A stretch of DNA of 60,063 nucleotides from positions 1 through 60,063 of the forward strand of contig CACNAY010000002.1 of assembly GCA_902618555.1 (NCBI GenBank). The letters are read 5' to 3'. Of the stretch, positions 1 through 60,063 are shown piece after piece (the stretch's first letter is position 1; the number at the start of each line of letters is the position of its first letter). This DNA is from an uncultured Pelagibacteraceae bacterium (GTDB taxonomy: Bacteria; Pseudomonadota; Alphaproteobacteria; Pelagibacterales; Pelagibacteraceae). The position numbers were made by a program, and so were the translations under genes. The notes beneath the pieces are model-generated. The model was given only the letters and a program-made list of their open reading frames with translations. It was not told the DNA's origin and did not search any database.

Positions 1-1050
1 GAAATGGATGGCTTTGACACAAACGAGGGAATTATTTTAATTGCAGCGACTAATAGACCAGATGTATTGGATCCAGCATTATTAAGACCAGGTAGATTCG
101 ACAGACAGGTTGTTGTAGGAAATCCCGACATAATCGGAAGAGAAGCTATACTTAAAGTTCATGTTAAAAAAATTAATACTGGACCAGATGTAAAGTTAAG
201 AACTGTAGCTAGAGGCACACCTGGCTTTTCTGGTGCGGATTTAGCTAACTTAATTAATGAGTCAGCTTTGCTTGCTGCAAGGAAGAATAAAAGAGTTGTG
301 ACTATGTCAGATATAGAAGAAGCTAAGGATAAAGTAATGATGGGTGCAGAGAGAAGATCAATGGTTATGTCTGAAGATGAAAAAAAATTAACAGCTTACC
401 ATGAGGGTGGTCACGCTATAGTGGCACTTAATGAAAAGGCTTCTGACCCAATACATAAAGCAACAATTATTCCAAGAGGCAGAGCTTTAGGTATGGTGAT
501 GAGACTTCCGGAAAGAGATCAGTTGTCGGTAACAAGAGAAAAGATGCATTCAGATATCGCTGTTGCAATGGGAGGTAGAATTGCGGAGGAATTAATTTTT
601 GGGCACGATAAAGTTACTTCAGGAGCATCATCAGACATAGATATGGTAACTAAGATGGCAAAAAATATGGTTACTAAATATGGTATGAGCAATGAGCTTG
701 GTACAATAGCTTATGGTGAAAACGAGGAAGAAGTTTTTCTTGGAAGATCAGTTACCAAACAACAAAATATGTCAGAGGAAACTGCAAAAAAAATTGATGA
801 AGAAGTCAAAAAAATTGTAGATAAAGGTTATGAGAGAGCTAGAAAAGTTTTAACTGAAAAGATTGATGATTTACACAAAATTGCTAAAGCTTTACTTGTA
901 TATGAGACATTATCTGGAGATGAGATTAGAGACTTAATTTTAAAAGATATAAAGCCAACAAGATCTTTTAAAGAAGAAGATAGCGAAGATGGTAAATCTT
1001 CGTCATCTGCACTGGGATCAATTGGATTAAAGCCTAAACCTGCAGTATAA
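1..1050 (+). CDS. ftsH: ATP-dependent zinc metalloprotease FtsH, C-terminal part (5' end outside window)
   Basis: Membrane-anchored AAA+ protease that degrades misfolded membrane proteins and short-lived regulators; sigma-32 is a known target in enterobacteria. The frame is open from base 1, so the N-terminal membrane segments and Walker A lie upstream of the window. What is seen begins in the AAA domain (MDGF, then the second region of homology with LRPGRFDRQ), followed by the peptidase domain with the zinc motif HEGGH at about 400-414 and a charged, serine-rich tail. The order ftsH-folP-glmM is classical in proteobacteria. folP begins 5 bases after the stop, which suggests co-transcription. 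Confidence 0.97.
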
Positions 1051-1055
1051 AAATA

Positions 1056-2120
1056 ATGGCTAAATATTACACAAGAGCGTGTAATTTTTACTATGGCAAT
1101 CAAGCACACAATCTAATTAAGAAAAAAAAAGCTCTCCCTTTATGCGGAAATAAATTCATAGCTTTTGACAATTTAGAAATATATTCCAGACATGAAAAAA
1201 AAGTAAAAAGTCGTATTATTCATCTTAAAAATATCAAAAATTTAAAAAAAAAAGAAAAATATCAAGTAACAAAACATTTAAAAAAAATCATTTTAAAAAG
1301 AAAAAATTTTTTACCTAATTTAAACTTCTCCAATCCTAGTATAATGGGAATATTGAATATGACGCCAGATAGTTTTTCTGATGGCGGAAAATTTAATAAA
1401 GGTGCAAAATCCTTTAAACATATTAAAAAAATGATTGAGGATGGCGCAACAATTATCGACATTGGTGGAGAATCAACTCGACCTGGTTCTAAAACTATTA
1501 AACCTAATATTGAATGGATGAGAATAAAAAATGTTTTAAGAAAATTTAAAAAAAAATTTAAAAAAACTTCTTTATCAATTGATACTAGAAAATCAGACAT
1601 TATGTTAAAAAGTATCCAATATGGCGCTGATCTAATCAATGATGTATCAGGATTTAATTTTGACAAAAAAGCATTAACAAAGATTAAAAAATATAAAACT
1701 GCAAAAGTTCTTCATCACATGCAGGGAACACCAAATACCATGCAACTTAATCCAAAATATAAGGACGTATTGCTCGATGTATACGATTTCTTTGAAAATA
1801 ATATAAAAGATAAATTTAAAGATAAAAAGATTATTTTAGATCCAGGTATTGGCTTTGGTAAAACTTTGAAACATAATTTGACTTTAATTTCAAATATTTC
1901 TTTGTTTCATAGTCTTGGATTTCCAATATTAATTGGAACTTCTAGAAAAAGATTTATAAATCAAATTTCTGGTTTATACGACAGCCGTGATAGAATTGGA
2001 GGAACAATTGCTTCTGTTCTATTTTTGTTGTCTCAAGGAGTTCAAATTTTTAGAGTACATAACGTTAGAGAGGTAAAACAAGGAATCTTAGTTTTTGAAA
2101 AAATTTTGAAAAACAAATGA
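1056..2120 (+). CDS. folP: Dihydropteroate synthase with N-terminal extension
   Basis: Condenses pABA with 6-hydroxymethyl-dihydropterin diphosphate to dihydropteroate in folate synthesis. The TIM-barrel signature GILNMTPDSFSDGG is at about residues 98-111, and the second pterin motif GGESTRPG is present. Later motifs include DPGIGFGKT and GTSRKRF. At 354 aa it is about 70-90 residues longer than the E. coli enzyme. The first ~95 residues are a lysine-rich extension that starts AKYYTRACNFYYG; some alphaproteobacterial FolP proteins also carry an N-terminal extension, as I recall. It overlaps glmM by 4 bases (ATGA). The identity of the catalytic domain is sure; the role of the extension is not known. 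Confidence 0.95.
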   Translation: MAKYYTRACNFYYGNQAHNLIKKKKALPLCGNKFIAFDNLEIYSRHEKKVKSRIIHLKNIKNLKKKEKYQVTKHLKKIILKRKNFLPNLNFSNPSIMGILNMTPDSFSDGGKFNKGAKSFKHIKKMIEDGATIIDIGGESTRPGSKTIKPNIEWMRIKNVLRKFKKKFKKTSLSIDTRKSDIMLKSIQYGADLINDVSGFNFDKKALTKIKKYKTAKVLHHMQGTPNTMQLNPKYKDVLLDVYDFFENNIKDKFKDKKIILDPGIGFGKTLKHNLTLISNISLFHSLGFPILIGTSRKRFINQISGLYDSRDRIGGTIASVLFLLSQGVQIFRVHNVREVKQGILVFEKILKNK

Positions 2121-3448
2121 AAAATAAATATTTCGGAACTGATGGTATAAGAGGTAAAGTTAACTCAGGAAATATAACTGGAGAAAAATTTTTTAAATTT
2201 GGGTTAGCATCAGGGACTTATTTTAAAAACCAAAAAAAAACTAAACAAATAGCTGTAATTGCAAAAGATACGAGATTATCCGGGTACACTTTAGAACCTG
2301 CACTAGTATCTGGGTTAGTTTCAGGTGGTATGCATGTTTTTACTTTTGGACCGTTACCTACAAATGGACTGGCAATGTTGACAAAATCTATGAAAGCAAA
2401 CATGGGAATTATGATCACTGCTTCTCATAATCCATATTTTGATAATGGTTTAAAGCTATTTGGCCCGGATGGTTTAAAATTATCTAATAAAATAGAAAAA
2501 AAAATTGAAAAATTAATTGATACAAATAGCACAAATCAGCTTTCAAACCCAAAATTTTTAGGGAGAGTCAAAAGGTTAGAAGATGGAAATGAAAGATATA
2601 TTAAAATTTTAAAAAATAATTTTCCTAAAAATTTTAAATTAAAGGGAATAAAAATTGTTTTAGATTGCGCAAATGGAGCTGGATACAAAGCTGCTCCTAA
2701 ACTTCTCAAAGAACTAGGTGCACAGGTTATAACTTTAGGAGATAATCCAAACGGATTAAATATAAATAAAAATTGTGGCTCAACTTTTCCCTCAAAGTTA
2801 AAAGCAGCAGTAAAAAAAAATAAAGCTCATGTAGGCATTTCCTTTGATGGAGATGCTGATAGAGTTATAATGTGTGATGAAAAAGGTAAAATCATTGATG
2901 GAGATCAAATAATAGCAATGTTAGCAAACAGATGGAAGGAAAAAAAAATATTAAAAGGGGGTGTTGTTGGAACCCTAATGTCCAATTATGGTTTAGAAGC
3001 ATTTTTAAAAAAACAGAATATAAGATTTTTAAGATCTAATGTTGGAGATAGATATGTTAAAGAAAAAATGAAAAAATTTAACTTTAATTTAGGTGGCGAA
3101 CAATCTGGACATATAATTCTTGGAAAATTTGCTACAACAGGTGACGGCCTGCTTGTCGCTTTAGAAGTATTATTTTCGTTAAGAAAAAAAAGAAAAGCTA
3201 GCAAATTATTGAATGTATTTAAGCCATTACCGCAAATTTTAGAAAATGTAACAGTAAAAGATAAAGATGTTATTAATAACAGGAAATGTAAAATTGCAAT
3301 TCGTAAAGCAAACAAACTTATGAAAAGAAAAGGAAGAATATTAGTTAGAAAATCAGGCACAGAACCTAAAATTAGAATTATGGCAGAATCAGATAGTAAA
3401 TCTTTAATCATTAAATGTATAAAATTAATAAAAAAATCAATAAAATAA
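2117..3448 (+). CDS. glmM: Phosphoglucosamine mutase
   Basis: Interconverts glucosamine-6-phosphate and glucosamine-1-phosphate, the step before GlmU on the way to UDP-GlcNAc for peptidoglycan and LPS. At 443 aa it is the usual length. The phosphoserine loop TASHNP places the catalytic Ser at about residue 103. The metal loop DGDADR is near residues 243-248, and the C-terminal phosphate-binding loop reads RKSGTEP. The start codon overlaps the folP stop (ATGA), which implies translational coupling. The thiD start follows the glmM stop by one base. Confidence 0.96.
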   Translation: MKNKYFGTDGIRGKVNSGNITGEKFFKFGLASGTYFKNQKKTKQIAVIAKDTRLSGYTLEPALVSGLVSGGMHVFTFGPLPTNGLAMLTKSMKANMGIMITASHNPYFDNGLKLFGPDGLKLSNKIEKKIEKLIDTNSTNQLSNPKFLGRVKRLEDGNERYIKILKNNFPKNFKLKGIKIVLDCANGAGYKAAPKLLKELGAQVITLGDNPNGLNINKNCGSTFPSKLKAAVKKNKAHVGISFDGDADRVIMCDEKGKIIDGDQIIAMLANRWKEKKILKGGVVGTLMSNYGLEAFLKKQNIRFLRSNVGDRYVKEKMKKFNFNLGGEQSGHIILGKFATTGDGLLVALEVLFSLRKKRKASKLLNVFKPLPQILENVTVKDKDVINNRKCKIAIRKANKLMKRKGRILVRKSGTEPKIRIMAESDSKSLIIKCIKLIKKSIK

Positions 3449-3449
3449 T

Positions 3450-4262
3450 TTGAAACCTAGATCAAAAATCTTAATTATTGCTGGATCAGACTCATCAGGA
3501 GGAGCCGGAATTCAAGCTGATATCAAAACTGTAACTTCCTTAGGAGGTTATGCGATGACGGCTGTTACAGCAATTACATCACAAAATACAACTGGTGTAA
3601 AATCAGTAGTGCCGATTAATCCTAAAGAGATTGCGAAACAAATTTTTTATACGTGCAAAGATATTAAACCAGACGTTATAAAAATTGGTATGCTCCATTC
3701 AGAAGATGTTATTAATTCAGTTCTTAAAAGTTTAAAGAAAATTAAATTTGATAAAATTGTTTTAGATCCAGTTATGGTTGCGAAAGGAGGTGCAAAACTT
3801 ATAAATAAAAATGCTATAAGAATACTTAAGTACAAATTAATAAAAAAAGCATATCTAATTACACCTAATATTCCGGAAGCTGAGGTCTTAACCAATACTA
3901 AAATTAAAAATTATAGTGATATGCTTTATTCTATAAATATTTTATCAAAGCTAGGAGCAAAAAATATTTTATTAAAAGGAGGACATTTAAATTCTAGGCA
4001 TTCATATGATATCTTACTTATGAACAATAAAAAAGAAATTTTCAAAAACAAAATGATTAAGACAAAGAATACACACGGAACAGGTTGTACTTTATCTAGT
4101 GCAATTGCAACTTTTTTATCATGTGGAAAACCTTTAAAGAAATCTTGTGAGTTAGGAATTAAATATGTAAACCAAGCTATAAAGTCAAATCCTGTTTATG
4201 GAAAAGGTAATGGCCCTATTAATCATTTAAACTCTTTTAACTTGAATAAAAAATTTTTATAA
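3450..4262 (+). CDS. thiD: Hydroxymethylpyrimidine/phosphomethylpyrimidine kinase
   Basis: Phosphorylates 4-amino-5-hydroxymethyl-2-methylpyrimidine (HMP) and HMP-P for thiamine synthesis. It is a ribokinase-fold protein of 270 aa. The substrate motif [13 protein letters not shown] is at residues 12-24, and the anion-hole motif [11 protein letters not shown] lies near residue 207. The start is a TTG one base after the glmM stop; the domain begins right there and no better ATG exists. It ends in a one-base overlap with purA (TAATG). SAR11 cells are known to need exogenous HMP because thiC is absent, so this kinase probably serves salvage here. No other thiamine gene or THI-box riboswitch is visible nearby. 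Confidence 0.93.
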
Positions 4263-5557
4263 TGAAAAATGTAGTTGTTGTAGGTTCACAATGGGGAGAT
4301 GAAGGTAAGGGTAAAATAGTTGATTGGCTATCTAGTGAAGCCGATGTTGTTGTACGTTTTCAAGGAGGTCATAATGCTGGCCATACTTTAGTTATAGATA
4401 AAAAAGTTTTCAAACTTAGATTGCTTCCCTCAGGTATCGTGAGAGCTGGAAAAATCTCAATTCTAGGTAACGGTGTGGTAATAGATCCATGGGCTTTATT
4501 AAGTGAAATTGAAGAAATAAAAAAAAAAGGCGTAAATGTCACTCCTGAAAATTTTATGATTTCGGATACCGCATCTTTGATTTTACCATTTCACCAAGAA
4601 ATGGATGAAATAAGAGAAGATGCCGCCGGCAAATCTAAAATTGGAACTACCAGAAGAGGAATTGGACCTTGTTATGAAGATAAAGTTGGAAGAAGATCAA
4701 TAAGGGTTATGGACCTTGCTTCTGAGAGTAATTTAGATGCACGCTTAGAGAATGTCTTAAAGCACCATAACGCTATAAGAAAAGGTTTGAAAAAAAAAAT
4801 TTATAAAAAAGAAGTTTTAAAAAAAAATCTTTTAAATATAGCTCCTAAAATTTTGAAGTTTGCTAAGCCTGTTTGGTTGGAGCTAGATAAATTTAAAAAT
4901 AGTAGAAAAAAAATATTATTTGAGGGTGCGCAAGGTATTCTCTTGGATGTAGATCATGGAACCTATCCGTATGTAACTTCATCAAATACAGTGCCTTCCA
5001 CAGCAGCGACGGGTTCTGGTTCAGGACCTGATAAAATTGGTTACATTTTAGGTATCACCAAAGCCTACACAACAAGAGTTGGTAGTGGGCCATTCCCGAC
5101 AGAGTTAAATAATCAAATTGGAGAAAACTTGGGTAAAAGAGGTAAAGAATTTGGCACTGTTACAGCAAGAAAAAGAAGATGTGGATGGTTCGATGGTGTG
5201 TTAGTTCGCCAAACTATAAAGATATCAGGTATTAACGGTATCGCATTAACTAAATTAGATGTACTGGATGATCTTGATGAAATTAAAATGTGCGTAGAGT
5301 ATGAACTTAAAGGAAAAAAAATAAATTATCTACCAGCTGCCACTGAAGATCAATTTAATATAAAACCAATATATAAATCATTTCCAGGTTGGAAAACAAA
5401 TACTCAGGGAATTAGAAACATGAAAGATTTACCTGAAAATGCAAAAAAATATATTTATGCTTTAGAAGATTTTATAGGAGCGAAGATTTCTAGTATTTCT
5501 ACAAGTCCGGAAAGAGACGACACAATATTAATTGAAGATCCTTTTAAATTTAATTAG
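4262..5557 (+). CDS. purA: Adenylosuccinate synthetase
   Basis: GTP-dependent ligation of aspartate to IMP, the first step from IMP to AMP. At 431 aa it is full length. The N-terminal P-loop is [11 protein letters not shown] (residues 8-18) with catalytic Asp13, and the second catalytic residue is His41 in GGHNAGH. The IMP-binding segment [10 protein letters not shown] and the late motif TKLDVLDD are also seen. The ATG shares its A with the stop codon of thiD. The end overlaps the convergent rpoH by 8 bases, so no intergenic terminator is possible here. Confidence 0.97.
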
Positions 5558-6446
5558 GTGGAAGTAAATTTTTTGATTTACTTGCATTAATCATTGATTT
5601 TTGAAGCTTTTCAAATGCCTTTGTTTCAATTTGCCTTATTCTTTCTCTGCTTATCCTGTATTTTTTACTTAAGTCTTCAAGAGTAACAGGATCCTCCGAA
5701 AGCCTTCTTGCGGTGATAATCTCTTTTTCTCTCTCATTTAAAATTTTCATCGCACTTTTGAGTAATTCTTTTTTGTCATCAAATTCTTGTTTTTGGGCAA
5801 TCGCTAACTCTTGATCTAAGTTTTCATCTACAAGCCAGTCTTGCCATTCGTCGGTCTCACCGTATTTAATTGGATCATTAAGAGACTTTTCCTGCCCCAT
5901 CATACGCCTATTCATATTTATAACTTCATGCGAGTCAACATCTAACCTTTTTGAAATTTCTTTTACTTGATCATCTTTTAGATCACCCTCTTGCCCTGGA
6001 GCTATCTGACTTTTAATTTTCTTTAAATTAAAGAAGAGTTTTTTTTGCGCAGAAGTAGTTCCCATTTTTACAAGACTCCATGATCTTAAGACATACTCTT
6101 GAATAGCTGCTTTAATCCACCACATTGCATATGTTGCTAGCCTAAAACCTTTGTCAGGATCAAATTTTTTTACTGCTTGCATTAATCCTAAGTTGCCTTC
6201 GGATATTAACTCATTTACTGGTAATCCATAGCCCCTATAACCCATCGCAATTTTAGCAACTAATCTTAGATGACTTGTCACTAATTTATGAGCAGATTGA
6301 AGGTTTCCATTTTCTCTCCAATTTTTTGCAAGCATATATTCTTCCTCTGCATCCAGCATAGGAAATTTTTTGATTTGGGCTAGATAAACTGAAAGCCCTC
6401 CAGAGGAAGGGGTAGGCAAGTTGCTAATTTGGTTTTTCTCTTTCAT
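5550..6446 (-). CDS. rpoH: RNA polymerase sigma-32 factor (heat shock)
   Basis: Alternative sigma factor that directs RNA polymerase to heat-shock promoters. At 298 aa it has region 2 with [19 protein letters not shown] and the core-binding and melting segment [20 protein letters not shown]. The RpoH box [10 protein letters not shown] separates it from the housekeeping RpoD, and region 4.2 ends in a helix-turn-helix ([19 protein letters not shown]). The start fits: the next upstream gene on this strand stops 33 bases before it, and the gap is T-rich and could hold a promoter. The C-terminus overlaps purA tail to tail. Confidence 0.95.
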
Positions 6447-6479
6447 ATTTTTTTACAATTATATACTAAATTATTTTTT

Positions 6480-7460
6480 TCAACTATTAACTTTTTCAAG
6501 CAAACTAAGTATTTTTTTGAAATCTTTTGGTAACTCGGATTTAAATTTCATCCATTTATTTTTAGTTGGGTGAAGAAATTCTATAGTTTCAGCATGAAGT
6601 AATTGTCCTTGAAGGTCATTTAATAACGAGGATATCTCTTTATTTATCTTTTTAAATTTTAATTTTTTTTTACCATACTGCTTGTCTCCTAAAATTGATA
6701 TACCTTTATAACTCAAGTGAACCCTTATTTGATGCGTTCTCCCAGTCTCTAATTCACACTCCATTAAACTTATTTTAGGGATATCTTTGCTTATAAAAGT
6801 TTTAATAGTTTTGTAATTTGTTATAGCTCTCTTTCCAGTTATGTCACTTACAGTCATGAGTTGCCTGTTTCTTTTATTTCTAGAAATTAAAGTGTCAATT
6901 CTCCCATTAAGAGGTCTTAGAATCCCCCAAACCAAACATTTATATTTTCTTTTAATTGTATGCTCACTGAATTGTTTACCAAGATTTGAATGTGAAATAT
7001 TATTTTTTGCTACAACTAGTAATCCACTAGTTTCTTTATCAATCCTGTGAACTATACCCGGTCTCAATTTTCCGTTTATATTAGATAAGTTATTTTTATA
7101 TTTATACGCTAAAGCATTTGCTAATGTATTTTTTAAATTTCCGGCACCTGGATGTACTACCAGACCCCTTTGTTTGTTAATTATTAAAATATCCTTATCT
7201 TCATATATAATATTGAGCTTAATATTTTTAGGGGTCAACTTATGTTCTTGAGTAAAAATTAATTTTATTTCAACGCTATCTTTTGTTTTTAATTTAATTG
7301 ATGGAGAGTTACAAATTTCGTTATTAATTTTAAGTAAATTTCTTTTAATTAGTTTTTGTAAGAAAGATCTAGTTAGATCATTAATTTTTTTTGTTAAAAA
7401 AACATCAACTCTTTTTCCATTATCACTCAAATTAGTTAAAAATTTTATTGTATTATTCAT
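6480..7460 (-). CDS. rluD: RluD-type 23S rRNA pseudouridine synthase
   Basis: Isomerises uridine to pseudouridine in 23S rRNA (RluD acts on helix 69 in E. coli). At 326 aa it has an N-terminal S4-like RNA-binding domain (about residues 15-75) and the catalytic motif HRIDKETSG with Asp141. Later family motifs include GRTHQIRVHL. RluA/RluC/RluD paralogues are hard to separate by eye; the length, the S4 domain and proximity to rpoH favour RluD. The gene starts 24 bases from the tRNA-Arg gene and is divergent from it. Confidence 0.88.
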   Translation of the reverse strand: MNNTIKFLTNLSDNGKRVDVFLTKKINDLTRSFLQKLIKRNLLKINNEICNSPSIKLKTKDSVEIKLIFTQEHKLTPKNIKLNIIYEDKDILIINKQRGLVVHPGAGNLKNTLANALAYKYKNNLSNINGKLRPGIVHRIDKETSGLLVVAKNNISHSNLGKQFSEHTIKRKYKCLVWGILRPLNGRIDTLISRNKRNRQLMTVSDITGKRAITNYKTIKTFISKDIPKISLMECELETGRTHQIRVHLSYKGISILGDKQYGKKKLKFKKINKEISSLLNDLQGQLLHAETIEFLHPTKNKWMKFKSELPKDFKKILSLLEKVNS

Positions 7461-7484
7461 AATTTAATTTAAAGTCTCAATTAC

Positions 7485-7562
7485 GCGCCGGTAGCTTCAA
7501 CTGGATAGAGCGCCGGATTTCGGCTCCGGAGGTTATGGGTTCGACTCCTATCCGGCGCACCA
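7485..7562 (+). tRNA. tRNA-Arg (anticodon TCG)
   Basis: A full cloverleaf with encoded CCA can be folded. The acceptor arms are 7485-7491 and 7552-7558, with discriminator A7559 and CCA at 7560-7562. The anticodon stem is CCGGA/TCCGG, the loop is 7518-7524 and the anticodon TCG is at 7520-7522. The T arm carries TTCGACT. D-loop A20 together with C35 agrees with known arginine identity elements. The tRNA ends two bases from the stop codon of a convergent glycosyltransferase gene. Confidence 0.96.
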
Positions 7563-7564
7563 AG

Positions 7565-8362
7565 CTAAATTATCCATTTTAAAAACCTATCTTTATTTTT
7601 CAAAATAAAGCTTGGGAAAGTCTCGTCCAAATTTACTTTTTTCAAAACATTATCCCTATCGAAAATGTCTCTATTATTAATAATTTTTTCTTCAATTTTT
7701 TTTATATTTATATCTTTATTAAATTCTCCATGAGAGAAAGATTTTATCTTTTCTAATATTTGATCAGGTGTTTGTAAAAAAGAAAAGTGCCATCCACCTT
7801 TTATAATTTGAAGATCCCTTTTATCAAATCTCCAAAAAGGATAATCTTTGAATTTTAAGTCTCTAAGCAATTGCATTGTTTTTAAATATTTTTTTTTGGT
7901 AATTTTTGATCCGATCCAGTTACTTTCATTAACATTTTGGAGATTCAATTTATACATAAACATCTTTTGTGAAAAAGCTATAAACTTTTTATCTTTTTTA
8001 ATTTCAGTTAATTTTTTTAGATCTGGTATTTCATCTGAGTCTGATAAAATTATAAGGTCATCATGATGAGCATCTTTTAAACCATTTATTAAAGAGTTTC
8101 TTTGATGTTGTTCAATTGGAGACTCTCCACCAGTATGATTTTGGAAGTTAATTACTTGATCATAATCTGCAACAACAAAAATGATCTTATGCTTGAATTT
8201 TGGAAAATTATTTATATTAAAATTAATTTTTTTATCTTTTCCTTGGTGTGTTTTATTTGACTCTGAAATTACGAAATAGTCGACATGCTCATTCAGAATA
8301 TTCATACGTAAATCTACTATATGATCCTCATTAAAATATTGAAAACAGTCGTATATTGCCAT
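7565..8362 (-). CDS. Glycosyltransferase family 17 protein
   Basis: Resembles family GT17, whose eukaryotic members add N-acetylglucosamine to glycans; the bacterial members are mostly uncharacterised. Of 265 aa, the N-terminus has the family pattern IYDCFQYFNED, the stretch VDYFVISESNKTHQGK, and a likely nucleotide-sugar/metal motif DSDE at residues 108-111 (after LIIL). No membrane segment is seen, so it should be cytoplasmic. It is the last gene of the minus-strand run that starts at tsaC/sua5, overlaps the FkbM methyltransferase gene by one base, and stops against tRNA-Arg. Donor and acceptor are unknown. Confidence 0.82.
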   Translation of the reverse strand: MAIYDCFQYFNEDHIVDLRMNILNEHVDYFVISESNKTHQGKDKKINFNINNFPKFKHKIIFVVADYDQVINFQNHTGGESPIEQHQRNSLINGLKDAHHDDLIILSDSDEIPDLKKLTEIKKDKKFIAFSQKMFMYKLNLQNVNESNWIGSKITKKKYLKTMQLLRDLKFKDYPFWRFDKRDLQIIKGGWHFSFLQTPDQILEKIKSFSHGEFNKDINIKKIEEKIINNRDIFDRDNVLKKVNLDETFPSFILKNKDRFLKWII

Positions 8363-9309
8363 TAATTAAAATATAAATCTTCAAACTTATCTAAACTGTT
8401 CAAATGAATTTTTAATCTTTTCATTATTAATTTTAGAATGTTTAATTGCCCAAAAATTAATAATAAAGAGATAAATTTTTCTTGATTTTCTATTATTTTT
8501 TTCTCACCCTCTTTAGTATTAAAATTTGGAATAAATATCATTTCCATTTCTGCTGGTATTCTAGATTTATGTTTTCCTATTCCCTTCCAGTCAATTATTA
8601 AGTAATTCATTTCATATAAATAATTTACTAATTTATTCCACTCAGGGACACCTTTATACATTGAGTAAATATGAGCTTCAATTTTAATTAATTGTGGGCG
8701 ATAACTACCTATTCCTTTTAAAATTTCCAGCTCAGATCCCTGCGTATCAATTTTAAGATAATCTAAACTTTTAAATTTTAGTTTTTTTAGTGAATTATCT
8801 ATAGTATCACAATCTACTTCTTCATTTCGCGTAACTTTAAAATTATTAAACTCATTAACATTTATGTCATGCACGTCAAATTTGCCAACATCGGGTTCAA
8901 ACATTGATGAACTGCCAAGTCTATTATCTAAAATAAAGATATTTTTTTTAACTTTTGAGCTCCAAAGAGCGTTATCAATTACAAATTTATTGTCATTTAG
9001 TTTTTTAGCCTCAGACTTAATAGGCTCAACTAAAATAGGTTCAAAAAAAATATTATATTTTTTTGAGAAAAAATTATCTGAATTAAAACCTCCCTGAGCT
9101 CCAACATCTAAAGCTATTAATTTTTCTGACTTCAAAAGTGTACGTATTATATCTGAAAAGTCGTGCTTTTGATTCCCAAAATAGCTTCTATCTTGGAGAT
9201 AACTTATGACTCTTCTGTTGATTTTAAATTTTATTAAAATTCTAAAAATTAATGGTAAGAAAATTTTTATTACACTTCTTGATATTTTTAACAATTTTTT
9301 CTTTAACAT
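8362..9309 (-). CDS. FkbM-family SAM-dependent methyltransferase
   Basis: Probably an O-methyltransferase that modifies a sugar or polyketide-like hydroxyl. Of 315 aa, the SAM-binding motif I is ALDVGAQGGFNS (about residues 91-102), and the family hallmark DYLKIDTQGSELEILKG is at about residues 183-199. A hydrophobic, basic N-terminus (about 30 residues) may bind the membrane. It sits between a 2OG-Fe(II) oxygenase gene and a GT17 gene with spacings of 11 and -1 bases, so the three probably work on the same glycan. The substrate cannot be told from sequence. Confidence 0.85.
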   Translation of the reverse strand: MLKKKLLKISRSVIKIFLPLIFRILIKFKINRRVISYLQDRSYFGNQKHDFSDIIRTLLKSEKLIALDVGAQGGFNSDNFFSKKYNIFFEPILVEPIKSEAKKLNDNKFVIDNALWSSKVKKNIFILDNRLGSSSMFEPDVGKFDVHDINVNEFNNFKVTRNEEVDCDTIDNSLKKLKFKSLDYLKIDTQGSELEILKGIGSYRPQLIKIEAHIYSMYKGVPEWNKLVNYLYEMNYLIIDWKGIGKHKSRIPAEMEMIFIPNFNTKEGEKKIIENQEKFISLLLIFGQLNILKLIMKRLKIHLNSLDKFEDLYFN

Positions 9310-9320
9310 TTAGTTGAAAA

Positions 9321-10028
9321 TTATCTTTTTGTAAAAGTTGCAATACCTATTTTTTTTCCTTCAATTACAGAGGATGAGCAATGCAGATGACTTCTATCAA
9401 ATATTAACATTGAACCCACTTCCCACTCATAAATTAATTCGACTTCTAAACCTTTTAAATTTTCGATTCTTTCGTGTTGTAAGTATTTTTTATGTATTTC
9501 AGTATCAAAAGGTTTATCCCCATATAATTTTAAATGGATATCTGATCTTTTGTTTTGGCCATACTTTAAGTCTTTTTTTTTTAATTCCTCTGGATCTTGT
9601 GTAAAACTTGTTGAGCCATCATAAAATCTATTTTTAAAAATTACAGTGCTACCAACAGAGGAAAGTGGAATTAAAGTTTGTTTATAAATTTGACTGTTTA
9701 GTTCAAATCCTGCATCCACATGTAATCCAATAGGGTTGTAGCTTTCTTGAATTAATCCAAAAATATCTTTACCATTTTCATCTTTAAGATTATCCATTTG
9801 AAAATTTCCAATTTCTTTTTTTAATCTATCACAAAAAATAGTTTCTAATTTAGAGTCATACCCTTGCAACCATCTTTTTTTTATAACATTTTGTTTTTTA
9901 TTGTGTATTGTGACAGGTAAATTCTTGTATAGATCTAAAAAACTAGTAATTTCATCTTTGTCAAAAATATTTTTGATAATTTTAGGAGGGCTCTCTAGTT
10001 TTTTTATATCATCAATTTTTAAATTCAT
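9321..10028 (-). CDS. Putative 2-oxoglutarate/Fe(II)-dependent oxygenase
   Basis: Assigned by motif, not by overall similarity. Of 235 aa it shows the iron-binding H-x-D pair H103/D105 in GLHVDAGFE and a distal histidine (H214 or H216 in FDRSHLHCSS). A basic patch GKK (residues 224-226) is a candidate 2OG ligand region, and the β-strand segments between are typical of the double-stranded β-helix. No signal peptide or membrane helix is seen. The neighbouring methyltransferase and glycosyltransferase genes suggest it hydroxylates a glycan or lipid-linked precursor. Other cupin-fold roles cannot be excluded. Confidence 0.68.
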   Translation of the reverse strand: MNLKIDDIKKLESPPKIIKNIFDKDEITSFLDLYKNLPVTIHNKKQNVIKKRWLQGYDSKLETIFCDRLKKEIGNFQMDNLKDENGKDIFGLIQESYNPIGLHVDAGFELNSQIYKQTLIPLSSVGSTVIFKNRFYDGSTSFTQDPEELKKKDLKYGQNKRSDIHLKLYGDKPFDTEIHKKYLQHERIENLKGLEVELIYEWEVGSMLIFDRSHLHCSSSVIEGKKIGIATFTKR

Positions 10029-10031
10029 CTT

Positions 10032-10823
10032 TTATTCACCCATATTAATTAAGGTTCCTCTTTTTTTTGCACCAAAATATGAAAAGTAAAAAACTATAAC
10101 ACCAAAAATAAAATATACTACAGATATGGAAATAGATTTAAAAATATTAAAGTAGTTTACTGAATTATTTATTAAAATATTTCGCATTTCTTCAAAAATG
10201 TGAACTAAAGGAAGACCCTTTGCAATAATTTGTAGGAAATCCGGTAAAATATCTATTGGATAATAAATACACCCTAAAGGAGCTAAGAAAAACAAACTTG
10301 CCCAAGCAATATTTTCAAAAGAAGGACCATATCTTAGTAGACCTGAAGTTACTAATAGACCTAAGGTAATCCCAAAAAGATATAATCCAATCAATAAAAA
10401 TATTAATGGTAATCCAAGGTGTAGTACAGAAACACCAAAAAGAGGTATTGCTATAATTACTGCAGGCACTAATCCAATCAGCGTTCTTATAATTGCTGTC
10501 AAAGTCAGAGCAGCTATTATTTCTCTTATTTTAATAGGAGCTATAAATAAATTCGTAAAATTTCTACTCCATATTTCCTCAAGAAACATCATATTAAAAC
10601 TTATACTAGCCCTAAAAAGAAAATCATATAAAATTGCTGCAGTAAGTATTACACCAACAGTATTGTTGTAATATTCAGAATTAAGCGTAAAAAACTTTGA
10701 TATAAATCCCCATAAAAAAATTTGAACAGTAGGCCAGTATATTAAATCCAAAACTCTTGGAAATGAATTCATTACTAAATAAAGATGCCTTAAACCTAGA
10801 GCATAAATTTTATTAAAATTCAT
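10032..10823 (-). CDS. ABC-2 type transporter permease
   Basis: Integral membrane half of an ABC exporter. Its 263 aa contain about six hydrophobic segments, starting with one near residues 22-45, and a C-terminal helix near residues 230-250. The layout matches ABC-2 permeases of the YadH/NodJ/drug-exporter type. It overlaps the ATPase gene by 11 bases, so the two must act together. The exported substrate is unknown. The downstream glycan-modifying genes hint at a polysaccharide or glycolipid, but two-gene ABC-2 exporters of unknown substrate also occur alone beside sua5-like genes. Confidence 0.88.
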   Translation of the reverse strand: MNFNKIYALGLRHLYLVMNSFPRVLDLIYWPTVQIFLWGFISKFFTLNSEYYNNTVGVILTAAILYDFLFRASISFNMMFLEEIWSRNFTNLFIAPIKIREIIAALTLTAIIRTLIGLVPAVIIAIPLFGVSVLHLGLPLIFLLIGLYLFGITLGLLVTSGLLRYGPSFENIAWASLFFLAPLGCIYYPIDILPDFLQIIAKGLPLVHIFEEMRNILINNSVNYFNIFKSISISVVYFIFGVIVFYFSYFGAKKRGTLINMGE

Positions 10824-11544
10824 CCTTGCTCCTCGCTAATTTTAAAAAAGTTTCCTCTAAATTATTTCTACCGTGTTTTTCTATTAAATTATTACAAGTT
10901 CCTTTATCTATAATTTTTCCTCTTCTCATCATTATAATACTATCGCAAAGCCTTTCTACTTCATTCATATTATGGGAAGCTAGTAAAACTGTTACCTTAT
11001 TTTTTGACTTATATTCCTGAATGTAGCTTCTTATGAAATCACCTATATCTGGATCTAAACTTGCTGTTGGTTCATCGAGAAGAAGAATTTCTGGTTTATT
11101 AATTAAAGATTTAGCAAGAGAGACTCTATTTTTTTGGCCTGATGAAAGTTCTCCAGTCTTTCTTTCAAAAAACTCTTTTATCTCTAAGTCATTTGAAATT
11201 TCATTTATTCTTTTTTTTAAATCTTTAATCCCGTATAACCTTCCATAAATTTCAAGGTTTTGTCTTACTGTTAATTTTTTCGGTAATTCAACGTAGGGAG
11301 AAGCAAAATTAAATCTTTTTAATATCTCGTCTCTTCCAAAAGAGTTCAAATTTTTATTTTCAATTAAAATTTCTCCACTTGATGGAGTAACAAGTCCTAA
11401 CATCATTCCAATAGTAGTTGTTTTTCCACAACCATTAGGTCCCAACAACCCAATAGTTTTATTTTTTTCTAAATGGAAGTTAATTTTATCTACCGCTAGG
11501 TATTTATTATAAATTTTACTTAAATTCTTAATTTCAATAAACAT
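10813..11544 (-). CDS. ABC transporter ATP-binding protein
   Basis: Nucleotide-binding half of the adjacent exporter. Of 243 aa, the Walker A is GPNGCGKT (residues 35-42), the signature is LSSGQKNR, the Walker B is ILLLDEPTAS and the H-loop is ASHNM. It lacks the C-terminal extension that binds O-antigen in Wzt-type ATPases, so a Wzm/Wzt system is unlikely. The start overlaps the tsaC/sua5 stop by one base and the end overlaps the permease start by 11, so all three genes are probably on one mRNA. Confidence 0.93.
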   Translation of the reverse strand: MFIEIKNLSKIYNKYLAVDKINFHLEKNKTIGLLGPNGCGKTTTIGMMLGLVTPSSGEILIENKNLNSFGRDEILKRFNFASPYVELPKKLTVRQNLEIYGRLYGIKDLKKRINEISNDLEIKEFFERKTGELSSGQKNRVSLAKSLINKPEILLLDEPTASLDPDIGDFIRSYIQEYKSKNKVTVLLASHNMNEVERLCDSIIMMRRGKIIDKGTCNNLIEKHGRNNLEETFLKLARSKDEF

Positions 11545-12491
11545 TATTTTGATGCTCTTAATAGCCTATCATTAATAGCTAACCCGGAACCTCGATTAGG
11601 TATTTTCGCTACAAAAATTTTTTTAAACCCTCTTTTTTTAATTTTTCTTAATATTTTATATAAATTAGCTGCTGCTTCTTTCAAGTCGGCTTTTTTGCTT
11701 AAATTAAAATTATTTGGATTTTTTTTGAATTTTTTTCCAAATACGAGATAGGCATGGCTTGGTTTAGAAGGTTTGCCAACAAAAATGATTGGTATTCCTG
11801 GTGAGTAATGTTTTTTCATCATACCTGGAGATTTAATTTTAAAATTTTTTTTTGCTAAAGATAATTTTAAAAAAGGTTTAATTTCGCTTGAACTTATTAT
11901 CCCTGGCCTGAGTATTTTTGGCTTACCCGTCAAATCAATTACAGTTGACTCAATACCAATTTTAGATTTACCACCGTTTATTATTATTTTTAATTTTTTT
12001 TTAAAATCTTCAAATACGTCATTTGCGCTAACTGGACTTATGCCAGACGAAATATTTGCACTAGGCATGGCTAAAGGAAAATTTAAAAATTTAAGAACTG
12101 TTTTGACTACTCTATTACTAGGAAACCTTATTGCCACAGTATTTAGATTTGCCGTTACTATAGAATGGATTTTTGATTTTGTATTTTTTTTTAAAATAAA
12201 AGTTAAAGGCCCTGGGCAAAATTTTTTGTATAGTTTATAGAAATTCTTATTTAGGATGACATCTTTGTTTGCATCTTTGAAATTATTATAATGAACAATT
12301 AATGGGTTGATTTTTGGCCTTCTTTTTAATTTAAAAATCTTTTTTACTGCCTTTCCCGAATAAGCATTTCCAGCTAATCCATAAACTGTTTCTGTTGGTA
12401 AACCCACTAAATTACCTTGTTTTAAAGATTTTATTGTTTTTTTAAGGCTCTTTGAGTTGAAAGAATATATATTTGAATAGATGTTTTTCAT
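11544..12491 (-). CDS. tsaC: L-threonylcarbamoyladenylate synthase (Sua5 type)
   Basis: Makes threonylcarbamoyl-AMP from threonine, bicarbonate and ATP, the first step of the t6A37 modification of ANN-decoding tRNAs. Of 315 aa, the YrdC domain occupies about residues 14-200 with GLPTETVYGLAG and KRRPKINPL. The C-terminal ~100 residues match the Sua5 extension, which the short TsaC proteins lack. It is the first gene of the minus-strand run. Only 21 bases separate its start from the divergent xseB, so its promoter must overlap coding sequence. Confidence 0.93.
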   Translation of the reverse strand: MKNIYSNIYSFNSKSLKKTIKSLKQGNLVGLPTETVYGLAGNAYSGKAVKKIFKLKRRPKINPLIVHYNNFKDANKDVILNKNFYKLYKKFCPGPLTFILKKNTKSKIHSIVTANLNTVAIRFPSNRVVKTVLKFLNFPLAMPSANISSGISPVSANDVFEDFKKKLKIIINGGKSKIGIESTVIDLTGKPKILRPGIISSSEIKPFLKLSLAKKNFKIKSPGMMKKHYSPGIPIIFVGKPSKPSHAYLVFGKKFKKNPNNFNLSKKADLKEAAANLYKILRKIKKRGFKKIFVAKIPNRGSGLAINDRLLRASK

Positions 12492-12512
12492 AATGTAATT
12501 ATTATTTAGTTT

Positions 12513-12716
12513 ATGAAAATGGAAAATATTCCAGCTGAAATCAAAAGTAAATCATTAAAAGAGGCTCGAGATGAAATAAATGACATTCTTATAAAACTCG
12601 AGAGTGACAATTTTGATTTAAAAAGTGCTGAAAATATTTACAAAAGACTAATTTACTTAAACAAACATGTAGAAAACCTATTTAAAATAAAATCTAAAGA
12701 GATATCTAAATCATAA
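12513..12716 (+). CDS. xseB: Exodeoxyribonuclease VII small subunit
   Basis: Small helical subunit of exonuclease VII, which degrades single-stranded DNA. The 67 aa fit the family pattern: SLKEARDEINDILIKLES, a turn, then a second helix with Y-K-R-x4-L-x-K-H. Identification rests on this pattern and on position: xseB-ispA-dxs is a well-known proteobacterial gene order. An internal ATG (MENIP, two codons in) is an alternative start. The large subunit gene xseA is not in the window. Confidence 0.85.
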   Translation: MKMENIPAEIKSKSLKEARDEINDILIKLESDNFDLKSAENIYKRLIYLNKHVENLFKIKSKEISKS

Positions 12717-12727
12717 AAATTACTTAA

Positions 12728-13603
12728 ATGATAAATATAAAATTAAAAAGAAACGCCAAAAAAGTTGATAAATTTTTGATAAATTTTATTAATAGTCAGA
12801 AAAAATCTTTACTAGTAGCCCCTATGAAATATGGGTTAATTTCTGGGGGTAAAAAAATAAGGTCTACAATAATTTTTGATGTGGGAAGATTATTTAAGAT
12901 CAAAGAAAAAAAACTCATTCATATTTGCGCAGCTGTCGAATGTATTCATTCTTACTCTTTAATACACGACGATCTTCCTTGTATGGACAATGACTCTTAC
13001 AGGAGAGGAAAGCCTTCAACTCATAAAAAATATGGTGAGGCTACTGCAGTGCTCGCAGGAAATTCATTACTTACTTTAGCATTTGAGATAATTTCTGATA
13101 AAAAAAATTTACTAAATAATAATCAAAAAAATGAAATTACGCGACTTTTATCAAATTTTTCTGGTCATACAGGTATAGCTGGAGGGCAAGAGTTAGATTT
13201 GAAATTTGAAAACAAAAGAAAAAAAATCAGTCAAATTATAGATATGCAGAGGAAAAAGACAGGCAAACTTTTTAATTTTTGCTTTCAATCAATCGCTATA
13301 GTTGCAAAAAAAAATAAAAAGACAAAAATTTTCTATGGAAAACTTGGAGAAGATATTGGTTTATTATTTCAATTAGCTGATGATTTTTTAGACATCATAG
13401 GTTCAAAAAAATTAGTAGGTAAACCAATAAAAAAAGATAAAAAAAAAGGAAAATCGACTTTAATTCATTTGCTTGGTTATAAAAATACAATCAATTATGC
13501 TGATAAATTACAGAAAAAAATATTGCTTAAATTAAAAAAACATGGAAAAAATGCAAACGAGTTAAAAAAAACTGTTAGATTTATTTTAGAAAGAAGTTTT
13601 TAA
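12728..13603 (+). CDS. ispA: Short-chain polyprenyl (farnesyl) diphosphate synthase
   Basis: Condenses IPP with DMAPP and GPP to farnesyl diphosphate. Of 291 aa, the first aspartate-rich motif is DDLPCMD (residues 81-87), the second is DDFLD near residue 220, and GGKKIRS sits at residues 40-46. The motif spacing fits type II FPP synthases rather than long-chain enzymes; the window also holds a separate long-chain enzyme. It overlaps dxs by one base (TAATG), so supply of C5 units and their condensation are encoded together. Confidence 0.94.
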
Positions 13604-15522
13604 TGACAAGATTAATAAAACAAATAAATTTTCCATCTGATCTAAGAAAATTTAAAAAAGAAAATTTAAAACAAATTTCAGATGAATTAAGAGATGAATT
13701 GATTGATGTAGTATCTGAAACCGGCGGACATCTTGGCGCTGGATTAGGAGTAGTAGAACTAACTGTAGCCCTACACTATGTTTTTGACACACCTAAAGAT
13801 AAACTTGTTTGGGATGTAAGCCATCAATGTTACCCACATAAAATTATAACTGGAAGAAGAGATAGAATAAAAACTTTGAGAAAGGGTGGGGGATTATCAG
13901 GGTTCACAAAAAGATCAGAAAGTGAATATGACCCGTTTGGCGCTGCTCACAGTTCAACATCTATCTCATCTACTCTAGGAATGTCAGTAGCAAAAAAATT
14001 ATCTAACAATAGAAATAATGTAATTGCAGTAATAGGCGATGGAGCAATGAGCGCAGGAATGGCATACGAGGCTATGAATAATGCAGGGGCACTAAAGTCA
14101 AATTTAATTGTAGTTTTAAATGATAATGATATGTCAATAGCAAGACCAGTTGGAGCTATGAGTAAATATTTGGCTAACCTTTTATCTGGAAAACTATATT
14201 TTAATTTTAGAGAAACTATAAAAATGATTATTTCTGCATTTTCAAAAAGATTTAGTCAAAAAGCCGGTAAAGCAGAAGATATGTTAAGAAATATGGTTAC
14301 GGGAGGTACATTATTCAGTGAGTTGGGATTTTATTATATTGGGCCAATTGACGGACACGACGTAGAGAACTTGGTGCAAATATTTGAGAATGTTAAAAAT
14401 TCTAGTCATCAAGGACCAGTATTAATACATGTTAGAACTCAAAAAGGAAAAGGATACAAACCAGCAGAAGACTCTGGCGATAAGTATCATGGTGTATCAA
14501 AATTTAATATTTCGACAGGAGAACAGTCGAAATCAAAATCAAATACACCATCTTATACAAAAGTTTTTGCAGAAACTTTGATTAAACATGCTGAACAGGA
14601 TACAAAAATAGTAGGGATAACAGGCGCAATGCCATCAGGTACTGGACTTAATTTATTTGAAAAAAAGTTTCCAGATAGAACATTTGATGTGGGAATAGCA
14701 GAACAACATGCAGTAACTTTTGCAGCAGGATTAGCTACAGAGGGATATAAGCCTTATGCAGCGATTTACTCTACATTTTTACAAAGAGCTTATGATCAAG
14801 TAGTTCATGATGTTGCTCTACAATCTTTGCCTGTAAGATTTGCAATAGATAGAGCTGGACTTGTTGGCGCAGACGGACCAACACACGCAGGTTCTTTTGA
14901 CATCACTTATTTATCTACTTTACCTAATTTTGTAGTAATGGCTGCAAGTGATGAAGCAGAACTTGTAAAAATGATTAATACTTCAGTTGAAATTAATGAC
15001 AGACCCTCAGCTTTTAGGTATCCTAGGGGAAACGGTATTGGAGTAGAGCTACCTTCTATAAAAGAAAAATTAGTAATCGGAAAAGCAAGGATTATTAAAG
15101 AGGGAAAAAAAGTTGCTTTACTAAATTTTGGTGCAAGGCTGGAAGAATGTAAAAAGGCATCAAAACAACTTTCTCTAAAAGGTATCGATGTTACAATAAT
15201 AGATGCAAGATTTGCTAAACCTTTAGATGAAAAATTAATTATGGAAGTTGCGACTAATCATGAGGTTTTAATAACATTAGAAGAAGGCTCAGTAGGCGGC
15301 TTTGGATCACATGTTATGCAACTTTTATCTGAACGAGGTGTTTTTGATACTGGCTTAAAATTTAGATCTATGATTTTACCAGATATCTTTATTGACCAAG
15401 ATATCCCTGATAAAATGTACGAGGTAGCCGGTTTAGACAATCTTTCAATTATTAAAAAAGTGGAAGAGACTTTAAACTCTAATGTAATTTTAGCTAAAAA
15501 TAAAAATAAGATACCTATTTAA
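13603..15522 (+). CDS. dxs: 1-deoxy-D-xylulose-5-phosphate synthase
   Basis: Thiamine-diphosphate enzyme that joins pyruvate and glyceraldehyde-3-phosphate in the first step of the MEP isoprenoid pathway. At 639 aa it is full length. GGHLGAGLG places the conserved active-site His at residue 43, and the ThDP motif starts with GDGAMSAG (145-152). The transketolase domain carries [17 protein letters not shown]. It shares a 4-base TTAA with the stop of convergent aroC, so both stop codons lie in one tetranucleotide. Confidence 0.97.
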
Positions 15523-16601
15523 CCACATTGCGCTCTGTTCATTAAAAAATGATCTAATAAAACACAATTGATCATTGCTTCACCTATCGGTACAGCTCTT
15601 ATGCCTACACAAGGATCGTGTCTTCCTTTAACAGAAATTTTAGTATTTTTACCTTTTTTATCTATTGTGTTTCTACTAGTTAAAATTGATGATGTAGGTT
15701 TAACAGCAAAAGAAGCTACGATGCTCTGCCCTGAAGAAATTCCGCCCAAAATTCCCCCAGCTTGATTAGATTTAAATTTTACTTTACCTGAGCTTTTATT
15801 CATTTCATCGGAGTTTTCCTCTCCACTTAAAAAAGCTGCGTTCATACCTGCTCCAATATTGACCCCCTTTACTGCATTAATACTCATTAAAGCGGCAGCT
15901 ATATCTGTATCTAATTTTGAGTAAATCGGAGCACCTAAACCAACTGGAACACCAGTCGCTCTTAATTCAATAATCGCACCACATGACGAACCAGCCTTTC
16001 TTACAGCTAAAAGATATTTTTCCCAGAGTTTAACAGAATTTCTGTCAGGGCAGAAAAAAGGATTTTTTCTTATCTCACTATCTTTCCACTTTGTTTTATC
16101 GCATGACATTAACCCTAGCTGAGTAACAGCGCCTATTACATTAAATTTTTGTCCAATTACTTTTTTTAATACAACTTTTGCTACAGCACCTGCTGCAACT
16201 CTACAAGCTGTCTCTCTTGCAGATTGTCTTCCACCCCCTCTGAAATCTCTTATTCCATATTTTTTGAAATACGTATAATCAGCATGACCAGGTCTGAATT
16301 TATTTTTTATTGTTTCATAGTCCCTAGATCTTTTGTCCTCATTATGTATGATGATAGATATTGGTGTGCCAGTTGTTTTTCCTTCAAAAACTCCAGATAA
16401 AATTATAGCTTTATCCGACTCTTTTCTTTGTGTTGTAAATTTTGACTGCCCGGGCCTTCTTCTATCCATATCTCTTTGAATATCTTTCTCAGATATAGGA
16501 ATATTTGGGGGGCAACCATCGATAACACAGCCAATTGCTGGCCCGTGAGATTCTCCCCATGTAGTAAACCTAAAAATTTTTCCAAAAGTATTAAAAGACA
16601 T
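15519..16601 (-). CDS. aroC: Chorismate synthase
   Basis: FMN-dependent 1,4-elimination of EPSP to chorismate, the last shikimate-pathway step. At 360 aa it shows the start [33 protein letters not shown], the flavin/phosphate segment [17 protein letters not shown], and [18 protein letters not shown], all family hallmarks. The start is supported by the conserved N-terminus. Only 34 bases separate it from divergent pdxH. Confidence 0.97.
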
Positions 16602-16635
16602 AGATAATTAATGTATAGATTATTTTATAGAAATT

Positions 16636-17268
16636 ATGAATCAAAAAAATGGCAAAAATTCACTGGGTTTAGATATTATCTTTGAAGATGTAGATAATCC
16701 TATAGAATTGTTCAAAAAATGGTTTTCAAAGGCAGAGGAGAGCGAAATTAATGACCCGAACGCCGTTGCTATTGCAACTTCAAACAAAAATAATCAACCT
16801 AATGTAAGGATGGTACTTCTTAAAGGTTTGAGCGACAAAGGATTTGTTTTTTATACTAATTTTAATAGTAAAAAAGGAAACGAACTAAAAGAAAATCAAA
16901 AAGCCTCAATGTGCTTTCATTGGAAAAGTTTAAGACGCCAAGTAAGAGCTTTAGGAAAAGTAGAGGAAGTTTCAACTAAGGAGGCAGACGATTATTTTAA
17001 TTCGCGACCATACAAAAATAGAATTGGTGCATGGGCTTCTACACAATCAGCAATTCTAGACCAAAGAGAAACATTTACCAATAAAATAAAACAATTTGAA
17101 AAAAAATTTCCTGATCAAAAAAATGTACCAAGACCTCCCTACTGGTCTGGATGGAGATTGTTACCTGAAGAAATAGAATTTTGGTTGGATGGCGAAGGCA
17201 GGATTCACGAGAGATTAAACTATAGAAAAAAAAACGGTAACTGGGAGAAAGAGCTTCTCTATCCTTAA
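16636..17268 (+). CDS. pdxH: Pyridoxamine/pyridoxine 5'-phosphate oxidase
   Basis: FMN-dependent oxidation of PNP or PMP to pyridoxal 5'-phosphate. At 210 aa it has the usual length and motifs: NVRMVLLKG, the FMN-binding region KGNELKENQKASMCFHWK, SRPYKNRIGAWAS, and the C-terminal PxxWxGWRLLPEEIEFW block ending ERLNY. The stop shares the TTAA tetranucleotide with the convergent polyprenyl synthase gene (overlap 17265-17268). Confidence 0.95.
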   Translation: MNQKNGKNSLGLDIIFEDVDNPIELFKKWFSKAEESEINDPNAVAIATSNKNNQPNVRMVLLKGLSDKGFVFYTNFNSKKGNELKENQKASMCFHWKSLRRQVRALGKVEEVSTKEADDYFNSRPYKNRIGAWASTQSAILDQRETFTNKIKQFEKKFPDQKNVPRPPYWSGWRLLPEEIEFWLDGEGRIHERLNYRKKNGNWEKELLYP

Positions 17269-18278
17269 AAAGATCTGTTGAGACTAAAGCTAGTCAAATT
17301 TTGTAAGATTTTTTTATCTTCGTTATCAGGAAAAATTGCTAATGCATCATAAGAAACGTTCACGAAGTATTCTGCTTTTTTGAAAGTAGCTTCTACTGCT
17401 TTATATTTGTTTATAAGAGACAATGTATTACTAAAATCTTGTTCGGTTCTTTTTTCTTTTCTCAAAATTTTATTAAGAAAATTTTTTTCTTCTTTATTTC
17501 CTTTTTGAAAAATAATAATCATAGGAAGAGTAACTTTTCCTTCAAAAAAATCCTTTCCTATTTCTTTACCAAATAATTTTTCTTTAGCATAAAAGTCAAG
17601 GGCGTCGTCTGCAATTTGAAAAGCCAACCCTAAGTTTCTTCCGTATGATTCTAAAGCTTTTTTTTCTTTTTCATTACTTCCTGATAAACAAGCTCCTGTT
17701 TTAGTTGCTGCAGAAAAAAGTGAAGCTGTTTTTAAATTTATTATATCTATGTATGTTTCCTCTAGCAGGTCAGCTTCACCTTTATGTTGAAGTTGAAGAA
17801 CCTCACCCTGAGCTATTTTTGAGGATGTAGAGGACAACAATTTTAAAACTTCTAAATCACCATCTTCAACCATCATCTCAAAACATCTACTAAGCAAATA
17901 ATCGCCTACCAAAATAGATGATTGATTACCCCAAACAGAATTTGTAGTTTTTACACCTCTCCTTAATTCACTTTCATCAATTACGTCATCATGTAAAAGA
18001 GTTGCAGAATGTATTAATTCTACACAGGCAGCTAAATTTATATCTCTTTTATCTTCTTTATATCCAGTTAATTTTGCAGACTCTAAAGTAAGGAGTGCTC
18101 TTAATCTTTTGCCTCCTGACTTTAAATGATGATTGCTCATCTTCTGAATTAGGTTTACATCACTTCTTAATTTTTCTTGGATTAGATTTTCAACTTTTTG
18201 TAATTTATCACCAAGAAGATTCCTAAGTTCCAGATAAGCAGAATTTGCCGATTTTTTTAGAGGTACAACTAATCCCAT
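17265..18278 (-). CDS. ispB: Long-chain polyprenyl (octaprenyl/decaprenyl) diphosphate synthase
   Basis: Makes the isoprenoid side chain of ubiquinone. Of 337 aa, GGKRLRA is at residues 55-61, the first aspartate-rich motif is DDVID (97-101) followed by RRG, and the second is QIADDALDFY. The DDxxD spacing is that of long-chain enzymes, unlike the ispA product. Chain length (C40 or C50) cannot be read from sequence by eye. It is a single gene, divergent from the S49 peptidase gene across 147 bases. That gap holds a small hairpin (GGTG/CACC, 18332-18342) and otherwise AT-rich sequence. Confidence 0.9.
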   Translation of the reverse strand: MGLVVPLKKSANSAYLELRNLLGDKLQKVENLIQEKLRSDVNLIQKMSNHHLKSGGKRLRALLTLESAKLTGYKEDKRDINLAACVELIHSATLLHDDVIDESELRRGVKTTNSVWGNQSSILVGDYLLSRCFEMMVEDGDLEVLKLLSSTSSKIAQGEVLQLQHKGEADLLEETYIDIINLKTASLFSAATKTGACLSGSNEKEKKALESYGRNLGLAFQIADDALDFYAKEKLFGKEIGKDFFEGKVTLPMIIIFQKGNKEEKNFLNKILRKEKRTEQDFSNTLSLINKYKAVEATFKKAEYFVNVSYDALAIFPDNEDKKILQNLTSFSLNRSF

Positions 18279-18425
18279 TTACAATATTTATATTTGTTTT
18301 TAGCCAATAATAAATTTTTAAATGGACCCGTGGTGACGCACCCCATAATTCAACTATAAGTAGCGTAATTATTAATTAAATTTTAATTTTTTACTGTTAT
18401 AAGAATATAATTAATCATCAAAAAT

Positions 18426-19238
18426 ATGTTTTCAATTTTTAAGAAAAAAAAAGTGGTTCCGCATGTCAGGCTTACTGGCATCATAGGTTCAGCTGGAAAA
18501 TTTAAACAGGGCATGGAATTAGCTAATCAGAGAGATATTTTGAAGAAAGCTTTTGCAGTAAAAAAAATTTCTCATGTTGCAATTTCAATCAATTCCCCTG
18601 GTGGATCACCAGTTCAATCACATTTAATATATAGTTATATAAGGCAGCTTGCTGAAAAACATAAAGTAAAAGTTATTATATTTGCCGAAGACGTTGCAGC
18701 ATCAGGTGGATATTTTATTGCATGCGCGGGAGATGAAATTTATGCAAACTCAAGTTCAATCATTGGTTCAATAGGAGTAATTTCTGCGTCCTTTGGTTTT
18801 AAAGACCTAATTCGAAAGATTGGAGTTGAAAGAAGAGTTTATACAGCTGGAAAAAATAAAAGCACTTTAGATCCATTTAAAGAGGAAAAAGAGGAGGACA
18901 TTAAAAGATTAAAAACTATACAACTTGAATTACATGAAGACTTTATAAAAGTTGTCCAAAATAGCAGAGGGTCAAAACTCAAGGATCCCGAAAAAAATAA
19001 TATTTTTACTGGAGAATTTTGGACTGGAAAAACATCATTAAAGCTTGGTTTAATTGATGGTATTGGAAACGCTGACCAAGTGTTAAAAGAAAAATTTGGT
19101 GAAAAAGTAATTATTAAAACATTTGAAAAACCAAAAGGTTTTATCGCAAGAAAACTTTCTTCATCTGTTCAAGACCCAGTTGAAAAACTTCTGAATTTAA
19201 TTGAAGAAAAATCGATGTGGCAAAAATTTGGTTTATAG
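18426..19238 (+). CDS. S49-family serine peptidase (SppA/SohB-like)
   Basis: Signal-peptide-peptidase-like protease with a Ser/Lys dyad. Of 270 aa, the nucleophile is Ser93 in AASGGYFIACAGDE and the general base is probably Lys145 in AGKNKSTLDPF; SINSPGGSPVQS at 55-66 is the oxyanion region. It is half the length of E. coli SppA, a single-domain form. No clear signal peptide or membrane helix is seen at the N-terminus, so it may be cytoplasmic or peripheral. glyQ starts one base after its stop codon. Confidence 0.9.
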   Translation: MFSIFKKKKVVPHVRLTGIIGSAGKFKQGMELANQRDILKKAFAVKKISHVAISINSPGGSPVQSHLIYSYIRQLAEKHKVKVIIFAEDVAASGGYFIACAGDEIYANSSSIIGSIGVISASFGFKDLIRKIGVERRVYTAGKNKSTLDPFKEEKEEDIKRLKTIQLELHEDFIKVVQNSRGSKLKDPEKNNIFTGEFWTGKTSLKLGLIDGIGNADQVLKEKFGEKVIIKTFEKPKGFIARKLSSSVQDPVEKLLNLIEEKSMWQKFGL

Positions 19239-20123
19239 ATGCCAGTTAAAAAAAAAGCTAGTAAAAAAAATAACTCCCTTTCTTTTCAAGATATAATAAT
19301 GAATCTTCAAAAATTTTGGGGAAGAAATGGCTGTGTAATTTTACAGCCATATGATTTAGAAGTTGGAGCTGGGACTTTTCATCCTGCAACTACGTTAAGA
19401 TCTCTAGGCCCTAAACCATGGAAAGCTGCTTATGTTCAGCCCTCAAGAAGACCAACGGACGGCAGATATGGTGAAAACCCAAATCGTTTACAACACTATT
19501 ATCAATATCAAGTAATTATTAAACCATCCCCAAGTAACATTAAACAAACATATTTAAAAAGCTTAGCAGCTATTGGTATAGATGTTAAAAATCATGATAT
19601 CCGTTTTGTTGAAGATGATTGGGAAAGTCCAACCTTAGGGGCAGCAGGATTAGGATGGGAAGTTTGGTGTGATGGAATGGAGATTACCCAATTTACTTAT
19701 TTTCAACAAATGACAGGTATAGAATGTAAACCTGTTCCAGTTGAAATTACTTATGGTCTTGAGAGGCTATGTATGTTTGTTCAAGAAAAAAATAATGTTT
19801 TTGATCTGGATTGGAATAATAATGGTGTGAAATATAAAGAAGTTTTCTTTCAAGCAGAAAAAGAATTTTCTGCTTATAACTTTGAGTTTGCAAATACTGA
19901 TGCTTTACTTAAAAGTTTTGAAAATACTGAAAATGAATGTAAATCTTTACTTCAAAAAAATCTTTCATTACCAGCTTATGATCAGTGTTTAAAAGCTAGT
20001 CATATATTTAACTTATTAGATGCCCGAGGAGTTATAGGTGTAGCAGAAAGAACTGGTTATATCACAAGGATAAGAGAGCTTGCAAAAGGATGCGGCTCAC
20101 TATGGTTAAGCTCTCAAAGTTAA
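19239..20123 (+). CDS. glyQ: Glycyl-tRNA synthetase alpha subunit
   Basis: Catalytic subunit of the bacterial α2β2 class II glycyl-tRNA synthetase. Of 294 aa, it shows [17 protein letters not shown], the motif 2 region [35 protein letters not shown] and the motif 3 block [10 protein letters not shown] short lysine-rich N-terminus precedes the core. It is followed after 3 bases by glyS, as expected. Confidence 0.97.
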
Positions 20124-20126
20124 TTT

Positions 20127-22181
20127 ATGGCAGAACTTTTATTGGAACTTTACAGCGAAGAAATTCCACCTCAACTTCAAATAGGAGCAAGAACACAACT
20201 AAAAGAACTTATTGAGAGTTCATTTAAAGATAATGAAATTAAATATAAAGAGCTAATAGTATACTCTTCACCAACAAGACTAGTTCTTTTAGCAAATGAT
20301 ATATCTGAAATTATAAAAGTAGCAGCTAAAGAAATTAAAGGACCCAAAGTAGGATCCCCTGACCAAGTTGTAAAAGGTTTTGTGAAAGCAAAAAAAGTAT
20401 CAGATCAAGATTTAATCGAAAAAGATACTGATAAAGGGAAATTTTATTTTATTAAAACTCAACCTAAGTCAATTTTAGTTGAACAATTATTATGCAAAAT
20501 TATTCCTAAAGCTATCAACTCAATTAGCTGGAAAAAATCTATGAAATGGTCTGATCACAATTTAATGTGGGGAAGACCTCTTCAGTCAATATTTGCAAGA
20601 TTTAACAATAAAAAACTTTCTTTTAACTTCGATCATTTAGAGACAACAGATGAAATAATTGTCGAGCAAGATCTGATAATAAAATCCAGGAAAATTAATA
20701 ATTTTAAAGAGTACTTAAGATTTCTAAAAACTTTTAATATCATTGTTGATCACCAGGCTAGAGAACAAATTATTCTCAAAAAGATTAGTTCTATTTCAAA
20801 TTCTAAACAGTACAAAGAGAGAATTAACAAAAACTTATTAGAGGAAGTTGTAAATATTGTTGAAGACCCTAATTTATTACATGTAAGTTTTAACAAAGAT
20901 TATCTAAAAATACCTCAAGAAATTATTATCTCAACTTTGGAGAAACACCAAAGATATTTTCCAATTTTTGACAGTAGAGAAAGATTAACAAATAATTTTT
21001 TTGTTGTAGCAAATAAAAAGGACGAAAAAAAATTCATTATAGAGGGAAATAAGAGAGTCATCGAGGCGAGATTGGCTGACGCTAAATTTTTCTGGGATAA
21101 AGATAGATCTAAAAATTTGATTAAACAAATAGCAAATTTAAAATCAGTTATGTTTTATGAAAAACTTGGAACTATTTATGACAAAACTCAAAGACTAAGA
21201 AAACTAGCAGGTTTTCTGTCTGATGATTTGAATATAAGTAAAGAAAAAGTACAACTAGCGGCTTCAATTTCAAAATCTGACTTGTGTTCAGATTTAGTAG
21301 GGGAATATCCTGAACTTCAAGGAGTTATGGGAAAATATTTTGCTTTAGCACAAGGATTTGAAAAGGATATAGCTAACTCAGTTAGTGACCATTATTTACC
21401 TGTTGGTTTAACATCAGCATTACCTAAAAAGCCGTTTGGCTATTCAATTTCGATTGTAGACAAGATTGACACTTTAGTTGGTTTTTTTGTTATTGATGAA
21501 AAACCTACAAGTTCAAAAGATCCTTTTGCTTTAAGAAGAGCAGCAATAGGTTTACTAAGAACAATAATTGAAAATAAATTATCATTTAAATTAAGAGACC
21601 TAATTAGTTATGCAATAAGACTATATCAGGGACAAGGTGTTGAGATAAAAAATGAGAAAACTGAACAAGAGGTTTTAGATTTTATCAAAGAAAGAATGAG
21701 AAACGTTTTAAAGTTAAAAAATATTAAACCTGATATTATAGAAGCCTCAGTTAGTTCACATGCTGGAGATAATTTTTTAGATCTTTATGCAAAAACTATT
21801 TTAATTCATAAATATAAAAATAAAGGTATTGGTCTTAATGCAATTAGCTCATATAAACGAGCATCAAACATTTTGGATAAAGTTGGAAAAGGAATTGCTG
21901 GAAGACCAGATGCTGTTTTGTTTAGAAAGGAAGAAGAAAGAATTCTTCATGAAAAAATTAACGATATTAGGAAAGCTTTTACCGTTAAAGATGATAATAA
22001 AGACTACGAAAGTTTGTTAATAAAGTTGTCTGATACCAAAGAATCTACAGATAATTTTTTTGACAATGTGGTTGTAAATGATGAAAATCAAGATATTAAA
22101 AATAATCGATTAGAACTATTAAAAATGTTTTGTAATACTTTTGATAATTTTATCGATTTTTCAAAATTAGAAGGTCTGTAA
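20127..22181 (+). CDS. glyS: Glycyl-tRNA synthetase beta subunit
   Basis: tRNA-binding subunit of GlyRS. Of 684 aa, the N-terminus LLLELYSEEIPP is the family signature, followed by the central block KHQRYFP and DAKFFWDKD. The region LCSDLVGEYPELQGVMGKYFA and KDPFALRRAAIG belongs to the HD-like domain, and the C-terminus is the anticodon-binding domain. The length is normal. It overlaps ppdK by one base. Confidence 0.97.
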   Translation: MAELLLELYSEEIPPQLQIGARTQLKELIESSFKDNEIKYKELIVYSSPTRLVLLANDISEIIKVAAKEIKGPKVGSPDQVVKGFVKAKKVSDQDLIEKDTDKGKFYFIKTQPKSILVEQLLCKIIPKAINSISWKKSMKWSDHNLMWGRPLQSIFARFNNKKLSFNFDHLETTDEIIVEQDLIIKSRKINNFKEYLRFLKTFNIIVDHQAREQIILKKISSISNSKQYKERINKNLLEEVVNIVEDPNLLHVSFNKDYLKIPQEIIISTLEKHQRYFPIFDSRERLTNNFFVVANKKDEKKFIIEGNKRVIEARLADAKFFWDKDRSKNLIKQIANLKSVMFYEKLGTIYDKTQRLRKLAGFLSDDLNISKEKVQLAASISKSDLCSDLVGEYPELQGVMGKYFALAQGFEKDIANSVSDHYLPVGLTSALPKKPFGYSISIVDKIDTLVGFFVIDEKPTSSKDPFALRRAAIGLLRTIIENKLSFKLRDLISYAIRLYQGQGVEIKNEKTEQEVLDFIKERMRNVLKLKNIKPDIIEASVSSHAGDNFLDLYAKTILIHKYKNKGIGLNAISSYKRASNILDKVGKGIAGRPDAVLFRKEEERILHEKINDIRKAFTVKDDNKDYESLLIKLSDTKESTDNFFDNVVVNDENQDIKNNRLELLKMFCNTFDNFIDFSKLEGL

Positions 22182-24841
22182 TGGCAAAAGTTGTATTTAG
22201 TTTTGATGATAAATCTGCAAAAAAATTAAAGAATAAGATAAATATTTTAGGTGGCAAAGGTGCTAATCTTGGAGAGATGGGAAGATTAGGTTTACCCGTT
22301 CCTCCTGGATTCACTATTACGACAGATGTTTGTGATCTTTTTTATAAAAATAAAAAAAAACTTCCTAAAAGCGTAATTAAAAATATAGAAGCAGAGCTTA
22401 AAAACATTGAAAAGAAAACAAAAAAGAAGTTTGGTGATCTTAAAAATCCTTTATTAGTCTCAGTTAGATCAGGTGCTAGAATTTCTATGCCTGGTATGAT
22501 GGATACGATTTTAAATCTTGGTCTTAATGATAAAACAGTAGAGTCATTAAAAAAAAAAACTTCAAACGGTAGATTTGCCAAAGATAGCTATAGAAGATTT
22601 ATACAGATGTATAGCAATGTTGTTCTTGGTGTTGAAGGACACTTGTTTGAAGAGCTAATTGATAATTACAAATTAACAAAAGGTGTATTACTAGATACAG
22701 ATTTAGATGAAAGTGATTGGGATGGGTTGATAAAAAATTTTAAAGATCTAGTAAAAAAAGAAAAAAAAATTAATTTTCCACAAGACGTAAAAGAACAATT
22801 ACTAGGAGCAGTAAATGCAGTATTTTTGTCTTGGGATAGCCAAAGAGCAAAAACATATAGAAAATTGAATCAAATTCCTGAACATTGGGGAACCGCAGTA
22901 AATGTTCAGGCAATGGTTTTCGGTAACATGGGTAACGATTGTTCGACAGGTGTTGCTTTTACTAGAAACCCATCAACTGGAGATAATTCTTTTTTTGGTG
23001 AATTTTTAATTAATGCCCAAGGTGAAGATGTAGTAGCAGGAACGCGAACGCCTCAATATATTACAAAGAAAGCCCAACAAGAAACTGGTTCAATAAATCC
23101 ATCAATGGAAGAGGCTATGCCCAAAGTTTATAAAGAACTTGTAAAGGTATTTCTTAAGTTAGAAAGGCATTATAAAGATATGCAAGACATCGAGTTTACA
23201 GTTGAAAATAATAAGCTTTGGATGTTGCAAACTAGATCAGGAAAAAGAACAGCTAAAGCTGCAATTAAAATTGCAGTAGATATGGTAAAAGAAAAATTAA
23301 TATCTAAAAAAGAAGCAATTAAAAGAATTGATCCAAATACTTTAGATACTTTACTACATCCTACTTTAGACGAAAAAGTTGATAAAGAGGTAATTGCTTC
23401 GGGATTACCGGCATCTCCAGGAGCTGCAAGTGGTAAAGTTGTTTTCACTGCCGATGAAGCAGAGAAATTAAATGGGATGATGCAAGATACAATATTAGTG
23501 AGGTTAGAAACTTCACCAGAAGATATACATGGAATGCATGCAGCTAAAGGAATTCTTACTGCAAGAGGTGGAATGACTAGTCATGCTGCAGTTGTTGCAA
23601 GAGGAATGGGTAGACCATGTGTTTCGGGCTCAAGTGAAATTACAATCGATTACGAGTTAAAACAATTTAAAGCTGGGGATGTAATTATTAAAGAGGGAGA
23701 TATAATTACTATTGACGGTGGAAGTGGAAAAGTAATGAAAGGACTAGTACCTACTGTTCAACCAGAAATATCTGGATATTTTTCCACAATAATGAAATGG
23801 GCTGATGAGTTTAGGAAATTAAAAGTAAGAACAAACGCTGAAACAGAGTCAGACAGCAAAACAGCTAGAGAGTTTGGTGCTGAAGGAATTGGCCTATGTA
23901 GAACAGAACATATGTTCTTTGATGAAGAAAGAATTTTGTCTGTTAGACAAATGATTTTGTCTAATTCAAAAGAGGATAGAAATAGCGCGCTAGATAAACT
24001 ACTTCCATATCAAAAAGAAGACTTTAAAAAAATATTTAAAGTTATGTCAGGTTTACCTGTTACAGTAAGATTATTAGACCCACCACTTCATGAGTTTTTA
24101 CCAAAAGCTGACAAAGACATAGAGGAAGTCGCAAGATCCTTAAACTTATCAGCGAAAGAAGTAAAAGATAGAATAGCAGAGCTTCATGAAGAAAATCCTA
24201 TGCTTGGACATAGAGGATGTAGGCTTGGTATTTCTTTCCCTGAGATTTATGAGATGCAATGCAGAGCAATATTTGAAGCTATAGTCGAATTAAAAAAGCA
24301 AAAAATAAAAGCAGCTGTTGTAGAAATAATGATACCGTTGGTTTCAACTGAGTCTGAATTAAAAATTTTAAGAACCTTAGTTAATAAAATAGCTAAAAAA
24401 ATAGAAAAAGAAAATAAATTAAAACTTGAGTATATGGTTGGCACTATGATTGAATTACCAAGAGCCGCTTTACAAGCGAAATCCATTTCAAAACATGCTG
24501 ATTTTTTTAGCTTTGGAACTAATGATTTAACTCAAACGACTTTTGGAATAAGCCGGGACGACTCAGGAAAATTTTTAAACGATTATATCGATAATAAAAT
24601 TTTTGATGTAGATCCATTTGTAAGTATTGATCAAAATGGAGTAGGTGAGCTAGTAGAAATAGCTTCTTCCAGAGGAAGAAAAACAAATAAAAATATTAAG
24701 TTGGGTATTTGCGGTGAACACGGTGGTGATCCAAAGAGTATTGAGTTTTGTTCCAGAACAGGACTAAACTATGTTTCCTGTTCCCCATTTAGAGTTCCTG
24801 TTGCAAGACTTGCAGCTGCACAAGCAGCATTATCTAAATAA
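22181..24841 (+). CDS. ppdK: Pyruvate, phosphate dikinase
   Basis: Interconverts pyruvate + ATP + Pi with PEP + AMP + PPi. Of 886 aa, the N-terminal ATP-grasp domain starts with LGGKGANLGEM. The phosphohistidine is His468 in GGMTSHAAVVARGMGRPC, and the C-terminal PEP/pyruvate barrel includes GICGEHGGDP and the LNYVSCSPFRVPVARLAAAQ ending. It may act in gluconeogenesis or in place of pyruvate kinase. The gene is in a tight run with glyQS and ends with a 12-base overlap with convergent nadC. Confidence 0.97.
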   Translation: MAKVVFSFDDKSAKKLKNKINILGGKGANLGEMGRLGLPVPPGFTITTDVCDLFYKNKKKLPKSVIKNIEAELKNIEKKTKKKFGDLKNPLLVSVRSGARISMPGMMDTILNLGLNDKTVESLKKKTSNGRFAKDSYRRFIQMYSNVVLGVEGHLFEELIDNYKLTKGVLLDTDLDESDWDGLIKNFKDLVKKEKKINFPQDVKEQLLGAVNAVFLSWDSQRAKTYRKLNQIPEHWGTAVNVQAMVFGNMGNDCSTGVAFTRNPSTGDNSFFGEFLINAQGEDVVAGTRTPQYITKKAQQETGSINPSMEEAMPKVYKELVKVFLKLERHYKDMQDIEFTVENNKLWMLQTRSGKRTAKAAIKIAVDMVKEKLISKKEAIKRIDPNTLDTLLHPTLDEKVDKEVIASGLPASPGAASGKVVFTADEAEKLNGMMQDTILVRLETSPEDIHGMHAAKGILTARGGMTSHAAVVARGMGRPCVSGSSEITIDYELKQFKAGDVIIKEGDIITIDGGSGKVMKGLVPTVQPEISGYFSTIMKWADEFRKLKVRTNAETESDSKTAREFGAEGIGLCRTEHMFFDEERILSVRQMILSNSKEDRNSALDKLLPYQKEDFKKIFKVMSGLPVTVRLLDPPLHEFLPKADKDIEEVARSLNLSAKEVKDRIAELHEENPMLGHRGCRLGISFPEIYEMQCRAIFEAIVELKKQKIKAAVVEIMIPLVSTESELKILRTLVNKIAKKIEKENKLKLEYMVGTMIELPRAALQAKSISKHADFFSFGTNDLTQTTFGISRDDSGKFLNDYIDNKIFDVDPFVSIDQNGVGELVEIASSRGRKTNKNIKLGICGEHGGDPKSIEFCSRTGLNYVSCSPFRVPVARLAAAQAALSK

Positions 24842-25660
24842 TAAAGTAGTATCAAATGATCTGGTACTATGAGTAATCGCACCAACTGAAATTCTATTTA
24901 CACCTGTTTTGGAAATTTGTTTAATGTTATTTAAAGTAGCATTTCCCGAATACTCTGTTTCGTATCTATTTTTACAAAGTTTTAAACAATATTTTAATTG
25001 TGAAAATTTCATATTATCAAAAAGTATTCTTTTAAATTTTAAGCCTAAAATTTGTTTTAGCTGATTTACATTTTCAACTTCAACTGTAACATTTTTTTTT
25101 GTTTTTATAGCTTTCTCAACTAATTCCCTAAGACTATTAGATGCACTTATATGATTATCTTTAATAAGAATTTCATCACTTAAATTATATCTATGATTAT
25201 AACCACCACCTTTTTTGACAGCATATTTTTCTAATGTTCTCAAATTAGGTGTCGTTTTTCTTGTACAACAGATCTTGGTTTTTTTACTAATTTTTTTTAC
25301 AAATTGATTAGTAATTGTTGCGATACCTGAGGCATGATTTAAAAAATTCAAAGCAGTTCTTTCAGCAGTTAAGATTGTTTTTGTTTTAGCTTTAATATTA
25401 GCAATTACTTTATTTTTTTTTATTTTTTTCCCATCTGAGATTTTTTTTGTAAAAACTGTTTCTCTACCAATTAATTTAAATGCTGTTTTACAAAACTCTA
25501 AACCAGCTATCACACCATCTTGTTTAGCTATAATTCTAGCTTTAATAATTTTATTTTTTTCACTAATAATGTTTGTAGTGATATCACCTCTAGGCTTTAG
25601 GTCTTCCTCTAGAGCCTTTCTTACAACTGATTTAATATAAAATTGATTTAATACTTGCAC
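24830..25660 (-). CDS. nadC: Quinolinate phosphoribosyltransferase (decarboxylating)
   Basis: Converts quinolinate and PRPP to nicotinic acid mononucleotide in de novo NAD synthesis. Of 276 aa, it shows GDITTN, a central ERTALNFLNHASGIAT, the substrate-binding segment CTRKTTPNLRTLEKYAVKKGGG and HRYNLSDEILIKDNH. It lies 4 bases downstream of nadA on the same strand. The 3' end overlaps ppdK tail to tail. Confidence 0.96.
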   Translation of the reverse strand: MQVLNQFYIKSVVRKALEEDLKPRGDITTNIISEKNKIIKARIIAKQDGVIAGLEFCKTAFKLIGRETVFTKKISDGKKIKKNKVIANIKAKTKTILTAERTALNFLNHASGIATITNQFVKKISKKTKICCTRKTTPNLRTLEKYAVKKGGGYNHRYNLSDEILIKDNHISASNSLRELVEKAIKTKKNVTVEVENVNQLKQILGLKFKRILFDNMKFSQLKYCLKLCKNRYETEYSGNATLNNIKQISKTGVNRISVGAITHSTRSFDTTLLFR

Positions 25661-25664
25661 TGAT

Positions 25665-26654
25665 CTAACGACCGATCTCGGTCATTCTAATTACAGACTT
25701 TCTCGCGGCCTCTATAGTTTTACTATCTAAAACAATCTCGTTAGTTTCATTTTCTAAACAATCTAATATTTTTTTTAAATTAATTTTTTTCATATAAGGA
25801 CATAAATTACATGGCTTGATAAAAGATACATTTGGATTATCGGCTTCTACGTTGTCACTCATTGAACATTCTGTAACTAACATAACTTTTTTAGGTTGTT
25901 TATTTTTAACGTAATCAATCATTCCAGACGTAGATCCTGCAAAATCAGAAGCAGCAATTACATCTGGTGGACATTCAGGATGAGCTATAATTTTAATCCC
26001 AGGATTTTGAGATTTAATTTCTTTAATTTCATTTCCTGAAAACTGTTCATGTACTATACAAGTTCCCTTCCAAGAAATTATTTTTACTTTAGTATTTTTA
26101 GCTACATAGTCTGCCAAATATTGATCAGGTAAAAAAATGACTTTATCTACATTTAAAGACTCAACTACTTTTACTGCGTTAGCTGAAGTACAACAAACAT
26201 CAGTTTCTGCTTTAACATCTGCAGAAGTATTTACATAAGAGACAACAGGAACACCTGGAAACTTTTGTTTTAATAATTTTACATCCTTACCTGTAATAGA
26301 ACTAGATAAAGAGCAACCTGCCTGCATGTCAGGAAGAAACACTTTTTTTTCTGGACACATTAATTTTGCTGTTTCTGCCATAAAGTGTACTCCACACATT
26401 ATAATTTTATCAGCTTTTGTTTTAGACGCTTCTACTGCTAACGCTAAAGAGTCAGCAGATATATCCGCTACGCCATGGTAAATTTCCGGAGTTTGATAAT
26501 TATGAGCAAGTATAATTGCATTTTTCTCTTTTTTAATTTTATTAATTCTCTCTATTAATGGAGCGTGAATTTTCCATTCAGCTTCAGGAACGAATTTTGA
26601 GATTTTCTTATAAATCTCTTGAGTAGAGCTAAAATTTTGTTGTTGCACAGACAT
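25665..26654 (-). CDS. nadA: Quinolinate synthase
   Basis: 4Fe-4S enzyme that condenses iminoaspartate with dihydroxyacetone phosphate to quinolinate. Of 329 aa, three conserved cysteines can be placed: Cys87 in IMCGVHFMAETAK, the Cys in AHPECPPDV, and the second Cys in PCNLCPYM; these bind the cluster in the family. nadA and nadC form a two-gene operon. The nadB gene (aspartate oxidase), often in the same operon in other bacteria, is not in this window. Confidence 0.96.
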   Translation of the reverse strand: MSVQQQNFSSTQEIYKKISKFVPEAEWKIHAPLIERINKIKKEKNAIILAHNYQTPEIYHGVADISADSLALAVEASKTKADKIIMCGVHFMAETAKLMCPEKKVFLPDMQAGCSLSSSITGKDVKLLKQKFPGVPVVSYVNTSADVKAETDVCCTSANAVKVVESLNVDKVIFLPDQYLADYVAKNTKVKIISWKGTCIVHEQFSGNEIKEIKSQNPGIKIIAHPECPPDVIAASDFAGSTSGMIDYVKNKQPKKVMLVTECSMSDNVEADNPNVSFIKPCNLCPYMKKINLKKILDCLENETNEIVLDSKTIEAARKSVIRMTEIGR

Positions 26655-26715
26655 ACTAATTCCAATTTACCAACTTGAGATTAAATTGTCATTCATTTAT
26701 TGTCGCATTATAACT

Positions 26716-26799
26716 GCGGTCGTGCTGAAATTGGTAGACAGGCACGCTTGAGGGGCGTGTGGGTTTCCCGTGAGAGTTCGAGTCTCTCCGACCGCACCA
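26716..26799 (+). tRNA. tRNA-Leu (anticodon GAG)
   Basis: A class II tRNA with encoded CCA. The acceptor arms are 26716-26722 and 26789-26795, with A26796 and CCA at 26797-26799. The anticodon stem is CACGC (26743-26747)/GCGTG (26755-26759), and the anticodon GAG is at 26750-26752. An extra arm TGGGTTTCCCG precedes the T arm with TTCGAGT. The GAG anticodon reads CUU/CUC, and the discriminator A is the leucine identity base. Confidence 0.96.
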
Positions 26800-26811
26800 A
26801 AAAAGGGATTT

Positions 26812-26931
26812 ATGATTGAATATATAAGAAGGCACAAAAGAATTATATTTATAATTTTAGTTATAGCTTTTATTGAATTAAGTGGATATGGGATACTAGC
26901 ATCGTTATCTAGGTTAGTTAACGTGCTCTAG
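26812..26931 (+). CDS. Possible 39-aa membrane peptide
   Basis: A short reading frame begins 13 bases after the tRNA-Leu CCA, with AAAAGGGA (26800-26807) as a possible ribosome-binding site upstream of the ATG. The predicted peptide starts MIEYIRRHKR, a basic stretch, followed by about 16 hydrophobic residues and a short tail, so it would insert as a single helix. Its last 18 bases overlap the 3' end of the ygfZ-like gene on the other strand. I do not recognise it; coding is plausible but unproven. Confidence 0.35.
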   Translation: MIEYIRRHKRIIFIILVIAFIELSGYGILASLSRLVNVL

Positions 26932-27799
26932 AATTTTACATTCTTTATCATTTGCTAATAATACTTTATCTTTAAAATCTTTAAGATTAGGTTCAAGAAC
27001 TTTAATTAATCCGAAGGGGTAGGGCTTATCAATAAGTATTTTTCCTATTTTAATACCATTAAAAGTAATTTCATCACCTATATTTAATTTTTGAGATGAT
27101 GATATGGGCAACAATCTTCTTCTTAGTTTGTTTTTTTAATTTCATCCTTGCAGTATTTTCTTGCCCTACAAAACATCCTTTTTTAAAATCTATTGCTTGA
27201 AACGTCTCAAAATTTGCTTCTAAACCAAACAATTGATCTTTTAAATTTATTAATCCTATTTCAGGCACTCCTAATTTGTGAGCAAGAGAATAATATTTTT
27301 TATTATCGATAATTTTGAGGCTCAATTTTTTAATTGTTAAGTAAAGTTTTTCAAGATTTGAAATTATCCTTGCTCCTAATTTTTCGTTTCTTGGATCTAA
27401 AAAAATAGGAGTATCTCTGTAAGTAATAGTATTTTCATTTGATTTTAATTCTTCTTGTAATTCTCTAAATTTTGAATTGTTAATTACCCCAATAACGAAC
27501 TCAGAAGAAAAGTCCTCAATTTCAACTTTTGATCTTAGTTTATATTTTGATAAATCTTTTATAAGCTCACTAGTAGAGTTCTCGCTACAGTCTAATAAAT
27601 ATCCAATATTATTCTGAATTATAAAAAATTCATTTAAATATTTCCCTTGAGGTGTCAACAAGGCTGCAAATACAGAATTTTTATAAGAAACCTTATTTAT
27701 ATCATTAGTAATTATATTTTGAAGAAAGTCTTTGGCATCTTTTCCACTTACTAAGATTACACCTCTTTTTTCTAAAATTACAACTTGATCTTTTTCCAT
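26914..27799 (-). pseudogene. ygfZ: YgfZ/GcvT-like folate-binding protein, frameshifted
   Basis: YgfZ proteins are folate-binding GcvT relatives that help Fe-S cluster enzymes. The first 241 codons (27799 to 27074) run to the family signature KGCFVGQENTARMK and then leave frame. The rest of the C-terminal barrel domain is in the next frame (stop at 26914). The break maps to seven T (A on the coding strand) at 27131-27137. With six, the reading becomes TARMKLKNKLRRRLLPISSS and runs on to a normal end, giving about 294 residues. Either the sequence has a one-base error, or the gene is freshly broken, or slippage restores it. Confidence 0.85.
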
Positions 27800-27836
27800 A
27801 ATTGTTACTTATACATTATATTATATATAAAAAAAT

Positions 27837-29150
27837 ATGCCTGATAATTATAATCTTATTATTAAAAATGGTTCCTGTTATATCGATGGGAAATTAATTA
27901 AATCTGATATCGGTTTATATGAAAATAAAATTAAAAAAATAGGCAATATAGAGGGAAATAATTCTGAAGTTTACGACGCATCTGGCAAAGTAGTTTTACC
28001 AGGGATCATTGATACCCAAGTACATTTTAGAGAGCCTGGTTCTACAGATGCGGAAGATTTAGAAAGCGGAAGCAAAGCTGCAGTTCTTGGAGGAGTAACT
28101 TCTTTGTTTGAGATGCCCAACACCAACCCACCAACAGCAAATCTAGTAGAGTTTGAAAAAAAATTGAAAGCCGCAAAAAATAGAATGCATACTAATTACG
28201 CATTTTATTTTGGAGCAACTCCTCAAAATACTGAACAGCTTGCCCAACTTAAAAAAGTTGAAGGCTGTTGTGGAGTTAAACTTTTTGCAGGCTCTTCGAC
28301 AGGTAATCTGTTGGTTGATAAAGAAGCGGATATTGAAAAAGTGATTTCTAGTAGTGACAGGATAGTTTCAATTCACTCTGAGGATGAAGATATTATTAAA
28401 TTAAGAAAAAAATTTATCAGACAAGGAGATGTTCACTCTCATCCTGAATGGCGAAATGTAGAATGTGCAATGTCTTCAACTCGTAGAGTTGTAAAAATCG
28501 CAGAAAGATATGATAAAAAAATTCATGTTTTACATGTTACTACTAAAGAAGAGGTCGATTTTTTAGCTATGCATAAAAAAAATGTTACGTTTGAAACTAC
28601 CCCTCAACATTTAACTTTGTATGCACCAGATTGCTACGACAAGTTAGGAACTTACGCTCAAATGAATCCTCCCTTAAGATCAAAAGACCATTATGATCGT
28701 CTTTGGGTTGCTATTAAAAACAATGTAGTAGATGTCCTTGGGTCAGATCACGCTCCTCACTTAAAAACAAATAAAGATAAAGAATACCCTAACACTCCCT
28801 CAGGAATGCCAGGTGTTCAAACTATTTTTCCAGTTATGATTGATCATGTGAACAACGGAAAACTAGAGTTAAATCAACTCATAAATTTAATGTGTGAAAA
28901 TCCATGTAAAATCTTTGGAATTAAAAATAAAGGTTTTATTAAAGAGGGTTTTGATGCAGATTTGACGATAGTTGATATGGATAAAGAAGTTACTATAAAG
29001 AATGAAATGATAGCTAGCAAATGTGGATGGACACCCTTTCATAATTATAAAGTAAAAGGTTTCCCTGTAGGCACAATTGTAAACGGTATTTTAGTAATGT
29101 CCGAGGGAAAAATATTAGTTGAGTCTAAAGGGCAACCTTTAAAGTTTTAA
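27837..29150 (+). CDS. Dihydroorotase-like amidohydrolase (first metal histidine replaced by Gln)
   Basis: Amidohydrolase-fold protein of the type I dihydroorotase/hydantoinase group, 437 aa. The first metal motif reads DTQVHFREPG, so Gln61 stands where most members have the first His of HxH; His63 remains. Lys148 in GVKLFAGSS (carbamylated lysine position), His180 in IHSEDE, the His in HVLHVTT and Asp304 in GSDHAPH are kept. The sequence EMPNTNPPT is typical of dihydroorotases. As I recall, an alphaproteobacterial subfamily shares this Gln. Whether it makes dihydroorotate or acts on another cyclic amide is open. It starts 37 bases from divergent ygfZ. Confidence 0.85.
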   Translation: MPDNYNLIIKNGSCYIDGKLIKSDIGLYENKIKKIGNIEGNNSEVYDASGKVVLPGIIDTQVHFREPGSTDAEDLESGSKAAVLGGVTSLFEMPNTNPPTANLVEFEKKLKAAKNRMHTNYAFYFGATPQNTEQLAQLKKVEGCCGVKLFAGSSTGNLLVDKEADIEKVISSSDRIVSIHSEDEDIIKLRKKFIRQGDVHSHPEWRNVECAMSSTRRVVKIAERYDKKIHVLHVTTKEEVDFLAMHKKNVTFETTPQHLTLYAPDCYDKLGTYAQMNPPLRSKDHYDRLWVAIKNNVVDVLGSDHAPHLKTNKDKEYPNTPSGMPGVQTIFPVMIDHVNNGKLELNQLINLMCENPCKIFGIKNKGFIKEGFDADLTIVDMDKEVTIKNEMIASKCGWTPFHNYKVKGFPVGTIVNGILVMSEGKILVESKGQPLKF

Positions 29151-31024
29151 AATATTATTTTCTTTCAAGTCTTGTTTAATTTCATCTAAAATAACAGGGT
29201 CATCTATAGTTGCTGGCATTTTATAAGGTTCGTTATCAGCAATTTTTCTAACTGTTCCTCTGAGCACTTTTCCTGATCTAGTTTTAGGCAATCTCTTTAC
29301 TACAATTGCAATTTTGAATGCCGCAACAGGGCCAACTTTTTCTCTAACCATTTTAACACATTCGTTTATAATATCTTTTTTATCTTTGGTTACTCCTGCC
29401 TTAAGCGCTAGCAAACCAATAGGTATTTGACCTTTTAACTTATCAGCTATTCCTATCACTGCACATTCTGCAACATTTGGATGTTCTGCTAAAACTTCTT
29501 CAATAGCCCCAGTAGACAATCTATGACCAGCAACATTAATTATGTCATCTGTTCTAGACATGATCCAAACATAACCATCTTCATCAATGTGTCCTGCATC
29601 GTAAGTTTGATAATATCCTGGGTAAGTAGTCATATAATTCTCCTTATATCTTTTATCCGCTCCCCAAAGAGTTGGAAAAGTTCCTGGCGGAAGAGGGAGC
29701 TTGACAACAATATCGCCCCATCTTACCTGGACCTACTTCTTTACCCTCAGAATTTAAAACTTTTAAATCATAACCTGGCACCGGTTTAAAAGCTGATCCG
29801 TATTTTACAGGAAAATTTTCTATTCCTGTGCAACTTGATGTTATTGCCCAACTTGTTTCAGTTTGCCACCAATGATCGATTACAGGCGAGTTAGAAAGCT
29901 TTTCAAACCACTTTATTGTATCAGGGTCGGCTCTTTCACCAGCAAGAAATAGTTTATCAAACTTACTTAAATCGTATTTTTTAAAAAATTCTCCGTTAGG
30001 ATCCTCTTTTTTTGATAGCTCTAATTGCTGTTGGTGCAGTAAAAAGAGATTTTACTTTATGCTCTGAAATTACTCTCCAAAAAACTCCTGCATCAGGAGT
30101 CCCCACCGGTTTTCCCTCAAATAAAACTGTAGTACAGCCATAAAATAATGGACCATAAACTATATAAGAGTGCCCAACTATCCAACCAATATCACTAGCA
30201 GACCACCACACGTCATCGGGTTTAATATTGTAAATGTTTTTCATAGTCCATTTTAATGCAACTATATGTCCACCTATATCACGAACTATTCCTTTCGGTA
30301 GACCCGTAGTTCCCGATGTGTATAAAATATAAGCGTAATCATTTGCATTCATTTTTTCACACTCTGCAGGCTTCACATCTTTATGAGCATCATTCCAAGT
30401 AATATCGATTGCAGGATTTAATTCTGCTTTATCCTTTTCTCTTTGAAAAATTATACATTTTTTAATTTTATGATTTGCTAATTCCAATGCCTTATTAACT
30501 AAAGGTTTGTAATGAACAGTTCGTCCAGGCTCATAGCCACAAGAGGCGGTAACAAGTATTTTAGCTTTAGAGTCATCAATCCTGCTTGCTAGTTCGTTTG
30601 CAGCAAAGCCCCCGAATACAACTGAGTGGACTGCACCAATCCTTCCACAGGCAAGCATAGCAACCACTGCCTCAGGAATCATCGGCATATAGATTATAAC
30701 CCTGTCTCCTTTGGCAACACCTTGCTTTTTTAACGCTCCAGCAAATAAAGCAACTTTTTCTTTAAGTTTATTGTAAGTTATATTTTCTTTTGATCTAGTA
30801 ATTGGGCTGTCATAAATAATAGCGAGTTTTTCACCTCTACCTTGATCGATATGAAGATCTAAAGCGTTGTAACATGTATTTGTTACCCCATCTTCAAACC
30901 ATTTATAAAAGGGTGGGTTATCAGAATTTAAAATTTTTGTTGGTTTTTTGATACCAAAATATATCATTTGAAATTTCTTTCCAAAAATCCTCTCTATTTT
31001 TGATGGATTTTTGATAAATTTCAT
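29139..31024 (-). pseudogene. prpE: Propionyl-CoA synthetase (PrpE-type acyl-CoA ligase), two frameshifts
   Basis: AMP-forming acyl-CoA synthetase acting on propionate or acetate. The three frame segments together give about 628 residues, the normal PrpE length. Segment one (31024 to ~30010) has YILYTSGTTGLPKG and ends in PTAIRAIKK. Segment two (~30010 to ~29717) has DPNGEFFKKYD and the core motif DHWWQTETSW. Segment three (to 29139) has the late domain with GHRLSTGAIEE and the acylation-site motif RSGKVLRG. The breaks map to seven T at 30007-30013 and four C at 29716-29719; deleting one base in each restores a perfect frame. PrpE is favoured over Acs by DIGWIVGHSYIVYGPL and overall length. 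Confidence 0.88.
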
Positions 31025-31103
31025 TATATTTTTGAGTCAATCTCACCTCCCAGATTTTCTTTAATTTTGATGATTATTTCATAAATATCCCCAAAAAAAA
31101 ATA

Positions 31104-31130
31104 AAAAAACCAATAAATATGCGGTTTTTT
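31104..31130. terminator. AT-rich hairpin downstream of the divergent prpE/proteorhodopsin starts
   Basis: A-rich arm AAAAAACC (31104-31111) pairs with GGTTTTTT (31123-31130) around an 11-base loop. It is weak and lies between two divergent gene starts, so its role as a terminator is doubtful. A T11 run (31157-31167) follows on the plus strand. Confidence 0.25.
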
Positions 31131-31176
31131 AATAAAAAAAAACACTTCACTGTAACTTTTTTTTTTTACTATGGTT

Positions 31177-31220
31177 CCGAGCATATTATTCGGTGGTGAG
31201 CTTATTTATCACTCGTCCGA
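31177..31220 (+). promoter_or_regulatory. Proteorhodopsin leader with two mutually exclusive hairpins
   Basis: TCGG at 31190-31193 can pair with CCGA upstream (31177-31180, nine-base loop) or with CCGA downstream (31217-31220). The downstream pairing extends inward: GTGAG (31196-31200) with CTCGT (31212-31216), including two G·T pairs, around loop 31201-31211. The two folds exclude each other, as in attenuators and riboswitch-like leaders. Whether this segment is transcribed is not known. Confidence 0.4.
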
Positions 31221-31222
31221 GT

Positions 31223-31253
31223 AGTTTATATATAAACTAAACGAAAACTAAAC
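31223..31253 (+). promoter_or_regulatory. 16-bp palindrome and tandem AAACTAAAC repeat before proteorhodopsin
   Basis: AGTTTATATATAAACT (31223-31238) is a perfect palindrome and contains TATATA-type -10-like sequence. It runs into the direct repeat AAACTAAAC at 31234-31242 and 31245-31253, 11 bases apart, close to one helical turn. The arrangement resembles an operator over a promoter, about 20-50 bases before the start codon. Confidence 0.45.
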
Positions 31254-31257
31254 AAAC

Positions 31258-31265
31258 GAGGGAGG
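31258..31265 (+). promoter_or_regulatory. Strong ribosome-binding site of proteorhodopsin
   Basis: GAGGGAGG lies five bases before the ATG at 31271. Most genes in this window have weak or no Shine-Dalgarno sequence, so this one stands out and fits high-level expression of an abundant membrane protein. Confidence 0.8.
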
Positions 31266-31270
31266 TTTTC

Positions 31271-32041
31271 ATGAGAAAATTAGGTCTTTTTGCTTTAGCA
31301 GCAGTTGCCTTTTTAGGTATAACTAGCCAAGCTAACGCAGCGACTGCCCTGTTACAAACAAATGATTTCGTAGGAATTTCATTCTGGCTTGTTTCAATGG
31401 GAATGATTGCAACAACTGTGTTTTTCTTTGCAGAAAGAGGAACTGTTGCGGCGTCATGGAGAACATCTTTAACAGTAGCAGGACTTGTAACTGGTGTTGC
31501 ATTTGTTCACTACATGTATATGAGAGAAGTTTGGGTGTCCACGGGTGACTCACCAACGGTATACAGATATATCGATTGGTTAATCACAGTGCCACTTCAA
31601 ATGATCGAATTCTATCTAATTTTGGCAGCTGTTAGAAAGGTGCCAACTTCTATATTTTGGAAGCTATTAATTGGTTCATTAGTAATGTTAATCGGTGGAT
31701 ACTTAGGTGAAGCAGGTTACATACAACCATTTGTAGGTTTCGTAATTGGAATGGCTGGATGGATTTACATCTTGTTTGAAATATTCTCAGGTGAAGCAGG
31801 AACAATGGCAGCTAAAGCTGGTAACAAAGCTATGGCTACAGCTTTCAGCGCTATGAGAATAATCGTAACTATTGGTTGGGCAATTTATCCTTTAGGATAT
31901 ATTTTTGGTTACCTAACTGGTGGTGTTGATGCAAATGCTTTAAACGTTATTTATAACTTAGCTGACTTTGTTAACAAGATCGCTTTTGGTCTAGTTATCT
32001 GGGCAGCAGCAATGCAAAATACAAGATTATCATCTAGATAA
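31271..32041 (+). CDS. Proteorhodopsin, blue-tuned light-driven proton pump
   Basis: Seven-helix retinal protein that pumps protons out of the cell in light. Of 256 aa, a signal peptide ends near ANA (residues 21-23). Relative to green proteorhodopsin the numbering is shifted by 5: His80 (H75), proton acceptor Asp102 (D97) in RYIDW, proton donor Glu113 (E108) and Schiff-base Lys236 (K231) in DFVNKIAFG. Residue 110 (position 105) is Gln (codon 31598-31600), the blue-absorbing variant. It starts after a strong Shine-Dalgarno and a structured leader and ends before a strong terminator, so it can be made as a single-gene transcript. No retinal-synthesis gene is in the window. Confidence 0.98.
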   Translation: MRKLGLFALAAVAFLGITSQANAATALLQTNDFVGISFWLVSMGMIATTVFFFAERGTVAASWRTSLTVAGLVTGVAFVHYMYMREVWVSTGDSPTVYRYIDWLITVPLQMIEFYLILAAVRKVPTSIFWKLLIGSLVMLIGGYLGEAGYIQPFVGFVIGMAGWIYILFEIFSGEAGTMAAKAGNKAMATAFSAMRIIVTIGWAIYPLGYIFGYLTGGVDANALNVIYNLADFVNKIAFGLVIWAAAMQNTRLSSR

Positions 32042-32055
32042 TAGATAATAAATTG

Positions 32056-32095
32056 AAAAGGGCGGGTATGTCTCACATACTTGCCCTTTTTTTTT
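32056..32095 (+). terminator. Rho-independent terminator of proteorhodopsin
   Basis: Arms 32056-32071 and 32075-32090 form a 16-bp stem (two G·T pairs) with a CTC loop; the GGGC/GCCC core is followed by a run of nine T (32087-32095). This is the best intrinsic terminator in the window. It separates the proteorhodopsin message from the ferredoxin genes. Confidence 0.92.
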
Positions 32096-32109
32096 GGTAT
32101 TAATTAATT

Positions 32110-32244
32110 ATGGAAATTTCTAAACCTTATAAAGGAAAAGGAAAAAGAAGATTAAAGAAAATGCCTTTTACTGTGAAAGGCTATATTCTCTATTATGCTT
32201 TTTTTTGGGTAGTTATCATTTCAATTTATTTGGCTTATTATTAA
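32110..32244 (+). CDS. 44-aa basic single-helix membrane peptide
   Basis: The ATG at 32110 opens 14 bases after the proteorhodopsin terminator and the stop lies 3 bases before the ferredoxin start, so the frame fills the space exactly. The peptide begins MEISKPYKGKGKRRLKK, very basic, followed by about 20 hydrophobic, tyrosine-rich residues ending IYLAYY. This predicts a cytoplasmic basic N-terminus and a single membrane helix. I do not recognise a family. Tight packing with ferredoxin suggests translational coupling and a role near that redox pair. Confidence 0.65.
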   Translation: MEISKPYKGKGKRRLKKMPFTVKGYILYYAFFWVVIISIYLAYY

Positions 32245-32247
32245 ACA

Positions 32248-32568
32248 ATGCCTAAAATTACTTTTATAGACTACAATGGAACTTCAAAAACTATTGAAGT
32301 TGAAAATGGTTTATCAGTTATGGAAGGCGCAATACAAAATGAAATACCTGGAATTGACGCTGACTGTGGGGGATCTATGGCATGTGCTACATGTCATGTA
32401 TATATTAAAGATAAATGGCTTAACAATATTCCAAAAGCAGAAGATGCAGAAATTGATATGATTGATATGGCTTATGAGCCTAAAAAAAATAGTAGACTAA
32501 GCTGTCAAATAATAGTTAGCGATGATTTAGATGGTTTAGAAGTAACAACACCAGAGAAACAAACTTAA
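32248..32568 (+). CDS. 2Fe-2S ferredoxin (adrenodoxin type)
   Basis: Small electron carrier of 106 aa. The cluster ligands are Cys40, Cys46 and Cys49 (CGGSMACATC) and Cys86 (RLSCQII), the C-x5-C-x2-C...C pattern of adrenodoxin/putidaredoxin-like proteins used in Fe-S assembly or with P450s and oxygenases. It overlaps the reductase gene by one base (TAATG), so the two form an electron-transfer pair. Confidence 0.95.
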   Translation: MPKITFIDYNGTSKTIEVENGLSVMEGAIQNEIPGIDADCGGSMACATCHVYIKDKWLNNIPKAEDAEIDMIDMAYEPKKNSRLSCQIIVSDDLDGLEVTTPEKQT

Positions 32569-33581
32569 TGAAAAAAACAGATGTGATAATTATTGGAGCT
32601 GGTCCAGTAGGCTTATTTGCAATTCATCAATTAGGCATTAAAGGTCTTGAAGCTATAGTTATCGATAACCTAGATAAAGCTGGTGGACAATGTATCGAAC
32701 TTTACCCAGATAAGCCAATTTACGATATTCCTGCAGTTCCAGAATGCACTGGTGAACAGTTAACCACAAGACTTCTTGAGCAGATAAAACCATTCAAAAC
32801 TGAGATGTTTTTAAATGAAAGAGTAGACGAGGTTTATCAAGAAAAAGAAAAATGGATAGTAAAAACAAATAATAAAAAAGAATTTATTGCACCTAATATT
32901 ATAATAGCTGGTGGAGTAGGGTCGTTTGAACCTAGGAAAATTCCACTAAAAGAGGCAGAAAAACTTGAGGGTAAATCTGTATTTTATTCAGTTAAAAATA
33001 AAGAAACGTTTAAAAATAAAAAAATTTCAATATTTGGAGGGGGAGACTCAGCTTTAGATTGGGCTTTAGAGCTTTCAAAATTTTCAATCGTAACGCTTAT
33101 ACATAGAAGAAATGATTTTAGAGGAGCGCAACATACTCTTTCAGAATTAAGAAAATTGGAAAAAGATGGAAAAGTCTCAATTAAAACACCTTGTCAAATT
33201 GAGTCTCTAGAAAATGAAAATGAATTAAAGTCTATCAATATTAAGTTTGAAGACGGGAAAATTGAAAAAATTCAAACTGATGTGATTCTTGGTTTGTTTG
33301 GTTTAATTATGAAACTAGGTCCGATAGCTGAATGGGGATTAAACATGGATAAAAAAACTATTGAAGTTAACCCAGAGAATTTTGAAACAAATAAAAAAGG
33401 TATATTTGCTGTTGGAGATATCTGCTCTTATCCTGGTAAACTAAAATTAATTCTATCTGGATTTCATGAAGTTGCTTTGGCTTCCGTAGAATGTTTTAAA
33501 AGAGCAAGACCTAATGAAAAATACAGATTTGAGTTCACGACATCTTCTAAAAATATTAAAGAGAGACTTGGAAAAAAATGA
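32568..33581 (+). CDS. Ferredoxin-NADP+ reductase, thioredoxin-reductase type
   Basis: FAD enzyme that exchanges electrons between NADPH and ferredoxin. Of 337 aa, the FAD motif is IIGAGPVGLFA (8-18), followed by AGGQCIELYPDKPIYDIPA. The NADP motif is IFGGGDSALDWAL near residue 157, and the late FAD motif is GIFAVGDIC. There is no CxxC in the NADP domain, so it is not a thioredoxin reductase; it matches the YumC-type reductases. The adjacent ferredoxin is the likely partner. It overlaps the GST-like gene by ATGA. Confidence 0.92.
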   Translation: MKKTDVIIIGAGPVGLFAIHQLGIKGLEAIVIDNLDKAGGQCIELYPDKPIYDIPAVPECTGEQLTTRLLEQIKPFKTEMFLNERVDEVYQEKEKWIVKTNNKKEFIAPNIIIAGGVGSFEPRKIPLKEAEKLEGKSVFYSVKNKETFKNKKISIFGGGDSALDWALELSKFSIVTLIHRRNDFRGAQHTLSELRKLEKDGKVSIKTPCQIESLENENELKSINIKFEDGKIEKIQTDVILGLFGLIMKLGPIAEWGLNMDKKTIEVNPENFETNKKGIFAVGDICSYPGKLKLILSGFHEVALASVECFKRARPNEKYRFEFTTSSKNIKERLGKK

Positions 33582-34204
33582 TAGAACTTCTTACCGCTAA
33601 CACCCCAAACGGTAAGAAAATCTCTATAATGCTTGAGGAGATAAATTTTAAGTATAAAGTAACAAAAGTAAATATTAATAAAGATGAGCAATTCAAACCA
33701 GAGTTTGTTAAACTCAGTCCTTTTAGAAAAATTCCCGTAATAATAGATCATGAAAACAATCAAAGTCTTTTTGAGTCAGGAGCTATTTTAATTTATCTTG
33801 GTGAAAAAAGTGGCAAGTTTTATGATTATGATAACAGAACTCAAATAAATCAGTGGTTAATGGGTCAAATGGCTTATGTGGGTCCAATGTTAGGTCAACA
33901 TCATCAATTTCATCACTATAACCCTGGAAAAAGTAAATTTGGAGAGGAAAGATATTTTAAAATATCAGAGAGAATTTATAAAGAATTAGATGAAAGATTA
34001 AGTTCATCAAAGTATCTAGCTGGAGATATTTACACAATAGCTGATATTGCTACTTTCCCTTGGATAGCTAGGCATGAATGGCATGATATTGGTCTTAAAA
34101 AATTCAAAAATTTGTCTAGGTGGTACAAAGAAATTTCATCTAGAGAACCTGTAAAAAAAGGATTTGATTTGTTAAAAAAAGGGGAAAAAATTCCTGAGAT
34201 TTAA
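33578..34204 (+). CDS. Glutathione S-transferase family protein
   Basis: Of 208 aa, the N-terminal thioredoxin-fold domain has LLTANTPNGKKISIMLEE and FRKIPVIID (cis-proline), with FESGAILIYLGEK as the glutathione γ-glutamyl motif. A helical C-terminal domain includes YTIADIATFPWIARHEW. This fits the nu-class/YfcG-YghU group, which often acts as a disulfide-bond reductase. The ATGA overlap with the reductase gene suggests co-expression with the ferredoxin system. The stop shares a TTAA with convergent dksA. Confidence 0.9.
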   Translation: MIELLTANTPNGKKISIMLEEINFKYKVTKVNINKDEQFKPEFVKLSPFRKIPVIIDHENNQSLFESGAILIYLGEKSGKFYDYDNRTQINQWLMGQMAYVGPMLGQHHQFHHYNPGKSKFGEERYFKISERIYKELDERLSSSKYLAGDIYTIADIATFPWIARHEWHDIGLKKFKNLSRWYKEISSREPVKKGFDLLKKGEKIPEI

Positions 34205-34626
34205 TCTTCAATAAATATTTTCTCATCTCTTTCATGTCTTTCCTGAGCTTCAATTGAGAGTGTAGCAACAGGCCTTGCCATTAATCTTTTTAGACCTATT
34301 GGTTCTCCGGTTTCTTCACAGAAACCGTAAGTTCCTTCTTTAATTCTTTGAAGAGCTGAGTTTATTTTTGATATTAATTTTCTGCTTCTGTTAAGAGCTT
34401 TCATTTCTACTGATTTGTCAGTATAAGAAGAGGCTTGATCTACAATATCTGCTGAAGAAACGTTATCATCGGAAGAATTAAGTAAATTCCCTAAATTATT
34501 AGCCTTAATAATATCATTTTTCCATTTTAAAAGTTCGTCTGTAAAAAATTTTTTGTGTTTTGCACACATGTACTTTTCTTTTGAATTCGGAGTATATTTT
34601 TTTTTAATAGTAGTTTTTTTTACCAT
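34201..34626 (-). CDS. dksA: DksA-type RNA polymerase-binding factor with degenerate zinc site
   Basis: Works with ppGpp at RNA polymerase to tune rRNA and amino-acid promoters. Of 141 aa, it has an N-terminal coiled-coil region and the C-terminal globule starting YGFCEETGEPIGLKRLMARP. Of the four zinc cysteines of E. coli DksA only Cys103 remains; the others are Thr106, Ser124 and Ala127. One-cysteine DksA proteins occur in other alphaproteobacteria, as I recall. Monocistronic and divergent from the GT39 gene over 72 bases. Confidence 0.88.
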   Translation of the reverse strand: MVKKTTIKKKYTPNSKEKYMCAKHKKFFTDELLKWKNDIIKANNLGNLLNSSDDNVSSADIVDQASSYTDKSVEMKALNRSRKLISKINSALQRIKEGTYGFCEETGEPIGLKRLMARPVATLSIEAQERHERDEKIFIED

Positions 34627-34698
34627 TTTGCGAATTGTGGGAGTATATGTTTGATTTTTGTCGTGTCAATAGCTTATAAATTGTAATAATTTCAGCAA

Positions 34699-36069
34699 AT
34701 GATAGAAAAAAAAAATATAAATAAAGTTTATTTTTTGTTTTTATTTTCGCATTTGGTTATGTGGACACTCATACCATTTTTTACAAATGTGAATTTACCT
34801 CTTGATACTATTGAGGCTTTAGCATGGGGAAGTAATTTAGATTGGGGGTTTAATAAACATCCGCCCTTAAGTGCTTTTGCAGCGGAATTATTTTATCAAA
34901 TTTTTGGAAATCAAGATTGGGCATTCTATTTACTAAGTCAAATTTTTGTAATTTTAGCTTTTATAGCAATTTTTAAATTAGCTAACGAGTTTTTTGGCAA
35001 TTTAAATTTTGCTTTATTTTCTATTATGTTATTAGAGGGAATATATTTTTACAATTATACAACACCTGAATTTAACGTTAATGTTTCTCAATTACCTTTT
35101 TGGGCGTTCAGTATATTATACACCTGGCGTTGTATAAAATATGATAAGAAAAAAGACTTTGTAATATTAGGTTTATGCCTAGGTTTAGGATTTTTATCAA
35201 AATATCTTTTTATTTATCTAATAATTGGAATCAAACTTTTATTTATTTATTTGTTTATAAATAAGAAAAATAAATCGTATAATTTTTTTATTGTAGGTCC
35301 TATCGCTTTAATAGTAGTTTCTCCGCATTTAATATGGCTGGTACAAAATGAATTTATTAGCGTAAGCTATGGTCTCCGAAGAACTGGAATAAATGATAAC
35401 TTTTTAAATCATATAATTTTTCCTATTAATTTCTTCCTTAAACAAATCGGGATTTTAATTCCTCTTTTTTTAATGTTTATGTTTTTAGTTAAAAGAGTCA
35501 AAATTAAAAAGTTTTTCTTAGATAGTAAGATGATCTTCCTTTTATTTACTTTTATCTTACCAATTTTCTTGATAATTTTAACTTCTCTAATTTTTGGAGT
35601 TAAGATAAGAACAATGTGGATGACACCATTTTATCTTCTATCAGGAATAATGTTAATCCAAATTTTTAAAAGAAACATAAATACAAATAATCTTAAAAAG
35701 TTTTACTCAATTTTTTTATTATTATTTTTTATTTCACCTGCTATATATGCAATTGTCTCTTTAACTAATGATTTTAAAAGAACTGACTACCCAGGAAAAG
35801 AAATTGCTAGATTGGTTCAAAATAAATGGGATGACAATTATTACAATGAAATTAAATTAGTTATTGGTGACGAGTGGTATGCTGGAAATTTATCTTATCA
35901 TTTAAATTCAAGACCGAAATGGATTATAGAATTAAAAAAAAATCCTATGGATTTAAAAGAAAGCGAGGGAGTAATTTATACTGGAAATCCTAAAATTTTA
36001 AAAAATATTTGTCCAGGTGTTTATGGGACTATAAAACCAGTAGGATACTGTATGATTGGTCAAAGATGA
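34699..36069 (+). CDS. GT39/ArnT-like membrane glycosyltransferase
   Basis: Polytopic membrane protein of 456 aa with about ten hydrophobic segments. The first periplasmic loop has the acidic and His motifs LDTIEALAWG and NKHPPLSAF seen in dolichol- or undecaprenol-dependent transferases (PMT_2 superfamily). Such enzymes move a sugar from a lipid carrier to lipid A, protein or polysaccharide on the outer face. It overlaps the following GT2 gene by ATGA. That gene probably makes the lipid-linked donor, a common pairing. Confidence 0.85.
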   Translation: MIEKKNINKVYFLFLFSHLVMWTLIPFFTNVNLPLDTIEALAWGSNLDWGFNKHPPLSAFAAELFYQIFGNQDWAFYLLSQIFVILAFIAIFKLANEFFGNLNFALFSIMLLEGIYFYNYTTPEFNVNVSQLPFWAFSILYTWRCIKYDKKKDFVILGLCLGLGFLSKYLFIYLIIGIKLLFIYLFINKKNKSYNFFIVGPIALIVVSPHLIWLVQNEFISVSYGLRRTGINDNFLNHIIFPINFFLKQIGILIPLFLMFMFLVKRVKIKKFFLDSKMIFLLFTFILPIFLIILTSLIFGVKIRTMWMTPFYLLSGIMLIQIFKRNINTNNLKKFYSIFLLLFFISPAIYAIVSLTNDFKRTDYPGKEIARLVQNKWDDNYYNEIKLVIGDEWYAGNLSYHLNSRPKWIIELKKNPMDLKESEGVIYTGNPKILKNICPGVYGTIKPVGYCMIGQR

Positions 36070-36938
36070 AAAAAATAGTAATTCTTATACCCGTCTTCAA
36101 TGACTGGGACTCGCTAAAAAAACTAATTTTTGAACTAAATCATTGTGTAGCAAATTTCAGTGATTTTTTGTTTGATTGCATAGTAATTAATGATGCTTCC
36201 ACAATTAGCAAGCCAAAATTAGAAAAACCAAAAAATTTTACCTCGCTCAAAATTTTTAATATGAAAACAAATAAGGGCCATGCTAGATGTAATGCTTTTG
36301 GCATAAACTATATTAATAAAAATTTTGAATTTGATTATATAATTTTGATGGATGGCGATGGAGAAGATAGGCCTATTGAGATAAAAAGCTTTATTAATGA
36401 AATAAAAAAAAACCCAGAAAATTCAATCGTTGCAAAAAGGATAAAAAGGTCAGAGGGTCCCTTTTTTCGTTTTCTATATATTATTCACAAATTAATTACT
36501 TTAGTTTTTACAGGAAAAAAAATAAATTTTGGAAATTATAGCTGTTTAATTAAAAAAGATGTTCAAATGATTAGTGACAAAGCATCTCTTTGGAGCAGTT
36601 ATTCTGGCACAGTAAAAAAATTTTTAGAACATCTTGGTGAAATAGACTCAATTAGAGGTGAAAGATATTTTGGACCATCAAAAATGTCATTATATAAATT
36701 AGTTTTGCACTCATTTGCAATAATAGCTGTATTTAAATATCGGGCTCTAACCACATCAATATTAGTAGTTCTTGCCTTATCTTATTTTAATTCTTACCTT
36801 GGATTCATTTCATTATTTTTTCAAGCAGGTACAGTTTTATTTATAGTATTAATATTTTTGGTTTCTTTAAGAGAAAAAAAACAAGACTTATTAAACTGTC
36901 AAGAAAATTTAAAAAATATTGAAGAAATATCACACTAA
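36066..36938 (+). CDS. GT2 glycosyltransferase (dolichyl-phosphate-sugar synthase-like)
   Basis: Transfers a nucleotide-activated sugar, probably to a polyprenyl phosphate. I start it at the ATG at 36066, which overlaps the GT39 stop (ATGA) and begins with KKIVILIPVFNDWDS; a longer frame upstream exists only inside the GT39 gene. Of 290 aa, the GT-A domain has INDAST and the metal motif LMDGDGEDRP; two hydrophobic helices lie near residues 225-280. It fits as the donor-maker for the GT39 enzyme. The 119-base stretch after it shows nothing clear. Confidence 0.87.
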   Translation: MKKIVILIPVFNDWDSLKKLIFELNHCVANFSDFLFDCIVINDASTISKPKLEKPKNFTSLKIFNMKTNKGHARCNAFGINYINKNFEFDYIILMDGDGEDRPIEIKSFINEIKKNPENSIVAKRIKRSEGPFFRFLYIIHKLITLVFTGKKINFGNYSCLIKKDVQMISDKASLWSSYSGTVKKFLEHLGEIDSIRGERYFGPSKMSLYKLVLHSFAIIAVFKYRALTTSILVVLALSYFNSYLGFISLFFQAGTVLFIVLIFLVSLREKKQDLLNCQENLKNIEEISH

Positions 36939-37057
36939 GGTTGAAATTTGAGTCTTAATTGGAATCAAAACAGAATCAAAAGGTGAACATTTTGATAGAT
37001 TTTGCTCTATTGTGGATAATATAAAATATAGGTAATTTAAAGAATATTTTAAAAATT

Positions 37058-37417
37058 ATGAAAATACTTAAATGTCATTGTGGGTTGGTAGAGGCTCAAA
37101 TTAATATCGAAAACTTTGAAAAAATTCTGAGATGTAATTGTTCAATTTGCAAAAGGAAGGGAACAATAATGTCTATGGTAAAAAATGAGGATTTTAAAAT
37201 TACAAAAGGCAAAACCAATCTTAAGCTCTACCAATTTCATACTAAAATTGCTAAGCATTATTTCTGTTCTAATTGTGGAATTTATACACATCACAATCCT
37301 AGATCAAACCCCGCTATGACAGGTTTTAATATAGGCTGTATTGATGATATTGACACGTTTAAATTAAATAATATTTTGATCATTGACGGTAATAATCACC
37401 CTTTAGATAAAAAATAA
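37058..37417 (+). CDS. GFA/CENP-V-type zinc protein
   Basis: Small zinc-binding protein of the glutathione-dependent formaldehyde-activating (Gfa) fold. Of 119 aa, the zinc ligands are in CHCG (6-9), CNCSICKRKG (about 27-36) and FCSNCGIYTHH (about 70-80). Gfa itself is debated as an enzyme; many homologues have unknown roles. The next gene, a P-loop kinase, begins one base after its stop, so the two may be co-transcribed. Confidence 0.88.
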   Translation: MKILKCHCGLVEAQINIENFEKILRCNCSICKRKGTIMSMVKNEDFKITKGKTNLKLYQFHTKIAKHYFCSNCGIYTHHNPRSNPAMTGFNIGCIDDIDTFKLNNILIIDGNNHPLDKK

Positions 37418-37418
37418 T

Positions 37419-38336
37419 ATGCATAACCCTGAAGTGAGGTTTAATCAGATTAAAAAGAAATATTTAAAATTTTTAAAATCACAAGAAGTGGCTTCAGAAC
37501 CATTTAGAGATAAATTAGGCCAGCTAAATAATTTTTTTTTACCCATATGCGAAAAAATTCACAAAAATTTTTTAAATAATAAGAAAACTAAAATTATTGG
37601 GTTATCAGGTGGACAAGGTTCTGGAAAATCAACAATTTCTCAAATCTTAAAAATTATTTTGAAAGAAGGCTTTAATTTAAATACTGTTATATTTTCTATA
37701 GATGATTTCTATAAAACATTGCGAGAAAGAAAGACTATGTCGAAAAAAATAAACTATCTTTTTCTCACAAGGGGAGTACCAGGCACGCACAGTACTGCGC
37801 TATTGTTAAAATGTTTAATCAAATTAAAGGAAAAAAATTTTAAAAAATTTTTAATTCCAAAATTTGATAAATCAATCGATGATAGACTTTCTAAAAAGTT
37901 TTGGCAAAATATAAAGAAAAAACCAGATATTGTAATATTTGAGGGCTGGTGTGTAGGAGCAACTCCACAAAAAAATAAAGATTTAATAGCACCAATAAAT
38001 GTATTAGAAAAAGAGAAAGATAAAAAAAGAACCTGGAGATATTTCGTTAATAAAGAACTTAAAACTCAATATAAAAAAATTTTTAAATTAATTGATATTA
38101 TGATTTATCTTAAAATACCAAGTTTTGAATATGTTTATAAATGGAGACTATTACAAGAAAAAAAATTAAGGATTACTTCAAAAGGAAAAAAAACTATGAG
38201 CAATAAACAAGTAAGAAATTTTATAATGTTTTATGAGCGAATTACAAAGCATATGTTAAAGAATTTCTCAAAAAAAGCGAAGTTTATAATTAACATAGAT
38301 AAAAGACACAGATTAAAATCGATAAAATTTAACTAA
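37419..38336 (+). CDS. D-glycerate 3-kinase-like P-loop kinase (GLYK/Tda10 family)
   Basis: Of 305 aa, the Walker A is GLSGGQGSGKST (about residues 61-72). It is followed by the family motifs SIDDFYKT, TRGVPGTHS and IVIFEGWCVG. These match plant glycerate kinase and yeast Tda10 more than uridine kinase or pantothenate kinase. In plants the enzyme phosphorylates D-glycerate to 3-phosphoglycerate; here that would feed glycolate or serine-derived glycerate into central metabolism. The substrate is inferred by family only. Confidence 0.82.
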   Translation: MHNPEVRFNQIKKKYLKFLKSQEVASEPFRDKLGQLNNFFLPICEKIHKNFLNNKKTKIIGLSGGQGSGKSTISQILKIILKEGFNLNTVIFSIDDFYKTLRERKTMSKKINYLFLTRGVPGTHSTALLLKCLIKLKEKNFKKFLIPKFDKSIDDRLSKKFWQNIKKKPDIVIFEGWCVGATPQKNKDLIAPINVLEKEKDKKRTWRYFVNKELKTQYKKIFKLIDIMIYLKIPSFEYVYKWRLLQEKKLRITSKGKKTMSNKQVRNFIMFYERITKHMLKNFSKKAKFIINIDKRHRLKSIKFN

Positions 38337-39626
38337 ATGAAAAATTTTCTATTAACTTTATTTTCTTTATTTTTAGTTTTCAAAGTAAACGCGAAAGAAC
38401 ATCTTAGCTTTTATTTAAGCAAGGCCTTAGAAAATAATTTAGAATTAAACGCAGAAAGAAAAAATTTAGAGTCTGCTAAACAAAGCAAAAATATATCAAG
38501 AGGTGAATTTTTACCAAGTATAACTATTTCAGGAGAACAGACAAGCTCTACATCCACAAATAGAACTAACCAAAGTGGATCGAGTTTGACTGATACAAAC
38601 CTTGATACAGAAAGTAAAAAAATATCAATAGAACAAAAAATCTTTTCAGGCTTTAAAGGTTTAAATACTTTTAAAAAATCAGATTTAGAAACCCAAAGAG
38701 CTAATTTGCAACTTAAAGAAAAAGAGCAAAAAACTATTCTAGATACTGCATTTGCTTATTACGATTTAATTTATAAAACTAAAAACGAAAAGATAAATAT
38801 TTCTAACGTGAATTTATTCGAAAGACAGGTAGAGTATGATAATGCTAGAGTCCAAAAAGGAGAGGTAAGCCTCACAGATTTAGCTCAATCGGAGTCATCT
38901 CTGGCAGGTGCAAGAGCAAATCTTATTAAAGCAAAAACTGAACTTTTATCGTCAATATCTAATTTTGAAAGAGTGACTAGAGAGAAAGCGCCAAATACAG
39001 AAAATTTGAATGGAAAAGTAATTTTAGTTTTACCAAATTCTTTAAATTCTGCTCAAGAAATATCTAATATAAATAATATAAGCCTTTTAATTTCTAACTT
39101 AAATTTTGAAATTTCAAAAAAGGAGCTTAACATAGAAAGATCTAGATTTTCTCCAACAGCTTCAATTGAAGTCTCTAAAACTGAAAATAACGATTTTAGC
39201 GCGACTGTAGATGAAAAAAATGAGGAAAAAGTGAAGGCAAAAATAACATGGCCTTTAATTAAAGGAGGTGAAAATATCTCTTCAATTAAAAAGTCTGCTT
39301 TTAACAAACAGCGTTACCAACTTCTATTACAGGATACAAAAAATAAGACTAGTATAGATACTTCAAATTCATGGTCTAATTATCAATCATCCAAAAGCGT
39401 ACTCGAAGCCACTAGGGCACAACTTAAAGCGGCTGAAATAGCTAATGAAGGAATTACACTTGAATATGACTCGGGTAACACTCGCACAACGCTTGAGGTT
39501 ATCCAATCGAGAAGCCTATTATTTGAGTCAAGAATAGCCTTCGCAAAAGCAGAGAGAGATTTTATGATTTCTCAATTCGAGTTAGCTAAGCAAATTGGAA
39601 CTTTATCTAAAAATTCTGTCAAATAG
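38337..39626 (+). CDS. TolC-family outer membrane efflux protein
   Basis: Outer membrane channel of a tripartite exporter. Of 429 aa, it has a signal peptide (KNFLLTLFSLFLVF, cleaved near NAKE), then long coiled-coil helices with the repeated outer-membrane-factor pattern (ALENNLELNAERKNLESAKQ in each half) and DLAQSESSLAGARANL. It begins immediately after the kinase gene stop. No adaptor or inner-membrane pump gene is adjacent, so the partner is elsewhere. Confidence 0.9.
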   Translation: MKNFLLTLFSLFLVFKVNAKEHLSFYLSKALENNLELNAERKNLESAKQSKNISRGEFLPSITISGEQTSSTSTNRTNQSGSSLTDTNLDTESKKISIEQKIFSGFKGLNTFKKSDLETQRANLQLKEKEQKTILDTAFAYYDLIYKTKNEKINISNVNLFERQVEYDNARVQKGEVSLTDLAQSESSLAGARANLIKAKTELLSSISNFERVTREKAPNTENLNGKVILVLPNSLNSAQEISNINNISLLISNLNFEISKKELNIERSRFSPTASIEVSKTENNDFSATVDEKNEEKVKAKITWPLIKGGENISSIKKSAFNKQRYQLLLQDTKNKTSIDTSNSWSNYQSSKSVLEATRAQLKAAEIANEGITLEYDSGNTRTTLEVIQSRSLLFESRIAFAKAERDFMISQFELAKQIGTLSKNSVK

Positions 39627-39641
39627 CCTTATTTTTTAAGG
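39627..39641 (+). terminator. Weak hairpin between tolC-like gene and recA
   Basis: CCTTA and TAAGG form a 5-bp stem around a T5 loop right after the stop codon, followed by T-rich sequence. It is too weak to be sure of, but it is the only terminator-like structure here. Confidence 0.3.
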
Positions 39642-39665
39642 TTTATTTAAACTTCTTGATAAAAA

Positions 39666-39681
39666 GAACAAAATGTGTACA
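39666..39681 (+). promoter_or_regulatory. Possible SOS-box-like site upstream of recA
   Basis: GAAC at 39666-39669 and GTAC at 39677-39680 are separated by seven bases. The alphaproteobacterial LexA box is GAAC-N7-GAAC (or its complement), so this is one mismatch off. It lies about 40-55 bases before the recA start, where an operator would sit. No lexA is visible in the window. Confidence 0.35.
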
Positions 39682-39719
39682 TTTAATATAATGATTCGAA
39701 CAAAAAAAAAGGATAAAAA

Positions 39720-40823
39720 ATGACAAAAAATAACTTAAAAGTCGTAAAAACCGACAATAAAAAACAGCAAGAATTAAAGGAAAAAAATAAGTCTTTAGAG
39801 GCAGCAATTAGCCAAATAGATCAAAACTTCGGAAAAGGTTCAGTGATGAGGCTTGGTCAACAACAAGCTCTTGATGTAGAAGCAATCTCAACAGGCTCAC
39901 TAAGTTTGGATTTAGCCTTAGGCATAGGAGGCTTGCCAAAAGGTAGAATTATTGAAATTTATGGACCAGAGTCCTCAGGAAAAACTACTTTAGCTTTACA
40001 AGTGGTAGCTGAAGCTCAAAAAGCTGGAGGAATTTGTGCATTTGTTGATGCTGAGCATGCGATGGATCCAGTTTATGCTAAAAAACTTGGAGTAAAAACT
40101 GAAGAGCTGCTAATTTCACAACCAGACACTGGTGAACAAGCATTAGAAATAACTGATACATTAATTAAGTCAGGATCTGTCTCTGTTTTGGTGGTAGATT
40201 CAGTTGCCGCTTTAACTCCTAAAGCAGAGCTAGAAGGTGAAATGGGTGACCATCACGTTGGTCTACAATCTAGATTGATGAGTCAAGCATTAAGAAAAAT
40301 TACTGGCTCAGTATCTAAATCAAACACAATGGTCATATTTATAAACCAAATAAGAATGAAAATCGGAGTGATGTTTGGTAATCCCGAAACTACTTCCGGC
40401 GGTAATGCTCTTAAGTTTTATTCATCAGTTAGAATGGATATAAGAAGAATAGGAGCTATTAAAGAAAAAGATCAGATCATAGGAAACTCGACAAGAGTAA
40501 AAGTGATTAAGAACAAAGTTGCACCTCCATTTAAAGTCGTCGAATTTGATTTAATGTATGGAAAAGGAATAAGTAAATTAGGTGAGTTAATTGACCTTGG
40601 TACCAAAGCAGGCGTAGTCGAAAAATCAGGCGCATGGTATGCTTATAAAGGTGAAAAAATAGGCCAAGGTAGAGAGAATGCAAAAATTTACCTTCAAAAA
40701 AATCCAAATGTTGCTGCAGAAATAGAAAAAATTATTAGAGATGAAGCTTCAGCGATTAGTAAAGAGCTTGAGGGAAATCCATCAGCAAACGAAAAAATTA
40801 GCGATCAAAAAGAGAAAGAATAA
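39720..40823 (+). CDS. recA: Recombinase A
   Basis: Strand-exchange protein for homologous recombination and SOS induction. Of 367 aa, the Walker A is GPESSGKT (82-89), the Walker B region is [13 protein letters not shown], and [10 protein letters not shown]-like loop 1/loop 2 segments are present ([31 protein letters not shown]). The C-terminus is short and charged. A purine-rich ribosome site (AAGGA) precedes the ATG. Its 3' side carries a GC-rich hairpin. Confidence 0.98.
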
Positions 40824-40841
40824 TTCTTCTGCCATCATTTC

Positions 40842-40870
40842 AACGGGAGGTTTAGATTATGCCTCCCGTT
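40842..40870 (+). terminator. GC-rich hairpin after recA
   Basis: AACGGGAGG (40842-40850) pairs perfectly with CCTCCCGTT (40862-40870) across an 11-base loop. An outer ATTTCA (40837-40842)/TGAAAT (40875-40880) pairing could extend it. There is no long T-run after the stem, so it may be a poor intrinsic terminator or an RNA 3'-end stabiliser. Confidence 0.7.
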
Positions 40871-40997
40871 TCTCATGAAATCTCAACTAATAATTGATAT
40901 AAACTACATTTGGTAGGTAAAAAAAATGTTTCTAAAATAGATGTGTACAATTCAGTCCATTTTGGTTTTAATTAGCAATTAGAACAAAAGGGGGAAA

Positions 40998-42551
40998 ATG
41001 AGTACACAACAAGCAAAAAACTCGAACGTGTCTTCAGCATTGGATACCTCTCATTTAAAAGTCAAATTTCCATTTAAAGCAAAATACGGCAACTTTATTA
41101 ATGGTAAATTTGTAGAACCAAAGTCAGGCAAATATTTTGATAATGTTAGCCCGATAAATAATGAGAAAATCTGTTCAGTTGCACGATCGAATGAAAAAGA
41201 CGTAGAGGCTGCATTAGACGCAGCTCATGCGGCTTTCGCTGAATGGGGAAAAACAGACATCACTACTAGGTCAAATATTTTGTACAAAATAGCTGATGTA
41301 CTTGAAAAAAATCTAAATTTATTAGCTGCGGCTGAGTGTTTAGATAACGGTAAACCAATTAGAGAATGTATGGCAGCAGATTTGCCTTTAGTGATAGATC
41401 ATTGGAGGTATTTTGCTGGAGTAATAAGAGCCGAGGAGGGTTCAGTGGCTGAAATAAGCAACTCTCAATACTCTTATAATATACCAGAACCTCTAGGAGT
41501 GGTTGGTCAAATAGTTCCATGGAATTTTCCGCTACTAATGGCGACATGGAAACTTGCACCAGCTTTGGCTGCAGGAAACTGTTCAGTTCTTAAACCAGCT
41601 GAACAAACGCCAGCATCAATCATGGTAATGATGGAACTAATTGGAGACTTATTGCCTCCAGGAGTAGTAAACATCGTGAGTGGTTACGGTTTAGAAGCAG
41701 GGAAGCCTTTAGCATCATCAAAAAGAGTTGCTAAAGTTGCTTTTACAGGTGAAACAACAACTGGAAGATTAATAATGCAGTATGCTGCACAAAACATAAT
41801 TCCAATTACCTTGGAATTAGGCGGCAAATCTCCAAACATATTTTTTGAGGACATTATGAATAAAGATGATGATTTCTTAGATAAATGTGTTGAAGGTTTT
41901 GTAATGTTTAATCTAAACCAAGGTGAGGTATGTACTTGCCCAAGCAGAGCGTTGGTTCAAGAGTCTATCTATGATAAATTTATGGAAAGATGCGTCAAAA
42001 GAACTAAAGCAGTTGTTCAAGACAACCCTCTAAAAATGGAAACTATGATCGGAGCGCAAGCTTCTGTAGAGCAAATGGAGAAGATAAAGTCTTACCTTGA
42101 TCTAGGAAAAAAAGAAGGAGCTAAAGTTCTTACAGGAGGAAGCGTTGGAAAACTTAATAGTGGATTGGAAAAAGGAAATTATATTCAACCAACTATTTTT
42201 GAAGCTAAAAACGATATGCGTATTTCTCAAGAAGAAATTTTTGGCCCGGTTGTTTCTGTAATTAAATTTAAAGATGAAGCGGACGCATTGAGAATTGCGA
42301 ATGACACTCTTTATGGTTTAGGAGCAGGTGTTTGGACTAGAAATGGGAACATTGCTTATAGAATGGGAAGAGCTATTCAAGCAGGAATAGTATGGACAAA
42401 TTGTTATCATGCTTATCCAGCTCACTCGCCATTTGGTGGTTATAAACAGTCTGGAGTGGGTAGAGAAACACATAAGATGATGCTTAATCACTATAGACAA
42501 AACAAAAATCTTCATGTTTCTTACGCAGAAAAGAAATTGGGATTCTTTTAA
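40998..42551 (+). CDS. NAD(P)-dependent aldehyde dehydrogenase (ExaC/acetaldehyde type)
   Basis: Oxidises an aldehyde, probably acetaldehyde or another short-chain one, to the acid. Of 517 aa, it shows [20 protein letters not shown] (substrate and cofactor channel) and LELGGKSPN with the catalytic Glu. The catalytic Cys lies in [14 protein letters not shown], a variant typical of the ExaC/AldB group. [12 protein letters not shown] is near the end. A GGGGG run lies just before the ATG. The DUF779 gene downstream supports this subgroup, since such genes often sit beside these dehydrogenases. Confidence 0.93.
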
Positions 42552-42566
42552 ACAATAATATATACT

Positions 42567-42591
42567 GGCCCATGATTCTAAATCATGGGCC
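42567..42591 (+). promoter_or_regulatory. Perfect 11-bp hairpin between aldehyde dehydrogenase and DUF779 genes
   Basis: GGCCCATGATT (42567-42577) is an exact reverse complement of AATCATGGGCC (42581-42591) with a three-base CTA loop. It starts 16 bases after the dehydrogenase stop. An ATG in frame with the DUF779 gene lies inside the 3' arm (42585-42587). No T-run follows, so it may tune the downstream gene (masking a start, RNA processing) rather than end transcription. Confidence 0.8.
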
Positions 42592-42602
42592 GAACAATAA
42601 AA

Positions 42603-42959
42603 ATGAAAGTATCTGCAACTAAATCAGCACTAAATCTATTATCTAAACTTCAGGAAACATATGGTGAGAAACTAATGTTTCACCAATCTGGAGGATGTTG
42701 TGACGGTAGCGCTCCTATGTGTTTTCAAGAAGGCGAGTTTCCTTTAGGTGAAAACGATATCAAACTAGGTGAAATAGGGGGTGTCCCTTTTTATATGAAT
42801 GGTGATCAATACGAAAAATGGAAACATACAGATCTTACAATTGACGCTGTTAAGGGAATTGGAGGCATGTTTTCCCTTGATAATGGAACAGGGCAAAGAT
42901 TTTTAACAAAATCTGAAATTTGCGTTGTAGTAGACAACGATAAAAAAGCTACAAACTAA
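42603..42959 (+). CDS. DUF779 family protein
   Basis: 118 aa with a cysteine-rich motif HQSGGCCDGSAPMC near residue 24, then GEIGGVPFYMNGDQYEKW. I choose the ATG at 42603 (MKVSATKSALNLL), since the alternative six codons upstream (42585) is inside a strong hairpin. DUF779 proteins are small, of unknown function and often next to ExaC-type aldehyde dehydrogenases, as here. The clustered cysteines suggest metal or thiol chemistry on the same aldehyde substrate, but no activity is known to me. Confidence 0.85.
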   Translation: MKVSATKSALNLLSKLQETYGEKLMFHQSGGCCDGSAPMCFQEGEFPLGENDIKLGEIGGVPFYMNGDQYEKWKHTDLTIDAVKGIGGMFSLDNGTGQRFLTKSEICVVVDNDKKATN

Positions 42960-43002
42960 TCTCTTTATAGACAAGTTCTAAAATATCTGTATTTAATTAA
43001 AT

Positions 43003-45678
43003 ATGGGCCAAATTTTACTTACCGATGTCAGGAAAAAATTCTTAGATTATTTTAAAAAAAACAATCATAAGATCGTAGACTCTAGCAACTTAGTTCCAAA
43101 CAATGATCCTACTTTGATGTTTACCAATTCAGGCATGGTTCAATTTAAAAATGTTTTCACAGGATTAGAAAAAAGAGATTATAAAACAGCTACAACATCT
43201 CAAAAATGTGTGAGGGCAGGGGGAAAACATAATGATTTAGAAAATGTTGGTTACACTCCTAGACACCATACTTTTTTTGAAATGTTGGGAAATTTCTCCT
43301 TCGGAGATTACTTTAAAGAGCAAGCTATTCATCATGCTTGGAGTCTTTTAACCAAAGACTTTGGTTTACCTAAAGAAAAATTATTAGTTACTGTTTTTCA
43401 TGAGGATAATGATGCATTTAATCTTTGGAAAAAAATTGCTGGATTAAATGAAAGCAAAATAATAAAAATTTCGACAGCTGATAATTTTTGGTCAATGGGA
43501 GACACAGGACCCTGTGGTCCTTGTTCTGAAATTTTTTATGATCATGGTGACAAGTTGAAAGGTGGTCCACCTGGAAATCCTGATGAAGACGGTGATAGAT
43601 TTATAGAAATTTGGAACCTTGTATTTATGCAGTACGAACAAATATCAAAAGAAAAAAGAATTGAACTGCCAAAACCCTCAGTGGATACAGGTATGGGACT
43701 TGAAAGGATGACAGCAGTTTTACAAGGTACTCACGATAACTATAAAATTGATCACTTTCAAAAAATAATGGCTGCTTCATCTGATTTAACAAAGACTTCA
43801 ATCGACAGCAAAACAATAGCAAGCCACAGAGTAATCGCTGATCACTTAAGAGCAAGTAGTTTTTTAATTGCTGAAGGAATATTACCTTCCAATGAAGGAC
43901 GAGGATATGTTTTAAGAAGAATTATGAGAAGAGGCATGAGACACGCTCATTCTTTAGGTAGCAAAAATCCTATTTTTTTTAAACTTTTTGAAGTTTTACT
44001 TAACGAGATGCAGAACAGTTATCCAGAATTAATAAATGGCAGAGAGTTGATAGTTGAAACTCTTAAAAACGAGGAAGAGAAATTTTCCTCTCTTTTAGTA
44101 CGCGGTATGAAAATACTCGATGAAAATTTAAATAAAGTCCAAAATAAAACCTTTCCAGGTTTAGAAGCTTTTAAATTATATGATACCTATGGTTTCCCTT
44201 TAGACCTGACCGCTGACATTTTAAGAAGTAAAAACATCAAAGTAGATAGTGACGGATTTGAGAGGGAGATGGAAAAAAGTAAAAATTTAGCGAGAGCGAA
44301 TTGGAAAGGATCTGGAGATAAATCTGTTGAGGAAAGGTGGTTTAAAGTTAGAGAAGATTTAAGTCCTACTGAATTTTTAGGCTATGAATTTGATAAAGCT
44401 GAAGGAGTAATATTAAAAATTTCAATAAAAGGAAAATTTGTTGACTCTGCTAGTACTGGAGATGAAATAGAAGTCATTACTAATCAAACCCCATTTTACG
44501 GAGAGTCTGGTGGCCAAGTAGGTGATCAGGGTTATATTTTTAACTCAAATTGTAAAATTAAAATTAATGACACACAAAAAAAAATTGGAGATTTATTTGT
44601 TCATTATGGAAAAGTTGAAAAGGGTTCAATTTCTATTGGGCAAAGCGTAAATTTAGAAATTGATGTTTTAAAAAGAAATAATTCAAAAGCTTATCATTCA
44701 GCAACTCATTTATTACATGAGTCACTAAGAAGAACCTTAGGAAAGCATGTGACACAAAAAGGATCATTAGTCTCTCCTGAAAGGTTAAGATTTGACTTTA
44801 GTCATAACAAACCAATTGAAAAAGAGGAAATGACTAAAATTAATAATATAGTTAATGAAATAGTAGAGGGTTCTTCTGATGTGCAAACAAGAATAATGAC
44901 CCCAAAGGAGGCAGTTGGCATGGGTGCTCTTGCATTATTTGGTGAAAAGTATGGCGAGGAAGTAAGAGTGGTGTTTATGGGAAAAGAAAATAATGGTTTC
45001 TTCTCAACAGAATTATGTGGGGGAACCCATGTTAAAAACACCAGAGAAGTTGGTAAGTTTAAAGTAATAAGTCAATCATCTATTGCATCAGGAGTTAGAA
45101 GGGTTGAGGCATTAAGGGATAAGCAATTAGAAGAATACGAAAAAACACAAAAAGAAGACAAATCCCTGAAAGAGTCTAATCTAAAAAAAGATATAAAATT
45201 AATTGAAAATGAACTTCAAAAATTCAAAATTGAACCTGATTTTAATGAAGATTTAGACTTGTCTGAAAATTTGAAAAATCTAAATAAACAACTTAATAAA
45301 GTAAAAATTGAAGGTATCAAGAAAGATAAAAGTAAAAATATTATCAAGGATAAAAAAATTGGGAATATATTAATTCGAGAACAAATTTTAAAAGATTTTC
45401 CTCCAAAAGAACTAAGACGTATAATTGATCAAGGAAAAAAAGATATTAAATCTGGAATAATAATTAGTGTTTCGACGTTTGAAGATAAAGTCGGTTTAGC
45501 TGTAGGAATTTCTCAAGACTTAACATCAAAATATGATGCTGTCGATTTAGTAAAAGCTGCATCTGCTATTTTAGGTGGCAAAGGCGGTGGTGGTAGAAAA
45601 GATTTCGCTCAAGCCGGTGGTGTAGATCAAGACAAAATTGAGGAAGCTTTTAAAGAAATATCTAAAAAAATTAGTTAA
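43003..45678 (+). CDS. alaS: Alanyl-tRNA synthetase
   Basis: Charges tRNA-Ala and edits mischarged Ser and Gly. Of 891 aa, the class II catalytic domain has [19 protein letters not shown] and [17 protein letters not shown], then [11 protein letters not shown]. The editing domain has the zinc ligands in [10 protein letters not shown] and ELCGGTHVK. The C-terminal oligomerisation domain ends with [16 protein letters not shown]. Full length. The 3' end overlaps icd by 8 bases. Confidence 0.98.
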
Positions 45679-46885
45679 GTTTCTTTTTTAAATTTCCATC
45701 AATAGCTTCCAAGAATTTACTCGTAGTTAGATATTTATTTGATTTATCTATTAAAATTGCCAAATCTTTTGTCATTGAACCGCTTTCAACTGTTTTAACA
45801 CATACTTCTTCAACATTATTAGAAAATTTAATTAGTTCCTCATTCTTATCAAGTTTTCCTCTGTGAGCTAAACCCCTTGTCCACGCAAATATAGATGCTA
45901 TTGGATTTGTAGAAGTTTCTTTACCTTGTTGGTGCATTCTATAATGTCTAGTAACAGTTCCATGAGCAGCTTCTGACTCGACTGTTTTGCCGTCTGGTGT
46001 CATCAAAACACTAGTCATGAGACCCAAAGATCCAAATCCCTGAGCAACAGTATCAGACTGCACGTCACCATCGTAATTCTTACATGCCCAAACATATCCA
46101 CCATTCCATTTCATAGCGCATGCAACCATGTCATCAATTAATCTATGTTCGTATGTAATATTTGCTTTTTTAAACTTATCAGAAAATTCTTTTTCAAAAA
46201 CTTCTTTGAACAGATCTTTAAACCTACCATCGTATGCTTTAAGAATTGTGTTTTTAGTAGATAAATAAACTGGCCATTTTCTTCCAAGACCATAGTTCAT
46301 ACATGCTCTTGCAAAATTTTTAATAGAATCATCTAAATTGTACATTGTGAGAGCAGTTCCTGAACCAGGAAAATCAAAAACTTTAAATTTTTTTGAATCT
46401 TTTCCATCTTTTGAAGTCCATTTGACTTCCAAATTTCCTTCACCTGGTATCAGAAAATCAGTAGCTCGGTATTGATCACCGAAAGCATGTCTTCCTATCA
46501 CTATTGGTTTGGTCCAACCAGGAACTAGTTTAGGAACGTTTTTACAAATAATCGGCTCTCTAAAAACTGTACCGCCTAAGATATTTCTAATGGTACCGTT
46601 TGGTGATCTCCACATCTTTTTTAATTTAAATTCTTCTACACGGGCCTCATCGGGTGTAATAGTTGCACATTTAACACCTACACCGTATTGTTTGATTGCT
46701 TTTGCCGCATCTACTGTTATTTGGTCGTCAGTTTTATCTCGACTCTCCATACCAAGGTCATAATATTTAAGATCTATGTCAAGATATGGCTTAATAAGCT
46801 TATCTTTTATGAATGACCATATAATTCTAGTCATTTCATCGCCATCTAACTCAACTACTGGATTTTTAACTTTTATTTTTGCCAT
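45671..46885 (-). CDS. icd: NADP-dependent isocitrate dehydrogenase
   Basis: TCA-cycle enzyme converting isocitrate to 2-oxoglutarate and CO2. The 404 aa resemble the eukaryotic/alphaproteobacterial subfamily II enzymes, with the N-terminus [16 protein letters not shown], the substrate-binding [19 protein letters not shown], and the metal-site region [29 protein letters not shown]. Single gene, divergent from psd across 64 bases, with a tail-to-tail overlap with alaS. Confidence 0.97.
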
Positions 46886-46949
46886 AAAATATTGATTGAT
46901 AAACTTTGATTTTTATACATATTAGAAAAAATTTAGCAAACTTAAAATT

Positions 46950-47600
46950 ATGTTTAATACAATTTTTCCAAAGATACATAAAGAAGGCTACAAATTTTTA
47001 GCTATTTCTATTATTGCTTCATTTGTTGCATTGCTTTTTTCAAAATTTATAGGTTTTATTTTAGTTATTATAACAGTTTGGGTATATTACTTTTTTCGTG
47101 ATCCTGAACGTTATCCAATTAACGATGAGTCTTATTTAGTAAGTCCAGCTGATGGATTAATAACTGATGTATCTGAGAGATCTGGACCAGAGGAACTAAG
47201 ATTGGAAAATACCACTTATACAAAAGTGAGTATATTTATGAATGTTTTCAATTGTCATGTGAATAGAATACCTACAAATGGAAAGATTGAAGAAATTTAT
47301 TATAAACCTGGAAAATTTTTAAATGCGTCTTTAGATAAAGCTAGTGAAGAAAATGAGAGAAATTTTTTTAAAATAAAATCAAACAAAAACGATGAAGAAA
47401 TTATCATTGTTCAAATAGCAGGATTAATTGCACGAAGAATTGTTTGTGAGGCTGAACAAGGACAAGAATTAAAACAAGGTGATAGGATTGGAATGATAAG
47501 ATTTGGCAGTAGAGTTGATATATATTTTAAAAATAAAAAAGTTTTAGCAAAGTTAGGACAAAACGTGGTAGCCGGTGAAAGTCTAATCGCATCAGAATAA
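46950..47600 (+). CDS. psd: Phosphatidylserine decarboxylase, short pyruvoyl type
   Basis: Makes phosphatidylethanolamine from phosphatidylserine. Of 216 aa, one or two hydrophobic helices near residues 15-47 anchor it to the membrane. The core shows YLVSPADGLITDV, FMNVFNCHVNRIP and the self-cleavage site FGSRVDIY, where Gly186-Ser187 yields the pyruvoyl group. The short form is usual in alphaproteobacteria. It overlaps pssA by one base, so both steps of PE synthesis are coupled. Confidence 0.95.
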   Translation: MFNTIFPKIHKEGYKFLAISIIASFVALLFSKFIGFILVIITVWVYYFFRDPERYPINDESYLVSPADGLITDVSERSGPEELRLENTTYTKVSIFMNVFNCHVNRIPTNGKIEEIYYKPGKFLNASLDKASEENERNFFKIKSNKNDEEIIIVQIAGLIARRIVCEAEQGQELKQGDRIGMIRFGSRVDIYFKNKKVLAKLGQNVVAGESLIASE

Positions 47601-48388
47601 TGGAACCAAATAAAAAATTTAAATTAGTATCTTCAAAAAAAACAAGGTATTTATTGCCAAACATCCTTACTCTAGCCGGAGTTTGTCTTGGAATAAGTTC
47701 TATAAAATTTTCAATAGATGGAAATTTTAACCTTGCAGTAATTTTAATTATGCTTGCTGCTATATTAGATGCTCTTGATGGAAGAGTAGCAAGATTGATA
47801 AAAGGAACTTCAGAATTTGGTAAAGAATTAGATTCTTTAACAGACTTTGTAAGTTTCGGTATTGCTCCAGTTCTAATTTTATATTTCTGGGAACTAAATA
47901 ATTATGGAAAACTAGGTTGGGCTATTGCTTTGATTTTCTCAGTTTGCTGTGTTCTTAGATTAGCGAGATTTAATCTGACTAAACACGAAAATAATCAAGA
48001 ATGGAAAAATAATTTTTTTGAAGGCGTGCCTTCTCCAGCAGGAGGACTTCTAATATTAATTCCTCTTATTTATGAATTAAGTGAATTTAATTTTGATATT
48101 AATGTAAAAAACTTTACCCCTTATCTAACTATTTTGATAGCATTATTATTAGTCTGCAAAATACCAACTCTTTCTCTTAAAAAAATATCTATTTCTCCTA
48201 AGACAACAGTATTTTTGTTACTTGCAGCTGGAATTATTTTTATAGCACTTTTATTTTATACTTTTGAAACTCTTTTAATATTTGGAATTGTTTATTTAAT
48301 TTCAATTCCATTAAGCATCTATATATATAAAAAACAAAAAAAACACTCTACGAAAATATCTGATGAAGATCATGAAGATATTTTATAA
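47600..48388 (+). CDS. pssA: CDP-diacylglycerol-serine O-phosphatidyltransferase
   Basis: Joins CDP-diacylglycerol and serine to phosphatidylserine, the substrate of the preceding psd product. Of 262 aa, it is polytopic with about seven hydrophobic segments. The CDP-alcohol phosphotransferase motif is seen as DALDGRVARLIKG followed by GKELDSLTD. The gene has one-base overlaps with psd and with rlmE on either side, so it is in one operon. Confidence 0.95.
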   Translation: MEPNKKFKLVSSKKTRYLLPNILTLAGVCLGISSIKFSIDGNFNLAVILIMLAAILDALDGRVARLIKGTSEFGKELDSLTDFVSFGIAPVLILYFWELNNYGKLGWAIALIFSVCCVLRLARFNLTKHENNQEWKNNFFEGVPSPAGGLLILIPLIYELSEFNFDINVKNFTPYLTILIALLLVCKIPTLSLKKISISPKTTVFLLLAAGIIFIALLFYTFETLLIFGIVYLISIPLSIYIYKKQKKHSTKISDEDHEDIL

Positions 48389-49014
48389 TGAAAAAGTCAA
48401 AACGAGTAAAAAAAAGTAATACCTGGAAAATCAAACAACATAGAGATCAGTTTTTTAAAAAATCAAAAACATTAGGTTATAGGTCAAGAGCAGCATTTAA
48501 ACTTATTGAGCTAAATAATAGATATAAATTTATTAAGAGAAATTCAAATTTATTAGATTTAGGATCAAGTCCTGGAAGTTGGGCTCAAGTTGCAAGCAAA
48601 CTTGTCAAAGGTGGAAAAATTTTATCTATTGATATTAAAGAAATGAAGCCTATTCCAAATGTGAGTTTTTTAAAATGTGATTTTATGGACCCTAAAACAA
48701 AGGATAAAATAATTTTTTTTTTTAAGGGGAATTTGGACGTCATAATCTCTGATATGGCAGCAGATACAACTGGTAATAGGTCACTCGACTCCATAAGGAC
48801 TAACCAATTATGTGCAGAATTAATTAATTTTTCCTCAAAAGTACTAAAACAAAAAGGTATTTTTGTTTCAAAGCTATTTATGGGTGAAGATTTTATTGAG
48901 GTAAAAAATTTAGCTAAATCGTTGTATAAAAAAGTAAATTTTTTTAAACCTGAGTCTAGTAGAAAAGAGTCAAAAGAAACTTATATACATTGTGAAATTT
49001 TAAAGACTTTATAA
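48388..49014 (+). CDS. rlmE: 23S rRNA (uridine-2'-O) methyltransferase RlmE
   Basis: Methylates U2552 (E. coli numbering) in the A-loop of 23S rRNA late in 50S assembly. Of 208 aa, it has YRSRAAFKLIELN with the first catalytic Lys, the SAM motif LDLGSSPGSWAQVA, SDMAADTTG, and SKLFMGEDF. A basic N-terminus precedes the fold. It overlaps pssA by one base; guaB starts 26 bases downstream. Confidence 0.95.
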   Translation: MKKSKRVKKSNTWKIKQHRDQFFKKSKTLGYRSRAAFKLIELNNRYKFIKRNSNLLDLGSSPGSWAQVASKLVKGGKILSIDIKEMKPIPNVSFLKCDFMDPKTKDKIIFFFKGNLDVIISDMAADTTGNRSLDSIRTNQLCAELINFSSKVLKQKGIFVSKLFMGEDFIEVKNLAKSLYKKVNFFKPESSRKESKETYIHCEILKTL

Positions 49015-49040
49015 AACATAAAAATTGTATATAAGTTTAT

Positions 49041-50123
49041 ATGGTAACAATTAAAGAATCTCTAACTTTTGATGACGTATTATTGCTTCCGCAATACTCA
49101 GACGTACTTCCATCAGAAACTGACATCTCACTTAAATTAACTGATAAAATTATTTTAAAAGTGCCCTTCCTGTCATCTGCAATGGACACGGTAACGGAGT
49201 CTCAAATGGCTATATCATTAGCAGAAAGCGGAGGCATAGGAATAATCCATCGTAATTTAAACACAAAAAAGCAAACGAAAGAAATAATTAAAGTTAAGAA
49301 AAAAAAATTATTTGTTGGAGCAGCAGTTGGTACTAACAAATATGAAGACGTTGAAAGAGCAAAATCCTTAATAGCTAATGGATGTGATTTAATTGTTATA
49401 GATACAGCACATGGCCATAGTGAAAGAGTTTTAAAAATATTATCAAGATTGAAAAAGATTGATAAATCTGTGCCCTTTTGTGTTGGAAATATTGCGACAG
49501 CAGAAGCTGCTAAAAGATTATATGATGCTGGCGCTGATATTATCAAAGTTGGTATCGGACCAGGTTCTATTTGTACAACAAGAATGGTTGCTGGAATAGG
49601 AGTTCCACAAATATCGGCTATTATGGAAGTAAAGAGAGCAATGAAAAATAAAAAAATTAAAATTATTTCAGATGGAGGAATTAAATTTTCAGGAGATATA
49701 GCGAAAGCTATAGCAGCTGGAGCAGATGCCATAATGATGGGTTCAATTTTTGCTGGAACGGATGAAAGCCCGGGAAAAAAAATTAAATTTAAAGGTAAAA
49801 TATTTAAAAAATATAGAGGGATGGGATCTATCGGAGCAATGTCATCGGGTTCAGCAAATAGGTATTTTCAAAAAAACTTTAAAGATAAATCTAAATTTGT
49901 ACCAGAAGGAGTAGAGGGAAGAGTAGAGTATAAAGGAAAAGTATCAAAAATTATTTATCAATTAAAAGGGGGGCTACGTTCATCAATGGGATATATTGGC
50001 GCCAAAAATTTAAGCCAGATAAGTAAAAACGCAAAGTTTATTAAAATCACTAAAGCTGGATTTTACGAAAGTATGGTGCATAGTGTTGAAATGACACAAA
50101 AAACTATTAATTATAAATTATGA
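49041..50123 (+). CDS. guaB: IMP dehydrogenase lacking the CBS module
   Basis: NAD-dependent oxidation of IMP to XMP, the rate-limiting step to GMP. The TIM barrel is complete: TFDDVLLLPQYSD, SSAMDTVTE, the catalytic loop GPGSICTTRMVAG with Cys178, and the flap region SSGSANRY. Of 360 aa, about 130 fewer than the usual enzyme, the two CBS domains are gone: residue ~88 (KVKKKK) joins directly to LFVGAAVG. The CBS module mediates allosteric control by purine nucleotides in many bacteria, so this control should be missing. CBS-less IMPDH is known elsewhere (for example Borrelia). It overlaps the next gene by ATGA. Confidence 0.96.
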   Translation: MVTIKESLTFDDVLLLPQYSDVLPSETDISLKLTDKIILKVPFLSSAMDTVTESQMAISLAESGGIGIIHRNLNTKKQTKEIIKVKKKKLFVGAAVGTNKYEDVERAKSLIANGCDLIVIDTAHGHSERVLKILSRLKKIDKSVPFCVGNIATAEAAKRLYDAGADIIKVGIGPGSICTTRMVAGIGVPQISAIMEVKRAMKNKKIKIISDGGIKFSGDIAKAIAAGADAIMMGSIFAGTDESPGKKIKFKGKIFKKYRGMGSIGAMSSGSANRYFQKNFKDKSKFVPEGVEGRVEYKGKVSKIIYQLKGGLRSSMGYIGAKNLSQISKNAKFIKITKAGFYESMVHSVEMTQKTINYKL

Positions 50124-50542
50124 TTAAAAGAATATTAAAAAAATTTTTGATAATAATCTTTATACCTAATTTATTATTTGCTAACACTCAGTACTTTGAA
50201 GAGGGATTAAATCTTTTCAAAAATAAAAAACTAGATAAAGCAAAATTTAAATTTGAACAAGATATAGTTTTTAATCCCAAAAGCGAAATATCATATTTAT
50301 ATCTGTCGAAAATCTTCAGAAGTCTTGATAATAAAACTTTAGAAGAACAAAATTTAAATACTGTGCTTTTATTAAATCCAAAAAATGAAGAGGCTGTTTA
50401 TAATTTAGCAAAATTGAAATTGGATTCGTCTGATTATAAAAAAAGCAAAGAACTTAATAATAGATTAATAAATTTTTGTAAAAAATTCTGTGAAAAAAGT
50501 AAAAAACTAAAAGTAGAAATTGAAAATTTATCAAAAAAATAA
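50120..50542 (+). CDS. Exported TPR-repeat protein
   Basis: 140 aa with a signal peptide-like N-terminus (basic KRILKK, hydrophobic core, then FANTQ) and about three tetratricopeptide-like helix pairs from residue 25 (FEEGLNLFKNKKLDKAKFKFEQ and following). It lies between guaB and guaA with a 4-base overlap and no gap. I do not recognise an orthologue. A periplasmic scaffold role is the most that can be inferred. Confidence 0.75.
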   Translation: MIKRILKKFLIIIFIPNLLFANTQYFEEGLNLFKNKKLDKAKFKFEQDIVFNPKSEISYLYLSKIFRSLDNKTLEEQNLNTVLLLNPKNEEAVYNLAKLKLDSSDYKKSKELNNRLINFCKKFCEKSKKLKVEIENLSKK

Positions 50543-52102
50543 ATGCGATTTCATACAGATAAGGAAAAAATATTAATTGTAGACTTTGGCTCACAAGTAA
50601 CAAAATTAATTGCAAGAAGAGTAAGAGAATTAGGAGTCTATTCAGAAGTAATCACACCATTAGGCATCAAAAATCTCAAAAATTTCAAATCAATTAGTGG
50701 GATAATACTTTCTGGAGGCCCATCTTCAGTTACTAAAACTAATTTTCAAAGCATACCTAAAGAAATCTTATTAAAAAAAATACCGATATTGGGGATATGT
50801 TACGGCTTGCAACTTATTTCAAAACTTTACGGAGGAATAATAAAATCTTCAAAAAAAAGAAGAGAATTCGGAAGAGCATTTATTTTCAAAAAAAAACAAT
50901 CTTTATTAACTAAAAAATTTTTTAAATCAAAGTTATCAGTTTGGATGAGTCATGAAGATGCAGTGGTAAAACTACCAAAAAACTTTTCAGCTGTGGCTTA
51001 CACAAAAGACTCCAAATTGACAATTATAGAAAATAAAAAAAAAAAAATTTACGGTGTTCAGTTTCATCCTGAGGTAACGCATACTGACAATGGAAAACAA
51101 ATATTTAAAAATTTTTTGTTTTCAATTTGCAAAATTAAAAAAAATTGGAATGTAGCTCACCAAAAGAAAAGACTTATCGAAGAAACCAAAAAAAAGGTTG
51201 AACGAAATAAAGTGATTTGTGCTCTTTCAGGTGGAGTCGATAGTAGTGTTGTTGCACTATTGATAAATAAAGCAATTAAACGCAATTTAATTTGCGTAAT
51301 GGTAGATACCGGGCTTATGAGAAAAAACGAATTTAAATATACTTATAGAATTTTTAAAGATAAATATAAATTAAATGTTAAACTCATAAAAGCATCAAAT
51401 ATTTTTTTGAAAAAACTAAAAAATATTTCTAATCCTGAAAAAAAACGTAAAATTATTGGAAACTTATTTATCAAAATTTTTGAAAAAGAGGCAAAAAAAT
51501 ACAAAAACGTTAAATTTCTTGCTCAAGGAACGCTTTACCCCGACGTCATTGAGAGCAAATCTTTTACAGGAAGCAAAACATCTAAAATCAAATCCCATCA
51601 TAATGTTGGTGGATTACCTAAAAAAATGAATTTAGAATTAATTGAACCATTAAGAGAGTTTTTTAAAGATGAGGTAAGAGTTTTAGGTAAATCATTGGGT
51701 CTTTCAAAAAATATATCTCAAAGGCATCCGTTTCCAGGGCCTGGCTTAGCTATAAGAATTGTAGGAGAAATAACAACTAAAAAAATTAAAATTCTCCAAG
51801 AGGCTGATCAAATATATATAAATGAGTTAAATAAAAGTAACCTTTACAATAAAATTTGGCAAGCTTACGCAGCTTTACTACCAATCAAAACTGTAGGTGT
51901 AATGGGAGACTCTAGAACATATGAATATACTTGTTTAATTAGAGCAGTAACCTCTGAGGACGGCATGACTGCAGATTATTATAACTTTCCGAAAGATTTT
52001 TTGGATAAAATTTCTAATAAAATCATTAATAATGTTAAAGGCATTAATAGAGTAGTATATGATATAAGCTCAAAACCACCTAGCACTATTGAGCTAGAAT
52101 AG
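50543..52102 (+). CDS. guaA: GMP synthase (glutamine-hydrolysing)
   Basis: Aminates XMP to GMP. Of 519 aa, the class I amidotransferase domain has [10 protein letters not shown], the catalytic Cys in GICYGLQL and the His in QFHPEVTHT. The ATP pyrophosphatase domain begins with the P-loop SGGVDSSV, and the C-terminal dimerisation domain has [12 protein letters not shown]. It follows the TPR gene without a gap, and guaB is just upstream, so IMP-to-GMP conversion is one operon. Confidence 0.98.
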
Positions 52103-52114
52103 AGTTTGCTTAAG

Positions 52115-52906
52115 ATGAATATAAAAATAAAAAATATTTTAAAAAAAAAAAATAATGGAAAAATAGTAAGCTTAACAGCTTATTCTAAAAATATAGCCAA
52201 AATTTTGGATAATTATTGTGACATTATTTTAGTCGGAGACTCAATGGCAAACGTTCTTTATGGTTTTGATGATACCCATAAAATTAACCTAGAAACAATT
52301 ATTAAACATACAATTAGCGTAAAAAAAGGAGTTAAGAAATCATTATTAGTCGTCGACATGCCAAAGGGTACTTATAGTAATATAAAAAAAGCAAAGAAAA
52401 ATGCAAAATTAATAATGAAATTAACAAAGTGTGATGCAGTTAAATTAGAAAGTAATAGTAAAAATTTTAAAATAATCAGAGAACTAGTAAATTCTAAAAT
52501 ACCCGTCATGGGTCATATTGGTTACACTCCCCAATTTAAAAAAAAATTTAGAATTGAAGGTACGTCAGTTTCAAGTGCAAAAAAACTTTTAATAGAGGCT
52601 AAATTAATTGAGAGCGCTGGTGCATTTTCTATAGTACTAGAATGTTTAACTCCAAAGGCTTCTGCATTAGTAACAAAAAATATAAGCATCCCAACTATAG
52701 GAATAGGCTCATCCTCTCATTGCGATGGCCAGATACTTGTTACAGATGATATGCTTGGAATTAGTGGTTTTTATCCAAAATTTGTAAAAAAATACGCTTC
52801 ATTAAATAGAACAATTGAAAAAGCTGTAAAAAAATATAGTAGAGATGTAAAAAAAGGAAATTTTCCTCTTAAAAAAAACTTTCTTAATGGATCAAAACCT
52901 AGATAA
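52115..52906 (+). CDS. panB: 3-methyl-2-oxobutanoate hydroxymethyltransferase
   Basis: Adds a hydroxymethyl group from methylene-THF to α-ketoisovalerate, giving ketopantoate for pantothenate and CoA. About 263 aa when started at the ATG at 52115; a TTG three codons upstream is possible but less likely. It shows VSLTAYS, the metal region LVGDSMANVLYG, VVDMPKG, MGHIGYTPQ, the catalytic Glu in FSIVLECL, and GIGSSSHCDGQILVTDDMLG. It overlaps the next gene by 20 bases. panC is not in the window. Confidence 0.93.
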   Translation: MNIKIKNILKKKNNGKIVSLTAYSKNIAKILDNYCDIILVGDSMANVLYGFDDTHKINLETIIKHTISVKKGVKKSLLVVDMPKGTYSNIKKAKKNAKLIMKLTKCDAVKLESNSKNFKIIRELVNSKIPVMGHIGYTPQFKKKFRIEGTSVSSAKKLLIEAKLIESAGAFSIVLECLTPKASALVTKNISIPTIGIGSSSHCDGQILVTDDMLGISGFYPKFVKKYASLNRTIEKAVKKYSRDVKKGNFPLKKNFLNGSKPR

Positions 52907-53396
52907 TAAAATTGAGTTAAAAAGTAAATTAATTAATTTTTACAAAGAAAATAAAATTAAAATATTAATTTTTTTTTCAATATTTTTGATTATAGTTGCA
53001 CTCGTTATTTTTTTACAAATAAATAATGAAAGAAAAAATATTCTTATTTCAGAACAGTATATTAAAGCAGGTATTCTTTATTCTAAAAACCAAAATCAAA
53101 AGTCAAAAGAGATATATGAGAATATACTAAAATCAAAAAACAGTTTTTATTCAACTTTAGCATTAAATAATATAGTAGAAAAAGATTTAGAAAACGACAA
53201 AAATAAAATTTTAGAGTACTTTGATAAAGTAGAAAAATTACAAAAAAATAAAGATCAGAAAGATATATTAAAATTTAAAAAAGCTTTATTTTTATTAAAA
53301 AATTTCGAAAAAAAAGATGCAAATAAATTATTTAAAGAATTGATAAATACTAATTCTAAAATTAAAAATTTAGCTGAAGAAATATTATCAAATTGA
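52887..53396 (+). CDS. YfgM-like single-helix TPR protein
   Basis: 169 aa. One membrane helix at about residues 25-47 (ILIFFSIFLIIVALVIFL) follows a short cytoplasmic N-terminus; the periplasmic part is helical with TPR-like repeats. This is the layout of YfgM, a SecYEG-associated periplasmic chaperone partner, and the next gene is bamB-like as in E. coli. The start lies inside the 3' end of panB (20-base overlap). Confidence 0.78.
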   Translation: MDQNLDNKIELKSKLINFYKENKIKILIFFSIFLIIVALVIFLQINNERKNILISEQYIKAGILYSKNQNQKSKEIYENILKSKNSFYSTLALNNIVEKDLENDKNKILEYFDKVEKLQKNKDQKDILKFKKALFLLKNFEKKDANKLFKELINTNSKIKNLAEEILSN

Positions 53397-53404
53397 CAAG
53401 TATT

Positions 53405-54730
53405 ATGAGGATACTTTTAATTTTCTTAATTTTATTTTTTTTTCAGAATTGTTCTTTTGATAACAAATCAGGAATTTGGAAAAGTGAATCAAATGTTGTT
53501 AATAAAAAAGATGACGAATTTTATCAATTTGAAGATTTAATTACTACGAAGAGCTCTTTCTCAAGAGAAATCAATATAAAAGATGATTTTAGTTTTAAAT
53601 TACCTGATTTAATAGAAAGTAAAGAGTGGACTGATATTTTTTATAATCGTTATAATAACTCTGGTAATTTTAAATATACTGCACTTTATAATAAATATTT
53701 TCGAAGCAATAAGATTACTAAATACAAAGTAGACAATTATATTCTCTATGAAAATGACAATATTATTTCTTCAGATCAAAATGGTAATATAAATATTTAT
53801 TCTTTAAATAATGAAAAAAAAATTTCAAGTTTCAATTTTTATAAAAAAAAATTTAAAAAAAATATTAAAAAACTTAACTTAATTGTTGAGAATAGGATCA
53901 TCTACGTATCTGATAATTTAGGTTATCTTTACTCATTTGATTATACCAATAATAAAATTCTATGGGCAAAAAATTTTAAGATACCATTTAGATCAAATTT
54001 AAAAATATTTAAAAATAAGTTGATTTTATCAAACCAAAATAATGATCTGTATTATATAAATAAAAATAATGGAAATATCTTAAAATTAATTCCAACTGAG
54101 GAAACCATTATAAAAAATAAATTTATAAATAATATTTCTCTTGATAAAAATAATACATTTTATCTGAATACTTTTGGTTCTTTGTACTCTATTGACAATA
54201 AAAAAATGCGAATAAATTGGTTTATAAATTTGAATGAAACAGCTAATGATGATCCATCTAATTTATTTTTTGGGAATAAATTAATTAATTCAAAAGAAAA
54301 AATTATAGTCACTACTAATTATTTTACTTATGTAATTAATAGTAGTACCGGCACTATCCTTTATAAAAAAAACTTTTCCTCTTTTGTTAAACCAATTATA
54401 ATCAATAATTATTTATTTTTAATTTCAAAAAATGATTTACTTATTTGTTTAAATTTAAATAATGGTGAAATTGTTTATTCATATGATATTAACGAAAAAA
54501 TATCTAACTTTCTAAACACAAAAAAAAAGAAAGTAAATTTAAAAAAAATTATGATGATTAACAACCAAATTTTTATTTTTTTGAAAAATTCCTATTTATT
54601 AGTTTTTAATATAGAAGGAAATCTTGAAAAAATTGTCAAACTGCCTTTCAAATTAAACACTCAGCCAATATTAATTGAAGAAAAAATGATTTATTTTGAT
54701 TTTAAAAATAAAATTTCTATAATTAATTAG
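53405..54730 (+). CDS. bamB: BamB-like PQQ-type β-propeller lipoprotein
   Basis: Probable subunit of the β-barrel assembly machinery. About 441 aa; I take the ATG at 53405 (MRILLIFLILFFFQNCS) because it gives a clean signal peptide; a TTG at 53393 is the alternative. Cys18 (approximately) is a lipidation candidate, although FQNC is not a canonical lipobox. The rest is β-rich with repeated blade patterns such as GNINIYSLN, GYLYSFDYTNNKILWAKN and TGTILYKK. Position after the yfgM-like gene supports BamB. The der gene, which follows bamB in many bacteria, is not next. Confidence 0.8.
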   Translation: MRILLIFLILFFFQNCSFDNKSGIWKSESNVVNKKDDEFYQFEDLITTKSSFSREINIKDDFSFKLPDLIESKEWTDIFYNRYNNSGNFKYTALYNKYFRSNKITKYKVDNYILYENDNIISSDQNGNINIYSLNNEKKISSFNFYKKKFKKNIKKLNLIVENRIIYVSDNLGYLYSFDYTNNKILWAKNFKIPFRSNLKIFKNKLILSNQNNDLYYINKNNGNILKLIPTEETIIKNKFINNISLDKNNTFYLNTFGSLYSIDNKKMRINWFINLNETANDDPSNLFFGNKLINSKEKIIVTTNYFTYVINSSTGTILYKKNFSSFVKPIIINNYLFLISKNDLLICLNLNNGEIVYSYDINEKISNFLNTKKKKVNLKKIMMINNQIFIFLKNSYLLVFNIEGNLEKIVKLPFKLNTQPILIEEKMIYFDFKNKISIIN

Positions 54731-56178
54731 TTATTAGATTTACCACTTAAAAGAGACAATTGTTTAACTTTTAAGCCTCTTAGATTATCGGATGGCTTTA
54801 TAGGATATTCCCCAGTGAAATAATGATCACTAAATTGCGGATATATAATATTTCTTTTTTCATTTACTAACGCTTTATATAATCCATCTATACTTAAAAA
54901 CTTTAAACTTGTTGCTTTAATATAATCAGTCATTTCATTTATATTTTTATTATATGCTAACAACTCCTCCTTGGTCGGCATATCTACGCCATAAAAATCT
55001 GGAAACTTAATTTCCGGGCAAGCAATTCTCACGTGTACTTTTGCAGCACCAGCCTCGTACAGCATTTTTATAATTTTATGACACGTTGTGCCGCGCACCA
55101 ATGAATCATCTATTAAAATTATTGATTTATTTTTCACAATAGTCTTTGTTGAACTTAATTTAAGCTTCACGCCTAAGCTTCTAATATTTTGTGTTGGTTC
55201 AATAAAAGTTCTTCCAACATAGTGATTCCTTATTAATCCAAGCTCAAACTTTTTGTTAGATTGTTCTGCAAACCCTAAGGCTGCAGGAACTCCAGAGTCT
55301 GGGACTGGTATAACTAGATCTGCAGGTAAATCAGTCTCTTTTGCAAGTTCTCTACCTAAATTTTTTCTGTATTCATAAGCGCATTTTCCCCCAATTAAGC
55401 TGTCAGGTCTGGCAAAATAAATATACTCAAATACACATGGTCTTGATTTTTGTTTTGGAAAAGGTTTAATGCTTGAAAGTTTTCCATTTTCTACTACCAC
55501 AATTTCCCCGTTCTCAATTTCTCTAACAAAGTCCGCACCAACTATATCAAGTGCACAAGTTTCTGACGCAAGAATATAAGATTTTTTTAATTTTCCAATA
55601 ACTAATGGTCTAATTCCAAAAGGATCTCTAACTCCCACTAATTTTTTATTAGTCATCAAAATAAGAGAGTATCCTCCCTGGATTTGAAACAAAGCTTCAA
55701 TTAATTTATCAATAAATTTTTCTCTTTTAGATTTAGCGATAAGCTGAACTATTGTTTCAGTATCACTTGTTGTTCTAAAAATGGCTCCATCTTTCACTAG
55801 ATTATCTCTTAAATATAAAGCATTTGTTAAATTTCCATTATGAGCCAAACTTAGACCTCCCATATGTAGATCAGCAAAAAATGGCTGTATATTTCTTAAT
55901 GATGTTTCACCAGTTGTAGAGTATCTATTGTGCCCAATAGCAAAATGGCCTGGTAGTTTCTTCAACGTTTCTGGGTCTGTGAAATGATCTCCGACTAGAC
56001 CTTGTCTTTTTTCTGAGTGATAGTTTTTTCCATCAAATGAGACTATACCGCAACCCTCTTGCCCTCTATGTTGTAAGGCATGTAGTCCTAAAGCTACAAG
56101 CGCAGAGGCGTCTTCATGGTTAGAAATTCCAAATACACCGCATTCTTCTTTGAGTTTATCAAAATTAAATTTTTTCAA
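54727..56178 (-). CDS. purF: Amidophosphoribosyltransferase
   Basis: First committed step of purine synthesis: PRPP and glutamine to phosphoribosylamine. Of 483 aa, a 12-residue propeptide precedes Cys13 (EECGVFGI), the N-terminal nucleophile. HALQHRGQEGCGI and GHNRYSTTG mark the Ntn glutaminase, and the PRPP loop is ILIDDSLVRGTT. It overlaps cvpA by 14 bases on the 5' side; cvpA-purF is a classical pair. The stop shares a TTAG with bamB. Confidence 0.97.
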   Translation of the reverse strand: MKKFNFDKLKEECGVFGISNHEDASALVALGLHALQHRGQEGCGIVSFDGKNYHSEKRQGLVGDHFTDPETLKKLPGHFAIGHNRYSTTGETSLRNIQPFFADLHMGGLSLAHNGNLTNALYLRDNLVKDGAIFRTTSDTETIVQLIAKSKREKFIDKLIEALFQIQGGYSLILMTNKKLVGVRDPFGIRPLVIGKLKKSYILASETCALDIVGADFVREIENGEIVVVENGKLSSIKPFPKQKSRPCVFEYIYFARPDSLIGGKCAYEYRKNLGRELAKETDLPADLVIPVPDSGVPAALGFAEQSNKKFELGLIRNHYVGRTFIEPTQNIRSLGVKLKLSSTKTIVKNKSIILIDDSLVRGTTCHKIIKMLYEAGAAKVHVRIACPEIKFPDFYGVDMPTKEELLAYNKNINEMTDYIKATSLKFLSIDGLYKALVNEKRNIIYPQFSDHYFTGEYPIKPSDNLRGLKVKQLSLLSGKSNN

Positions 56179-56710
56179 TTTTTTCTTTCGTATCTATAAA
56201 ATCTTCGCTTGACGGAAATTCCTCTATCAACATTTTACTACCTTTATTAACTAAGTTAAAACTCAGTGCATCTTCAGCTGATATACCCCAATTCTGGTAA
56301 GGATAAAACCAATTTAATATAGAAAATATACACACAGAGACAACATACCCTTTAAAAACACCAAACAATAATCCAAAAGTTTTGTCGATTGATCCAACTC
56401 CAGTCCATATTAAAGCTCTTCCCATAACTTTTCCAATTAAAATTGCTAAAAATAAAGTAAAAACGAATATTACAATACCTATACCTATGTTATTAACGAA
56501 ATCTGATTTAATATATTCACTTACTATGGGTTGAACTTTTGGTACTAAAATAATCGTTACGATTGTAGAGAAAACCCATTTCATAAATGAAATTAAACTA
56601 AGAGTAAAACCTTTAATAAAACATTGAAAAACAAAATAAATTAAAATAAATAAAAATATTATATCAAAAAGGTTAAGTTGACCAAAAAATTCTTGAAATT
56701 CTTCAACCAT
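56165..56710 (-). CDS. cvpA: CvpA family membrane protein
   Basis: Small membrane protein required for colicin V production in E. coli, with a role in envelope homeostasis. About 181 aa from the ATG at 56710 (MVEEFQEFFGQLNLFD), with four hydrophobic segments (roughly residues 12-32, 40-60, 75-100 and 115-135). A TTG-initiated form nine codons longer would overlap the upstream exporter gene; I prefer the ATG. cvpA-purF adjacency is conserved in proteobacteria. Confidence 0.88.
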   Translation of the reverse strand: MVEEFQEFFGQLNLFDIIFLFILIYFVFQCFIKGFTLSLISFMKWVFSTIVTIILVPKVQPIVSEYIKSDFVNNIGIGIVIFVFTLFLAILIGKVMGRALIWTGVGSIDKTFGLLFGVFKGYVVSVCIFSILNWFYPYQNWGISAEDALSFNLVNKGSKMLIEEFPSSEDFIDTKEKIEKI

Positions 56711-56720
56711 AACTGTTAAT

Positions 56721-59186
56721 TTAAATTTCTTCTCCAAAAGGTTTAAAAATCAATATTAACTGTGGAAGAAGTGTTAATACAGAAATCATAGCAAGTAACA
56801 TTGCTATACCTGTAAATACGCCAAAATAAATTGTTGGAATAAAATTTGACAACACAAGAATTGAAAATCCAAAAACTATTGTAATTGAGGTATTTAATAT
56901 AGCTATTCCAACAGTACTGTGACATCTATCAAGTGTTTTTTTATAATCTTTAATTTTTTCAAATTCCTCTTTAAATCTATAAATATAATGTATGCTATTA
57001 TCTACAGCTATTCCAATTGTTATAGCTGCAATCGTAATTGTCATCATATCAAGAGGAATTTCTGCTAAACCAATTATTCCTAAAATAAAAAAAGCAGCTA
57101 TAAAATTTGGCACGACACCAATTAATGATAAATTTAAGTTTCTAAAAAGTATGAAGAACATACTAATAATTCCAAGCATTACTATACCCAAAGTGAGTAT
57201 TTGAGATTTAAATAAACTTTGAAGAAGGTTATTGAATAAAATAAGAACACCGGTTAGTTGATATTCCTCTTTTTCTAATCCAAGTTTTTCATTTATATCT
57301 AAATTAATTTTCTTTATTAAATCATTTCTTCTTAAATTTTCTAAAGAGTCTTTTATCCTAACACTTATTCTTGCTTCGTCCTCTTCAACTGAAATGTATG
57401 GCGATATGATTTCTTGTTTGATTTCAGGAGGAATTTTACTATAAAGAACTGCAATTTCTAAACTTTGTAGTTCTTTATTATTTAAATCTTCTGCTACTCT
57501 TAAAATTGACCCAAAAGATAAAACTTTCCCAATTTCAGGCAAAGAGTCTAAATAATCATGTACCTTTAAAATTTTATCCATTTTATCTCTTGTAAACCAA
57601 TATTTTGCTTTATTTTCATTTTCATTACTATCCTCTTCCCACTCAGAAAACTCATCATCTTGTTCTTCATTAATTTTTTTTACAGGAAACTTGATGATGA
57701 TATTTAAAGGTGTTGTGCCACCTAAATCTTCGTCAATTTTTTTCATCCCTTTATAAATTTCTGTTTTTTTGTCAAAGTAATTTATAAAACTATTTTCAAC
57801 TTCTAATTTTGATATTCCTAGAACACTTGCAACTACAATTAATCCTGTTACTAAAAAAATTAGAAATTTGAATTTTTTTGCGATAGATCCAAGTAGTGTT
57901 GTAACAAAGGATTTTTCAGTATTTTTGATGTTTATTTCATTCTCTGCAGAGAAAGAATTGAGCAGAGAAGGTAAAAGTAGAAAGGTAACAAGAAATGAAA
58001 CTAACAACCCTAAAGTCATCATCCAACCGAAATCAATAATTGGTTTTATTCCGCTAAATATTAAAGAGAGAAAAGCACAAATTGTAGTAAGCACAGTATA
58101 AAGTATTGGAAGCATCATTTTTTTTGTTGAAATCAAAACTGCCTGGGATCTTGAAAGTTCTGGAAACTCTTTTTTTAATTGGAGAAATCTGACAGTTACA
58201 TGAATGTTCATTGCCATATTCAGTATTAACATTAAAGCAATGAAATTTGAGGATATAACTGTAACCTTCCAGCCAATTAATCCCAATAGACCAATCATCA
58301 CTATCACTGAGGTTAAACATCCCATTAAAGGCATTAAGACCCACTTTATATTTTTAAAAATTAACCAAAGGGTTAAAATTATAAAAATTAAAACACCAAT
58401 ACCAAAAACAATAATGTCATTTTTTATGAAACTCATCATGTCATCGGCAATCATTGGGATACCACCTAAATGTATTTTTGCATTTTCACCATACCTACTA
58501 ATTACGTCTCTAATTTCTTTTATATTTTGACGGTTTCTTATATTGTATAGATTTTTGTATTCATCATATTCTTTAATAAATTTTTTATAATTATTCTTTT
58601 CTTCTTGAGTTAAACCTGTTTCTTTAGATTGATTAAAGTATTTATCTTTTATTTTTATATATTCGGACAATCTTTCATCCTTCTTTAAATAAACAACTAT
58701 TCCAGATGTTTTTCCATCCTCACTAATAACGTAGTTTTTATAAATTGGACTATTTAAAATTTCTTCAAATCCCCTTTTTCTATCAATTTCTGGATAGGCT
58801 AAATTTTTGTAATTTTTAAGTCTATCCATCAAATTTTCATCAGTGCTTTTTAATAATGGTACGTCAATTACTGTTATTACACTATCGACCCAAGTAAGCT
58901 TTTCAATTTTCGATTTTAATAGTTGCAGGTTTAAAATAGTTTCTTTTTCAGTAAAACTTGATACAGGAGTATAAGTTAAGACTAAAAAATCCTTCGATCC
59001 ATATCTCTCATTTACTTCTCTTAAATACTTTAAGTCTTTATCTCCCTCTAAAAGTAGGGCATCAGAAGAAGCATCCAAATTAAAATTTTTTGAGTGATAC
59101 AAAGAAAATCCAATTAATATTAATAATAATGTTAAGGTAAACTTTGAAAAATCTATGATTAATTTTTTATAAATATTCGACAGCAT
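56721..59186 (-). CDS. RND-superfamily exporter (MMPL/patched-like)
   Basis: About 821 aa from the ATG at 59186. One N-terminal helix, a large periplasmic loop, a block of five to six membrane helices, a second loop and a second block of helices give the two-fold RND plan. It belongs to the COG1033/MMPL type rather than the tripartite AcrB type, which is longer. The second loop has a very acidic insert near residue 510 (EEQDDEFSEWEEDSNENE). Likely substrates are lipids or hydrophobic compounds; nothing in the sequence fixes this. It sits between dnaB and cvpA. Confidence 0.85.
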   Translation of the reverse strand: MLSNIYKKLIIDFSKFTLTLLLILIGFSLYHSKNFNLDASSDALLLEGDKDLKYLREVNERYGSKDFLVLTYTPVSSFTEKETILNLQLLKSKIEKLTWVDSVITVIDVPLLKSTDENLMDRLKNYKNLAYPEIDRKRGFEEILNSPIYKNYVISEDGKTSGIVVYLKKDERLSEYIKIKDKYFNQSKETGLTQEEKNNYKKFIKEYDEYKNLYNIRNRQNIKEIRDVISRYGENAKIHLGGIPMIADDMMSFIKNDIIVFGIGVLIFIILTLWLIFKNIKWVLMPLMGCLTSVIVMIGLLGLIGWKVTVISSNFIALMLILNMAMNIHVTVRFLQLKKEFPELSRSQAVLISTKKMMLPILYTVLTTICAFLSLIFSGIKPIIDFGWMMTLGLLVSFLVTFLLLPSLLNSFSAENEINIKNTEKSFVTTLLGSIAKKFKFLIFLVTGLIVVASVLGISKLEVENSFINYFDKKTEIYKGMKKIDEDLGGTTPLNIIIKFPVKKINEEQDDEFSEWEEDSNENENKAKYWFTRDKMDKILKVHDYLDSLPEIGKVLSFGSILRVAEDLNNKELQSLEIAVLYSKIPPEIKQEIISPYISVEEDEARISVRIKDSLENLRRNDLIKKINLDINEKLGLEKEEYQLTGVLILFNNLLQSLFKSQILTLGIVMLGIISMFFILFRNLNLSLIGVVPNFIAAFFILGIIGLAEIPLDMMTITIAAITIGIAVDNSIHYIYRFKEEFEKIKDYKKTLDRCHSTVGIAILNTSITIVFGFSILVLSNFIPTIYFGVFTGIAMLLAMISVLTLLPQLILIFKPFGEEI

Positions 59187-59237
59187 TAACAATTCAGATA
59201 TAACTGAATTTTACTATAACTAAAGAAAAAATTAGCT

Positions 59238-60063
59238 CTAATTTTTGCTCAAATCTTTAAATTTCGTATAAATTCCCTCAAACTCGACTTTAATTGTACC
59301 TGTGGGTCCATGTCTTTGCTTACCTAGAATTATATCTGCTAACCCATTTACATCATTCATTTTTGACTGCCATTCTGCATGTTCAATAGATCCAAGTTTA
59401 GGTTGTTTTCTTTCTAGGTAATAAGCTTCTCTGTAAACGAACATTACAACATCAGCATCTTGCTCAATTGATCCTGACTCTCTTAAATCAGCCAATTGTG
59501 GTTGTTTATCGTCTCGCTGCTCAACTGCTCTGGACAATTGAGATAGAGCTAAAACAGGCACTGAAAGCTCTTTGGCAATAGCTTTTAATCCTTGTGTAAT
59601 TTCTGAAATTTCTTGTACCCTTCCATCATTTTTTTTTGAGCTAGACCTCATTAATTGAATATAATCTACTACTATTAAACCGAGTCCGTGCACTCTCTTT
59701 ATTCTTCTAGCTCTATTGCTCAAAGTCGCTATGGTGATTGCTGGTGTTTCATCTATAAACAAAGGCAAATTATAAATATTTCTCGAGGTTTCAATATATC
59801 TATTTATTTCTTCTTCAGTAACATTTCCTTGTCTAATAGAATCCGATTTTATTCTTGCTTGTTCAGATAATATTCTTGTTGATAATTGTTCTGAAGACAT
59901 TTCCAAAGAAAAAAAAGCAACAGAGGATTTCTCCTGCCTTGATAAAATATTTTTAGCTGCATTGTATGCAATATTTGTAGCTAAAGCGGTTTTCCCCATC
60001 GAAGGTCTACCTGCTAAAATTATCAAGTCTGATTTATGTAATCCTCCTAATTTTTCATCTAAA
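59238..60063 (-). CDS. dnaB: Replicative DNA helicase DnaB, C-terminal part (5' end outside window)
   Basis: Hexameric helicase of the replication fork. The frame is open to the window edge (codons for GGLHKSDL precede the TTG at 60026, so that is not the start). Seen are the Walker A GRPSMGKTA, the Walker B region LIVVDYIQLM, the sensor/arginine region SRAVEQRDDKQPQLADLRESG and the DADVVMFVYREAYY block. The C-terminal tail is about 15 residues and ends with DLSKN. No intein is seen in this part. Confidence 0.96.
   Translation of the reverse strand, partial: LDEKLGGLHKSDLIILAGRPSMGKTALATNIAYNAAKNILSRQEKSSVAFFSLEMSSEQLSTRILSEQARIKSDSIRQGNVTEEEINRYIETSRNIYNLPLFIDETPAITIATLSNRARRIKRVHGLGLIVVDYIQLMRSSSKKNDGRVQEISEITQGLKAIAKELSVPVLALSQLSRAVEQRDDKQPQLADLRESGSIEQDADVVMFVYREAYYLERKQPKLGSIEHAEWQSKMNDVNGLADIILGKQRHGPTGTIKVEFEGIYTKFKDLSKN

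Follow-up and report, generated by a model that had tools for sequence, protein, structure and literature searches.

The 44-codon frame between the proteorhodopsin and ferredoxin genes of an uncultured Pelagibacteraceae bacterium is a real gene under strong purifying selection, present in many SAR11 bacteria and usually at one copy per genome, as judged by comparison of genome sequences. The gene lies at different chromosomal places in different genomes and therefore does not serve as a partner dedicated to either the light-driven pump or the ferredoxin; we regard its independence of both neighbors as all but certain. Considering its size, its single copy, the constraint on its helix together with a basic tail, and this independence, the product could well assist a housekeeping complex of the inner membrane as an accessory peptide, a reading that we adopt tentatively.

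The window, the whole stretch of 60,063 nt that was analyzed, holds the frame with its ATG at 32110 and a TAA stop at 32242-32244 (Table 1). As described previously, the frame fills the gap that separates the proteorhodopsin terminator from the ferredoxin gene: its ATG lies 14 nt past the T-run of the terminator, and its stop is followed after 3 nt by the ferredoxin ATG at 32248. The assembly containing the window (65.5% complete) carries a single copy of the small gene. The gene adjoining proteorhodopsin on its other side (29139-31024, minus strand), which we take to be acetyl/propionyl-CoA synthetase-like, is broken over three frames in this assembly. Its counterparts in loci L047 and L048 stay open over 625 and 634 codons, respectively, and the split frames may reflect an assembly error or real damage.

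Table 1. Features in and around the gap between proteorhodopsin and ferredoxin (window coordinates)
Feature	Position	Strand	Basis
Gene for a 44-aa basic protein with a single predicted membrane helix	32110..32244	+	ORF, homologues, pN/pS, predicted helix
Proteorhodopsin, upstream neighbor	31271..32041	+	PF01036, E 1.5e-49
Intrinsic terminator of proteorhodopsin, hairpin and T-run	about 32058..32095	+	read by eye
-10-like element TATTAA, 6 nt 5' of the small-gene ATG; possible promoter of a leaderless mRNA	32098..32103	+	sequence
2Fe-2S ferredoxin	32248..32568	+	PF00111, E 3.1e-10
Thioredoxin-reductase-like flavoprotein, downstream neighbor	32568..33581	+	PF07992; TIGR01292 below its cut-off
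Glutathione-S-transferase-like (GST) gene, downstream neighbor	33578..34204	+	PF02798 and PF00043

Conservation and architecture of the small protein

An open reading frame of 44 codons is by itself no evidence of a gene, and it is conservation that marks this one as real. The preliminary description had proposed a homologue search of SAR11 genomes and a comparison of synonymous with nonsynonymous change, and both bear the frame out. A search of the 169 genomes in the genus of the window (g1) gave a homologue in 116 (E <= 0.01), and the best match in each of these starts at residue 1 and is free of stops. There is only one match at this threshold in 115 of them; the exception, G078, has a second match that holds three stops and lies among what we take to be riboflavin genes. 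The start codon was ATG in all 111 distinct loci of a list restricted to matches reaching residue 1.

Across 106 distinct copies, the mean minor-base fraction was 0.10, 0.05 and 0.30 at codon positions 1, 2 and 3, so that third positions are three to six times as variable as first and second positions. Substitutions were counted in the 107 of 115 distinct loci that could be aligned without gaps, 8 of them from the genera g2, g3 and g8; L031-L035, L078, L081 and L083 were dropped for gapped peptides. The resulting pN/pS was 0.185 overall, 0.071 for copies at the ferredoxin site and 0.296 for copies behind a thiolase gene, the latter set including g2, g3 and g8. Median identity to the window was 93% for the peptide (58 loci), limited as a measure by the choice of loci for carrying this same peptide, next to 81% for the ferredoxin (58), 86% for the reductase (56) and 97% for proteorhodopsin (58).

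Searches of sequence and structure collections gave the protein no family name, in keeping with its earlier listing as unrecognized. The window protein had no match in Pfam or NCBIfam at E <= 1, and 23 members of the family searched against Pfam at E <= 10 hit three families with one member each (E 0.27-2.8). A profile search of the PDB returned two chance-like matches (E 0.28 and 4.3). The literature consulted, including parts of PMC4013037 and PMC2217521, holds no description of this protein, which may still have been published elsewhere.

The product consists of about 20 mostly basic residues followed by one predicted helix. Seven lysines and two arginines among the first 23 residues agree with the highly basic start noted before, and the single hydrophobic helix noted with it was predicted at residues 22-43 by AlphaFold2 (20 alignment rows; mean pLDDT 96 for residues 31-40 and 90 for residues 41-44), with the basic N-terminal tail at low confidence. 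With 44 residues and this one helix, the protein falls into the class of bacterial small membrane proteins (under about 50 residues, one membrane helix), and a location in the membrane is predicted. Following the positive-inside rule, the tail would lie on the cytoplasmic side.

The tail varies in length and sequence and stays basic throughout, and it is poorly predicted next to a confident helix. Both features would suit the main rival of the accessory-peptide reading, namely that the protein is a membrane tether and uses its lysine-rich tail to bind ribosomes, RNA, DNA or anionic lipid instead of a specific protein complex. However, the join and the start of the helix are conserved beyond what a mere anchor would need (M1, P19, G24, Y25, Y28 and Y29 are invariant in 23 of 23 rows of alignment A2), and we consider the tether unlikely, while giving it real weight.

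Chromosomal sites within the genus

The coordinates of the small gene, the ferredoxin gene and the thiolase gene were compared across the 169 genomes. The gene lies directly before ferredoxin, as in the window, in 66 of the 116 gene-bearing genomes, where the ferredoxin match begins -2 to 19 nt from where the peptide match ends, with the stop codon left out of the count. A second arrangement, in 46 of the 116, has it immediately following a thiolase gene, recognized by its Pfam thiolase domains. There the match starts 2 nt past the thiolase match, and the thiolase stop overlaps the small-gene ATG (TAATG) in 43 of the 46; ferredoxin was found elsewhere in 35 of these genomes. The remaining 4 genomes have the gene beside fhs (formate-tetrahydrofolate ligase), and nadA or a CBS-domain gene flanks it on the opposite side. 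The synteny with ferredoxin that the preliminary description had proposed checking thus stands for 66 of 116 genomes and fails for the other 50.

None of the 116 genomes has the gene at both the ferredoxin and the thiolase site. Among the 97 genomes in which ferredoxin and thiolase were both found, 53 use the ferredoxin site, 35 the thiolase site, 4 the fhs-type site and 5 neither, with about 20 expected to have both if the sites were filled independently (53 x 35 / 93). This exclusivity (Fisher P = 1.4e-20, uncorrected for kinship) is not independent of kinship, because only 2 independent switches fall on well-supported branches of either tree; in that count, presence at one site was scored simply as absence from the other, so that it gives the number of switches and tests nothing more.

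Of the 53 genomes without a homologue, 48 also yielded no match for one or both of the usual sites. The five with neither arrangement are G013, G018, G019, G164 and G168. The thiolase match of G013 and G018 is only 60-63%, so that the true site may be missing, and G019 and G164 are 67% and 63% complete, respectively. G168 is 98% complete, has no match at E <= 10, and has both usual sites assembled and empty; it seems truly to lack the small gene, which is therefore not strictly indispensable. The proteorhodopsin of G168 (L090, L091) is just 80% identical to that of the window, and an imported proteorhodopsin-ferredoxin block may accordingly have displaced the gene.

Vacant sites were clean. 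In nine loci (L090, L093, L094, L104-L109), from thiolase-site genomes or genomes without the gene, nothing but a short AT-rich spacer separates proteorhodopsin and its terminator from ferredoxin, and the gap contains no remnant of the small gene. This includes all six thiolase-site genomes read at this position (L104-L109). Conversely, 26 thiolase loci of ferredoxin-site genomes held no trace of the small gene (best E 0.093): in 23 of them a histone-deacetylase-like gene begins 12-17 nt downstream, and in the remaining three (L100, L110, L117) 885-901 nt of other DNA come first. G158 combines an empty proteorhodopsin-ferredoxin gap with a thiolase-site protein identical to that of the window over all 44 residues, the two genes differing at 20 of 132 nt, all silent. 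A palindrome close to TGATAATGATTATCATT, which we take to resemble an iron-regulator (Fur) box, occurs just 3' of the small gene at several thiolase-site loci (L016, L023, L044-L046 and others) and also at L100.

Relatives, history and expression

A first profile (A1) matched 137 of 397 genomes of the family, 131 at E < 1e-7 and 6 weakly. Three of the six weak matches, in G051, G250 (L087, a weak g3 match) and G260, were rejected as chance-like. In the genera g2, g3 and g8, the gene follows thiolase in 15 of 15 loci read (L070-L084), its ATG overlapping the thiolase stop in most. Linkage to proteorhodopsin or ferredoxin is thus not conserved across lineages as it would be for an operon partner: 66 of the 116 genomes above show it, and the other 50 and all 15 of these loci have the gene elsewhere.

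Weak first-profile matches outside g1, g2, g3 and g8, including four g4 genomes, were accepted only after searches within g4 and a profile comparison. Relatives occur in 71 of 121 g4 genomes (64 at E < 1e-10), as peptides of about 38-44 residues with the same basic tail and helix-start motif ([KR]-x-Y-I-x-x-YY-x-x-x-W) as in the genus of the window. Alignment of the g1-type with the g4 profile by hhalign gave a probability of 95.8 and E 7.9e-9, in a single comparison of short hydrophobic profiles. The g4 profile matched 117 of the 397 genomes, with copies in g10 and g14 among them, and in 9 genomes it picked up the g1 gene in the correct frame (E 4.9e-5 to 1e-3); its matches of the same strength in G025 and G259 were discarded as chance-like. 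With this detectable homology, the g1/g2/g3/g8 and g4/g10/g14 peptides belong to one family. In the wider Alphaproteobacteria, 4 of 189 other genomes matched at E 0.003-0.009, about chance level.

Unlike the peptides themselves, their sites differ. We took 74 loci of g4, g10 and g14, 65 of them distinct: 43 are by GST and/or dksA, 11 by a speB-like (arginase-family) gene, 3 by a MOSC gene, 2 between ALDH and ccdA-like genes, and 6 elsewhere. The ALDH/ccdA-like pair comprises the two most divergent copies. The family therefore uses at least six sites, or seven counting the divergent copies. In some g4 loci (L291, L282, L292) the small gene adjoins MOSC-like or dksA genes near GST. In the window itself, a DksA-like gene (34201-34626, minus strand; labeled by its likeness to a gene in L272, Pfam DksA_N) is convergent with the GST gene and overlaps its end by 4 nt, and this GST-dksA interval is the place of the small gene in many g4 loci. 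Two gene indels downstream of proteorhodopsin, the MOSC gene CDS 629 and CDS 631, are described for HTCC1062 in PMC2217521. Together with the g4 placements by MOSC, dksA and GST, they suggest that this neighborhood may be a rearrangement hot spot.

Since all g2, g3 and g8 loci read follow thiolase, the thiolase site is likely ancestral, judging from these loci. We built a tree from 23 ribosomal-operon proteins (40 genomes picked from 46 with rplB, 56 searched; quick method, no bootstrap). All 20 of its ferredoxin-site genomes fell into one starred clade, which is itself nested among genomes that use the thiolase site. The same clade also includes two thiolase-site genomes (G030, G085) and G168, and a clade of just these 20, as expected had the ferredoxin site arisen once and cleanly, was rejected (AU P = 0.0025). 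As the ferredoxin-site genomes are not a clade, one thiolase-to-ferredoxin move would need two further switches, or recombination. The thiolase tree required 7 changes and may itself be recombinant. For the thiolase-site genomes inside the clade, nearest-copy distances do not discriminate between a regain from the ferredoxin site and its alternative.

This broken distribution, and the clean empty sites, could equally have been left by an old multi-copy gene that lost different copies in different lineages without ever relocating. Yet a good second copy was found in none of the 116 genomes, the extra match of G078 being interrupted by stops, and all 15 loci of the sister genera are at thiolase. 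We judge such differential loss improbable, to about the same degree as the tether.

The reading that we favor is a single-copy core gene that changes its place and borrows the expression signals of its neighbor. The proteorhodopsin terminator lies directly upstream in all 59 distinct ferredoxin-site loci. A hexamer TATA[TGC][TA] ends 5-9 nt before the ATG in 35 of the 37 loci that share one spacer type (7 nt in 24 of the 35); the pattern was picked after viewing the spacers and is present in 23% of shuffled ones. The other 22 loci, including the window with its TATTAA, have a different spacer. Shine-Dalgarno-like motifs are rare (2 of 59). A TATATT-like element was seen by eye before ferredoxin in most of the nine loci without the small gene. 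These motifs suggest a promoter and a leaderless mRNA at the small gene. At this site, the gene may have captured the ferredoxin promoter, which would yield a leaderless message with the small gene first and ferredoxin second.

Possible function and comparison with known systems

We propose that the protein acts as a stabilizing or assembly peptide that does not depend on its neighbors. Any expressed site would then serve it, and a second copy would not be kept. A bolder form of this proposal, doubtful as it stands, is that it is a core membrane protein of an abundant ocean bacterial family, overlooked for its tiny size, with a gene that moves cleanly among expressed sites while selection disfavors having no copy as well as having two. 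Its partner would be a subunit, specific to SAR11, of some core machine of the membrane. Under such selection every gain at a new site would come with a loss at the old one, and the gene would then be a natural system in which to follow how small genes relocate and capture promoters.

Being small, basic and single-helical, and changing its place, the protein also resembles a type I toxin-like hydrophobic peptide or another selfish small gene. The strong purifying selection and the one copy in most genomes make this very unlikely; additionally, viral contigs scanned twice for narrow peptide patterns gave 7 and 121 matches, none of which could be confirmed as a relative.

Even less probable is the earlier suggestion of a membrane anchor or coupler for the ferredoxin/reductase pair close to proteorhodopsin. 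The common gene order, with ferredoxin close behind, speaks for it. It is contradicted by the neighbor-independent conservation, that is, by the 46 thiolase-site genomes (ferredoxin lies elsewhere in 35), the six of six empty gaps, the sister genera likewise at thiolase, and the identical protein of G158. What stands of the preliminary description is a real, conserved, basic single-helix peptide; the coupling role does not.

SAR11 genomes are held to be streamlined, and a gene with its sequence kept and its place not kept is a candidate for a core function without a name in this group. These genomes are also strongly ordered: PMC2217521 reports that Sargasso Sea gene order matches that of HTCC1062 in 96% of cases. 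The small gene shows that neighborhood can mislead functional inference in SAR11, and its partner, once found, may apply family-wide.

Subunit IV of aa3 cytochrome oxidase (PF07835, COX4_pro_2) has the same size and architecture, with one helix, but an identity with it can be practically dismissed: none of the 23 members matches PF07835 at E <= 10, and five genomes that carry the small gene (G161, G113, G136, G086, G099) have above-cut-off PF07835 matches in a separate gene elsewhere.

The closest functional parallels lie in Escherichia coli, where KdpF is a small single-helix accessory protein and AcrZ has under 50 residues. CydX and AcrZ are described in PMC4325964, PMC6005532 and PMC7267776 as small proteins acting on a larger membrane complex. 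The SAR11 peptide shares with CydX, AcrZ and KdpF a length under 50 residues and one membrane helix, and it may work like them; with no sequence relation found, the comparison concerns the way of working only. It differs from all three in its long basic N-terminal tail and in a gene that is not fixed beside that of a partner.
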